Origin: Geminocystis sp. GBBB08 | GTDB lineage: Bacteria; Cyanobacteriota; Cyanobacteriia; Cyanobacteriales; Cyanobacteriaceae | DNA: 38,184 nt | Direction of reading: 5' to 3' | NCBI RefSeq assembly: GCF_016743215.1 | Contig: NZ_VRZC01000018.1 | Location: 1-38,184, forward strand | Shown: positions 1 through 38,184 of the stretch, piece after piece | Layout: each line of letters opens with the position of its first letter | How positions within the stretch are numbered: the first letter of the stretch is position 1 | The notes under the pieces: model-generated | The model's input: the letters and a program-made list of their open reading frames with translations, nothing else | Database searches by the model: none | What the model was told of the DNA's origin: nothing | Made by a program: the position numbers and the translations under genes

Positions 1-159
1 TGTTAAAGGTGTGCAAAAGATATTCAGAAAAGTTGCTATTTGATTTTTTTCGAGTCATACATAAAATCACTAACGCCGCAATAGGCAATAGTTAATATTT
101 ATGATTCTAAATTTATAACATTCATTTAATAAAATTACTTTTTTCCCAAATTTATTCCT

Positions 160-1590
160 ATGATAACTAGAGTAAATACTGTTGATAAATTTTCTACTTT
201 TTTATCTATCGTTGATAGCTATAGTTTTATTTTAAAATGGCAAACTGATTCTAAGTTGAGAAAAAATATTGAAAAAATTAGCGATATAAAAACAATCAAT
301 ACAGAAATTTTAGCATCTGACTTTTTAACAACTTTACGCTTAAATTATGATCAAATTTTACAATATCATTTAACTTCTTATCTTCAAGAAGTTTGTTATT
401 GGGTAACAAAATGTGTTTATTCTCGTCTTAGCAATACTGTTAAATCTTTGACTTTAGAAGATGGTTTTTTAGTCGCCAATGAAGCTACTATTCAACCAGA
501 AAAATTATTAAGAAAATATCAAGTTAATGGAGGTAGTCAAATAACAACTTATGCCCAAAGAAGACTTAAAACTGTTGTACCTGATAAGATATATATTAGT
601 CGAGGTTGGAAATTCTTGAGTAATTGGGGATTATTGAAAAAAATTGCGAAATCTAAACGAGAAAAAATTTTAACTAAAATTGGTGGATTAACGGATAATA
701 AATTGTCAGAATATTTATTAGCTTGGCAATGTTTTGTTGATAACTATATCTCGGCTTCACCTAATAAAAATAAGTCGTTATCTCCTCCTAATTTACAACA
801 ACTAAGCATTATGACTCAGCAATATAATTTATTAGCAAAAAAACTGGTAAATATACCATCTAAGTTAACGGTAGAAGAATTTAAAACTAGAGTTGAATTT
901 TGTGGAGAAAAAGCCAGATTATTTGTTAATCCCATTACTATTAACTATGGTGAAGATACCGAATTTTGTAACACTGAAACTCCTCAAGACTATTTAACTA
1001 AAATAGAAAAAAAAAATACTGAGAAAGAAATTAATCACATTCTTAATCAGGCTTTTAATGAGATAAATATAGAGTCACAAGCTATTTTTTATCTTTGCCT
1101 TGGGTTAGATTTAACTCAACAAAAAACTATTGATATTATTAATAAAACTTACCTCAATTTTATCAAAGAACAATATCAACTCTCACGAGAAATATTAAAA
1201 GTCAAAAAATATCTTTTAGATAGAGTTGTTAAGTATCAACTAGGAGAAAAACATAAAATCACTAATGCTAATATGAAACCTTTAATTCAACCTTTAGAAC
1301 AATGGTTAAGTGAATATATCGAATCACAAATTTTATGGCTATGTCAAGAATCTTATCAACAAATAGATAATGAGCAAAAAAATTCTCTCAAGGAAAATTA
1401 TCTTCAGTCTTTTTCTGATTCTGATAACGCTTTTATAGAAACTAAAATTTATCCTCAACTTATCGATAATTTAAGAGAACAATTAGAAAGTAAACTTAAC
1501 CTTAAACTTGGGGATGATACCATAATTAACAATAATCTTAGTTTATGGTTAGAAAAATTTTTACATCAAAATTTTAATCAAATTTATTAA
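160..1590 (+). CDS. Sigma-70-like regulatory protein (degenerate cyanobacterial family)
   Basis: A 476-residue soluble protein with no signal peptide or membrane segment. It resembles, from memory, the cyanobacterial proteins annotated as sigma-70 family RNA polymerase sigma factors that sit directly upstream of DUF1822 genes. Shared landmarks are the N-terminal alpha-helical part, a segment around residues 126-165 reading YAQRRLKT then NWGLLKKIAKSKREK, a LAWQCF segment near 187-192, and a C-terminal region (about 290-350) where typical members have a helix-turn-helix of the region-4 kind. Here that HTH area (LCLGLDLTQQKTIDIINKTY) is weakly conserved, so DNA binding is doubtful. The protein ends with an LEKFL-type motif like its relatives. 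The next gene on the same strand is a DUF1822 protein 171 bases downstream, which supports the family call. No clear Shine-Dalgarno precedes the ATG. Target genes are unknown; transcriptional regulation is inferred only from the family name. Confidence 0.65.
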   Translation: MITRVNTVDKFSTFLSIVDSYSFILKWQTDSKLRKNIEKISDIKTINTEILASDFLTTLRLNYDQILQYHLTSYLQEVCYWVTKCVYSRLSNTVKSLTLEDGFLVANEATIQPEKLLRKYQVNGGSQITTYAQRRLKTVVPDKIYISRGWKFLSNWGLLKKIAKSKREKILTKIGGLTDNKLSEYLLAWQCFVDNYISASPNKNKSLSPPNLQQLSIMTQQYNLLAKKLVNIPSKLTVEEFKTRVEFCGEKARLFVNPITINYGEDTEFCNTETPQDYLTKIEKKNTEKEINHILNQAFNEINIESQAIFYLCLGLDLTQQKTIDIINKTYLNFIKEQYQLSREILKVKKYLLDRVVKYQLGEKHKITNANMKPLIQPLEQWLSEYIESQILWLCQESYQQIDNEQKNSLKENYLQSFSDSDNAFIETKIYPQLIDNLREQLESKLNLKLGDDTIINNNLSLWLEKFLHQNFNQIY

Positions 1591-1616
1591 TAATACTTTA
1601 AAAGTTTTAATTATTT

Positions 1617-1707
1617 TAGGTTGAGTTGAGGTATCGAAACTTAAAAAACTCCCTTTAAACACCTCAATTATTGTAGGTTGAGTTAAGGTATTGAAACTTA
1701 AAAAACT
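1617..1707 (+). repeat. Two direct copies of a 34-bp element between the sigma-like and DUF1822 genes
   Basis: Copy 1 is 1617-1650 and copy 2 is 1674-1707. Each begins TAGGTTGAGTT and ends GAAACTTAAAAAACT. They differ at two of 34 positions and are separated by 23 bases. The first half resembles the common cyanobacterial intergenic element that reads TAGGTTGGGTTGAGG followed by a complementary GAAACCCAAC; here the second half has decayed to GAAACTTAA, so the hairpin is weak. A related palindromic copy lies between petB and petD (36228-36316). Two copies, no cas genes and a known dispersed family make a CRISPR unlikely. Confidence 0.75.
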
Positions 1708-1761
1708 TACCACTTTAATCAAATTTATTTATTAACTTAACTAGAAAATCTAGTAACTATT

Positions 1762-3150
1762 ATGACTAATATACAAATGTTAACTAACACTTATGTCGAT
1801 GAACTAAAAATTCAATTAAGCGATGAAATTAAAAGGGAAACTTGGCAACAAATTAAACAATTAAGTAATGAAGTCGCTAGTTATCGTGGTTATCTTAATT
1901 TATTAGCTAGAAAAACTTTTATTTCTTGGCTTAACTTAATGTTAGAAACCAATATTTTAGACACATGGCAATTAGAAAATAACTTAAGTATTTGGGAATT
2001 TGTTAATGGCAACGCTATTGATATTGATTCTAATCGGATTATTTTAATACCTACAGAAACTCAAGATAAAACTGAAATTGATATACCTGAAGAATGGTTA
2101 AAAATTCCTGATTGGGTAGGTAATTATTACGTTGCAGTAGAAGTAAATATAGAGGAAAATTATCTCAATTTTTGGGGTTATACTTCCTATGAAGATTTAC
2201 AAACTCACGGTAAATTAGACTCTTTTAATCATACCGTTGATTTTCCTGTGGAATACTTAGAAAATGACTTAAATTTAATGTGTTTAGAATATGAATATGG
2301 TTGGGATATGATACCGCAAATTGAATCTTTACCATTATTATCCCCTCAACAAAAAGAAAATTTATTCAAAGAAATTAAAGATAATTTATCTCCTCGTCTT
2401 CTTGGCAACTTTAATCAATGGTTAAGTTTCATCAGCAATAGTCAAACTCGTTATCAATTATTTTGTAGTCGTCAATCCATTAATTTAAGTCAATGGTTTA
2501 AGGGCGAAAATGAATCAACTTTAACGAAAGGTTGGCAAACTTTAACCGAATTGATGCAACAATATTTTGTGCCTGATTTTAGTTTAACTCCCGTTTTTTC
2601 TTCTCGCTCATTATCTATTGAGAATGCTTTAAATATTTTACAGGAAAATAATGATCAAGAAGTTGTCAATAATATATTAAAAAAAATCAATAATGTAGCT
2701 ATTAATAGTCATTTTAAAAATGATGTTATTATTGCTTTAGTTAATTTAATCGAAAATAGTGAGGAGGAGGAAATTCGTTGGAATGCTTCTCTAGCTTTAA
2801 AATCTCTCAATCCTCATCATAAATTATCAGGTATTTGGCACGGAAAAGTTATCAATTTAGATAAGGAATTAGCCTCTTATAACTTAGGTTTATTAGTTGG
2901 TATTTTACCAAAAAAATCTAATAATCATATTGACATTTTTGTGAGAGTTTATTCTTTGAATCAAGATAAGTATTTACCTTCTAACTTAAAATTAAAAATT
3001 TTAGACGAATCAGGAACAGTTTTTCAAGAAATAATAACTAAATCTAATGATAATATTATCCAATATAAATTTTGGGGAAATCAAGAAGAAAAATTTACCA
3101 TAAAAGTTATTGTTAATGATATTTATATTCAGGAAAACTTCTCTATTTAA
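1762..3150 (+). CDS. DUF1822 family protein
   Basis: A 462-residue soluble protein of the cyanobacterial DUF1822 family. Recognisable family features are the N-terminal block around RETWQQIKQLSNEVASYRGY with a following LNLLARKTFISWL, the FWEVVNG-like segment (here IWEFVNG, about residues 74-80), the IPEEWLKIPDWVGNYYVAV block (about 109-127) and the FWGYTSYEDLQTHG block (about 138-151). The C-terminal half (about 275-350) has a helical stretch with an EEIRWNASLALKSL sequence like a single HEAT-type helix pair, then a beta-rich tail. It lies just downstream of the sigma-70-like gene, the arrangement usual for this family. In many genomes a CHAT-domain gene follows; here the next gene is on the opposite strand and unrelated, so the set appears incomplete. 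The molecular function of DUF1822 is not known to me. Confidence 0.8.
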   Translation: MTNIQMLTNTYVDELKIQLSDEIKRETWQQIKQLSNEVASYRGYLNLLARKTFISWLNLMLETNILDTWQLENNLSIWEFVNGNAIDIDSNRIILIPTETQDKTEIDIPEEWLKIPDWVGNYYVAVEVNIEENYLNFWGYTSYEDLQTHGKLDSFNHTVDFPVEYLENDLNLMCLEYEYGWDMIPQIESLPLLSPQQKENLFKEIKDNLSPRLLGNFNQWLSFISNSQTRYQLFCSRQSINLSQWFKGENESTLTKGWQTLTELMQQYFVPDFSLTPVFSSRSLSIENALNILQENNDQEVVNNILKKINNVAINSHFKNDVIIALVNLIENSEEEEIRWNASLALKSLNPHHKLSGIWHGKVINLDKELASYNLGLLVGILPKKSNNHIDIFVRVYSLNQDKYLPSNLKLKILDESGTVFQEIITKSNDNIIQYKFWGNQEEKFTIKVIVNDIYIQENFSI

Positions 3151-3247
3151 TCGTTATTATATTTGCCATATATTCTTGCCTATTTTCTAAGAGGGAGATA
3201 AAATACTTACTATTTATATTAAGTTCGGATAATCAGTTACAATAAAA

Positions 3248-3273
3248 CTTTGCGTCTTTGCGTCTTTGCGAGA
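3248..3273 (+). repeat. Octamer repeat CTTTGCGT x3 (dispersed cyanobacterial element)
   Basis: Three tandem 8-bp units (CTTTGCGT, CTTTGCGT, CTTTGCGA) followed by GA, in the 224-base spacer between the convergent DUF1822 and DUF3370 genes. Diverged copies are at 20789-20814 (plus) and 28012-28036 (minus). I recall this as a common intergenic short tandem repeat of cyanobacteria. No function is assigned. Confidence 0.8.
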
Positions 3274-3374
3274 AATTCTTCTATAATTATTCAATCTAAC
3301 CTGATATTATAGCGTAAAGTGAGCAGTGCATCGCCCTATATTTAGTCTTAAATTATTAAAAATCCCAACTAACG

Positions 3375-4778
3375 CTAATTAGGATTAGTTGTAAAAGTTA
3401 ACACTTGAGGTGGGGTAGAATCAGGAGGATAAAGAAAATCAACCCTAACTTTTCGAGTTTCTTGAGGTTTTAAATTAAGAGTTAATAAGGGCTTGACAAC
3501 TTGTCCACGAGACTGTTTAACAGTAATATAACTCTCAGTGGGTAAACTGGCATCATCAAGATAACGAAGTCTTACTAAACCAGAAAAAACGGCAGAAGAA
3601 TCAGATTTTGAGTCAAAACTTAAAACTTGATTATTTTCTGATTTTAAAGATGTTTCAATGGCTACGGTAACAGTTTTAGGTTGACTATAGGGATTAAATA
3701 AAGGTGCAGTTAAATCATAATGAACTCCGTAATTGCCATGTGCTTCATAAGCCGTATCGGGATAACGTGTTAATAAATTAGCGGATTGAATTTGATTAGT
3801 ACCAAGAGTACTTTTTCTTATGGTACTAATAACGAAGGATAATGATTTACCGTCTTGAGGAATTTTTAAATAATTTTTACCTGAATTGGTTAAATCTGTT
3901 TGCCATTTTGTGCCTTGCTGTATTCCAGCGACTCGACTATAAATTAAATTACCCTCTGTTTTTTGTGGGGGTGTTGGAGTTTTATCACGAGGTTTAGCTA
4001 AGTCTCCTTTTTCTAGTAATTGTCGCCATTGTGTCAAAGTGGGTGGTTGTATTTTGCCATTACTATCTTTTTTGCCATACATGGCTAAACTGGCAAAATT
4101 AATTAAGGCAGGGGTATTACTGCCAATTTCTTTACTCTCAAAACGTATATGACTGGATCTTCCATTTAAGTTACGAGGTAATCCTAGAGTGTCAATGGAT
4201 TTATTCATAATCAATTTATACTCATTTGGTTGTAACGTTATTTGCGAAGGAAAATAAGAGTCTCTTACTCCTTTTAAAATAGCATCGGAAGCACGACTAC
4301 CATCTAAAGGATTTTTGGATTTAGAGTTAGGCACTGCTATAATTAAATTACTAGCCGCTTCACTGATATTTAATGAGATAGCTTTCTTATTTGGATTATG
4401 GACTAAAAAACCTAAATAAATCGTTTTAGATTCGGGCTGATTAATGATATAGTGATGGTCAAAAAGTTCAAATTTGCCACTTAAGGGATAGCCTAAATGA
4501 GCGTGAGGAAATGCTTTTTCTGTAGAAGAAAATGTGGAGAGTAAAATACCTTCATCCCTTAACCATTCAGGACTATTACTATTAATCATCGGAATATTAT
4601 TTAGTTTACCGGGTAATGGTCGAACTTCTGTGGGGCGATTAATTTTATTATCTACAGGTTTAGTTGTAGGTAATTGTGATAATTGAGTTTTGAGAGGAAT
4701 ATTATCATTTTTTGTACATCCTATTAAGAATAAAAAAGTAAAACTTAAAATTGTGATAAAGGTTAATTTATTGATCAT
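3375..4778 (-). CDS. DUF3370 domain lipoprotein
   Basis: A 467-residue secreted protein of the cyanobacterial DUF3370 family. The N-terminus is a lipoprotein signal: basic start MINKLTF, a hydrophobic stretch, then lipobox LIGC with Cys21 as the likely lipidated residue. The family core starts with PTEVRPLPGKLNNIP and NSNSPEWLRDEGILLSTF (about residues 49-83), continues with AHLGYPLSGKFELFDHH (about 93-109) and IYLGFLVHNPN (about 120-130), and includes the YEAHGNYGVHYDL block near 345. The C-terminal 100 residues are beta-rich. It should be anchored to a membrane facing the periplasm or thylakoid lumen; sorting cannot be decided here. It is a single-gene unit on the minus strand, convergent with the DUF1822 gene. 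The role of the family is unknown to me. Confidence 0.8.
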   Translation of the reverse strand: MINKLTFITILSFTFLFLIGCTKNDNIPLKTQLSQLPTTKPVDNKINRPTEVRPLPGKLNNIPMINSNSPEWLRDEGILLSTFSSTEKAFPHAHLGYPLSGKFELFDHHYIINQPESKTIYLGFLVHNPNKKAISLNISEAASNLIIAVPNSKSKNPLDGSRASDAILKGVRDSYFPSQITLQPNEYKLIMNKSIDTLGLPRNLNGRSSHIRFESKEIGSNTPALINFASLAMYGKKDSNGKIQPPTLTQWRQLLEKGDLAKPRDKTPTPPQKTEGNLIYSRVAGIQQGTKWQTDLTNSGKNYLKIPQDGKSLSFVISTIRKSTLGTNQIQSANLLTRYPDTAYEAHGNYGVHYDLTAPLFNPYSQPKTVTVAIETSLKSENNQVLSFDSKSDSSAVFSGLVRLRYLDDASLPTESYITVKQSRGQVVKPLLTLNLKPQETRKVRVDFLYPPDSTPPQVLTFTTNPN

Positions 4779-5408
4779 TTTGATTTAGCTATTCAAAATT
4801 TATTAGATAGATTCGAGATATAGCACTCTTATGTTTCTCTTGAGATTATGACTCATGAAAAATTTAGAATTTAGAATCAATAACAGATTTAGCATTATTT
4901 ACTAGTATTTGATTTCTCACAAATGATTTAGAATTGCTATAATTATTTTTTTTTATGATTAACCACTTCGCATTATTTACTAAATTTAATCAAGATTTTG
5001 ACCAATTTTTACAATTTTCTCTCCCCTCTCCTCCGTCTTATCTTCAACCCCTTATTAATTAAGCATTCTAATACTTCACTCAAGTCTATTTTATAATCCT
5101 TTGTACCTTTCTTTATGCCATGAGTGCATTGAGATGAGATAACATCATATCGCTATGAGTTTGGCGATCGCCAGTTTCAAGGCTCTGGGAAAAATAGTGA
5201 TCAATCCTGCGGAAGTGGCATCTATATCTTACCCTACTTTGATCGATAGGTTAACCAACCTTAGCCAATTTTATTAGTAGTATAACAAAAACCTATAATA
5301 GTCTTAGACAGTAACAATGAGGGTGAATTGTCTCGAATATGAATAAACAATTAACGATTAGACATCTTGAATAAGTCGAAAAATAAGGAAACGGAAACCG
5401 AGCTCATT
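4779..5408. other. Gene-poor spacer, 630 bases
   Basis: The spacer lies between the start of the DUF3370 gene and the end of accC. The part near 4779-4860 should hold the promoter of the lipoprotein gene, but no clear -35/-10 pair stands out. A GCGATCGC octamer (HIP1) is at 5164-5171. The only notable short frame is 5155-5277 (plus, 40 codons, starting MSLAIASFKALGK), which has no membrane segment, no ribosome binding site and no family I recognise. Close to accC, 5391-5400 carries a GGAAACGGAAACC direct doublet. I see no RNA gene. Confidence 0.6.
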
Positions 5409-6758
5409 TTATTTGTTTAAAATATTTTTCTCAACAAAGTTGGTATAAACATTTCCGGCTAAAAATTCAGGGTTTTCTAAGATTTTACGATGAAAATTAA
5501 TCGTAGTGGGAACTCCTGTTATAGCACATTCTCTTAACGCCCTTTTCATGCGTTTGATGGCAGTTTCTCGATCTTTACCCCAAACGATCAATTTTCCTAT
5601 TAGAGAGTCATAATAGGGCGGAATAACATATTCAGGATAAACAAATGAATCCATCCTCACCCCGGGCCCTCCTGGCGGTAAATAACCAATAATCTTACCC
5701 GGATTCGGGCGAAAATCATGATCTGGATCTTCCGCATTTATTCTACATTCTATGGCATGACCTCTAATTTCGATCTCTTGTTGACGAAATGATAGCTTTT
5801 CTCCCTGAGCGATCGCAATTTGTTCTCGAATTAAATCCAACCCAGTAATCATTTCTGTAACAGGATGTTCTACTTGAATACGGGTATTCATTTCCATAAA
5901 ATAAAAGTTACCGTATTTATCTAACAAAAATTCTACCGTACCAGCACCCACATAATTAATCGATTTTGCCGCTTTTACGGCAGCTTGTCCCATTTTTTGC
6001 CTAATTGTCGGATTTAAGGCGGGAGATGGGGCTTCTTCCAATAATTTCTGATGTCTTCTTTGAATAGAACAATCTCTTTCACCCAAGTGAACTACATTAC
6101 CGTAACTATCTGCTAAAATCTGAAACTCAATATGACGAGGTAATTCGATAAATTTCTCTATATAAACTCCTGCATTTCCAAAGGCTGCTTCTGCCTCCCC
6201 TTGGGCTGCTGCTAATAATCGATTTAAGTCACATTCTTCCTTGACTAAACGCATCCCCCGGCCTCCTCCTCCCGCAGTGGCTTTGATAATCACGGGATAG
6301 CCTATTTCTGCTGCTACTCTTGCTGCTTCTTCTTCATCAGTGATTAAACCTTTACTACCTGGAATCGTTGGCACACCAGCATTTTGCATGGTTTTTTTAG
6401 CCGTTGACTTATCGCCCATAGCAATTATAGCATCAGGACTAGGACCAATAAATTTTAATTGATGATCAGCACAAATTTGAGCAAAACGAGCATTTTCTGC
6501 TAAAAATCCATATCCCGGATGAATCCCCTCCGCACCTCTAGTTAACGCCGCCGAGATAATATTAGGGATGTTTAAATAACTTTTATTGCTAGGAGGTGGC
6601 CCTATACATACGCTTTCATCTGCTAATTTTACATGAAGGGAGTTACGATCAATGGTAGAATGAACGGCAACTGTAGCTATACCCATTTCTTCACAAGTAT
6701 GAATGATGCGTAGAGCAATTTCTCCTCGATTAGCAATTAAAATTTTAGCAAACGGCAT
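5409..6758 (-). CDS. accC: Biotin carboxylase subunit of acetyl-CoA carboxylase
   Basis: A 449-residue cytosolic enzyme, the normal length for AccC. It carboxylates the biotin carried by BCCP using ATP and bicarbonate, the first half-reaction of malonyl-CoA formation for fatty acid synthesis. The N-terminal biotin carboxylase fold opens with [15 protein letters not shown]. The ATP-grasp glycine-rich loop GGGGRGM is at residues 163-169. The catalytic segment [16 protein letters not shown] (about 287-302) holds the metal-binding Glu and Asn residues and the bicarbonate/biotin Arg. The C-terminal part with [17 protein letters not shown] is typical. There is no biotinyl domain, as expected for the separate-subunit bacterial enzyme, and accA, accB and accD are not in this window. 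It is divergent from the HPP-family gene, with 128 bases between the two starts. Confidence 0.97.
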
Positions 6759-6886
6759 TTTTAAACATTAAATCTAATATCTTTCGTATCATATTTGGTT
6801 TTGGCACTTATGGCAATTTTACCCTCACAATCTTTAAGGATTTTTTGGTATATTTTTATACATAATGTCAAAATAGCATTAGCAAA

Positions 6887-7459
6887 ATGTTCAAATACCT
6901 TAAAAAGAAATTAAAAAATAAAAAAGCCTATCGAATTGCTCGATATATCATCTATAGAGAAACCATCTTAAAACCGATTGATCATTTATGGACTTTTTTA
7001 GGTGCTTTTTTTGGAATCTCTCTAATCGGAATAGTTCAAAATTCTCAATTACCATTGTCTGATCATGTATTTTTAATCGGTTCTTTTGGTGCTTCTGCTG
7101 TCTTAATCTATGGTGTAACAAATAGTCCTCTTGCTCAACCAAGAAATTTATTCGGTGGTCATTTTATCGGTTCTCTTGTCGGTGTCTGTATTGCTAAAAT
7201 ACTTCCTTCGTCACAATTTATATGGATAGCCTCTGGTTTAGCAGTGGCAATATCTATAGTTTTAATGCAAATATCAAAAACCTTACACCCTCCCGGTGGT
7301 GCAACCGCATTAATTGCGATTATTGGTTCAGAAAAAATTAAAACTCTAGGATTTTGGTATATAATTGATCCTGTATTAAGTTCAGTTTTTATTATGTTTA
7401 TAGTTGCTATTATCTTTAATAATATTCCAGAAGATCGCTCTTATCCTTATCGCAAATAA
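6887..7459 (+). CDS. HPP-family integral membrane protein (possible nitrite transporter)
   Basis: A 190-residue membrane protein. After a very basic N-terminus (KYLKKKLKNKKAYR) there are four to five hydrophobic segments, roughly residues 37-51, 60-80, 91-105, 110-128 and 158-178. The family signature LHPPGGATAL lies at 133-142, with HPP at 134-136. HPP proteins of cyanobacteria and chloroplasts have been reported to transport nitrite, so nitrite uptake is a reasonable guess, not something the sequence proves. The C-terminus (NNIPEDRSYPYR) looks complete. The stop at 7457-7459 is followed in the same frame by a decayed globin tail. The ATG is close behind an AT-rich region with no obvious Shine-Dalgarno. 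Confidence 0.85.
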   Translation: MFKYLKKKLKNKKAYRIARYIIYRETILKPIDHLWTFLGAFFGISLIGIVQNSQLPLSDHVFLIGSFGASAVLIYGVTNSPLAQPRNLFGGHFIGSLVGVCIAKILPSSQFIWIASGLAVAISIVLMQISKTLHPPGGATALIAIIGSEKIKTLGFWYIIDPVLSSVFIMFIVAIIFNNIPEDRSYPYRK

Positions 7460-7480
7460 TTATTTATTTTTAAATACTTT

Positions 7481-7603
7481 GATGCAATCGCTAAAAATCT
7501 TGTGATTACCTTACAAGAATTAAAAGTTATACCAGAGATTATAAATGAAGTAGCAAAAATTGTCGGCTCAGTACAACATAGAAATGATGTTCTTAACCGT
7601 TAA
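7481..7603 (+). pseudogene. 3' remnant of a group I truncated haemoglobin gene (glbN-like)
   Basis: Forty codons ending in TAA at 7601-7603 translate to the C-terminal end of a cyanobacterial GlbN. The remnant reads FDAIAKNLVITLQELKV and ends HRNDVLNR, against FDAVAEDLLATLKEMGV and HKRDVLNQ in Synechocystis GlbN as I recall it. The upstream two thirds, including the distal residues and the proximal haem-ligand His, are missing. The frame is open back to the HPP stop codon but reads LFIFKY, with no start codon. The His near the end aligns with the residue that cross-links to haem in Synechocystis GlbN. I read this as a deletion remnant, not a working gene. Confidence 0.7.
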
Positions 7604-7686
7604 TAATTGTAGAGAAAATACGATGATTCAAGCTAAAAATCCTAAGTTACAATGATTTTATAGTCTTGAATCTTGATTCTTAATTT

Positions 7687-8349
7687 ATGACGACAAATTG
7701 CAATCTTAATACATATACTAATGAACAAATTTCAGCATGGTTAAGAGGTTTACTTACTGTAGCTTATGCTGATGGTCATTTTGATCCTGAAGAACAAGAA
7801 TTGATTGCTAGTTTAACTCAAGATGAGCTTATTCCCTGTACTGATTTAGGTAGTTTAGAAACTATTTCACCCCAAGAGTTAGCTAAGGCTTTAGGAAATG
7901 ATATTGAGATTAAAGAAAATTTCTTACGCACTGCTGTAATGATGGCGATCGCCAATGGAGTTTATAGTAAAGCAGAAGCTGATACCGTTCATGAATTTCA
8001 GTCAGCTTTAGGATTGGATTTAGAGGCTTTAAAATCCTTAGAAGCAACCCTTTGGCATCCAGAAAACGAAAAAACAGGAGAAGCACACCATCCCGATCTT
8101 TTAAAACCTGTCAAAAAATGGTTAGATGGTATGGATATACATGATCCTAGAGTCGCTCGTTTTGTTTGTAAAATGATTCCTTCTGATTGCCCTTTTGAGC
8201 GAGATATTACTTTATTTGGCCGAAAAATTGTCCATATTCCTCCCATGTGTAAATTAAACCCGTTATATGATCAAATGGTGGGTTTAAGATTTCGTTCTCT
8301 TTCTTTTTTAGCAGATGATTGTCAAGAAGATATTACACCTTATTTGTAA
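7687..8349 (+). CDS. TerB-like / Mo-dependent nitrogenase C-terminal (Mo-nitro_C) domain protein
   Basis: A 220-residue soluble two-domain protein. Residues about 12-115 form an all-helical TerB-like (tellurite-resistance B) domain: AWLRGLLTVAYADGHFDPEEQELI has the acidic loop typical of the fold, and MMAIANGVYSKAEADTV repeats the pattern in its second half. Residues about 133-220 match the cyanobacterial Mo-nitro_C family (KKWLDGMDIHDPRVARFVCK, IPSDCPFERDITLFGRKIVH, IPPMCKLNPLYDQMVGLRFR). Three Cys (in VCKM, DCPF and MCKL) are spaced through this domain. Despite the family name, no nif genes are near, and these proteins also occur in cyanobacteria that do not fix nitrogen. Function is unknown; metal or stress handling would be a guess. 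It converges with the next gene, leaving 33 bases between the stop codons. Confidence 0.8.
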   Translation: MTTNCNLNTYTNEQISAWLRGLLTVAYADGHFDPEEQELIASLTQDELIPCTDLGSLETISPQELAKALGNDIEIKENFLRTAVMMAIANGVYSKAEADTVHEFQSALGLDLEALKSLEATLWHPENEKTGEAHHPDLLKPVKKWLDGMDIHDPRVARFVCKMIPSDCPFERDITLFGRKIVHIPPMCKLNPLYDQMVGLRFRSLSFLADDCQEDITPYL

Positions 8350-8382
8350 GTAATAGTAATAAATTTATATTTGATCTTATAA

Positions 8383-8730
8383 TTACTTAAATTTAACTTT
8401 ATTATTAAGCCAATTAGTAACTTTACTAGGAAGATTTTTCTTTACCCATTGCCAAGCAATAATTTTAACTAAAGGTTTAGGAGTACGAGATAAAAATTTA
8501 GCTAATTTATTCATAGATCGATTGGTAATTTTTTTGTTAATTAAGTTTATAATTCCTATATCATAAAGACCATCAATTATTAACTTAATCGTCGCTTCTT
8601 CTTGTAAAGTTAAATTTTCTAAGAGTAAATAAATATCTCTTAATCTTTCCTGTTGAAACGCTTTTTCTTCAGGAGTTAATTCAGGTAACGTCACTATTTT
8701 TAAAGATTCTTTTTGACGACTCAGCATCAT
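8383..8730 (-). CDS. Small conserved-looking hypothetical protein
   Basis: A 115-residue soluble protein that I do not recognise. It starts MMLSRQKESLKIV; ATG codons lie at 8730 and 8727. Residues 19-60 form an amphipathic helical segment (PELTPEEKAFQQERLRDIY, then LLLENLTLQEEATIKLIIDG). A very basic, helical C-terminal half follows (KKITNRSMNKLAKFLSR, WQWVKKNLPSKVTNWLN). There is no signal peptide; one weakly hydrophobic segment (PLVKIIAWQWV) is too short and polar to be a convincing membrane helix. The high positive charge could suit a membrane-surface or nucleic-acid contact. It is convergent with the TerB/Mo-nitro_C gene and followed upstream by repeat-rich DNA. I judge it real from its length, coherent composition and lack of a competing frame. 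Confidence 0.6.
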   Translation of the reverse strand: MMLSRQKESLKIVTLPELTPEEKAFQQERLRDIYLLLENLTLQEEATIKLIIDGLYDIGIINLINKKITNRSMNKLAKFLSRTPKPLVKIIAWQWVKKNLPSKVTNWLNNKVKFK

Positions 8731-8731
8731 T

Positions 8732-8940
8732 AATAATTAGGAATTAGAAATTAGGAATTAGGAATTTTTTAGCTATCAGTTATCAGCTATTAGCTATTAT
8801 ATTTGAATTTTGTAATCAATATTTTCACTATTTTATGCTGACTTGCTGGAATTAGGAGTTAGGAATTAGTAATTAGGAATTAGCAAGAGGTTTAAACCCC
8901 TTGTTAGAAGTTAGCAATTAACAGGCAAGATGCCTATTCC
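8732..8940. repeat. Repeat-rich spacer with TTAGGAATTA units and two small palindromes
   Basis: The spacer between the small hypothetical gene and the secA stop is built of low-complexity units: AATTAGGAATTAG-type runs at about 8734-8765 and 8849-8882, and TATCAGTTATCAGCTATTAGC at about 8774-8795. A near-perfect palindrome at 8884-8903 (CAAGAGG, TTTAAA, CCCCTTG) and a short hairpin around 8924-8934 (GGCA, AGA, TGCC) belong to dispersed palindromes I recall from cyanobacterial spacers. The first could help end secA transcription, which runs leftward, although no T-tract follows it. Confidence 0.55.
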
Positions 8941-8972
8941 ACTATTATTAATTACTCATTACTTATTACCTA

Positions 8973-11792
8973 TCAAACTGCTTGGGGTTGTGCTTGGGGC
9001 TGGAACTGGAATAGAGAGTACACTACATTTCGGCGAATGTCAATCATCATCTCTAAAAACATTTCGTAGCCTTCTTGTTTATATTCAATTAGGGGATCTT
9101 TTTGTCCGTAACCCCTTAAACCGACAGATTCTCGTAAGCCGTCCATTCCTTGTAAATGTTCACGCCACAAGGTATCAATTTGTTGAAGAATAAAAAATCT
9201 TTCCGCTTGACGCATTAAGCCCGATTGTAATTGCTCAATTTGATTCTCTTTCAAATCATAGGCTTTATGTACTTCTTCTTGGAGAAAAATCTTCATTTCT
9301 GTTACTGTCATGTCTTCTAAATCGTTAACGGTGACATCTTCAAGTAAGTAAATAAATTCTTTGGCTTTGTTAACTAATCCTTCTAAATTCCACTCATCAG
9401 GGGGTAATTCAGGATTAACATAAGCATCAACAATTTCATTCATAGTTTGAGATGCATATTGTAATACTTGTTCTTTTAATTCTCGTCCTTCTAACACTCG
9501 ACGGCGTTCCGCATATATAGCACGACGTTGATTATTCATGACTTCGTCATACTCGAAAACACTCTTACGCGCATCATAATAGAAGGTTTCGACTTTTTTC
9601 TGAGCGCCTTCTAAGCTACGAGTTAACATCCCTGATTCAATGGGCATATCTTCTTCAACTCGAAAGGCATTCATTAAACCTGCTACTCTATCACCGCCAA
9701 AAATCCGCAATAAATTGTCTTCTAGGCTTAAAAAGAAGCGTGTCGAGCCTGGATCTCCTTGTCGGCCTGCTCTACCTCTTAATTGATTATCTATACGTCT
9801 TGATTCGTGTCTTTCCGTACCAATAACGTGCAACCCACCTTTATCTACTACTAACTCATGTTCTTTATCTGTAAGAGCATCGTATTCTTGACGAATAGAT
9901 TTATACACCTCTCTTAGTTTAAGAATAACAGGCTCATCAGTAGGAGCTTTTTCGGCAGCGATGGCAATTTTTTCTTCAGCGTCTAATTCTGATAAACTTT
10001 GTTGCCCATAGGTTTCCACCGCAAATTTTACCGCTTCCTTTAGTTTAGTTTCAGTTTCAAGAGATAACTGACAGGGAAAAATATCGGAGGAAGGTTTCCA
10101 GTTTTTCACCTTTTTACCATTATTGTTACCGCCAAAACCTTGCCCTTTAGGGCGTTTATTTATCTCAATACCCGGCACATTTACCATAAACTGATCATCT
10201 TCAGGGGTGACAATTTGAGGCATGAAATATTCCCGAATTTTTAATCTTGCCATATAATCTGAGTTACCACCGAGAATAATATCTGTACCACGCCCTGCCA
10301 TGTTTGTAGCGATTGTAATAGCCCCTTTTCTTCCAGCTTGGGCGACAATTTCTGATTCTCTTTCTACGTTTTCTGGGCGAGCATTAAGAATTTGATGGGG
10401 AATTTTTCTTTCTACTAATAATCTTGCTAGTAATTCTGATTTTTCAACGCTAGTAGTACCAATTAATACAGGTCTGCCAGATTTGTGCATTTCATCGCAT
10501 TCTTCAGCTACGGCTTTCCACTTGGCTACCTCATTTTTATACACCACGTCAGGTAAATCTGCTCGATCAGAAGGACGATTAGTCGGTATAATACTAACTT
10601 CTAACTTATAAACTTTCTCAAATTCTGTTTCTTCAGTTTTGGCAGTACCCGTCATGCCTGATAATTTAGGATAAAGTAAAAAGAAATTTTGATAGGTAAT
10701 ACTGGCTAAAGTTTGAGTTTCTTTCTGAATTTCAACCCCTTCTTTTGCTTCAATGGCTTGGTGTAAACCGTCACTCCATCTTCTACCGGCTAAAACTCTT
10801 CCGGTAAATTCGTCAACAATAACCACTTCATTATTGCGTACAATATAATTAACATCTGCGGTAAATAATTCTTTAGCTTTAATGGCGTTAAATATATAAT
10901 GAGCCCAAGGATTTTCTTGATCATATAAATCTTTAACCCCTAACAATTCCTCAGCTTTAGCAAAACCTTCATCAGTTAACAAGACATTCCGGGCTTTTTC
11001 ATCAACTTCATAATCACCACCGTCACCTTCTTCCTCTTGTTTTTTGAGTAATTGAGCGATTCGTGCTGCCTCCATATATTTTTCCATGGGACGTTCAACT
11101 TGCCCTGATATAATCAAAGGAGTACGAGCTTCATCAATTAAAATAGAGTCAACCTCGTCAATGATGCAATAATTAGGCACTCGTTGCACCACTTCGGCAA
11201 TGTCAGTAGCCATGTTATCCCTTAGATAGTCAAAACCTAATTCACTATTAGTGGCGTAAGTAATATCAGCACTATAGGCTTTCTGCCTTTCTGGGGAAGT
11301 CATACCACTTTGAATTAAACCAACACTTAAGCCTAAAAAACGATGAATTTGCCCCATCCATTCCGCATCACGACGGGCAAGATAATCATTAACCGTCACA
11401 ACATGAACACCTTTTCCTGTTAAACCGTTAAGATAAGCTGGTAAAGTTGCTACAAGGGTTTTTCCTTCCCCTGTTTTCATCTCGGCAATTTGCCCTGTAT
11501 GTAAAACAATTCCACCTAACATTTGCACATCATAATGACGCATTCCTAAAACTCTAATTCCGGCTTCTCTCACTAATGCAAAAGCTTCTACTAAGATTTC
11601 ATCTAAGAGAATATCTCTTTCTTCCTGATTTTTCGCTTTGGCGAACATCTCCTTAAAAGAAGAGGTTTTTGCTCTCATTTCATCATCAGTAAATTTTTTA
11701 AAGTCTTCTTCTAATAAGTTAATTTCTGTAATCAGAGGTTGTAACTTCTTAAGTTTACGAGCGTTAGGATCTCCGAATAGCTTTTTAAACAT
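8973..11792 (-). CDS. secA: Preprotein translocase ATPase SecA
   Basis: A 939-residue peripheral membrane motor that drives unfolded preproteins through SecYEG in the plasma and thylakoid membranes. Walker A is MKTGEGKT (GEGKT 108-112). The DEVD Walker B box lies in [20 protein letters not shown], and the helicase motifs [12 protein letters not shown] and [19 protein letters not shown] are intact. The preprotein cross-linking, helical wing and scaffold regions follow. The C-terminus ends [14 protein letters not shown] plus a short Gln/Pro tail, so the zinc-binding SecB-contact tail of proteobacterial SecA is absent, as is usual in cyanobacteria. It is monocistronic, with repeat-rich DNA on both sides. 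An open plus-strand frame inside its 3' end is a shadow. Confidence 0.98.
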
Positions 11793-12041
11793 ACTTATTT
11801 TTTATAATATTTCTTTAAATATATCGATTAATCTTTAATCATATCATCAGCAATGAGTAATCAGTAATCGGTAATAAGTAGGTAGCCAGAATTAATTGTG
11901 GATTTTATTTTTTCCAAATCCTTGACAACAATGGATTGAAACTCATTGCCTATATACAATTAATTTTGTCTAAGCACTTAGGTAATTGGGAATAAGTAAT
12001 TAATAATTAATATAGGATATGAAGAATTTACAAGATTTATC

Positions 12042-12992
12042 ATGACTAAACAAAATCAATCTTTACCGACATCGTTTCTTATTGTTACAGCTAAATTTAT
12101 TTGGAAAAATTTAGGGCAGTTGATGATGTCTAATTTAGCACCGTGTAATGATAAGGGTAGTTATAATCGTACAGCGAGTCAATTTCGTCATCAAATTAAT
12201 CAAGAAAAAGATAATATTTATACCCCACAAAAAGATCGTTATAGTTTATATGTTGGTATCAGTTGCCCTTGGGCACATCGAACTTTAATGGTAAGAAATT
12301 TAAAAGGTTTAGAAGATGTTATTGATGTTAATATTGTGATTCCCGAGGTAAATAAAGGAGGTTGGATAATGAAAAATACCTCCGAAAATTGTCAAACTTT
12401 ACGACAACTTTATCAACTATCTAAACCTAATTATAAAGGGCGTTGTACCGTGCCAGTTTTGTGGGATAAAAAAACAAAAACCATTGTTAATAATGAAAGT
12501 AGTGAAATAATTATTCTGCTTAATAATGAATTTAATAATTTTGCTAAAAATGCTAATTTTAACCTTTATCCTGATGATTTAAAATCGCAAATTCAGGAGT
12601 GGAATAACAAAATTTATCATTATATCAATAACGGTGTTTATCGTTGTGGTTTTGCTCAAACTCAGTCGGCTTATGAAGAGGCTTGTCAAGGTTTATTTAC
12701 TGTTTTAGATGAAATTGAGGCACATTTTGTTAATAATCGTTATTTATGCGGTGATCGCCTAACTTTAGCTGATATTCGTTTATTTACGACTTTAATTCGT
12801 TTTGATACAGTTTATTATAGTTTGTTTAAATGTAGTTTAAAAATGATTAAAAATTTTAATAATTTAAGTAGATATTTAGAAGATATTAATAATTTATCAG
12901 GAATCAAAAACACCTATGATTTAAAAGTTATTAAACAAGATTATTATGGTAACTTATTTCCTCTTAATCCTAGTGGGATAATTCCTTTATAA
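12042..12992 (+). CDS. Glutathionyl-hydroquinone reductase-like glutathione S-transferase
   Basis: A 316-residue cytosolic protein of the ECM4/YqjG class of the GST superfamily. These enzymes reduce glutathionyl-hydroquinones back to hydroquinones through a catalytic Cys. The N-terminal thioredoxin-like domain holds VGISCPWAHRTLM, with Cys75 in the CPWA motif that defines the class, followed by IVIPEVNKGGWIM. The cis-Pro/SNES-type glutathione site appears as RCTVPVLWD and VNNESSEII (about 143-166). The C-terminal helical domain has YRCGFAQTQSAYEEA and RYLCGDRLTLADIRLFTTLIRFD, both characteristic. Length fits the family (about 310-330). The N-terminal 30 residues are partly hydrophobic, but not a clear signal peptide. 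No neighbour suggests its substrate. Confidence 0.88.
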   Translation: MTKQNQSLPTSFLIVTAKFIWKNLGQLMMSNLAPCNDKGSYNRTASQFRHQINQEKDNIYTPQKDRYSLYVGISCPWAHRTLMVRNLKGLEDVIDVNIVIPEVNKGGWIMKNTSENCQTLRQLYQLSKPNYKGRCTVPVLWDKKTKTIVNNESSEIIILLNNEFNNFAKNANFNLYPDDLKSQIQEWNNKIYHYINNGVYRCGFAQTQSAYEEACQGLFTVLDEIEAHFVNNRYLCGDRLTLADIRLFTTLIRFDTVYYSLFKCSLKMIKNFNNLSRYLEDINNLSGIKNTYDLKVIKQDYYGNLFPLNPSGIIPL

Positions 12993-13367
12993 TTGAGATA
13001 TAGCAGTCCTAAATAAGTTGTGGTAAATTAAATAATGGGCAACGGGGCATCGGAGGAAACCTGAGTTCGACATAAAATTATCGGTGAAGATGAGACTAGA
13101 GGACTAGTGGACTATTCGACTAGGAGAGAATAGACTTAAACATTATTAAAATTCATTTTCGACAATTATTTACTAAACTTAATTCTTTGAGGTGGGTAAA
13201 ATTTCGTCAACTAAGACTCTTAAACCCTTATTTTTAAAGGTTTCTAACATCGAACTGAGGTGAGCAAGGGGGCAATGGTAAAATCTTCATTCTAAATTCT
13301 AAATTTTAAATTCTAAATTTTTGCCAACGGAAATGCGACAAATCAAATAGGATTGCTATAGTATTCT
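12993..13367. other. Intergenic region with low-complexity repeats
   Basis: A 375-base gap between the GST and WD40 stop codons. It holds degenerate GACTAGGA-like units around 13091-13130, related to the clean tandem array at 17606-17637, and a TTCTAAAT/TTTTAAAT run around 13289-13322. A minus-strand reading frame at 13179-13285 is described separately. No RNA gene or clear terminator is visible. Confidence 0.6.
13179..13285 (-). pseudogene. Possible remnant of a short protein-coding gene
   Basis: On the minus strand, a 34-codon open stretch ends at TAA 13179-13181. It reads HCPLAHLSSMLETFKNKG and then LRVLVDEILPTSKN, and its composition is protein-like rather than random AT-rich translation. 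An in-frame ATG at 13250 would give only 23 residues, and an in-frame TGA lies upstream, so it looks like the 3' end of a lost gene. I cannot name the family. It may also be chance. Confidence 0.3.
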
Positions 13368-14879
13368 TTAATTATTATTTATTTGTTGCCAAACTTTAAT
13401 TGTACCATCAACTCCACCCGCCGCCAAAATTTCACCGTTTTTACTTAAAGATAAAGAAAAGACACGGTTATCATCGCCAATTTTTAAATGCCCTAATTCT
13501 GTAGCTGTGGCAGGATGCCAAATTTTGATGAAGCCATCAATGCTACTACTATATAACAAGTTGCCATCTGGGTTAAAAATTAAATCCATTACTTGCCCTT
13601 GATGTCCATGTAACTGCAATGTAGGCTGAATTTCTAAAAATAAACTAAACATAGTCGAGGGTAAATGCCAAATTTTAATCGAACCATCTGCACAACCTCC
13701 AGCAATATATTGCCCTGATTTACTAATAACGATTGAATCCAATGAAGTGACATTGCCAACTAATAAACCTAATTTTCTCTTACCATCCAATTCCCAGATG
13801 CTTATAGCACCATCACCACCGCCACTGGCAATAAATCCTGCTTCTTCATGAATGGCAACAGCATTAATGGCACCAGTTTCATCAAAACAACTATGTAATA
13901 AACGACCATTTTGTAAATCCCATTGTTTCACAGTTTGATCATAACTACCACTGACAATAATTTGTTTAGTCGGGGCTATTTCTAAACCATGAATTGAACC
14001 TGTATGTTGAGTTAAAGTATGTTTAAGGATAAAACGTAAAGAATTTTTTTCTGACTTTAATGACCAAATTTTGACATCTTGATCTAAACTACCCGTAACG
14101 ATACCATGATCTAAATAATTAAAATCACTAACACCAACACTTAAAACTCCTTGATCTGAAGCTCGAACACTATCTATTTCATACCCACTATCTAATGACC
14201 AAATTTTCAAATATTGATCCCAAGAAGCACTTAATAAGTATTTATGATCATGGGTAATAACTAAATCCGTCACAGATTGACTATGGCCGTTAATAATATG
14301 AAGACATCGCCAAGCAATTTTCGGAGGTGGCTCAATGTCGTATTCTTGTTTGTGAGTTAAAATATTTTGGTCTGGTAATTTAATCTTATTGTCTGGTGAA
14401 TTAACGGGTTTACGAGATGATTGAGAGGATTGATAAAGTTGCTCTAAATTTTTAATTCTAGGTTCTAATTTATGCTCTTGGATATAGTCAATAATGCTTG
14501 TTAAAGATTTATTTAAACTTTCCACATCTTGCTGTAAACTAGCGATAATTTGATTTTCTGATTTTTCAATATTACTAGAAATTTTTGGAGGAGGACTAAG
14601 GGTTTTTTGTTTTTCAATATACTGATCAATTTTACTGTTAATTTCGGTAACTTCTGCTGAAAACCTTTTTAACTGAACATTCAAAGCCCCAGCAATACGA
14701 CTTTTACTACGATTTTCTGAGCGAAAACGGTTAATAATATTTAAAATAAAAGTAACAATAATAGCAACAAAGAATAAATTATTAGATCCTGAAAAAAAAG
14801 AAAGAAATAAGCCAATTATAGTTAATAAAATCCCTAAATATTCTAACCATTCTAACCAAAGTAAAACTATAAAGATCAT
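13368..14879 (-). CDS. Membrane-anchored WD40 repeat protein
   Basis: A 503-residue protein. Two hydrophobic segments at the N-terminus (about residues 3-29 and 33-50) should anchor it in the membrane, with RFRSENRSKSR on the cytosolic side by the positive-inside rule. Residues 60-150 are predicted coiled coil or helical linker. From about 188 to the end there are seven WD40 repeats, enough for one closed beta-propeller, each ending in a WSL, WDL, WEL, WHL, WHP or VWQ strand (for example SGSYDQTVKQWDL and GGGDGAISIWEL). Such propellers are protein-binding scaffolds; no catalytic residues are evident. The ATG is 11 bases after the mgtE stop on the same strand, so the two are almost certainly co-transcribed. 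A role in assembling or regulating the Mg2+ transporter is a guess from position. Confidence 0.88.
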   Translation of the reverse strand: MIFIVLLWLEWLEYLGILLTIIGLFLSFFSGSNNLFFVAIIVTFILNIINRFRSENRSKSRIAGALNVQLKRFSAEVTEINSKIDQYIEKQKTLSPPPKISSNIEKSENQIIASLQQDVESLNKSLTSIIDYIQEHKLEPRIKNLEQLYQSSQSSRKPVNSPDNKIKLPDQNILTHKQEYDIEPPPKIAWRCLHIINGHSQSVTDLVITHDHKYLLSASWDQYLKIWSLDSGYEIDSVRASDQGVLSVGVSDFNYLDHGIVTGSLDQDVKIWSLKSEKNSLRFILKHTLTQHTGSIHGLEIAPTKQIIVSGSYDQTVKQWDLQNGRLLHSCFDETGAINAVAIHEEAGFIASGGGDGAISIWELDGKRKLGLLVGNVTSLDSIVISKSGQYIAGGCADGSIKIWHLPSTMFSLFLEIQPTLQLHGHQGQVMDLIFNPDGNLLYSSSIDGFIKIWHPATATELGHLKIGDDNRVFSLSLSKNGEILAAGGVDGTIKVWQQINNN

Positions 14880-14890
14880 AATTTATTCCC

Positions 14891-16288
14891 CTAAATGCCT
14901 AACATTGTACGAGCGATGGTAAAATAAATCAACACACCTAAAACATCAACAGCAGTAGTAATAAAAGGTGCAGACATCAAGGCGGGATCTAATCCAAAAG
15001 AACGGAATAGAAAGGGTAAAGCCGATCCAGAAACAGAAGCTAATACAGAAATACCAACTAAACTGATTCCTACGGATACCGCTACCACAGGATTTTTATG
15101 GGTTTGGGGTAAAAGATAAGCCCAAATTCCGGCTAAAACCCCCAAAATTAAACCTAATAATAGCCCGGCTAGAGCCTCCCGAAAAATTACCCTCACTGGG
15201 CCTAAATCATTCATTTCATTAGTACTTAAGCCCCTAATAACTACGGTAGAAGATTGAGTTCCAATGTTACCACCAGTGCCAGTTAACAAAGGAATAAAAG
15301 CGGCTAATATTGTTACTTGTTCTAAAACTTTTTCTTGCGCACCGATTATACCACCAGTTACTGTATTTGTAAGTAATAAAACGAATAACCATGTCACCCT
15401 TCTTCGAGCGATGGTAAATAAATTAGTTTGAAAGTAGTTATCACCGTCAGATTGCACTGCCCCTAAAGCATAAATATCTTCTGTGGCTTCTTGTTCTAAA
15501 ATATCGATAACATCATCAACAGTGACAATACCGACTAATCGTAATTCTTTATCTACTACAGGCACAGCTAAAAAATCATATCTTTGAATTATTTTAGCTA
15601 CTTCTTCTTGATCCATATCGGTTTTAACATAAACCACATCTTGAGTCATGATTTCCGTTAAAGTTCGACTAGGAGAATGTAAAACTAAATCACGGAGAGA
15701 AACGATACCGACTAAATGGCGGGAAGCATCAGTGACATACATATAATAAATCAACTCTGAAGCTTTGGCTAAAGAGCGAATGCGATCGAGAGTTTCTTCT
15801 ACAGTTAAAGTTTGTTTAAGAGAAATATACTCTGGAGTCATAATACGTCCAGCCGTATCTTCTTCGTAGCCTAATAATAAATTAGTTGCCTGTCTTTCTG
15901 CGGGGCTTAATTGTTCTAAAATACGACTAACTACCGAGGCTGGTAATTCATCAAATAATCGTACTCGATCATCAGGGGACATTTTATCAACAATATCTAA
16001 TACTTCTTGTCGTTTAAATTCTTCAATGAGAGACTGTTGTACAGTAGAATCTAAATGTTCATAAACTTCGATAGCTTCAGTTTTACTAAGTAATCGAAAA
16101 GCAATTAACTGCATTGATGGGGGTAAATATTCGATGGCTTCAGCTATATCAACGTGTTGTACAGGTAATAATAGAGCTTTTGCACCTTCAAGATTATTCC
16201 TTTCTAATAATAATCGTAATTGAGAACTAACTAATTCTCTCAATTCATGGCGAGAATCATTTTGTTGAATTATTGCATTATCGCTCAC
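14891..16288 (-). CDS. mgtE: Magnesium transporter MgtE
   Basis: A 465-residue Mg2+ channel/transporter of the plasma membrane. The order is the standard one: an N-terminal superhelical domain (about 20-145), two CBS domains (about 150-275, with LVGIVSLRDLVLHS and LVGIVTVDDVIDIL), a linker helix, and five membrane helices from about 300. The pore signature PLLTGTGGNIGTQSSTVVIRG and the DPALMSAPFITTAVDVLG segment with its conserved Asp are intact. In the family, Mg2+ binding between the N and CBS domains closes the pore when cytosolic Mg2+ is high. It is the first gene of a two-gene unit with the WD40 protein. I saw no convincing Mg2+ riboswitch in the 256 bases between this start and mreB. 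Confidence 0.95.
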   Translation of the reverse strand: MSDNAIIQQNDSRHELRELVSSQLRLLLERNNLEGAKALLLPVQHVDIAEAIEYLPPSMQLIAFRLLSKTEAIEVYEHLDSTVQQSLIEEFKRQEVLDIVDKMSPDDRVRLFDELPASVVSRILEQLSPAERQATNLLLGYEEDTAGRIMTPEYISLKQTLTVEETLDRIRSLAKASELIYYMYVTDASRHLVGIVSLRDLVLHSPSRTLTEIMTQDVVYVKTDMDQEEVAKIIQRYDFLAVPVVDKELRLVGIVTVDDVIDILEQEATEDIYALGAVQSDGDNYFQTNLFTIARRRVTWLFVLLLTNTVTGGIIGAQEKVLEQVTILAAFIPLLTGTGGNIGTQSSTVVIRGLSTNEMNDLGPVRVIFREALAGLLLGLILGVLAGIWAYLLPQTHKNPVVAVSVGISLVGISVLASVSGSALPFLFRSFGLDPALMSAPFITTAVDVLGVLIYFTIARTMLGI

Positions 16289-16530
16289 CAGTATGCCCCC
16301 CTAATAACTTCTTATTACGATAAATCTTTTAGCATCGACATTTAATTTTAACCTCTGTCTGCTTGAAGTGAAAATAAACTTATAACAATGATTAGATTTT
16401 AGTTGTTAGAAGTTAGGGATTAGATTTTAGATTTTAAGGATTAAATTTAGCTTAGATTTTTTGAGTTTTTAAAATTATACTAGAGTCTTAATTTATAAAT
16501 TCAATCTTAAAATAACAATTTAGATAAAAT

Positions 16531-16547
16531 TTGAGGACATAAAAGTG
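16531..16547 (+). promoter_or_regulatory. Ribosome binding site fixing a GTG start for mreB
   Basis: The sequence TTGAGGAC (16531-16538) contains GAGGA seven bases before GTG at 16545-16547. No ATG gives a full-length N-terminus, and the MGFFDRIAESQDMGIDLGTA start matches MreB, so GTG is the start. Confidence 0.75.
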
Positions 16548-17576
16548 GGTTTTTTTGATCGTATTGCTGAATCACAGGATATGGGTATAGATTTAGGCAC
16601 TGCTAACACCTTGATTTATATTCCAGGGAAAGATATTGTGTTAGATGAACCTTCCATTATCGCCATTGATGATGATAAAAATGAAGCCATCGCCTTTGGC
16701 AAAGAAGCACAAAAAATGTTAGGTCGTACTCCAAAAAATGTCAGAACCATTCGCCCCTTAAAAAACGGTGTGATAACTGATGTCAAAGAAACTGAGATGA
16801 TGTTGAGAGGATTTATTAAACAAGCCAGAGGAAATAATAATTTAACTCGTTCTCGTATTATTATAGGTGTACCTAGTGGTATTACTACTGTAGAAAGAAA
16901 AGCAGTGGAAGAAGCCATGGAAACATCAGGAGCGATGGATAATATAGAATTTATTGACGAACCATTAGCCGCTGCCATTGGGGCTGGATTGCCGGTGGAT
17001 GAGCCGGTAGGTAACATGATAGTGGATATTGGGGGGGGAACAACAGAAGTGGCAGTATTAAGTCTTCAGGGCATTGTTTTGAGTGATTCTGTAAGGGTAG
17101 CAGGAGATGAAATCAGTGAAGCCATCAAACGTTACCTAAAAAGATCTTATAATTTAATTATAGGAGAAAGAACTTCTGAACAGATTAAAATGAATATAGG
17201 TTCAGCTTATCCTATTGATGATGATCAGCAAGTAATGGAAATTAGGGGTTTAAATATTGTTTCAGGATTACCAAAAACTGTGACGATTACCGTAGAAGAA
17301 ATTAGAGAATGTATCGCTGACACGGTGGAATTAATTATCGATACCATAAAAAAAATTTTAGAAGAAACTCCCCCCGAATTAGCCGGAGATATTATTGATA
17401 GAGGTATCATGTTAGCAGGAGGAGGTGCTTTACTTAAAGGTTTAGATAGCCTTATCGCTAATGAAACGGGAATTATCACTCATATTGCCCCAAATCCGCT
17501 TAAATGTGTTGTTTATGGTACTGGTAAAGTATTAGAAGATTACGAACGGTTAGGAAGGGCAAGTCGTAAGAAGTAG
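16545..17576 (+). CDS. mreB: Rod shape-determining protein MreB
   Basis: A 343-residue bacterial actin. It polymerises under the plasma membrane with ATP and positions the cell-wall elongation machinery. The actin-fold ATP motifs are present: phosphate 1 MGIDLGTANTLIY (about 13-25), phosphate 2 MIVDIGGGTTEVAVL (about 158-172), and the adenosine loop IMLAGGGALLKGLD (about 289-302). Length is normal. The start is GTG with a good ribosome binding site. The usual partners mreC and mreD do not follow; the next gene is a J-domain protein after 187 bases of repeat DNA. Divergent mgtE starts 256 bases upstream. Confidence 0.97.
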   Translation: MGFFDRIAESQDMGIDLGTANTLIYIPGKDIVLDEPSIIAIDDDKNEAIAFGKEAQKMLGRTPKNVRTIRPLKNGVITDVKETEMMLRGFIKQARGNNNLTRSRIIIGVPSGITTVERKAVEEAMETSGAMDNIEFIDEPLAAAIGAGLPVDEPVGNMIVDIGGGTTEVAVLSLQGIVLSDSVRVAGDEISEAIKRYLKRSYNLIIGERTSEQIKMNIGSAYPIDDDQQVMEIRGLNIVSGLPKTVTITVEEIRECIADTVELIIDTIKKILEETPPELAGDIIDRGIMLAGGGALLKGLDSLIANETGIITHIAPNPLKCVVYGTGKVLEDYERLGRASRKK

Positions 17577-17605
17577 ATATAAAAGAGGAGATTAGGTGAT
17601 TAGAA

Positions 17606-17682
17606 GACTAGGAGACTAGGAGACTAGGAGACTAGGAGGTAATTGACTTAAATATTATTTCAATTGTTAATTGTTAATTGTT
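17606..17682. repeat. Tandem GACTAGGA array and following ATTGTTA units
   Basis: Four perfect copies of the 8-mer GACTAGGA occupy 17606-17637. About 25 bases later come three to four copies of the 7-mer AATTGTT up to 17682. Degenerate relatives of the 8-mer lie at 13091-13130. No coding potential. Confidence 0.85.
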
Positions 17683-17763
17683 ACTTACCCTTTGCCCTTG
17701 AAGAATTTATCATTATTATAATTACTATGAACTTAATCAAGATAAAAAATTATAGAAAAAAAT

Positions 17764-18756
17764 ATGGGTGCAAATGATTACAAAGATTATTATTCAGTAT
17801 TAGGAGTTAGTAAAAGTGCAACGGGGGATGAAATAAAAAAAGCCTTTCGTAAATTAGCCGTTAAATATCATCCCGACAGAAACCCGAATAATAAAGCGGC
17901 GGAAGAAAAATTTAAAGAAATTAGTGAAGCCTATGAAGTTTTAGGGGACACAGAAAAACGCCAGAAATATGATCAATTTGGGCGTTATTGGCAATCTGCA
18001 CCATCAGGAAGCCGACAATCTCCTTGGGGAAATGCTAGTAGTGGGAAAAATCCTAACCCTAATACCAATAATTTTGATTTTGGTAACTATGGGAGTTTTG
18101 ATGAATTTATTAATGATTTATTAGGTCGTCCATTTGGTAATACTAACTCTCGCAGTGGGCGTTATGCTAATTCTGACTTTAACACTACGGGCTTCGGTAC
18201 ACAAACTCAATCAGCTAAAGGTAGCGACATCGAAAAAAATATTACTCTTTCTTATAGCCAAGCCTATCATGGTGTAGAAACTCAGCTAAATTTAGGCACT
18301 GAAACGATTAACGTTAAGATTCCTTCGTGGGCTAAAAATGGTACTAAAATAAGGTTAAGAGGAAAAGGACAATTAAATACTATGACAAAACAAAGAGGTG
18401 ATCTTTATTTAAAAGTAGAGTTAAAACCCCATGATTTTTTTGAATTTGAAGATGATAAATTAGTTTGTGAAGTGCCAATTACGCCTTATGAAGCGGTTTT
18501 AGGGGGTGAAATTAATGTGCCCACTCCCACTGGAGAAGTTAAAGTTAAAATTCCTTCAGGTATTCGTCATGGGCAATCTTTAAGACTTAAGGGGAAAGGT
18601 TGGAGTAGTGCCAAAGGTGATTATGGTGATTTATTAGTCAAAGTAGCGATCGCCACTCCAAATAATGTTACAAATCAAGAAAAAGAATACTATGAAAAAA
18701 TTAGAGAAATAAGTAAAGATAATCCTAGATCTCATTTAGATAAATTTAGCCTATGA
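17764..18756 (+). CDS. J-domain co-chaperone (DnaJ/CbpA-type, no zinc finger)
   Basis: A 330-residue Hsp40. The N-terminal J domain (about 8-72) has the HPD motif at 36-38 (KYHPDRNP), which stimulates the ATPase of DnaK. A Gly/Ser/Asn-rich linker follows (about 75-150). The CXXCXGXG zinc-finger cluster is absent, making this a type II, CbpA-like protein. The C-terminal substrate-binding beta-sandwich domains run from about 155 to 310, with IKLRGKG-like ([10 protein letters not shown]) and [12 protein letters not shown] motifs. It is probably transcribed alone, downstream of mreB. In cyanobacteria several such DnaJ paralogues exist, so I give no gene number. Confidence 0.93.
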
Positions 18757-18868
18757 AGAGTGGGGAAGTTAATAACTTTAGTTGACAGTTAACAGTTAAT
18801 CGTTAAGATAGGTAATCAATAAATAAATAAATTTTAGACTTATTCATCGCTCATTGTTAATTATAAAG

Positions 18869-20704
18869 ATGGAATCTTTAATTGCTGGACGTTATCAAAT
18901 TATTAATACTTTAGCTCAAGGAGGCTTCGGGGAGACTTTTTTAGCCAGAGATACTCATATGCCGTCTCAACGAATGATTGTGATTAAACGTCTTAAACCA
19001 ATTAATTCGCAACATCGGGTATCAGCAGAAGTCATTGAAGATTTATTCCGCAAAGAAGCACAAGTCTTAGAAGAATTAGGGCAACATTGCACAGAAATTC
19101 CGACTTTATATGGGTATTTTGTCGATAATGATCGATTTTATCTTGTACAAGAATACATTGAGGGTAAAAGTTTAGCGGAATTGGGAATTATTAGTTGTTC
19201 TCAATGTTTTGACATTTTATCATCATTACTGAAAACCCTTCAATATATTCACGGTAAAAAAATTATACATCGGGATATTAAACCTGAAAATATTCTGATT
19301 CGCAGTCGAGACAATAAACCTGTGTTAATTGATTTTGGCGCGGTAAAAGAAACAATGGGAACTGTTGCTTTAGGATCAGGATCAATGGTAAGCTCTGTTA
19401 TAGTTGGTACAAGAGGATTTATGCCACCTGAGCAAAGTACAGGTAGAACTATGTATAGTAGTGACTTGTTTGCTTTAGGATTGACAATGATTTATAGTTT
19501 AACAGGAAAATATCCTATCGAATTTTCTAGTAACTCTTTAAATGGCCAATTAGAATGGTTTGATGATGTACCCAATTTAGATCCATTATTGCAAACAGTA
19601 TTAGAAAAAGCGACCAAAATTGATTTAAGTCAGCGATATAGCACTGCCGAGCAGATGTATCAAGACTTATATTTAAGTGCAGTTAATACAGTAGCGGTAA
19701 TTCCTCAACGAAAAAACACTCCTGTTGTTTCTTCCACTACTGGCATCGAATTGCCTACGGTTGCCGTCACCAGAGATCAAATTTATCAACAACCTCCTTC
19801 ATTTTCTCCTGGTAAACCGAGTTATAATCCTCAATCTGACTATCAAGGGAGTTATACTCGTCAACCAATCTCGCAAGTGAGTTATAAACTACAACATGAT
19901 TATCAAGGGAGTTATACTCAAAAACCTGTTAATGAAGATAGTAATATTGAGGAAAAGAAGAGAAATAGTTGGCTACCATTAATTTTGAGTGCAATAATAG
20001 CAGGGATTGCAGTGTCTGCTGGATTTCTTTTTACCCAATATATTCAACAAACCCAACAAAAATTAGCTAATATTGAACAACAAAAAGCTGAAACTGAAGC
20101 TAGACTAGCACAAGAGCAGAAAAAACTGGAAGAAGAAGCAAATAGACGAATAGAGGCAGAAAGGTTACAAAAACAAGCTGAATCAGAAAGAATGAGGGCG
20201 GCAGAAGAATTAAGACGGCAAGAGGAAGAAAAAACTCGTAATCAATCTCAAATTCAACCCCAGCCGGTGGTTAATAATCCGAATCCTGAATCAAATCCTG
20301 AATCAAATCCTGAATCTAACTCTGAATCGAATCCTGAATCAAATCCTGAATCTGAAATTATCAACAATGAAACGAAGCCTCTTAATAGTAATGATGCCAT
20401 CGAAACACTACAAAAGTTTTATAACTTAGTATCTGAAAAAAAGTATGATCAAGCTAGAAATATATTTGCTAATCCTGACAATTTAGATCCTAATTTTTTC
20501 AATGAATTTAGTCAAGTAACGGTGGAAAATTTACAAATTGTGAGAGAAGATGAAAAATCTGTTACTTTAGTGGGAAATAACACCTATTATTATAAAGACG
20601 GATCTAGTCAAAAAGAAGAAAGAAATTTTACATTAGAAAAAATGGATGACTCATTTAAAATAACTAATTCTAATTTTCTGAAAGTAATAGAAAAAAGAAA
20701 ATAA
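18869..20704 (+). CDS. Membrane-anchored Ser/Thr protein kinase (PknB-like)
   Basis: A 611-residue Hanks-type kinase. I start it at ATG 18869 (MESLIAGRYQIINTL); a TTG 15 bases upstream in the same frame adds only MLIIK. The kinase domain (about 8-265) is complete: glycine loop AQGGFGETF, catalytic Lys40 (IVIKRLK), HRDIKPEN with Asp136, DFG at 155-157, and activation segment ending PPEQS. A Pro/Gln linker with two DYQGSYT repeats follows, then one membrane helix (about 368-391), a charged coiled coil (about 393-455), six NPES-type tetrapeptides (472-495), and a C-terminal domain (about 507-611) like the small NTF2-like domains at the end of many cyanobacterial kinases. The kinase should be cytosolic and the tail across the membrane. 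Substrates are unknown. Confidence 0.92.
   Translation: MESLIAGRYQIINTLAQGGFGETFLARDTHMPSQRMIVIKRLKPINSQHRVSAEVIEDLFRKEAQVLEELGQHCTEIPTLYGYFVDNDRFYLVQEYIEGKSLAELGIISCSQCFDILSSLLKTLQYIHGKKIIHRDIKPENILIRSRDNKPVLIDFGAVKETMGTVALGSGSMVSSVIVGTRGFMPPEQSTGRTMYSSDLFALGLTMIYSLTGKYPIEFSSNSLNGQLEWFDDVPNLDPLLQTVLEKATKIDLSQRYSTAEQMYQDLYLSAVNTVAVIPQRKNTPVVSSTTGIELPTVAVTRDQIYQQPPSFSPGKPSYNPQSDYQGSYTRQPISQVSYKLQHDYQGSYTQKPVNEDSNIEEKKRNSWLPLILSAIIAGIAVSAGFLFTQYIQQTQQKLANIEQQKAETEARLAQEQKKLEEEANRRIEAERLQKQAESERMRAAEELRRQEEEKTRNQSQIQPQPVVNNPNPESNPESNPESNSESNPESNPESEIINNETKPLNSNDAIETLQKFYNLVSEKKYDQARNIFANPDNLDPNFFNEFSQVTVENLQIVREDEKSVTLVGNNTYYYKDGSSQKEERNFTLEKMDDSFKITNSNFLKVIEKRK
20281..20355 (+). repeat. 12-bp in-frame coding repeat (AATCCTGAATCA) encoding NPES units
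   Basis: Six tandem 12-bp units inside the Ser/Thr kinase gene encode Asn-Pro-Glu-Ser, one unit having changed to Asn-Ser-Glu-Ser. Near-identical units imply recent slippage, so copy number probably varies between strains. The tract lies in the flexible linker after the membrane helix and coiled coil. Confidence 0.85.
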
Positions 20705-20788
20705 TCAGGAATGGAGTTAAAAAGGTTTTTTAAGGAGAGTAAGGATTAGTGGCGTAATTCTTTGATTGTCTCATAACTTTGCACCCTT

Positions 20789-20814
20789 CTTTGTGTCTTT
20801 ACGTCTTTGCGAGA
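20789..20814 (+). repeat. Diverged CTTTGCGT-type octamer repeat
   Basis: Three units (CTTTGTGT, CTTTACGT, CTTTGCGA) then GA, the same order and ending as the element at 3248-3273, in the spacer between the Ser/Thr kinase and the Amt fusion gene. Confidence 0.75.
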
Positions 20815-20919
20815 CATACTATTATAACTAATTAAATGAATCTAATATTACAAAATAGATTTAATCTATAATTAATTTTTGATAGCACTTTTCAAATTAG
20901 TAAAATATAGTCAAAATTT

Positions 20920-20934
20920 GTGGGCATTGCCCAC
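20920..20934. repeat. Perfect 15-bp palindrome upstream of the Amt-kinase gene
   Basis: GTGGGCATTGCCCAC is a perfect inverted repeat (7-bp arms around one T), ending 24 bases before the ATG at 20959. It resembles a common dispersed cyanobacterial element (GTGGGCAATGCCCACCCTAC type). In the mRNA leader it would form a stable hairpin near the start codon. No NtcA-type GTA-N8-TAC site was found here. Confidence 0.7.
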
Positions 20935-20958
20935 TCTACTTTTTAATTTCTAATTCTC

Positions 20959-23742
20959 ATGACTGACTTACAATGGATTTTAATTTGTGCAATTTTAGTA
21001 TTTATCATGCAACCCGGATTTATGTGTTTAGAATCGGGGTTAACTAGAGCAAAAAATAACATTAATGTTGCTATCAAAAATTTAGCAGATTTTGGTATCT
21101 CAGTGGCTCTATTTTGGATGGTGGGTTATGGTATTATGTTTGGATTAAGTTGGGGAGGATGGTTAGGTACAAATAGTTTTTTCTTTGATGCTGGTAATGA
21201 TTTAGAGTCAGGAGCATTTTTCTTTTTTGAAGCGATGTTTTGCGGTACTTCTACCACTATCGTATCAGGTGCAGTGGCAGAAAGAGTTAAATTCAGTGCT
21301 TATATTATCACTTCTATACTGATTTCTGGTTTAATATATCCTGTTTTCGGTCATTGGGCATGGAATGGCATGAATAACCATCAAAGTGATTTTACAGGAT
21401 GGTTAGGTAGTATTGGTTTTATCGATTTTGCTGGGTGTACTGTAGTTCATTCGATCGGTGCTTGGGTATCATTTGCCCTTTTATTAATTATAGGTCCTCG
21501 TTACGGTCGTTTTTCTATCGAAAAAATTAATGGCTCAAATTTGCCTTTGTCGGTATTAGGAGTCATGCTGTTATGGCTTGCTTGGTTTGGTTTTAACGGT
21601 GGTAGTACTTTAGTTTTTGATAATCAAGTGCCACGAATTTTAGTTAATACTCTCATGGCTGGAGTTGGTGGTATGATTAGCGGTTGTTTTTTCGGTTGGC
21701 AAAAGTATCAGATTCCTGAAGTTGAGTTTTTGATAAATGGCACTATTGTGGGATTGGTTTCCATTACTGCTTCCTGTAATAGTGTTTCTGCGAGTGAAGC
21801 CTTTATTATTGGGGTGATTGGCGCTTATTTAATGTTGTTTATTAAGGCAAAATTAGAACGATACAAAATCGATGACGCAGTGGATGCAGTCGCAGTACAT
21901 GGTGGTGGTGGCACATGGGGTATTTTGGCAGTAGCCTTATTTGGCAAACCTGAAATATTAGGCACTGGTTTAAGTCAGGGTAGTCAGTTATTAGTGCAAT
22001 TATTAGGAATTTTAGTCTGTTTTCTCTGGGGTTTTGGGGTAGCTTGGTTATTGCTTAATCTTATTAATCGTTTCTTCCCTTTACGAGTATCCTTAGAAGA
22101 AGAAGATATAGGTTTAAATGTATCTGAACATAGAGCAAAAACTGCTGTCTATGATTTACTTACTGTAATGGATGAACAAGTTAAAAATCAAGATCTTAGT
22201 TTGCGTGTACCAGTTGAACCTTTTACAGAAATAGGACATATCGCAACTCGTTATAATCAAGTTATTGAATCTCTGGAAAAGTCAACTTCTCAACTTCAAG
22301 CGGGTAATTTAGAATTGGCAATTGCTAAGGAAAAAGCTGAGATTGCTAATCAAACTAAAAGTGTTTTTTTGGCGAATATGAGTCACGAATTGCGCACCCC
22401 CATGAATGCTATTCTTGGTTTTTCTCAAATTATGATGCGATCGCCTAATTTACCTCCTGATCACATAGAAAATACAACCATTATTAACCGTAGCGGTAAC
22501 TATCTTTTAAACTTGATAAACAATATTCTTGATTTATCAAAGATTGAAGCCGGAAAAATGAGCTTAAATGAGAAAAATGTCGATTTTTATGTTTTATTAG
22601 ACGAAGTTGAAGATTTATTACATTTAAAAGCGGAGGAGAAGAATTTACAATTAATCTTTGAAAGAAATGAAGATGTACCTCATTATATTTGTATCGATGA
22701 AACAAAATTGCGTCAAGTATTAATTAATTTAATCAACAATGGTATCAAATTCACCGAAGAAGGAGGGGTAAATGTCTTTATTTCTTTATCCCCTAAACCC
22801 TCTAAAGAAGAAGGAAAAATTTATATTCGTTTTGCTGTAGAAGACACAGGTGCTGGAATAGCGGAGAAAGATTTAGACAAAGTTTTTGAAGCCTTTACTC
22901 AAACAGAAGTAGGGAGAAATAGTCAAGAAGGCACTGGTTTAGGATTGCCCATTAGTCGTAAATTTGTGCAATTGATGGGAGGTGATATTAGTATTAAAAG
23001 TCAATTGGGTAAAGGTAGTATTTTTAGTTTTGATATTTATGCTAAGGTGGTTAGTGCTAGTGATGTGGAAATTGAACAACGTACTAATTCTCGTCATGTT
23101 ATCGCCTTAAAACCCGGACAACCTTGTTATCGTATTCTTGTAGTTGATGATCGCCCAATTAATCGTTTATTAGTAATCAAACTATTACAACCATTAGGCT
23201 TTGAATTAAAAGAAGCGGCTAACGGTAAAGAGGCTATCGAAATTTGGGAAGAATGGAATCCTAACTTAATTTGGATGGATATGCGAATGCCGGTAATGGA
23301 TGGTTATGAAGCGACACAATATATAAAAGGTACGATTAAAGGTAACGCTACTGCTATTATTGCCTTAACTGCCAGTGTTTTAGAAGAAGAAAAAGCGGTT
23401 ATTTTATCCGCAGGATGTGATGATTTTATCAGAAAACCTTTTCGAGAATCCGTTATCTTTGAAGCAATGGCTAAACACTTGGGAGTAGAATATATTTTTT
23501 ATGAACAAGAAAATCAAAATATAATCACCACAAATAATAAACCTTTAACTGTAGAAGATTTGCAAATAATGCCAAGTTCATGGATAAATGAATTATATCA
23601 AGCCTCAGTTGATCTGGATGATGATCTAATTTTAGAATTAATTGCACAAATTCCTCAAGAATATAATATTTTAATAGACAAATTAAACTACTTAGTTGAT
23701 AATTTTGAACTAAAGAAAATCAGAAAACTAATAGAAAATTAA
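20959..23742 (+). CDS. Ammonium transporter (Amt) - hybrid histidine kinase fusion
   Basis: A 927-residue fusion. Residues 1-395 are a complete Amt/MEP/Rh channel with about 11 membrane helices. Counterparts of the E. coli AmtB pore residues are present: Phe90 (gate), Asp156, twin His164 (CTVVHSIG) and His314 ([10 protein letters not shown]), and Trp209/Phe212/Ser216 (AWFGFNGGS). The cytosolic Amt tail ([11 protein letters not shown]) leads to a HAMP-like/coiled linker (about 396-465). Then come HisKA with His476 (SHELRTPMN), HATPase with N box around Asn594, G1 DTGAGI and G2 GTGLGLPIS, a receiver with Asp774 ([10 protein letters not shown]), and a short helical tail. It likely senses ammonium at or through the channel and starts a phosphorelay. 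Amt-kinase fusions are known elsewhere (for example in anammox bacteria). A diguanylate cyclase follows 27 bases later. Confidence 0.95.
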
Positions 23743-23769
23743 TGAGGAATTAGGAATGACAAATGACAA

Positions 23770-25254
23770 ATGACAAATCACCCCCTCACCAATGACGAAT
23801 CACCCTATCAACTATTCACTATTCAAAATATGAATGACATAGACTTTAACTCAGAAGAAAACTTAATAGAAAGTATCTTAATAGTTGATGATCAACCGGC
23901 TAATTTGAGAGTATTATCAAAAATGTTGCAGGGGAAAAATTATAAAGTAAAAAAAGCATCTGATGGAGAAAGTGCGATTATTGCCGCTCAATCTAACCCT
24001 CCTGATTTGATTTTATTAGATATTTTAATGCCTAACATGAACGGTTATCAAGTCTGTGAAAATTTAAAAGCTGATAAGAAAACTAAAGATATTCCTGTTA
24101 TTTTTATTAGTGCCTTAAGTGATGTTTTCGATAAAATAAAAGCCTTTAATGTTGGCGGTATTGATTATATAACAAAACCTTTTCAAGAAGAAGAAGTTTT
24201 AGCAAGAATTTCCACTCAATTAACCATTCAAACTCAACGCAAATTATTAGAAAAAGAAAGAGTTTTATTAGAAAAAGAGCAAGAAACCTTAAGAAAAGAA
24301 ATCCGTCAAAGAAAAGAAGCTGAAGCAATTTTATATCAATCACGAGCCTTAATTTCAAGTATCTTAAATGCTTCTCTTGATGGTATCGCTGCTTTAGAAG
24401 CAGTAAGAGATACAAATACTGGAAACATAGTAGATTTTCGTTGTATTGTAGTTAATCCTGTCACCGCTCAAATTTTTAATAGTCAGCCTGAAGATTTAAC
24501 AGGTAAATTAGTCTTTAAAAAATTTATTAATAAAATTAAACCCGAGTTATTTCCTGCTTTTATTAAAGTCGTAGAAACAGGCAAAGCCTTAGAAGAAGAT
24601 ATAAAATATATTTACAAAAATGAGCAAAAATGGTTTCATTTTATCGCTGTAAAATTAGGGGATGGTTTTTCTGTTACTGTTAGAGATATTACTGTGAGAA
24701 AAAAGCTAGAATTAAAGTTAAGTAAATTGGCAACTATTGATGGATTAACAGGAGTTTATAATCGTCATTGTTTTGATAATACTCTTATTCAAGAATGGCA
24801 ACGTTGTGGTAGAGAAAATAAACCTTTATCTTTAATTTTATGTGATGTGGACTATTTTAAACCTTATAATGATATTTATGGACATCAACAGGGAGATTCT
24901 TGTTTAATAAAAGTGGCACAAACCATGGACAATATAGTTAAAAGATCATCAGATTTTTTAGCCCGTTATGGTGGAGAGGAATTTGCTATTATTTTACCTA
25001 ATACTTCCTTAGAAGGTGCGGTAAATATTGCTGAAAAAATGAGACAAGAAATACTTAATTTAAAAATACCTCATGAAGGCTCAAAAATTTGCCAATATGT
25101 CACTTTAAGTTTAGGTGTTGCCTCTATTATTCCTTCCTCTAAATCTTCTTTGGCAATATTGATAAAATCAGCCGATGATGGATTATATAAAGCAAAAGAT
25201 AACGGCAGAAATCAAGTAATATTTAACTATCATGAATTAGTAGTTAATAGTTAA
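23770..25254 (+). CDS. Response-regulator diguanylate cyclase (REC-PAS-GGDEF)
   Basis: A 494-residue cytosolic protein. The receiver (about 33-155) has acidic pocket residues in ILIVDDQP and phospho-acceptor Asp84 (LLDILMPNMNG), with Lys136 in TKPF. A coiled coil (155-190) leads to a PAS-like domain (about 190-310). The GGDEF domain (about 318-485) has GGEEF at 401-405, so it should make c-di-GMP from two GTP; RSSD at 392-395, five residues before it, is the product-inhibition I-site. The gene is 27 bases after the Amt-kinase fusion and is its natural phosphotransfer partner. The start is uncertain. Codons 1-20 arise from repeat-like DNA (ATGACAA units), and ATG 23830 (MNDIDFNSEENL) may be the true start. 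Confidence 0.93.
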   Translation: MTNHPLTNDESPYQLFTIQNMNDIDFNSEENLIESILIVDDQPANLRVLSKMLQGKNYKVKKASDGESAIIAAQSNPPDLILLDILMPNMNGYQVCENLKADKKTKDIPVIFISALSDVFDKIKAFNVGGIDYITKPFQEEEVLARISTQLTIQTQRKLLEKERVLLEKEQETLRKEIRQRKEAEAILYQSRALISSILNASLDGIAALEAVRDTNTGNIVDFRCIVVNPVTAQIFNSQPEDLTGKLVFKKFINKIKPELFPAFIKVVETGKALEEDIKYIYKNEQKWFHFIAVKLGDGFSVTVRDITVRKKLELKLSKLATIDGLTGVYNRHCFDNTLIQEWQRCGRENKPLSLILCDVDYFKPYNDIYGHQQGDSCLIKVAQTMDNIVKRSSDFLARYGGEEFAIILPNTSLEGAVNIAEKMRQEILNLKIPHEGSKICQYVTLSLGVASIIPSSKSSLAILIKSADDGLYKAKDNGRNQVIFNYHELVVNS

Positions 25255-25365
25255 AGTAAGGGCTTAATATATTAAACCCCTATCATAGTTGATAGTTGTA
25301 AAATAGGCATCTTACCCGTAATTCCTCCTTTTGTTATTTCCAGCAGCAACCCCTAAAATTATCTA

Positions 25366-26103
25366 ATGACTTTAGAATCTATTTCGACACAACTTTATCA
25401 ACTCCAACAATTAGCCAATCAATTAGTCAATAATCAACTCAATCAAGTAACTATTTTTAGTGTTGTGATTATTTTTCTCACAGGATTAATCACCAGTTTA
25501 ACCCCTTGTATGTTGTCGATGCTTCCCCTCACCATTGCTTATATCGGCGGTTATGACAATAAAGGTAAGTTTTCTTCTTTTATTCAGTCTATTTATTTTG
25601 CACTTGGTTTAGCCACTACTTTAGCTATTCTCGGCATTTTTTCGGCATTACTAGGCAAAGTTTACGGGCAAATTGGTACTGGTTTACCTATCTTGGTGAG
25701 TGCGATCGCCATTATCATGGGATTAAATCTATTAGAAATAATACCCTTCAAATTGCCTAATTGGGATACGTCTAACTGGATAAAAGATCACTTTCCTAAT
25801 AGTGTAAAATCTTATCTATTAGGGCTAACTTTTGGCTTAATTGCTTCACCTTGCAGTACTCCAGTTTTAATAACATTACTAGCTTATATTGCTAATAATA
25901 AAAGTTTTGTTTTAGGTACAGTTTTTCTTATTAGTTATGCAATAGGATATGTTTTTCCTTTAATTTTAGCAGGTACATTTACAGGAACATTAAAAAGTTT
26001 TCTAAATTTAAGGCTAATTACCCAATGGATAAATCCTTTAAGTGGCGGAATTTTATTAATATTTGGTATTTTTTCTTTAGCCTCTCGTTTTACTTTTAAT
26101 TGA
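25366..26103 (+). CDS. ccdA: Cytochrome c biogenesis thiol transporter CcdA
   Basis: A 245-residue membrane protein of the DsbD/CcdA family. It passes electrons from stromal-side thioredoxin across the thylakoid or plasma membrane to keep apocytochrome c haem-site cysteines reduced (system II cytochrome c maturation). Six membrane helices are visible from about residue 30. The two redox Cys sit in the expected places: Cys48 in SLTPCMLSMLP (helix 1) and Cys163 in IASPCSTPVL (helix 4). Length is standard. An N-terminal 27-residue Gln/Leu-rich extension precedes the first helix. The ccsB gene that often accompanies it in cyanobacteria is not here; the next gene is murJ on the other strand. Needed for cytochrome f and c6, it thus fits functionally with petBD at the far end of the window. 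Confidence 0.92.
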   Translation: MTLESISTQLYQLQQLANQLVNNQLNQVTIFSVVIIFLTGLITSLTPCMLSMLPLTIAYIGGYDNKGKFSSFIQSIYFALGLATTLAILGIFSALLGKVYGQIGTGLPILVSAIAIIMGLNLLEIIPFKLPNWDTSNWIKDHFPNSVKSYLLGLTFGLIASPCSTPVLITLLAYIANNKSFVLGTVFLISYAIGYVFPLILAGTFTGTLKSFLNLRLITQWINPLSGGILLIFGIFSLASRFTFN

Positions 26104-26282
26104 TAATTATAACACTACGCACTAAAACTTAGGTTTTTATTAATTCCTAACAAGGCAAGGGGATGGGCACTCCTTGTTACCTCTTTGCCTTGACTCAAAC
26201 GTTTATCTGTTGCCTCTTCTTTAGCCTTACCAATCAACTTAGATACAAACCTGCTTAGTGCTATATTTTACCAAAAAAATTA

Positions 26283-27887
26283 TTATTTTTGACGAGAAAA
26301 TTTAGCGTTGATTTTATTAAATAAAATCTCTAATTCTGGAAGTTTGAACTGCATACAAATTAACATAAAAATTATCACTGCTATTAAACTAGAAGTTAAT
26401 AAATTTATTCCTTGTAATAATAAGCCGTTATCTCCCCAAAAAGAAATAAGTAAATTATTAATTCCCCAACAACTAAAACCTGAAATAATAGTTGTAATTA
26501 TTAAACCAGAGAAGATAAAAAACCATTGTTTTAATGGTAAGCCATTTAAACGTTGATGTAAGATCCAAATTAAGGCTATTATGGAGAAAATATTAACGCT
26601 GATCGTAGCAAATACTAACCCTTGAGTTTCAAATTTTTTAACTAATAAATAATCTAAAATAGCATTGATAAAAATATTAATAATGCTAACCTTAAAGGGA
26701 GTTTGCCCATCACCTAAAGCATAAAAAACTCTGACGATAACATCCCTAGCTAAATAGAAAAACATTCCCACACCATAGGCAAATAAAACTGGTGCAACGA
26801 TGGCAGAATCTCCTGATTTAAAAACTCCTCTTTCATAAATAATTTTGACAATAGGATTTGATAAAGCCATAAAAATAGCGGTGAGGGGAAACATAGTTAA
26901 AGCTGTTAATATTAAACCCTGTCTAATTCTGAGTTTCAATTCATCCCAATTTTCAGGTGCGGCTAAACGAGAAAAAACTGGTAAAAATGGCACTAAAATC
27001 ATATTAGAAATAATGCCCAAAGGAGTTAAAACGATAAAGTTAGCGTAACGCATTGCCGCCGCTGCATTTTCGAGATAAGAGGCAAAATATAAATCTGTAT
27101 AAACATTTATATGCAACATTCCAGAAGAAAGAGTTGCTGGTGCCATCACTTTCATCACATCGTTAACCCCTTCTCTACCCCAATCAAAACGTAATTTTAA
27201 AGTACTAATACCTAATTTTATTTGTGTAACTTGTTGTGCTAACCATTGCCAGATACCCCCAGCAACCGTTGTACTTGCTAACATAATACTACCAAATTGG
27301 AGATATTCAGGGGCATTAATTTTGTCTCCTAAAAATAAAAATAAACCGCCAACACCAATTACAATAGTTAGACTGGAGAAAAGTGGACTTATACTTGGCA
27401 GCCAATATTGATCTGAAGCGTTTAAACTACCAAAACCGATGCCTATTAATCCTGCAAAAACTGCTAAAGGTGCCATGATTTGGAGTTGTAAAATTGCCAT
27501 ATCTCGCACACTTGAGTTTAATCCGGGGGCTAATAAATCAATAAATTTATCGGCATAAATCACTAAAATGACGGTGAAAATGAGTAAAATAGTGCTAACT
27601 AAAGTAGTAATAGTTTCAATTAGTGGTGCAGCTTCTTTTTGCTCTCTTTTTGCTAAAACACTGACTAATGAACTATGAAAAGGTCCATTAATACCACCTA
27701 AAAGAATTAATAAAAATCCGGGGATAACATAAGCATAGGCATAAGCATTAACAACAGCCCCAACTCCAAAGGCAGCAGCGACAATTTGCTCTCGCACTAA
27801 GCCAAATACTTTGCTGATAAGGGTTGCTACCGCTACAACTCCAGCGATTCCGGCTAAAGATTTTTTACTTTTATTATTTGCATTCAC
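26283..27887 (-). CDS. murJ: Lipid II flippase MurJ (MviN)
   Basis: A 534-residue polytopic membrane protein of the MOP superfamily that flips the peptidoglycan precursor lipid II to the periplasmic face. About 14 membrane helices are visible. Family motifs include GVVAVATLISKVFGLVREQ (about 16-34), with the conserved Arg, and the NAYAYAYVIPGFLLILLGG segment. The FARDVIVRVFYALGDGQTPFK-like block appears here as LARDVIVRVFYALGDGQT. The N-terminal Lys-rich MNANNKSKKS is cytosolic. It is a single gene, convergent with ccdA across a 179-base spacer. Together with mreB it belongs to cell-wall synthesis, but the two genes are not linked as an operon. Confidence 0.95.
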   Translation of the reverse strand: MNANNKSKKSLAGIAGVVAVATLISKVFGLVREQIVAAAFGVGAVVNAYAYAYVIPGFLLILLGGINGPFHSSLVSVLAKREQKEAAPLIETITTLVSTILLIFTVILVIYADKFIDLLAPGLNSSVRDMAILQLQIMAPLAVFAGLIGIGFGSLNASDQYWLPSISPLFSSLTIVIGVGGLFLFLGDKINAPEYLQFGSIMLASTTVAGGIWQWLAQQVTQIKLGISTLKLRFDWGREGVNDVMKVMAPATLSSGMLHINVYTDLYFASYLENAAAAMRYANFIVLTPLGIISNMILVPFLPVFSRLAAPENWDELKLRIRQGLILTALTMFPLTAIFMALSNPIVKIIYERGVFKSGDSAIVAPVLFAYGVGMFFYLARDVIVRVFYALGDGQTPFKVSIINIFINAILDYLLVKKFETQGLVFATISVNIFSIIALIWILHQRLNGLPLKQWFFIFSGLIITTIISGFSCWGINNLLISFWGDNGLLLQGINLLTSSLIAVIIFMLICMQFKLPELEILFNKINAKFSRQK

Positions 27888-28200
27888 ATTTTAAGAGAAA
27901 TAATTGCATGATTTATTATCTATCAAAACAGCATAATAATTAAAGTTCTTCAAAAAATAGACATCCCTGCTTTTACAGTGCTTTTCACATGAATAAGCTA
28001 CATTTTTTATTTCTCGCAAAGACGCAAAGGAGCAAAAATACTAAAGCGAGAATCCAAAGTGTGGTTTAAGGAAGTGATTTCTGCTGTAATTAGTGGCTGC
28101 TGAATTAATCAGGAAACTATAAGAATCAAGGGTAAAGAATTTAGAATTTACCATTGCCCATTGCCTATCCTCATCAAAATACTTTTTGACGCACCCCTAA
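27888..28200. other. Intergenic region with octamer repeat and spacer-type repeats
   Basis: A 313-base gap between the rlmN stop and the murJ start on the minus strand. At 28012-28036 the complement of the CTTTGCGT octamer element is present (TCTCGCAAAGACGCAAAGG). A CCATTGCCCATTGCC unit lies at about 28151-28165, related to GGCAATGG pieces elsewhere. The murJ promoter should be near 27890-27950, but I cannot place it. No RNA gene seen. Confidence 0.6.
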
Positions 28201-29232
28201 TTACTGATTCTTAAGCACTGTATTTGCCCGTAATTGCCCACAAGCTGCATCAGCTTCTAAGCCACGAGAATAACGCACACTAACCGCTATATTTTCTTGT
28301 TTCAAAAGGTTTAAAAATTGGTTAACTCTTTCTTTTGAAGGGCGTTTATAATCAACTTCCGAAATAGGATTATAAGGGATAAGATTAACATGGGTTTGAA
28401 ATCCTCGTAAATGTTGGGCTAATTCTTGCGCGTGTTGAGGTAAATCGTTCACTCCTGCTAGTAAAATATATTCAAATGTCACTCTTCTTCCCGTTATTTT
28501 GACATTCTCTCGACAATCGGCTAAAAGTTGTTGTAATGAATAATGATTGGCACTAGGAATTAATTTCTCTCTGGTTTCCTGATTGGAGGCGTGAAGACTG
28601 ACGGCAAAAGTGATTTGTAGCTTATGGTGGGCTAATTCTCGGATTTTTTGCGGTAAGCCTACCGTAGATATTGTAAGCGATCGCTGACCAATACCAATAT
28701 CTTCGTTAATAGATTTAATGGCAGGAATAACTTCAGGTAAATTCAACAATGGCTCACCCATACCCATAAATACCACATTAGTCACCCTTTCACCAAAATC
28801 ATTTTGTACTGTCAAAATTTGATCTATAATTTCATGGGCTTTAAGATTACGAGTAAATCCCCCTTTTCCAGTGGCACAAAAATCACAACCCATGATGCAA
28901 CCGATTTGGGAAGACACACACACCGTTAATCTTTTACTGGTAGGAATGCCTACTGCTTCGACAATTACATCATCGGCTAATTTTAATAAATATTTGCGAG
29001 TTTGATCAGGGGCAATGCTATAGTGATGAATAGCCGATCGACCAATAACTGCATTTTCTTGCAATTCTCGCCATTTTTGTGGAAAAACCGTCATATCAGC
29101 CCAAGAAGTTGCCCCTTTTTCGTATAACCACTGATAAAGTTGTTTTCCTCTATAGGAAGGTTGCCCTTGTTGAGTAATCCATGAGGTTAATTCTGGTAAC
29201 GATTTGCCTAATAATACTTCTTGAGTTGCCAT
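28201..29232 (-). CDS. rlmN: Dual-specificity 23S rRNA/tRNA adenine-C2 methyltransferase RlmN
   Basis: A 343-residue radical-SAM enzyme that methylates C2 of A2503 in 23S rRNA and of A37 in some tRNAs. The [4Fe-4S] cluster motif CX3CX2C is Cys112, Cys116 and Cys119 ([12 protein letters not shown]). The glycine-rich SAM site is [12 protein letters not shown]. The SLHA motif ([13 protein letters not shown]) and the [13 protein letters not shown] segment are typical. The C-terminal Cys in DAACGQLRA is the one that forms the methyl-protein adduct. Length is normal. The N-terminal RNA-binding segment contains [17 protein letters not shown]. It lies 138 bases downstream of the hybrid kinase gene on the same strand, and is probably a separate unit. 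Confidence 0.97.
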
Positions 29233-29370
29233 AATTAAGATACTTTTTGATCCTGATAAAACACTGAAAATCCTCGATCTTTTACTATTATAAAACTAGA
29301 GTAGGTAAAAAAAGAAACTGGAACTAAATCCTCCTCATTATCTGATTCTTTGGAATTTTATTAACATTGT

Positions 29371-31899
29371 TTAGAGATGATTTTTTGATAACCATTTATT
29401 TAATAAATTCTCTACTTGTTTTAAAGAAAAAGGTTTAGTTAAATAATCACTCATCCCTACGGCTAAACACTTTTCCCTATCTCCTTCCATAGCAAAAGCT
29501 GTTAAACCAATGATGGGCAAATTTTGAGTATCTTTATTTAATCTCAATTTTTTGGTGGTATCATAACCGTCTAAAATTGGCATTTGACAATCCATAAAAA
29601 TCAAATTATAATTATTCTTTGCTACTTTTTCAAGACATTCTTGACCATTATTTACTACATCAAAAGAATAGCCTAATCGCTTCATTACTTGCATAATAAT
29701 TTTTTGATTTACTTTATCATCTTCTACGATTAAAATATGAGCATATTCTTTGATAACTTTATTTTTCCCGACAGTCTCAACGGTACTAATTTTATGGTTA
29801 ATAATAATATTTTCTTCAACGTTTAAGGGTATGGTAAACCAAAATGTTGAGCCTTCATTGACTATACTTTCGACACCTATTTCTCCTTCCATTAAATTTA
29901 CTAATTGTTTACAAATAGCTAAACCTAAACCAGTGCCTCCATATTCACGAGTTGTGGAGGAGTCAACTTGAGAAAAAGATTGAAATAGTCGATTATAATT
30001 AAATTTTGCAATCCCAATTCCAGTATCTTTTACAGCAAAATAAACTGTTACTATGCTATTATCTTTAGGTGTTTTGTCTAATTTTTTTGCTATTAATTTA
30101 ATTGAACCTTTTTGAGTAAATTTTAAAGCATTACTAACTAAATTATTAAATATTTGCCTAATTCTAAAACTATCACCTTGATATACTTTGTCTAAATCAG
30201 TATCAATTTCATAAGTTAATTCAAGGTTTTTTTGTTGTGCTTGATACCTAAAAATTTGACAAGTTTCTTTGATAAACTCATTAAGATTAAATATTTCAAA
30301 ATCAAGTTCAATTTGCCCCGCTTCTAATTTTGATAAATCTAAAATTTGATTAATTAATCCTAATAAAATCTCGCCACTATTTTTAATAGTTTGCACAAAA
30401 TCTAAAGATTCTTCATCGAGTTTATGATCAGAAAGTAAATCTGCCATGCCTAATATTCCATTCATAGGAGTGCGAATTTCATGGCTCATATTAGCTAAAA
30501 ATGCACTTTTTATTTTCGTTGCTTCTTCTGCTTTTTCTTTCGCTATTTTTAATTCTTTTACTAATAATGCTTGTTTAATTCCAATGGCAATTTGTAAGCA
30601 TAATTCTTCTAAAAAATCTATTTCATGTTCTTCCCAAATACGAGGTTTTTCGCAATGATGAGCAATAAATAAACCCCATAATAATTTATCTTTTTTATTA
30701 ATAATAATTGGTAAGGCTAAAATTCCTTTTACATTTAAACTTTTTAGTAGTTTTAAATGACATTTATCAATATTGGCTTTATCAATATCACTAATATTTT
30801 GTTTACGACAATTAAGAGAATAATCGATTTTACCATCATTTTGAAAATAAGTATCTTTTACTACTAAATTAAGAATCGAATTATATTTATTATTATAAGA
30901 TTCGGCTACAACTTGACCACTATCATCTTGATTAAACTCAAAAAAAAGTACCCGATCACATCTTAAAAATTTTCTAATTTCTTTGACAGCAGTATTAAGA
31001 ATTGCCTCAATTTCTATCGATTCACGAATTTTTAAAGAAATAGTAGCCAATAATTGTTTATAAGATTGATTTCTAACGAATTGATACTCTAAAGAAGTAT
31101 TATTGAGCATGAGAGTATCAACTTTTGTCCGTAAAAATTCTACTGTAATATTATCTTTTTTCCAATAGTCTTTAGCTCCTTTTTTGATAATTTCTACTAC
31201 CATTTCTTCATTTCCTTGCTCCGTCATGACAACGACAGGAATTTTTGTTAAATCTAAAATATATTTTAATTCATCTAAAATTTCTAGTCCATTAGCATCA
31301 GAAAGAGAATAGTCTAACAAGATTAAATTAGGAGTTATTTCTTTACAAAGTTGTAATAATTCTTCTCCAGTTTCACACTCAAAAATTTCGTGATTTTTAT
31401 AATTATCTCTTAATAAATAACGAATATAAGTATGATGATTTTGTTGAAACTTTTCAGCAATAACAATTTTATTAGGAGTGAGAGAAACTGATAGATTTTG
31501 TATATAATCATCAAAAATTTTATGAAGAGAATTATGTAATTTTTCTGCTGTTATTTTTGATTTAATTAAATAATCAGTTGCACGATCTTGCATCAAGTTA
31601 AGAGCTATTTTTTCATCACCGTGTCCTGTTAAAATAATGATGGGAATTTTGTGATTTGGTTTTAAATAATGAAGAGAATCTACAATATCAAAGCCATCCA
31701 TATCAGGTAAGAAAAAATCCAATAAAATTAAATGAATATCATTTGTTTCACATATTTGTAACGCTTCTTCTCCCGTTTCAGCTTCTAAAATATTATATTT
31801 ATATTTTCGATCTTTTTTTAAATAACGACGATAAACTTCTCTATCTATAATAAAATCTTCCACAATTAAAATAGTAAAAATTAAGTCGCTATTTGACAT
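29371..31899 (-). CDS. Hybrid histidine kinase REC-REC-GAF(CBCR-like)-HisKA-HATPase-REC
   Basis: An 842-residue soluble multidomain kinase. REC1 (about 8-130) has Glu14-Asp15 and phospho-acceptor Asp61. REC2 (about 143-265) keeps Asp196 but its acidic pair reads Ala148-Glu149, so it may be impaired. The GAF domain (about 282-447) has Cys380-His381 (IDKCHLKLL) and [16 protein letters not shown], the pattern of cyanobacteriochrome domains, so a bilin is probably bound. The DXCF-type second-Cys position reads DTYF. HisKA has His473 ([10 protein letters not shown]), HATPase has N box Asn590, G1 DTGIGI and G2 GTGLGL, and the final receiver has Asp770 ([12 protein letters not shown]). It is third in a transcription unit after the phytochrome and the Rcp1-like regulator (51-base gap), so it likely joins the same light response. 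Confidence 0.9.
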
Positions 31900-31950
31900 A
31901 GAAATTTATGTTAATAATCAATATAAAATGATTTTTTGATTGGATCAATG

Positions 31951-32418
31951 TTAGTGAGAAGGTAAAATAGAAACATAAAACCAATATTCTAATAAAGATT
32001 GAATCATTATCTTCATTTTATTTAAGTCCATTGGCTTAATAATATAAGTATTTGCTCCTTTTTGATAACAAGTTTGAATGTCATCAGGATTAGAAGAAGT
32101 TGTAAAAATAATTACAGGAATAGTTTTCAAAAAATCATTTTTTTTAATTTCTGTTAACACTTCTTTACCATCTGTACCGGGTAAATTAAGATCTAATAAA
32201 ATCAAAGATGGACGAGAAAAAATAGAAAAATTTTGATATTTTCCCCGATGATAAAGATAATCTAAGGCATCATCACCATCATAACAACGATAAACGGGAT
32301 TATGAAAAGATAATTTTTGTAAAAAACGGCTGAAAACTGCAAAATCAGTATCACTATCTTCTACAACCAAAAGATGATAGCGTGAGTCTTGAATGGATTC
32401 CCTTAAATTATCTGTCAT
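31951..32418 (-). CDS. rcp1: Rcp1-like single-domain response regulator
   Basis: A 155-residue receiver-only protein of the Rcp1 family, the cognate partners of cyanobacterial phytochromes. I start at ATG 32418; two TTG codons just upstream could extend it by two residues and are closer to an AGGA. The acidic pocket is VVEDSDTD, the phospho-acceptor is Asp76 (LLDLNLPGTDG), the switch region is FTTSSNP, and the Lys is in IIKPMD. The Rcp1-type insertion DYLYHRGKYQ and the extended C-terminal helix are present. It lies 87 bases downstream of the phytochrome gene, the standard arrangement. It has no output domain, so signal must pass on by protein contact or phosphotransfer, possibly to the receivers of the next gene. 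Confidence 0.9.
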   Translation of the reverse strand: MTDNLRESIQDSRYHLLVVEDSDTDFAVFSRFLQKLSFHNPVYRCYDGDDALDYLYHRGKYQNFSIFSRPSLILLDLNLPGTDGKEVLTEIKKNDFLKTIPVIIFTTSSNPDDIQTCYQKGANTYIIKPMDLNKMKIMIQSLLEYWFYVSILPSH

Positions 32419-32511
32419 CAACAAACTTTTCCTTTAAAATAATCGATCTACTGAATTTGAATAAATAGTATAGAAAAATACTTTTCCCTAAATTTATCAT
32501 TAATACATCAC

Positions 32512-34713
32512 CTATGGGAGAGTAAAATAAAAAGTTGTGCCTTCACCATAGACTGATTCTAACCAAATGTTACCTCCGTGACGCTCAATAATCCGTTTAA
32601 CAATGGTTAAACCAACACCGTTTCCCCCACCGTATTGATTTTGTCCATGTAATCTTTTAAAAATACGAAAAATAGTATTAAAATGTTTTTCTTGAATACC
32701 CATACCGTTATCTTTGATATAAAAAATAATTTTTGATTTTGCTATTTCTATTTCTTTTTGTTCAGTTAAATAACCAATTTCAATTACTTTTTGCTGTTGA
32801 TGATTATATTTTAATCCGTTAGTAATTAAGTTAGTTAATAATTCTTCTATTAAAATAGGATCTCCTTGAGTATTTGGCAAGGTTTTTGAAATAATAATTT
32901 CCCAATTTTTTTCCTGATAAGATGCTTTTAACATCTTGGTTATATTATTGATTAGATTTGTTAAATTAATTGGTTTAATTGTTAAGCCTGTACGCCCAAT
33001 ACGAGAATATTCTAATAAAGCTTCTATTAATCCCTCCATCCGTTTAGTCAAAGACAATAAGGTGTTTAATTTATCTTTACCATCTTGATCTAAAATATTT
33101 TCATAATCTTCTAATAAAAAAGTAGAATAATTATAAATACCTCGTAATGGTTCTTTTAAATCATGGGATGCGATATAAGTAAAAGCATCTAATTCTTGAT
33201 TTATAGTTTGTAACTCTAAATTTAATGAAGCTAATTCATCGGCTTTTTGTAAAATAATTCCTACTACTGCATTTTTAAACTCTATGGCTTCTTGAATTTC
33301 GTATTTTTGCCAAGGTAATGACTGAAATTTTACTTTTTCTTGCCATTCCTGAAAAGAATTTCGAGGAGATAAAGTGATACCATCAGCTTCAATTTTAATT
33401 GAGTTATAAGGATTTCCGGCCCATTTTACTGTTTGAATAACTTCGCCACGAAACCAGATAATATAATAACGAGTAACTCTGGTTAAAGTTAATAATAAAA
33501 TACCACTAGCAACGTCTTTAAATCCTTGAGCTTTTTCATAAATTTTGGATAAATTATTAGTATAATAAATATCATTTTTAGTCTCGATTTCCAAAAAATC
33601 TATTAAATGATAAATCTCTTTTTCTGAAGGAGTTTTACCAAATAAAAAAAGTTCATCATCAGCACAAATTGCAACTCCATTACCATTAACTAAATTTTGA
33701 ATTTGCTCACCATTATTAATTAAACTATCAATTAAATTAGTGGATTTAGATAAAGAGTTAATTAAATTAGTTTGAATATTTTTGAGACTGATTTTATCAT
33801 TAAGATATTCATTTTCTTCTTTAGCAGGTAATTCAATTGACATTATCTTTCCTAAAAATTCACAAACAGTACGAATATCATAAGGTACATATTTAGGGCT
33901 GTAATTATGACAAGCAATTAATCCCCATAAATGATTATTATTAATGATAGAAATTGTCATAGAACTTTTGACTCCCATATTTTTTAAATATTCTAAATGA
34001 CATGGAGAAACACCTCGTAAAACTGAATAACTTAAATCAAAAATTTCGTTAGTTTCTGGATGATTTAGAAGCAAAACAGGCTGATAATAAACATCGGGAA
34101 TTACTCGAAGAAAATTGAGACTAAAAAGATACCTCGCTTTAAGAGGAATATCAGTTTCTGGGTAATGTAAATTAAAAAATGAGTCTAAATTTTCTCTTTT
34201 TGCTTCGGCGATAACATGACCATATTTATTATCTTCAAAACGATAAATCATCACTCGATCAAATTCAGTTAATTTTCTAATTTCTGCAACAATAATTGTG
34301 GATAATTCCATTAAATTTTTAGTTTTTTGCAGCTTTTTTATAATGTTATTAGTAACTTGATAAAATTGAAAAAAATTAGAACTATAGGATTGATTTATTA
34401 TTTCTAATTCTAAAAAAATAAAATTATTAAAACTATGAATAATTCCTTGAAAAAATTGTTTTTTAATCTTTAAATCTAAAGGATTAATATAATTAAAGTC
34501 TTTCTTTAAACAGTTAGTAATAGCTTCAACTTGTTTCTCATTTAAAAGTAAAGAAATGTGCTTATTTATTAAATCATTAGGCTGATAACCTAACCATTTT
34601 TCTGTATTTTGACTAACTTGACAAATAGTTAATTCTGGATCATTTAAAATAATTAAAACACCATGGGGTTGAATAGTACCGAGTAATTGAATTTCTTGAT
34701 GATCATAGTTCAT
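32512..34713 (-). CDS. cph1: Cyanobacterial phytochrome, Cph1-type (PAS-GAF-PHY-histidine kinase)
   Basis: A 733-residue red/far-red photoreceptor kinase, close to the 748 of Synechocystis Cph1. The N-terminal lasso region has IQPHGVL (14-20), followed by PAS (about 20-110). GAF (about 130-295) has Tyr157 (MIYRF), PETDIP with Asp188, and Cys238 in SPCHLEYLKNMGV, the Cys that binds phycocyanobilin in Cph1; His239 and His269 (ACHNYSPK) match the chromophore-pocket His residues. The PHY tongue is recognised by WAGNP and PRNSF. HisKA has its H box in ASHDLKEPLRGI and HATPase has NGLKYN, DNGMGI and GNGVGLTIVKR. It should autophosphorylate and pass phosphate to the Rcp1-like regulator. It is the first gene of a three-gene minus-strand unit and is divergent from rpsU (165 bases). 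Confidence 0.95.
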   Translation of the reverse strand: MNYDHQEIQLLGTIQPHGVLIILNDPELTICQVSQNTEKWLGYQPNDLINKHISLLLNEKQVEAITNCLKKDFNYINPLDLKIKKQFFQGIIHSFNNFIFLELEIINQSYSSNFFQFYQVTNNIIKKLQKTKNLMELSTIIVAEIRKLTEFDRVMIYRFEDNKYGHVIAEAKRENLDSFFNLHYPETDIPLKARYLFSLNFLRVIPDVYYQPVLLLNHPETNEIFDLSYSVLRGVSPCHLEYLKNMGVKSSMTISIINNNHLWGLIACHNYSPKYVPYDIRTVCEFLGKIMSIELPAKEENEYLNDKISLKNIQTNLINSLSKSTNLIDSLINNGEQIQNLVNGNGVAICADDELFLFGKTPSEKEIYHLIDFLEIETKNDIYYTNNLSKIYEKAQGFKDVASGILLLTLTRVTRYYIIWFRGEVIQTVKWAGNPYNSIKIEADGITLSPRNSFQEWQEKVKFQSLPWQKYEIQEAIEFKNAVVGIILQKADELASLNLELQTINQELDAFTYIASHDLKEPLRGIYNYSTFLLEDYENILDQDGKDKLNTLLSLTKRMEGLIEALLEYSRIGRTGLTIKPINLTNLINNITKMLKASYQEKNWEIIISKTLPNTQGDPILIEELLTNLITNGLKYNHQQQKVIEIGYLTEQKEIEIAKSKIIFYIKDNGMGIQEKHFNTIFRIFKRLHGQNQYGGGNGVGLTIVKRIIERHGGNIWLESVYGEGTTFYFTLP

Positions 34714-34799
34714 AATTTTAATATTTTGAGTTATTAATAGTTATAATTGAGTATACTAGTATTTATAAAAATACAATTAAATTTTAATTAAGTTGTGGA

Positions 34800-34828
34800 T
34801 TGTGAAACGCCGATGACTAAGTTATAAT
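34800..34828 (+). promoter_or_regulatory. Sigma-70-type promoter of rpsU
   Basis: TTGTGA at 34800-34805 and a perfect TATAAT at 34823-34828, 17 bases apart, about 50 bases before the rpsU start. The orientation suits rpsU. The spacer also must hold the promoter of the divergent phytochrome unit, which I could not place. Confidence 0.6.
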
Positions 34829-34864
34829 TATAAATTAGTTTTAAAATTACAATAAAATTCTAGT

Positions 34865-34871
34865 AAGGAGG
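34865..34871 (+). promoter_or_regulatory. Strong Shine-Dalgarno of rpsU
   Basis: AAGGAGG ends seven bases before the ATG at 34879. It is the best ribosome binding site in the window; most other genes here lack one. Confidence 0.85.
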
Positions 34872-34878
34872 CTATTAA

Positions 34879-35055
34879 ATGACCCAAGTGGTTGTAGGAC
34901 AAAATGAAAATATAGAATCAGCTTTACGTCGTTTTAAAAGACAAGTTTCTAAAGCAGGAATCTTCGCCGATATTAAACGTCTGCGTCACTTTGAAACCCC
35001 TATTGAAAAGCAAAAACGCAAAGCCGTTGCCCGTCGCAAAAAACGCTTTCGTTAA
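34879..35055 (+). CDS. rpsU: 30S ribosomal protein bS21
   Basis: A 58-residue basic protein that belongs to the small ribosomal subunit near the anti-Shine-Dalgarno end of 16S rRNA and assists initiation. It starts [20 protein letters not shown], has the family core [12 protein letters not shown], then [14 protein letters not shown], and ends with a highly basic tail ARRKKRFR. The length is typical. A good promoter and AAGGAGG precede it. It is a single gene between the divergent phytochrome unit and petB. A longer antisense frame covering it is a shadow. Confidence 0.96.
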
Positions 35056-35539
35056 GTAAAATCTTAGGATTAAAAGATTAGTAGTTAGATAATTATTTTT
35101 ATTTACATTCATCAATAAATAAGGTAAGGTGATCATAAAATTGACCATAGGCAATGATTTTTGTATTATTTGACTTCAATAAAAACATTGTCAAAAAATT
35201 GGATTGTTGAATATTGTTTTGCGTAAAAGAATAAGAGCAAGTCACAAAGTTTAAGTTAAATCTTAAATCACAAGACTTGCTTTTTGATTGTTAAGAAATC
35301 TTTACAAAATAAGTAATTATGATTGATAATTGGCATTAAAACTTAAAGATATGTTAAATTTTATTTAGCAAGTATTAAAGTCACAACCATCGTTGAAGAT
35401 GTTATTCCTTGCTACAACGTCATGATATAATTCCATTGACTAAAGTATAACTATAAGTCCTCAACAAAACTGAGATTTATCGTTATTAAACTGATTAAAA
35501 AATCACTGTACATAATAATTCCTAAAAGTTCACGGCTTA
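35056..35539. other. Intergenic region between rpsU and petB
   Basis: A 484-base gap. The first 180 bases are AT-rich without clear coding potential and end in the terminator-like hairpin at 35236-35285. The remaining 250 bases should hold the petB promoter and leader. A TATAAT at 35426-35431 and a TTGACT at 35436-35441 occur but do not form a standard pair with each other. A transcript ending at the hairpin could be a long rpsU 3' UTR or a separate small RNA; the sequence does not decide this. Confidence 0.5.
35236..35285 (+). terminator. Probable rho-independent-type terminator after rpsU
   Basis: Outer stem AGCAAGTC (35236-35243) pairs with GACTTGCT (35274-35281), followed by a T run to 35285. 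Inside the loop a second hairpin can form between TTTAAG (35250-35255) and CTTAAA (35262-35267). It is about 180 bases beyond the rpsU stop and before petB. Confidence 0.65.
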
Positions 35540-36208
35540 ATGTTTACTAAACAAGTAACCGATTCTCCTGTTTATAAATGGTTTAACGATCGCCTAGAAG
35601 TAGATGCGATTTCCGATGATATTAGTAGCAAATACGTTCCCCCCCACGTCAATATTTTTTATTGCTTAGGCGGAATTACTTTAACTTGCTTCTTAATTCA
35701 ATTTGCTACGGGGTTTGCGATGACGTTTTATTACAAACCTACCGTTACCGAAGCCTTTACTTCCGTTCAATTCATTATGAATGAAGTTAACTTCGGCTGG
35801 TTAATTCGTTCAGTCCATCGCTGGTCAGCTAGTATGATGGTGTTAATGTTAATTCTCCATGTGTTCCGTGTTTATTTAACGGGTGGTTTCAAAAAACCTC
35901 GTGAGTTGACTTGGATTGTGGGTGTAACTATGGCAGTAATTACCGTTTCCTTTGGTGTAACTGGTTATTCTTTACCTTGGGATCAAGTAGGTTATTGGGC
36001 CGTTAAAATCGTATCTGGCGTACCTGCGGCTATTCCTGTCGTTGGTGATCAAATGGTAGAACTTTTAAGAGGTGGTGCAAGTGTAGGTCAAGCTACTTTA
36101 ACCCGTTTCTATACTATTCACACCTTTGTCTTACCTTGGTTAATGGCAGTATTCATGTTATTACACTTCCTCTTAATCCGTAAACAGGGTATTTCAGGTC
36201 CGTTGTAA
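35540..36208 (+). CDS. petB: Cytochrome b6
   Basis: A 222-residue thylakoid membrane subunit of the cytochrome b6f complex, which oxidises plastoquinol and passes electrons to plastocyanin or cytochrome c6. Four membrane helices are visible. The b-haem ligands are His93 and His107 ([16 protein letters not shown]) paired with His194 and His209 ([17 protein letters not shown]). Cys42 (FYCLGG) is the residue that covalently holds haem c-n. The start [20 protein letters not shown] and the 222-residue length match several cyanobacterial PetB. It is followed by petD on the same strand after an unusually repeat-filled 183-base spacer. Confidence 0.98.
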
Positions 36209-36227
36209 ATTCCTTGACAATTTTGTC

Positions 36228-36316
36228 GTAGGTTGAGTTAAACAACTTGCAACCCCATTAAACCAGTAAATTAGTTTACTATTTAATTTGGGTTTAGTGA
36301 CTTCAACCCAACCTAC
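36228..36316. repeat. Long imperfect palindrome between petB and petD
   Basis: Outer arms GTAGGTTGAGTTA (36228-36240) and CAACCCAACCTAC (36304-36316) are inverted copies. Inner arms ATTAAA (36257-36262) with TTTAAT (36282-36287), and AGTAAA (36265-36270) with TTTACT (36275-36280) around TTAG, continue the stem. The arms belong to the same TAGGTTGAGTT family as the repeats at 1617-1707. On the petBD transcript it would fold as an intercistronic hairpin. Confidence 0.75.
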
Positions 36317-36391
36317 ATAATCAAGATAAAATAAAAAAATATTTGGCTTTTTTTGTTCCATCTTTCTTCCTTTAGGAGATAACTACACACT

Positions 36392-36889
36392 ATGTCCAAC
36401 CCTAACTCTCAGTTAATCAAAAAACCTGATCTCGATGATCCAAAATTAAGAGCCAAATTAGCTCAAAATATGGGTCATCATTATTATGGTGAGATTGCAT
36501 GGCCTAACGATATTCTCTATATGTTTCCTGTCTGTATTTTAGGTACTTTAGGTTTAATCGTTGGTTTATCTATTCTTGATCCTGCTATGATTGGCGAACC
36601 TGCTGATCCTTTTGCTACTCCTTTGGAAATTTTACCTGAATGGTATTTATATCCCGTATTCCAAATTTTGCGAGTTTTACCTAACAAACTTTTAGGTATT
36701 GCTTGTCAAGCAGCTATTCCTTTAGGTTTAATGTTGATACCCTTCATCGAAAGTGTTAACAAGTTCCAAAATCCTTTCCGTCGCCCTATTGCGATGACTG
36801 TATTTTTATTTGGTACTGCCGTAACTCTTTGGTTAGGTGCTGGATCTATTTTCCCCATTGATAAGTCTTTAACTTTGGGTTTATTCTAA
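36392..36889 (+). CDS. petD: Cytochrome b6f complex subunit IV
   Basis: A 165-residue thylakoid membrane protein that, with cytochrome b6, forms the quinol-oxidising core of b6f. Three membrane helices are visible. The Qo-site motif PEWY is at 82-85 ([14 protein letters not shown]). The family opening [25 protein letters not shown] is present; the first nine residues (MSNPNSQLI) make it about five longer than the common 160-residue form. TTTAGGAGATAAC gives a good ribosome binding site for this ATG. It forms the usual petBD pair with the preceding gene. Confidence 0.98.
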
Positions 36890-36985
36890 TTTTTGATTTG
36901 CAAGTCAAAATTATCAAAATCAAGTGTCTGTGATGGCTTTAAGGCTCTTTAAATGATGAGTTTTTAGGCGATCGCAGACCTTTTT
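36887..36985 (+). terminator. Hairpins after petD, possible terminator
   Basis: Immediately at the petD stop, TAATTTTTGA (36887-36896) can pair with TCAAAATTA (36905-36913). Further on, GTCTGTGAT (36926-36934) pairs with ATCGCAGAC (36971-36979, one G-U), directly followed by CTTTTT. The second structure has a terminator-like T run but a 36-base loop and overlaps a HIP1 octamer (36968-36975). Confidence 0.4.
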
Positions 36986-37034
36986 CGTGAACATAATTTA
37001 TAATAAAACTACTTAAAAATCGGAGGTAATCGTA

Positions 37035-37496
37035 ATGGTAGCCGAATTAATCAAAAACAAAACAAATTTATATGAGACTGACTATAATCTTTGGATATTA
37101 GAAACAGTTAAACAACTAGAAAATAAAAATTTTAACGCTGTTGACTGGGAAAACTTAATTGAGGAGGTTTTAGACTTGAGTGAACGCAAAAGAAGAAAAA
37201 TGACAAGTTTATTAATGAAATTGATAGAACACCTACTAATTTTACAATATTGGGATTCTGAAAAAGAAAGAAATAAAAGTCATTGGGAGAGAGAAATATT
37301 GAATTTTCGATTGCAAATCATGGAAGAATTAGAAGATAGTCCTAGTTTAAACAATCACCTCAATAATAAGTTTTTTGACTGTTATCTAAAAGGTTGTAAA
37401 TTGGCTTCCAAACATTTCCAACTACCTCTTGATAGATTCCCCGAAAAGCCGATCGCCTCTCTTGAACAAATCTTAGATGAAAACTGGCTTCCCTAA
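37035..37496 (+). CDS. DUF29 family protein, copy 1
   Basis: A 153-residue soluble, all-helical protein of the DUF29 family, which is expanded in cyanobacteria. Family landmarks are YETDYNLWILETVKQLENK, then DWENLIEEVLDLSERKRRKM, LLMKLIEHLLILQYWDSEKE, SHWEREILNFRLQIM, and the C-terminal DRFPEKPIASLEQILDENWLP. The strong site CGGAGG lies 8 bases before the ATG. DUF29 genes often travel with toxin-antitoxin and restriction loci, but no partner is visible here and the function is unknown. A paralogue follows 212 bases downstream on the same strand. Confidence 0.88.
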   Translation: MVAELIKNKTNLYETDYNLWILETVKQLENKNFNAVDWENLIEEVLDLSERKRRKMTSLLMKLIEHLLILQYWDSEKERNKSHWEREILNFRLQIMEELEDSPSLNNHLNNKFFDCYLKGCKLASKHFQLPLDRFPEKPIASLEQILDENWLP

Positions 37497-38184
37497 ACTC
37501 ACCCTAGTTCTACAGAAAAAAAAGATAAAGAGTAAGGCAGATGGACAAGTGCCCAAGAAGACAGGTAGAAAAATTCCTAATATTCGATGCACTTTAAAAT
37601 AATTTTATTGACTCACAAAAACATAATCTCTCTAAACATTGCACCCTTTTCAGTTTCAATAAAAAAGGACTTACAATTAAAATTATCGATCAAATAGAGG
37701 TCAAATATATGGTAGTTCAATTGAAAACTGAAAACAAAAGTTTGTACGATACAGACTATAATCTCTGGGTATTAGAAACCGTTAAAAGAATAGAAAATCA
37801 TGATTTTAATTCTGTTGATTGGGAGAATTTAATTGAAGAGGTATTAGATTTGAGTAAAAGGGATAAAAGAAAACTGGAAAGTTTATTAATGAGATTGATA
37901 GAACATCTCTTAAAATTGGGCTATTGGGAAACAGAAAAAGAAAGAAATAAAAGTCATTGGAAAGGGGAAATCCGTAATTTTCGTCTTCAAATTAAACGTC
38001 TATTACAAGATAGTCCCAGTTTAAAGCTTTATCTTAGAGATATAGTTGAAGAATGTTATCAAAATAGTCGTAATATTGTTTGTGATAAATCTCAACTCCC
38101 CCTCCATACTTTCCCCAAAAACCCGATCGCATCTCTTGAACAAATCTTAGATGAAAACTGGCTTCCCTAAACTCACCCTAGTTC
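37458..38184 (+). repeat. 53-bp perfect direct repeat at the 3' ends of the two DUF29 genes
   Basis: Bases 37458-37510 and 38132-38184 are identical over 53 positions. Each covers the last codons, the TAA stop and 14 bases of 3' flank (ACTCACCCTAGTTC). The second copy reaches the last base of the window, so the true identity may extend further. The interval given spans from the first copy to the second. Confidence 0.9.
37709..38170 (+). CDS. DUF29 family protein, copy 2
   Basis: A 153-residue paralogue of the preceding gene, identical in length and collinear without gaps. It shares YDTDYNLWVLETVKRIENH, DWENLIEEVLDLSKRDKRK, LLMRLIEHLLKLGYWETEKE and SHWKGEIRNFRLQIK. The middle-to-late section (about 107-133) differs most. 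The last residues ASLEQILDENWLP are identical to copy 1, and the identity is at DNA level and continues past the stop. AGAGG about 10 bases upstream serves as ribosome binding site. The window ends 14 bases after the stop. Confidence 0.88.
   Translation: MVVQLKTENKSLYDTDYNLWVLETVKRIENHDFNSVDWENLIEEVLDLSKRDKRKLESLLMRLIEHLLKLGYWETEKERNKSHWKGEIRNFRLQIKRLLQDSPSLKLYLRDIVEECYQNSRNIVCDKSQLPLHTFPKNPIASLEQILDENWLP

Follow-up and report, generated by a model that had tools for sequence, protein, structure and literature searches.

A putative ammonium-sensing kinase and diguanylate cyclase pair in Geminocystis sp. GBBB08

Two adjoining genes of the cyanobacterium Geminocystis sp. GBBB08 probably encode an ammonium-sensing two-component system with c-di-GMP as output, in which a receptor kinase would transfer its phosphoryl group directly from H476 to D84 of the neighbouring diguanylate cyclase, and which would have been built on an existing kinase-cyclase pair. 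The genes lie in the window, the whole stretch of 38,184 nucleotides that was analysed (contig NZ_VRZC01000018.1). This reading is based on sequence, namely the domains, the site residues, the conserved adjacency and the agreeing nearest relatives of the kinase and the cyclase. What we infer from it are the binding of ammonium, the direction of the response, transfer of the phosphoryl group to D84, activation of the cyclase and the role of D774. The locus would then be a compact pathway from ammonium to c-di-GMP in a phototroph, and closely related kinase-cyclase pairs with another sensor offer a built-in control for it.

In the proposed mechanism, external ammonium would enter the vestibule of the Amt domain, presumably a trimer, and bind at a second intramembrane site formed by Q18, E25, N41 and D44. 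The resulting change would reach the DHp helices via the Amt tail and the half-HAMP helix and alter the autophosphorylation of H476. The phosphoryl group would then be passed to the neighbouring REC-PAS-GGDEF protein at D84, and the phosphorylated cyclase would make c-di-GMP until feedback at the RSSD site sets in. D774, the receiver residue of the kinase itself, would most likely act as a competing acceptor or brake.

Organization of the gene pair

The features of the pair are as follows, all on the + strand.

20959..23742, +, window kinase, an ammonium receptor hybrid kinase with the order Amt-HisKA-HATPase-REC-CT (ORF of 927 aa, ATG start; Pfam)
20974..22140, +, Amt domain, residues 6-394 (Pfam Ammonium_transp, E 3e-112)
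22141..22293, +, Amt C-terminal tail and half-HAMP-like segment, residues 395-445 (match ends; hhalign)
22357..22554, +, HisKA, residues 467-532, with predicted phosphoacceptor H476 (Pfam; motif)
22696..23034, +, HATPase_c, residues 580-692 (Pfam; motifs)
23134..23466, +, kinase REC (Response_reg), residues 726-836, with predicted phosphoacceptor D774 (Pfam; motif)
23479..23739, +, CT, the C-terminal helical domain, residues 841-927 (predicted model; conservation)
23743..23769, +, 27-nt gap between the kinase and cyclase ORFs (ORF ends)
23770..25254, +, window cyclase, a REC-PAS-GGDEF response-regulator diguanylate cyclase (ORF of 494 aa, ATG start; Pfam; model)
23875..24210, +, cyclase REC, residues 36-147, with predicted phosphoacceptor D84 (Pfam Response_reg; motif)
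24382..24687, +, cyclase PAS-fold domain, residues 205-306 of the model (predicted model; PAS_4 below cut-off)
24730..25215, +, cyclase GGDEF, residues 321-482 (Pfam; nearest solved relatives WspR)
24943-24954, +, RSSD inhibitory-site motif, residues 392-395 (motif)
24970-24984, +, GGEEF active site, residues 401-405 (motif)

The ORF check gave frames of 927 aa and then 494 aa with 27 nt between them, exactly as the first-pass annotation had noted, and no terminator-like site was found in the gap (23743..23769). HisKA, HATPase and REC are all Pfam matches on the same chain as the Amt domain, in agreement with the fusion described there. A HAMP-like linker had also been proposed, of which the second half of a HAMP domain is recovered by profile comparison (hhalign probability 57%, pairwise E 1e-4 over 32 columns, against 0.3% for a control stretch), but the linker has no Pfam HAMP match.

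In the cyclase, the GGEEF site (401-405) and the RxxD I-site (RSSD, 392-395) are intact, as annotated. The annotated order REC-PAS-GGDEF likewise holds, with REC and GGDEF assigned by Pfam and the PAS domain predicted from a sub-threshold match and the model. PAS_4 at residues 222-311 scores below its curated cut-off (20.8 vs 23.1 bits, Pfam), and in the predicted model (mean pLDDT 83) we read the secondary structure at 205-306 as strands and helices arranged as in a PAS domain. Among 29 cyclase relatives, G401, G402 and E403 are invariant, D84 and R392 are conserved in at least 90%, and D395 is conserved in less than 90%. The best PDB matches of the cyclase are of the WspR / PleD type, with WspR as the nearest solved relative. 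The genome also contains PilZ (one, weak) and ComFB (two) domains, which point to no output.

Several candidate regulatory sites were considered and rejected. There are 8 matches to the NtcA box GTA-N8-TAC in the window vs 6.4 expected, with none between the upstream gene and the kinase. Promoter- and terminator-like sites were at chance level only, and Rfam gave no match at gathering scores. A palindrome at 20920-20934, which ends 24 nt before the kinase start codon, occurs at 33 places genome-wide (reversed control 0) and, being a genome-wide repeat, was set aside as a leader device.

The CT domain at the end of the kinase recurs in non-Amt kinases encoded just before related cyclases. Neither the window kinase nor the window cyclase has an HPt match (Pfam, E 0.001), and there is no conserved histidine inside the CT helical bundle in 38 sequences. 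In fold comparisons, CT resembles HPt domains weakly (Foldseek E 2.5 and worse), and its best HPt match (Z 4.9) ranks below a Csm complex chain (Z 6.9). As there is neither a histidine in the bundle nor a clear fold match, CT is not claimed as an HPt domain.

These results bear on how the signal would reach D84. The first-pass annotation had envisaged a two-gene relay in which ammonium controls c-di-GMP. Of this, control of a response-regulator cyclase by an Amt-type sensor may stand, given the adjacency of the two genes (11/11), but the two proteins by themselves give no support for a His-Asp-His-Asp relay. A multistep route, from H476 to D774, then to an HPt encoded elsewhere or a histidine such as H840 and on to D84, is conceivable but doubtful. 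In its favour, the REC of the hybrid window kinase is intact, 36 of 38 sequences keep H840, and the CdgK-CdgS pair uses a His-Asp-His-Asp relay via an internal Hpt, according to the part of PMC9927289 that was available. However, H840 sits at the end of the REC just before the CT bundle, where the predicted model is unstructured and of low confidence, and the failure to detect an HPt in either protein favours direct transfer from H476 to the cyclase. CdgK-CdgS signals via REC2 and Hpt, and no Hpt is seen here, so the direct route to D84 is put forward as a proposal.

The Amt domain and its second ammonium site

The pore residues of the window Amt are all in place (F94, W135, H164, F212, S216 and H314). 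H164, H314, F90, F212, D156 and S216, which had been annotated with E. coli AmtB numbering, are indeed present, but these numbers belong to the window protein. In an alignment with AmtB, window F94 corresponds to AmtB F107 and window F90 to AmtB F103; we take AmtB F107 and F215 to be the gate residues. It had further been argued that a domain with such residues should conduct or bind ammonium. The residues are kept, but plain Amts carry them equally, so they cannot separate sensors from plain Amts. Conduction by the window Amt is not predictable in this way, and by its sequence the domain reads as a receptor.

Judged by residue comparison, the feature that discriminates the window Amt from plain Amts is the second ammonium site and not the pore. 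This site is described in Ks-Amt5, a histidine kinase of Kuenenia stuttgartiensis that senses ammonium (6eu6). Ks-Amt5 keeps the pore residues and binds ammonium without efficient translocation, its phospho-His is modulated by ammonium, and two ammonium ions are found at the second site, which is made up of Q24, E31, N47, D50, T51, T109 and T112 (PMC5764959, available text). The window Amt has Q18, E25, N41 and D44 with F45, T100 and S103. Q18, E25, N41, D44 and T100 match Ks-Amt5, F45 replaces T51 and S103 replaces T112, and all seven letters are identical to those of PDB 8qj3. The QEND site is present in both Ks-Amt5 and the Amt-GGDEF protein 8qj3, in 11/11 copies within the window family and in 145/146 sensor-clade rows (144 distinct), where shared descent accounts for part of the conservation. 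In a small comparison set of 17 plain Amts, the letters are NENV in 9, TYSL/TYSA in 6, QEND in 1 and QEHD in 1. The QEND site thus marks the window Amt as putatively sensor-type.

The 146 sensor rows consist of 137 of 140 sampled genes and 9 of 80 named loci. L053, L191 and L192, with less than 380 aa of Amt, were left out of the residue counts, as was L218, a sensor copy, and two of the nine named loci are the same sequences as sampled genes. Sensor-clade Amt matches extend through the tail to query residue 433-434 and plain Amt matches end at 393-394; the sensor genes were recognised by an Amt plus tail profile, so tail counts within the sensor set prove nothing. The PDB matches of the window Amt are 8qj3/8qpf (393 bits), Ks-Amt5 6eu6 (290) and AmtB 1xqe (131). 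The genome encodes three further Amts, all outside the sensor clade (best 1e-73 to the window Amt), for one of which the second-site letters were read.

It is unlikely that the window Amt is instead a working transporter with a signalling tail, whose kinase would report flux and not bound ammonium. Such a role would fit the intact pore, and Ks-Amt5 is blocked by three bulky residues of which the window Amt has just the first (F21), with L24 and L28 replacing Y and F. The sensor-type QEND mark, the three other Amts outside the sensor clade and the inefficient translocation by Ks-Amt5 (PMC5764959, available text) argue against it and for a receptor.

Conservation and origin of the pair

Adjacency in relatives had been set beforehand as a test of the pair, and the pair is kept: in the 15 genomes of the family, the cyclase lies directly downstream of the Amt kinase in 11/11 intact copies, the Amt-HK then REC-PAS-GGDEF order thus recurring in all 10 intact copies other than the window's own. 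The gaps between the two genes range from -14 to 297 nt, with a 14-nt overlap in both genomes of one genus. Other neighbours change while the cyclase stays; of the other 10 family loci, five have the gene that comes next in the window, CcdA, nearby, and one has an orthologue of the window's upstream protein kinase gene. Of 140 sensor-Amt genes sampled, only the 11 family copies and one broken copy have a same-strand adjoining GGDEF gene. Within the 140-gene sample, the cyclase partner of sensor Amts is therefore confined to the window's bacterial family; six search matches fall outside this sample (G535:C139, G528:C446, G519:C37, G532:C4, G655:C556 and G525:C397, open frames of 396-552 aa).

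Beyond the family, 20 relatives of the cyclase were examined, and 16 of them lie directly behind a HisKA-HATPase-REC-CT kinase that has a different sensor. The loci L338, L339 and L343 form one group with the window family in the kinase tree (SH-aLRT 95) and also in the cyclase tree (94), where supports of 93-94 are below the 95 mark; the trees were made by quick methods without bootstraps, and several kinase-core branches are long. The Amt tree does not mirror the kinase tree, as L172, L175 and L103 adjoin the window family there (98), and L103 has a REC-HATPase partner. All 19 Amt-HK-REC-CT genes found adjoin a REC-first gene, which is REC-PAS-GGDEF in 11 and REC-HATPase in 8. The REC of 11 REC-first kinases, these 8 partners included, is of the cyclase-REC type, with a median of 148 bits to the window cyclase REC, compared with medians of 166 bits for cyclases and 71-78 for other classes.

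Since the nearest relatives agree between the kinase and cyclase trees, it seems that an ammonium receptor took the place of a Cache/HAMP-type sensor in an existing cyanobacterial kinase-cyclase pair. The window pair resembles a common signalling module of two genes, here equipped with an ammonium sensor. A topology with all Amt-CT kinases as one clade was rejected (AU p 0.007, with long branches), so a single Amt-kinase fusion followed by a change of partner is not favoured. That the two genes are unlinked neighbours, the kinase controlling another regulator and the cyclase answering another kinase, is very improbable: proximity alone is weak in a genome with 22 GGDEF domains, but the adjacency in 11/11 copies, the 14-nt overlaps in one genus, the changing other neighbours, the shared nearest relatives and the same arrangement with other sensors at 16/20 loci all argue against it.

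Elsewhere among the cyanobacteria, this receptor is found fused to kinases, class III cyclase domains and SpoIIE phosphatases. It is about as likely as not that cyanobacteria use one Amt receptor, a transporter that has become a sensor, as an exchangeable input head, with the QEND Amt feeding two-component kinases, the kinase-cyclase pair, class III cyclase domains, whose product is presumably cAMP, and SpoIIE-type phosphatases. With one receptor on these outputs, external ammonium would itself serve as a first messenger, separately from PII and NtcA. Kinase, cyclase and phosphatase outputs mostly work as dimers. If the Amt heads are trimers like Ks-Amt5 (PMC5764959, available text), trimers would repeatedly have been put onto such outputs, and the natural Amt fusions open the trimer-to-dimer question to comparison.

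Comparison with known systems

Amt fusions to other domains were observed earlier, according to the available text of PMC5764959, and the main text of a census review of c-di-GMP stimuli (PMC8846402) is without the words ammonium, ammonia and Amt. In the literature searched, no paper was recognised on an Amt kinase beside a cyclase, nor on fusions of cyanobacterial Amts with cyclase or SpoIIE domains, though in both cases the 2024 Sci. Adv. paper or the 2009 Amt-sensor review of Tremblay and Hallenbeck may mention some fusions. The first-pass annotation had considered an Amt kinase with an adjacent cyclase to be undescribed in a cyanobacterium. This holds for the combination, as far as the literature searched goes, but the parts are known from Ks-Amt5, from 8qj3 with Amt and GGDEF on one chain, and from the kinase-cyclase operon of CdgK-CdgS (PMC9927289, available text).

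Like the window kinase, Ks-Amt5 has an Amt fused to a HisKA kinase with the same pore residues. It is without REC and HAMP and no response regulator is named for it, whereas the window kinase has a REC and a half-HAMP-like segment. The closest solved relative is 8qj3/8qj4/8qpf, a signalling protein with Amt and GGDEF, which we take to be Sd-Amt1 of Shewanella denitrificans from the 2024 Sci. Adv. paper. Its cyclase (GGDEF at 461-630 in 8qj3) is on the Amt chain, and the window uses a kinase and a separate response regulator instead.

CdgK-CdgS of Anabaena PCC 7120 is a precedent for transfer from a hybrid kinase to a cyclase in a cyanobacterium, in which the Asp of CdgS is needed (PMC9927289, available text). 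Its hybrid kinase lies in an operon directly upstream of a REC-GGDEF cyclase, and the window has the same gene order. CdgK has CHASE, PAS and GAF inputs, two RECs and an Hpt, in contrast to the Amt sensor and single REC, without Hpt, of the window kinase. The window cyclase resembles WspR / PleD in its REC and GGDEF, intact GGEEF and RxxD, and differs from this type by the predicted PAS-fold domain between REC and GGDEF.

The kinase-cyclase pair and its conservation

The first-pass annotation had proposed an Amt-kinase fusion followed by a cyclase, and both open reading frames are present where it had placed them. The features concerned are the following.

20920-20934, palindrome GTGGGCATTGCCCAC, ending 24 nt upstream of the start codon of the Amt kinase
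20959-23742, + strand, Amt-HisKA-HATPase-REC-CT kinase (927 aa; CT, C-terminal helical domain, residues 841-927)
23770-25254, + strand, REC-PAS-GGDEF cyclase (494 aa)
29371-34713, - strand, in a row: phytochrome kinase (PAS-GAF-PHY-HisKA-HATPase), REC protein, and kinase with three RECs and GAF (Pfam)

Pfam and the structure predicted for the cyclase also agree with the domains named before: the first protein has Amt, HisKA, HATPase_c and REC, and the second has a PAS-fold domain between REC and GGDEF. The catalytic and phosphoacceptor residues are intact in both proteins (motif check). GTGGGCATTGCCCAC is found at 33 places in the genome, versus 0 for the reversed control.

Adjacency of the two genes is conserved in relatives. 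In the 15 genomes of the family, including the window's own, the Amt kinase is intact in 11, broken in one and missing in three, one of which is only 63% complete. A REC-PAS-GGDEF gene lies directly downstream in all 11 intact copies, with gaps of -14 to 297 nt. CcdA, the next gene in the window, is nearby in five of the ten other family loci (upstream side in two of these), and the orthologue of the window's upstream protein kinase gene in one of the ten. Apart from the broken copy, no same-strand GGDEF neighbor within 400 nt was found among the other sensor genes of a sample of 140, five rows of which have less than 900 nt of downstream sequence. In the broken module (L053, G003:C20:194-2524) the Amt is split, a short piece of the kinase is left and what remains of the cyclase lacks its REC; the genome retains an output-less sensor Amt.

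Eight other Amt-HK-REC-CT genes were found, and in 8/8 a REC-HATPase gene (HisKA profile in five) stands in the place of the cyclase. The REC of these partners is of the cyclase-REC type by bit-score comparison, in which a single-REC protein in L042 is also high (138 bits) and the cyclase RECs, but not the REC-HATPase RECs, were partly collected through their similarity to the cyclase of the window. A topology uniting all Amt-CT kinases in one clade was rejected (p 0.007).

Sensor Amts and their outputs

The window Amt domain scores 393 bits with 8qj3, a solved Amt-GGDEF protein, 290 with Ks-Amt5, the ammonium sensor histidine kinase of Kuenenia stuttgartiensis (6eu6), and 131 with AmtB. The pore residues cited earlier, numbered as in the window protein itself, are present; since they are also shared by plain Amts (transporters outside the sensor clade), they do not discriminate sensing from transport. 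In the alignment to AmtB the counterpart of AmtB F107 is F94 rather than F90. Ks-Amt5 is described as binding two ammonium ions at an intramembrane site of Q24, E31, N47, D50, T51, T109 and T112, without efficient translocation (PMC5764959). This site reads Q, E, N, D, F, T, S in the window Amt, and all seven letters are identical in 8qj3. The first four (Q18, E25, N41 and D44; QEND) are present in 145 of 146 sensor-clade rows (137 of the 140 sampled genes plus nine named loci; 144 distinct), with QENN in the remaining one. The 17 plain Amts carry NENV (9), TYSL or TYSA (6), QEND (1) and QEHD (1), the latter two belonging to distant lineages of the phylum. An effect of ammonium on the kinase has been shown for Ks-Amt5 (PMC5764959), and ammonium may likewise alter the Amt kinase of the window.

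With the window Amt domain as query, 34/386 genomes of the phylum sample match at 1e-85 (30 better than 1e-150 and four between 1e-87 and 1e-89) and 113/388 of the order sample at 1e-120. All but three of the order-sample matches extend to query residue 433-434, beyond the Amt fold into the tail, while plain Amts in the family search end at 393-394. The half-HAMP tail also occurs in sensor Amts without a kinase and is thus part of the receptor.

The locus sample, from which six order-sample matches were left out, holds 139 loci with 140 sensor genes. By profile, 27 are PAS-HK, 21 PAS-SpoIIE, 19 HK-REC-CT, 18 PAS-class III cyclase and 11 HK-REC-class III cyclase; 25 show no output domain, and 19 fall into smaller or incomplete classes. 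Pfam agreed in 13/13 proteins scanned. L100, L092, L108, L080, L084 and L125 are examples of sensor Amts linked either to SpoIIE phosphatase domains or, together with HK-REC or PAS, to class III cyclase domains. Mapped onto a tree of Amt domains (165, of which 17 are plain), twelve output labels need 25 changes, partly caused by five rows with incomplete output, versus 115.7 with shuffled labels. The outputs cluster on the tree, yet have switched many times.

The window's own genome has a second sensor-type Amt (G000:C166:31225-32505; L023, L046:5726-7447) of 573 aa, 61% identical, with the QEND site, the tail and a sub-threshold HAMP match and without an output domain; 27 such output-less rows form one clade. 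In L088, L089, L129, L131, L150 and L191, a plain Amt gene lies 172-343 nt downstream of Amt-PAS-HK, placing a transporter beside a sensor; the named copy, L252, is from Planktothrix. In Phormidesmis (L295:7980-14383) an Amt protein of 1660 aa carries a CT domain and two sets of kinase and REC, and a convergent REC-GGDEF gene (GGDEF match partial) ends 21 nt from its gene.

Among the best 80 loci of named genomes, non-cyanobacterial copies come from Scalindua, Phototrophicales, Desulfopila and Desulfogranum. Desulfopila (L300:7986-11744) has a single-chain Amt-PAS-GGDEF-EAL, and in Desulfogranum (L305:1982-5766) this order is split over two ORFs, with the GGDEF-EAL gene 86 nt downstream. In Candidatus Scalindua (L294:2477-5023, L306:1167-3774), Amt is fused to a HisKA_2 kinase, and the single-REC gene that follows at 12 and 146 nt is a candidate response regulator of anammox Amt kinases.

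Probable origin of the pair and proposed signal transfer

Relatives of the window cyclase are found at 1e-70 in 64/148 genomes of the order. None of 20 cyclase loci picked from the upper part of this list has an Amt kinase. The next upstream gene is a HisKA-HATPase-REC-CT kinase in 16/20 (distance up to 459 nt); two others have one intervening gene before the kinase and two have no kinase. Domain scans of ten of these kinases gave HAMP above the cut-off together with Cache-type matches in seven (dCache above the cut-off in four), MASE1 in two and a weak PAS match alone in one. The kinase-core tree (56 rows) groups the window family with L338, L339 and L343, which are HAMP kinases without Amt (SH-aLRT 95), and a separate cyclase tree (31 rows) places the same three nearest (93 with L338, 94 with all three). 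The plain reading of these sequences is that the kinase and cyclase were kept together and the sensor was probably swapped for an Amt receptor in the family's ancestor. Against so tidy a swap counts the Amt tree, where L172, L175 and L103 adjoin the window family (98), the partner of L103 being a REC-HATPase.

In CdgK of the Anabaena PCC 7120 CdgK-CdgS operon, REC2 and Hpt are described as both required (PMC9927289), whereas Pfam finds no HPt domain in either window protein. The CT domain is helical in the predicted model and contains no conserved His across 38 sequences. We favor a route in which the phosphoryl group would pass directly from H476 of the kinase HisKA to D84 of the cyclase REC, with the kinase's own REC (D774) acting as a brake; we infer this transfer, as we do the sign and the physiological outcome of the response. 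Because H840, just ahead of the CT domain, is conserved in 36/38, confidence in this mechanism is slightly lower.

The literature searched yielded no description of the two-gene combination of Amt kinase and cyclase, of its likely origin by sensor replacement, or of the output range on the same Amt receptor in cyanobacteria. The components of the combination are known singly: there are kinases fused to Amt, a protein that joins Amt to a cyclase, and an operon that pairs a kinase with a cyclase.
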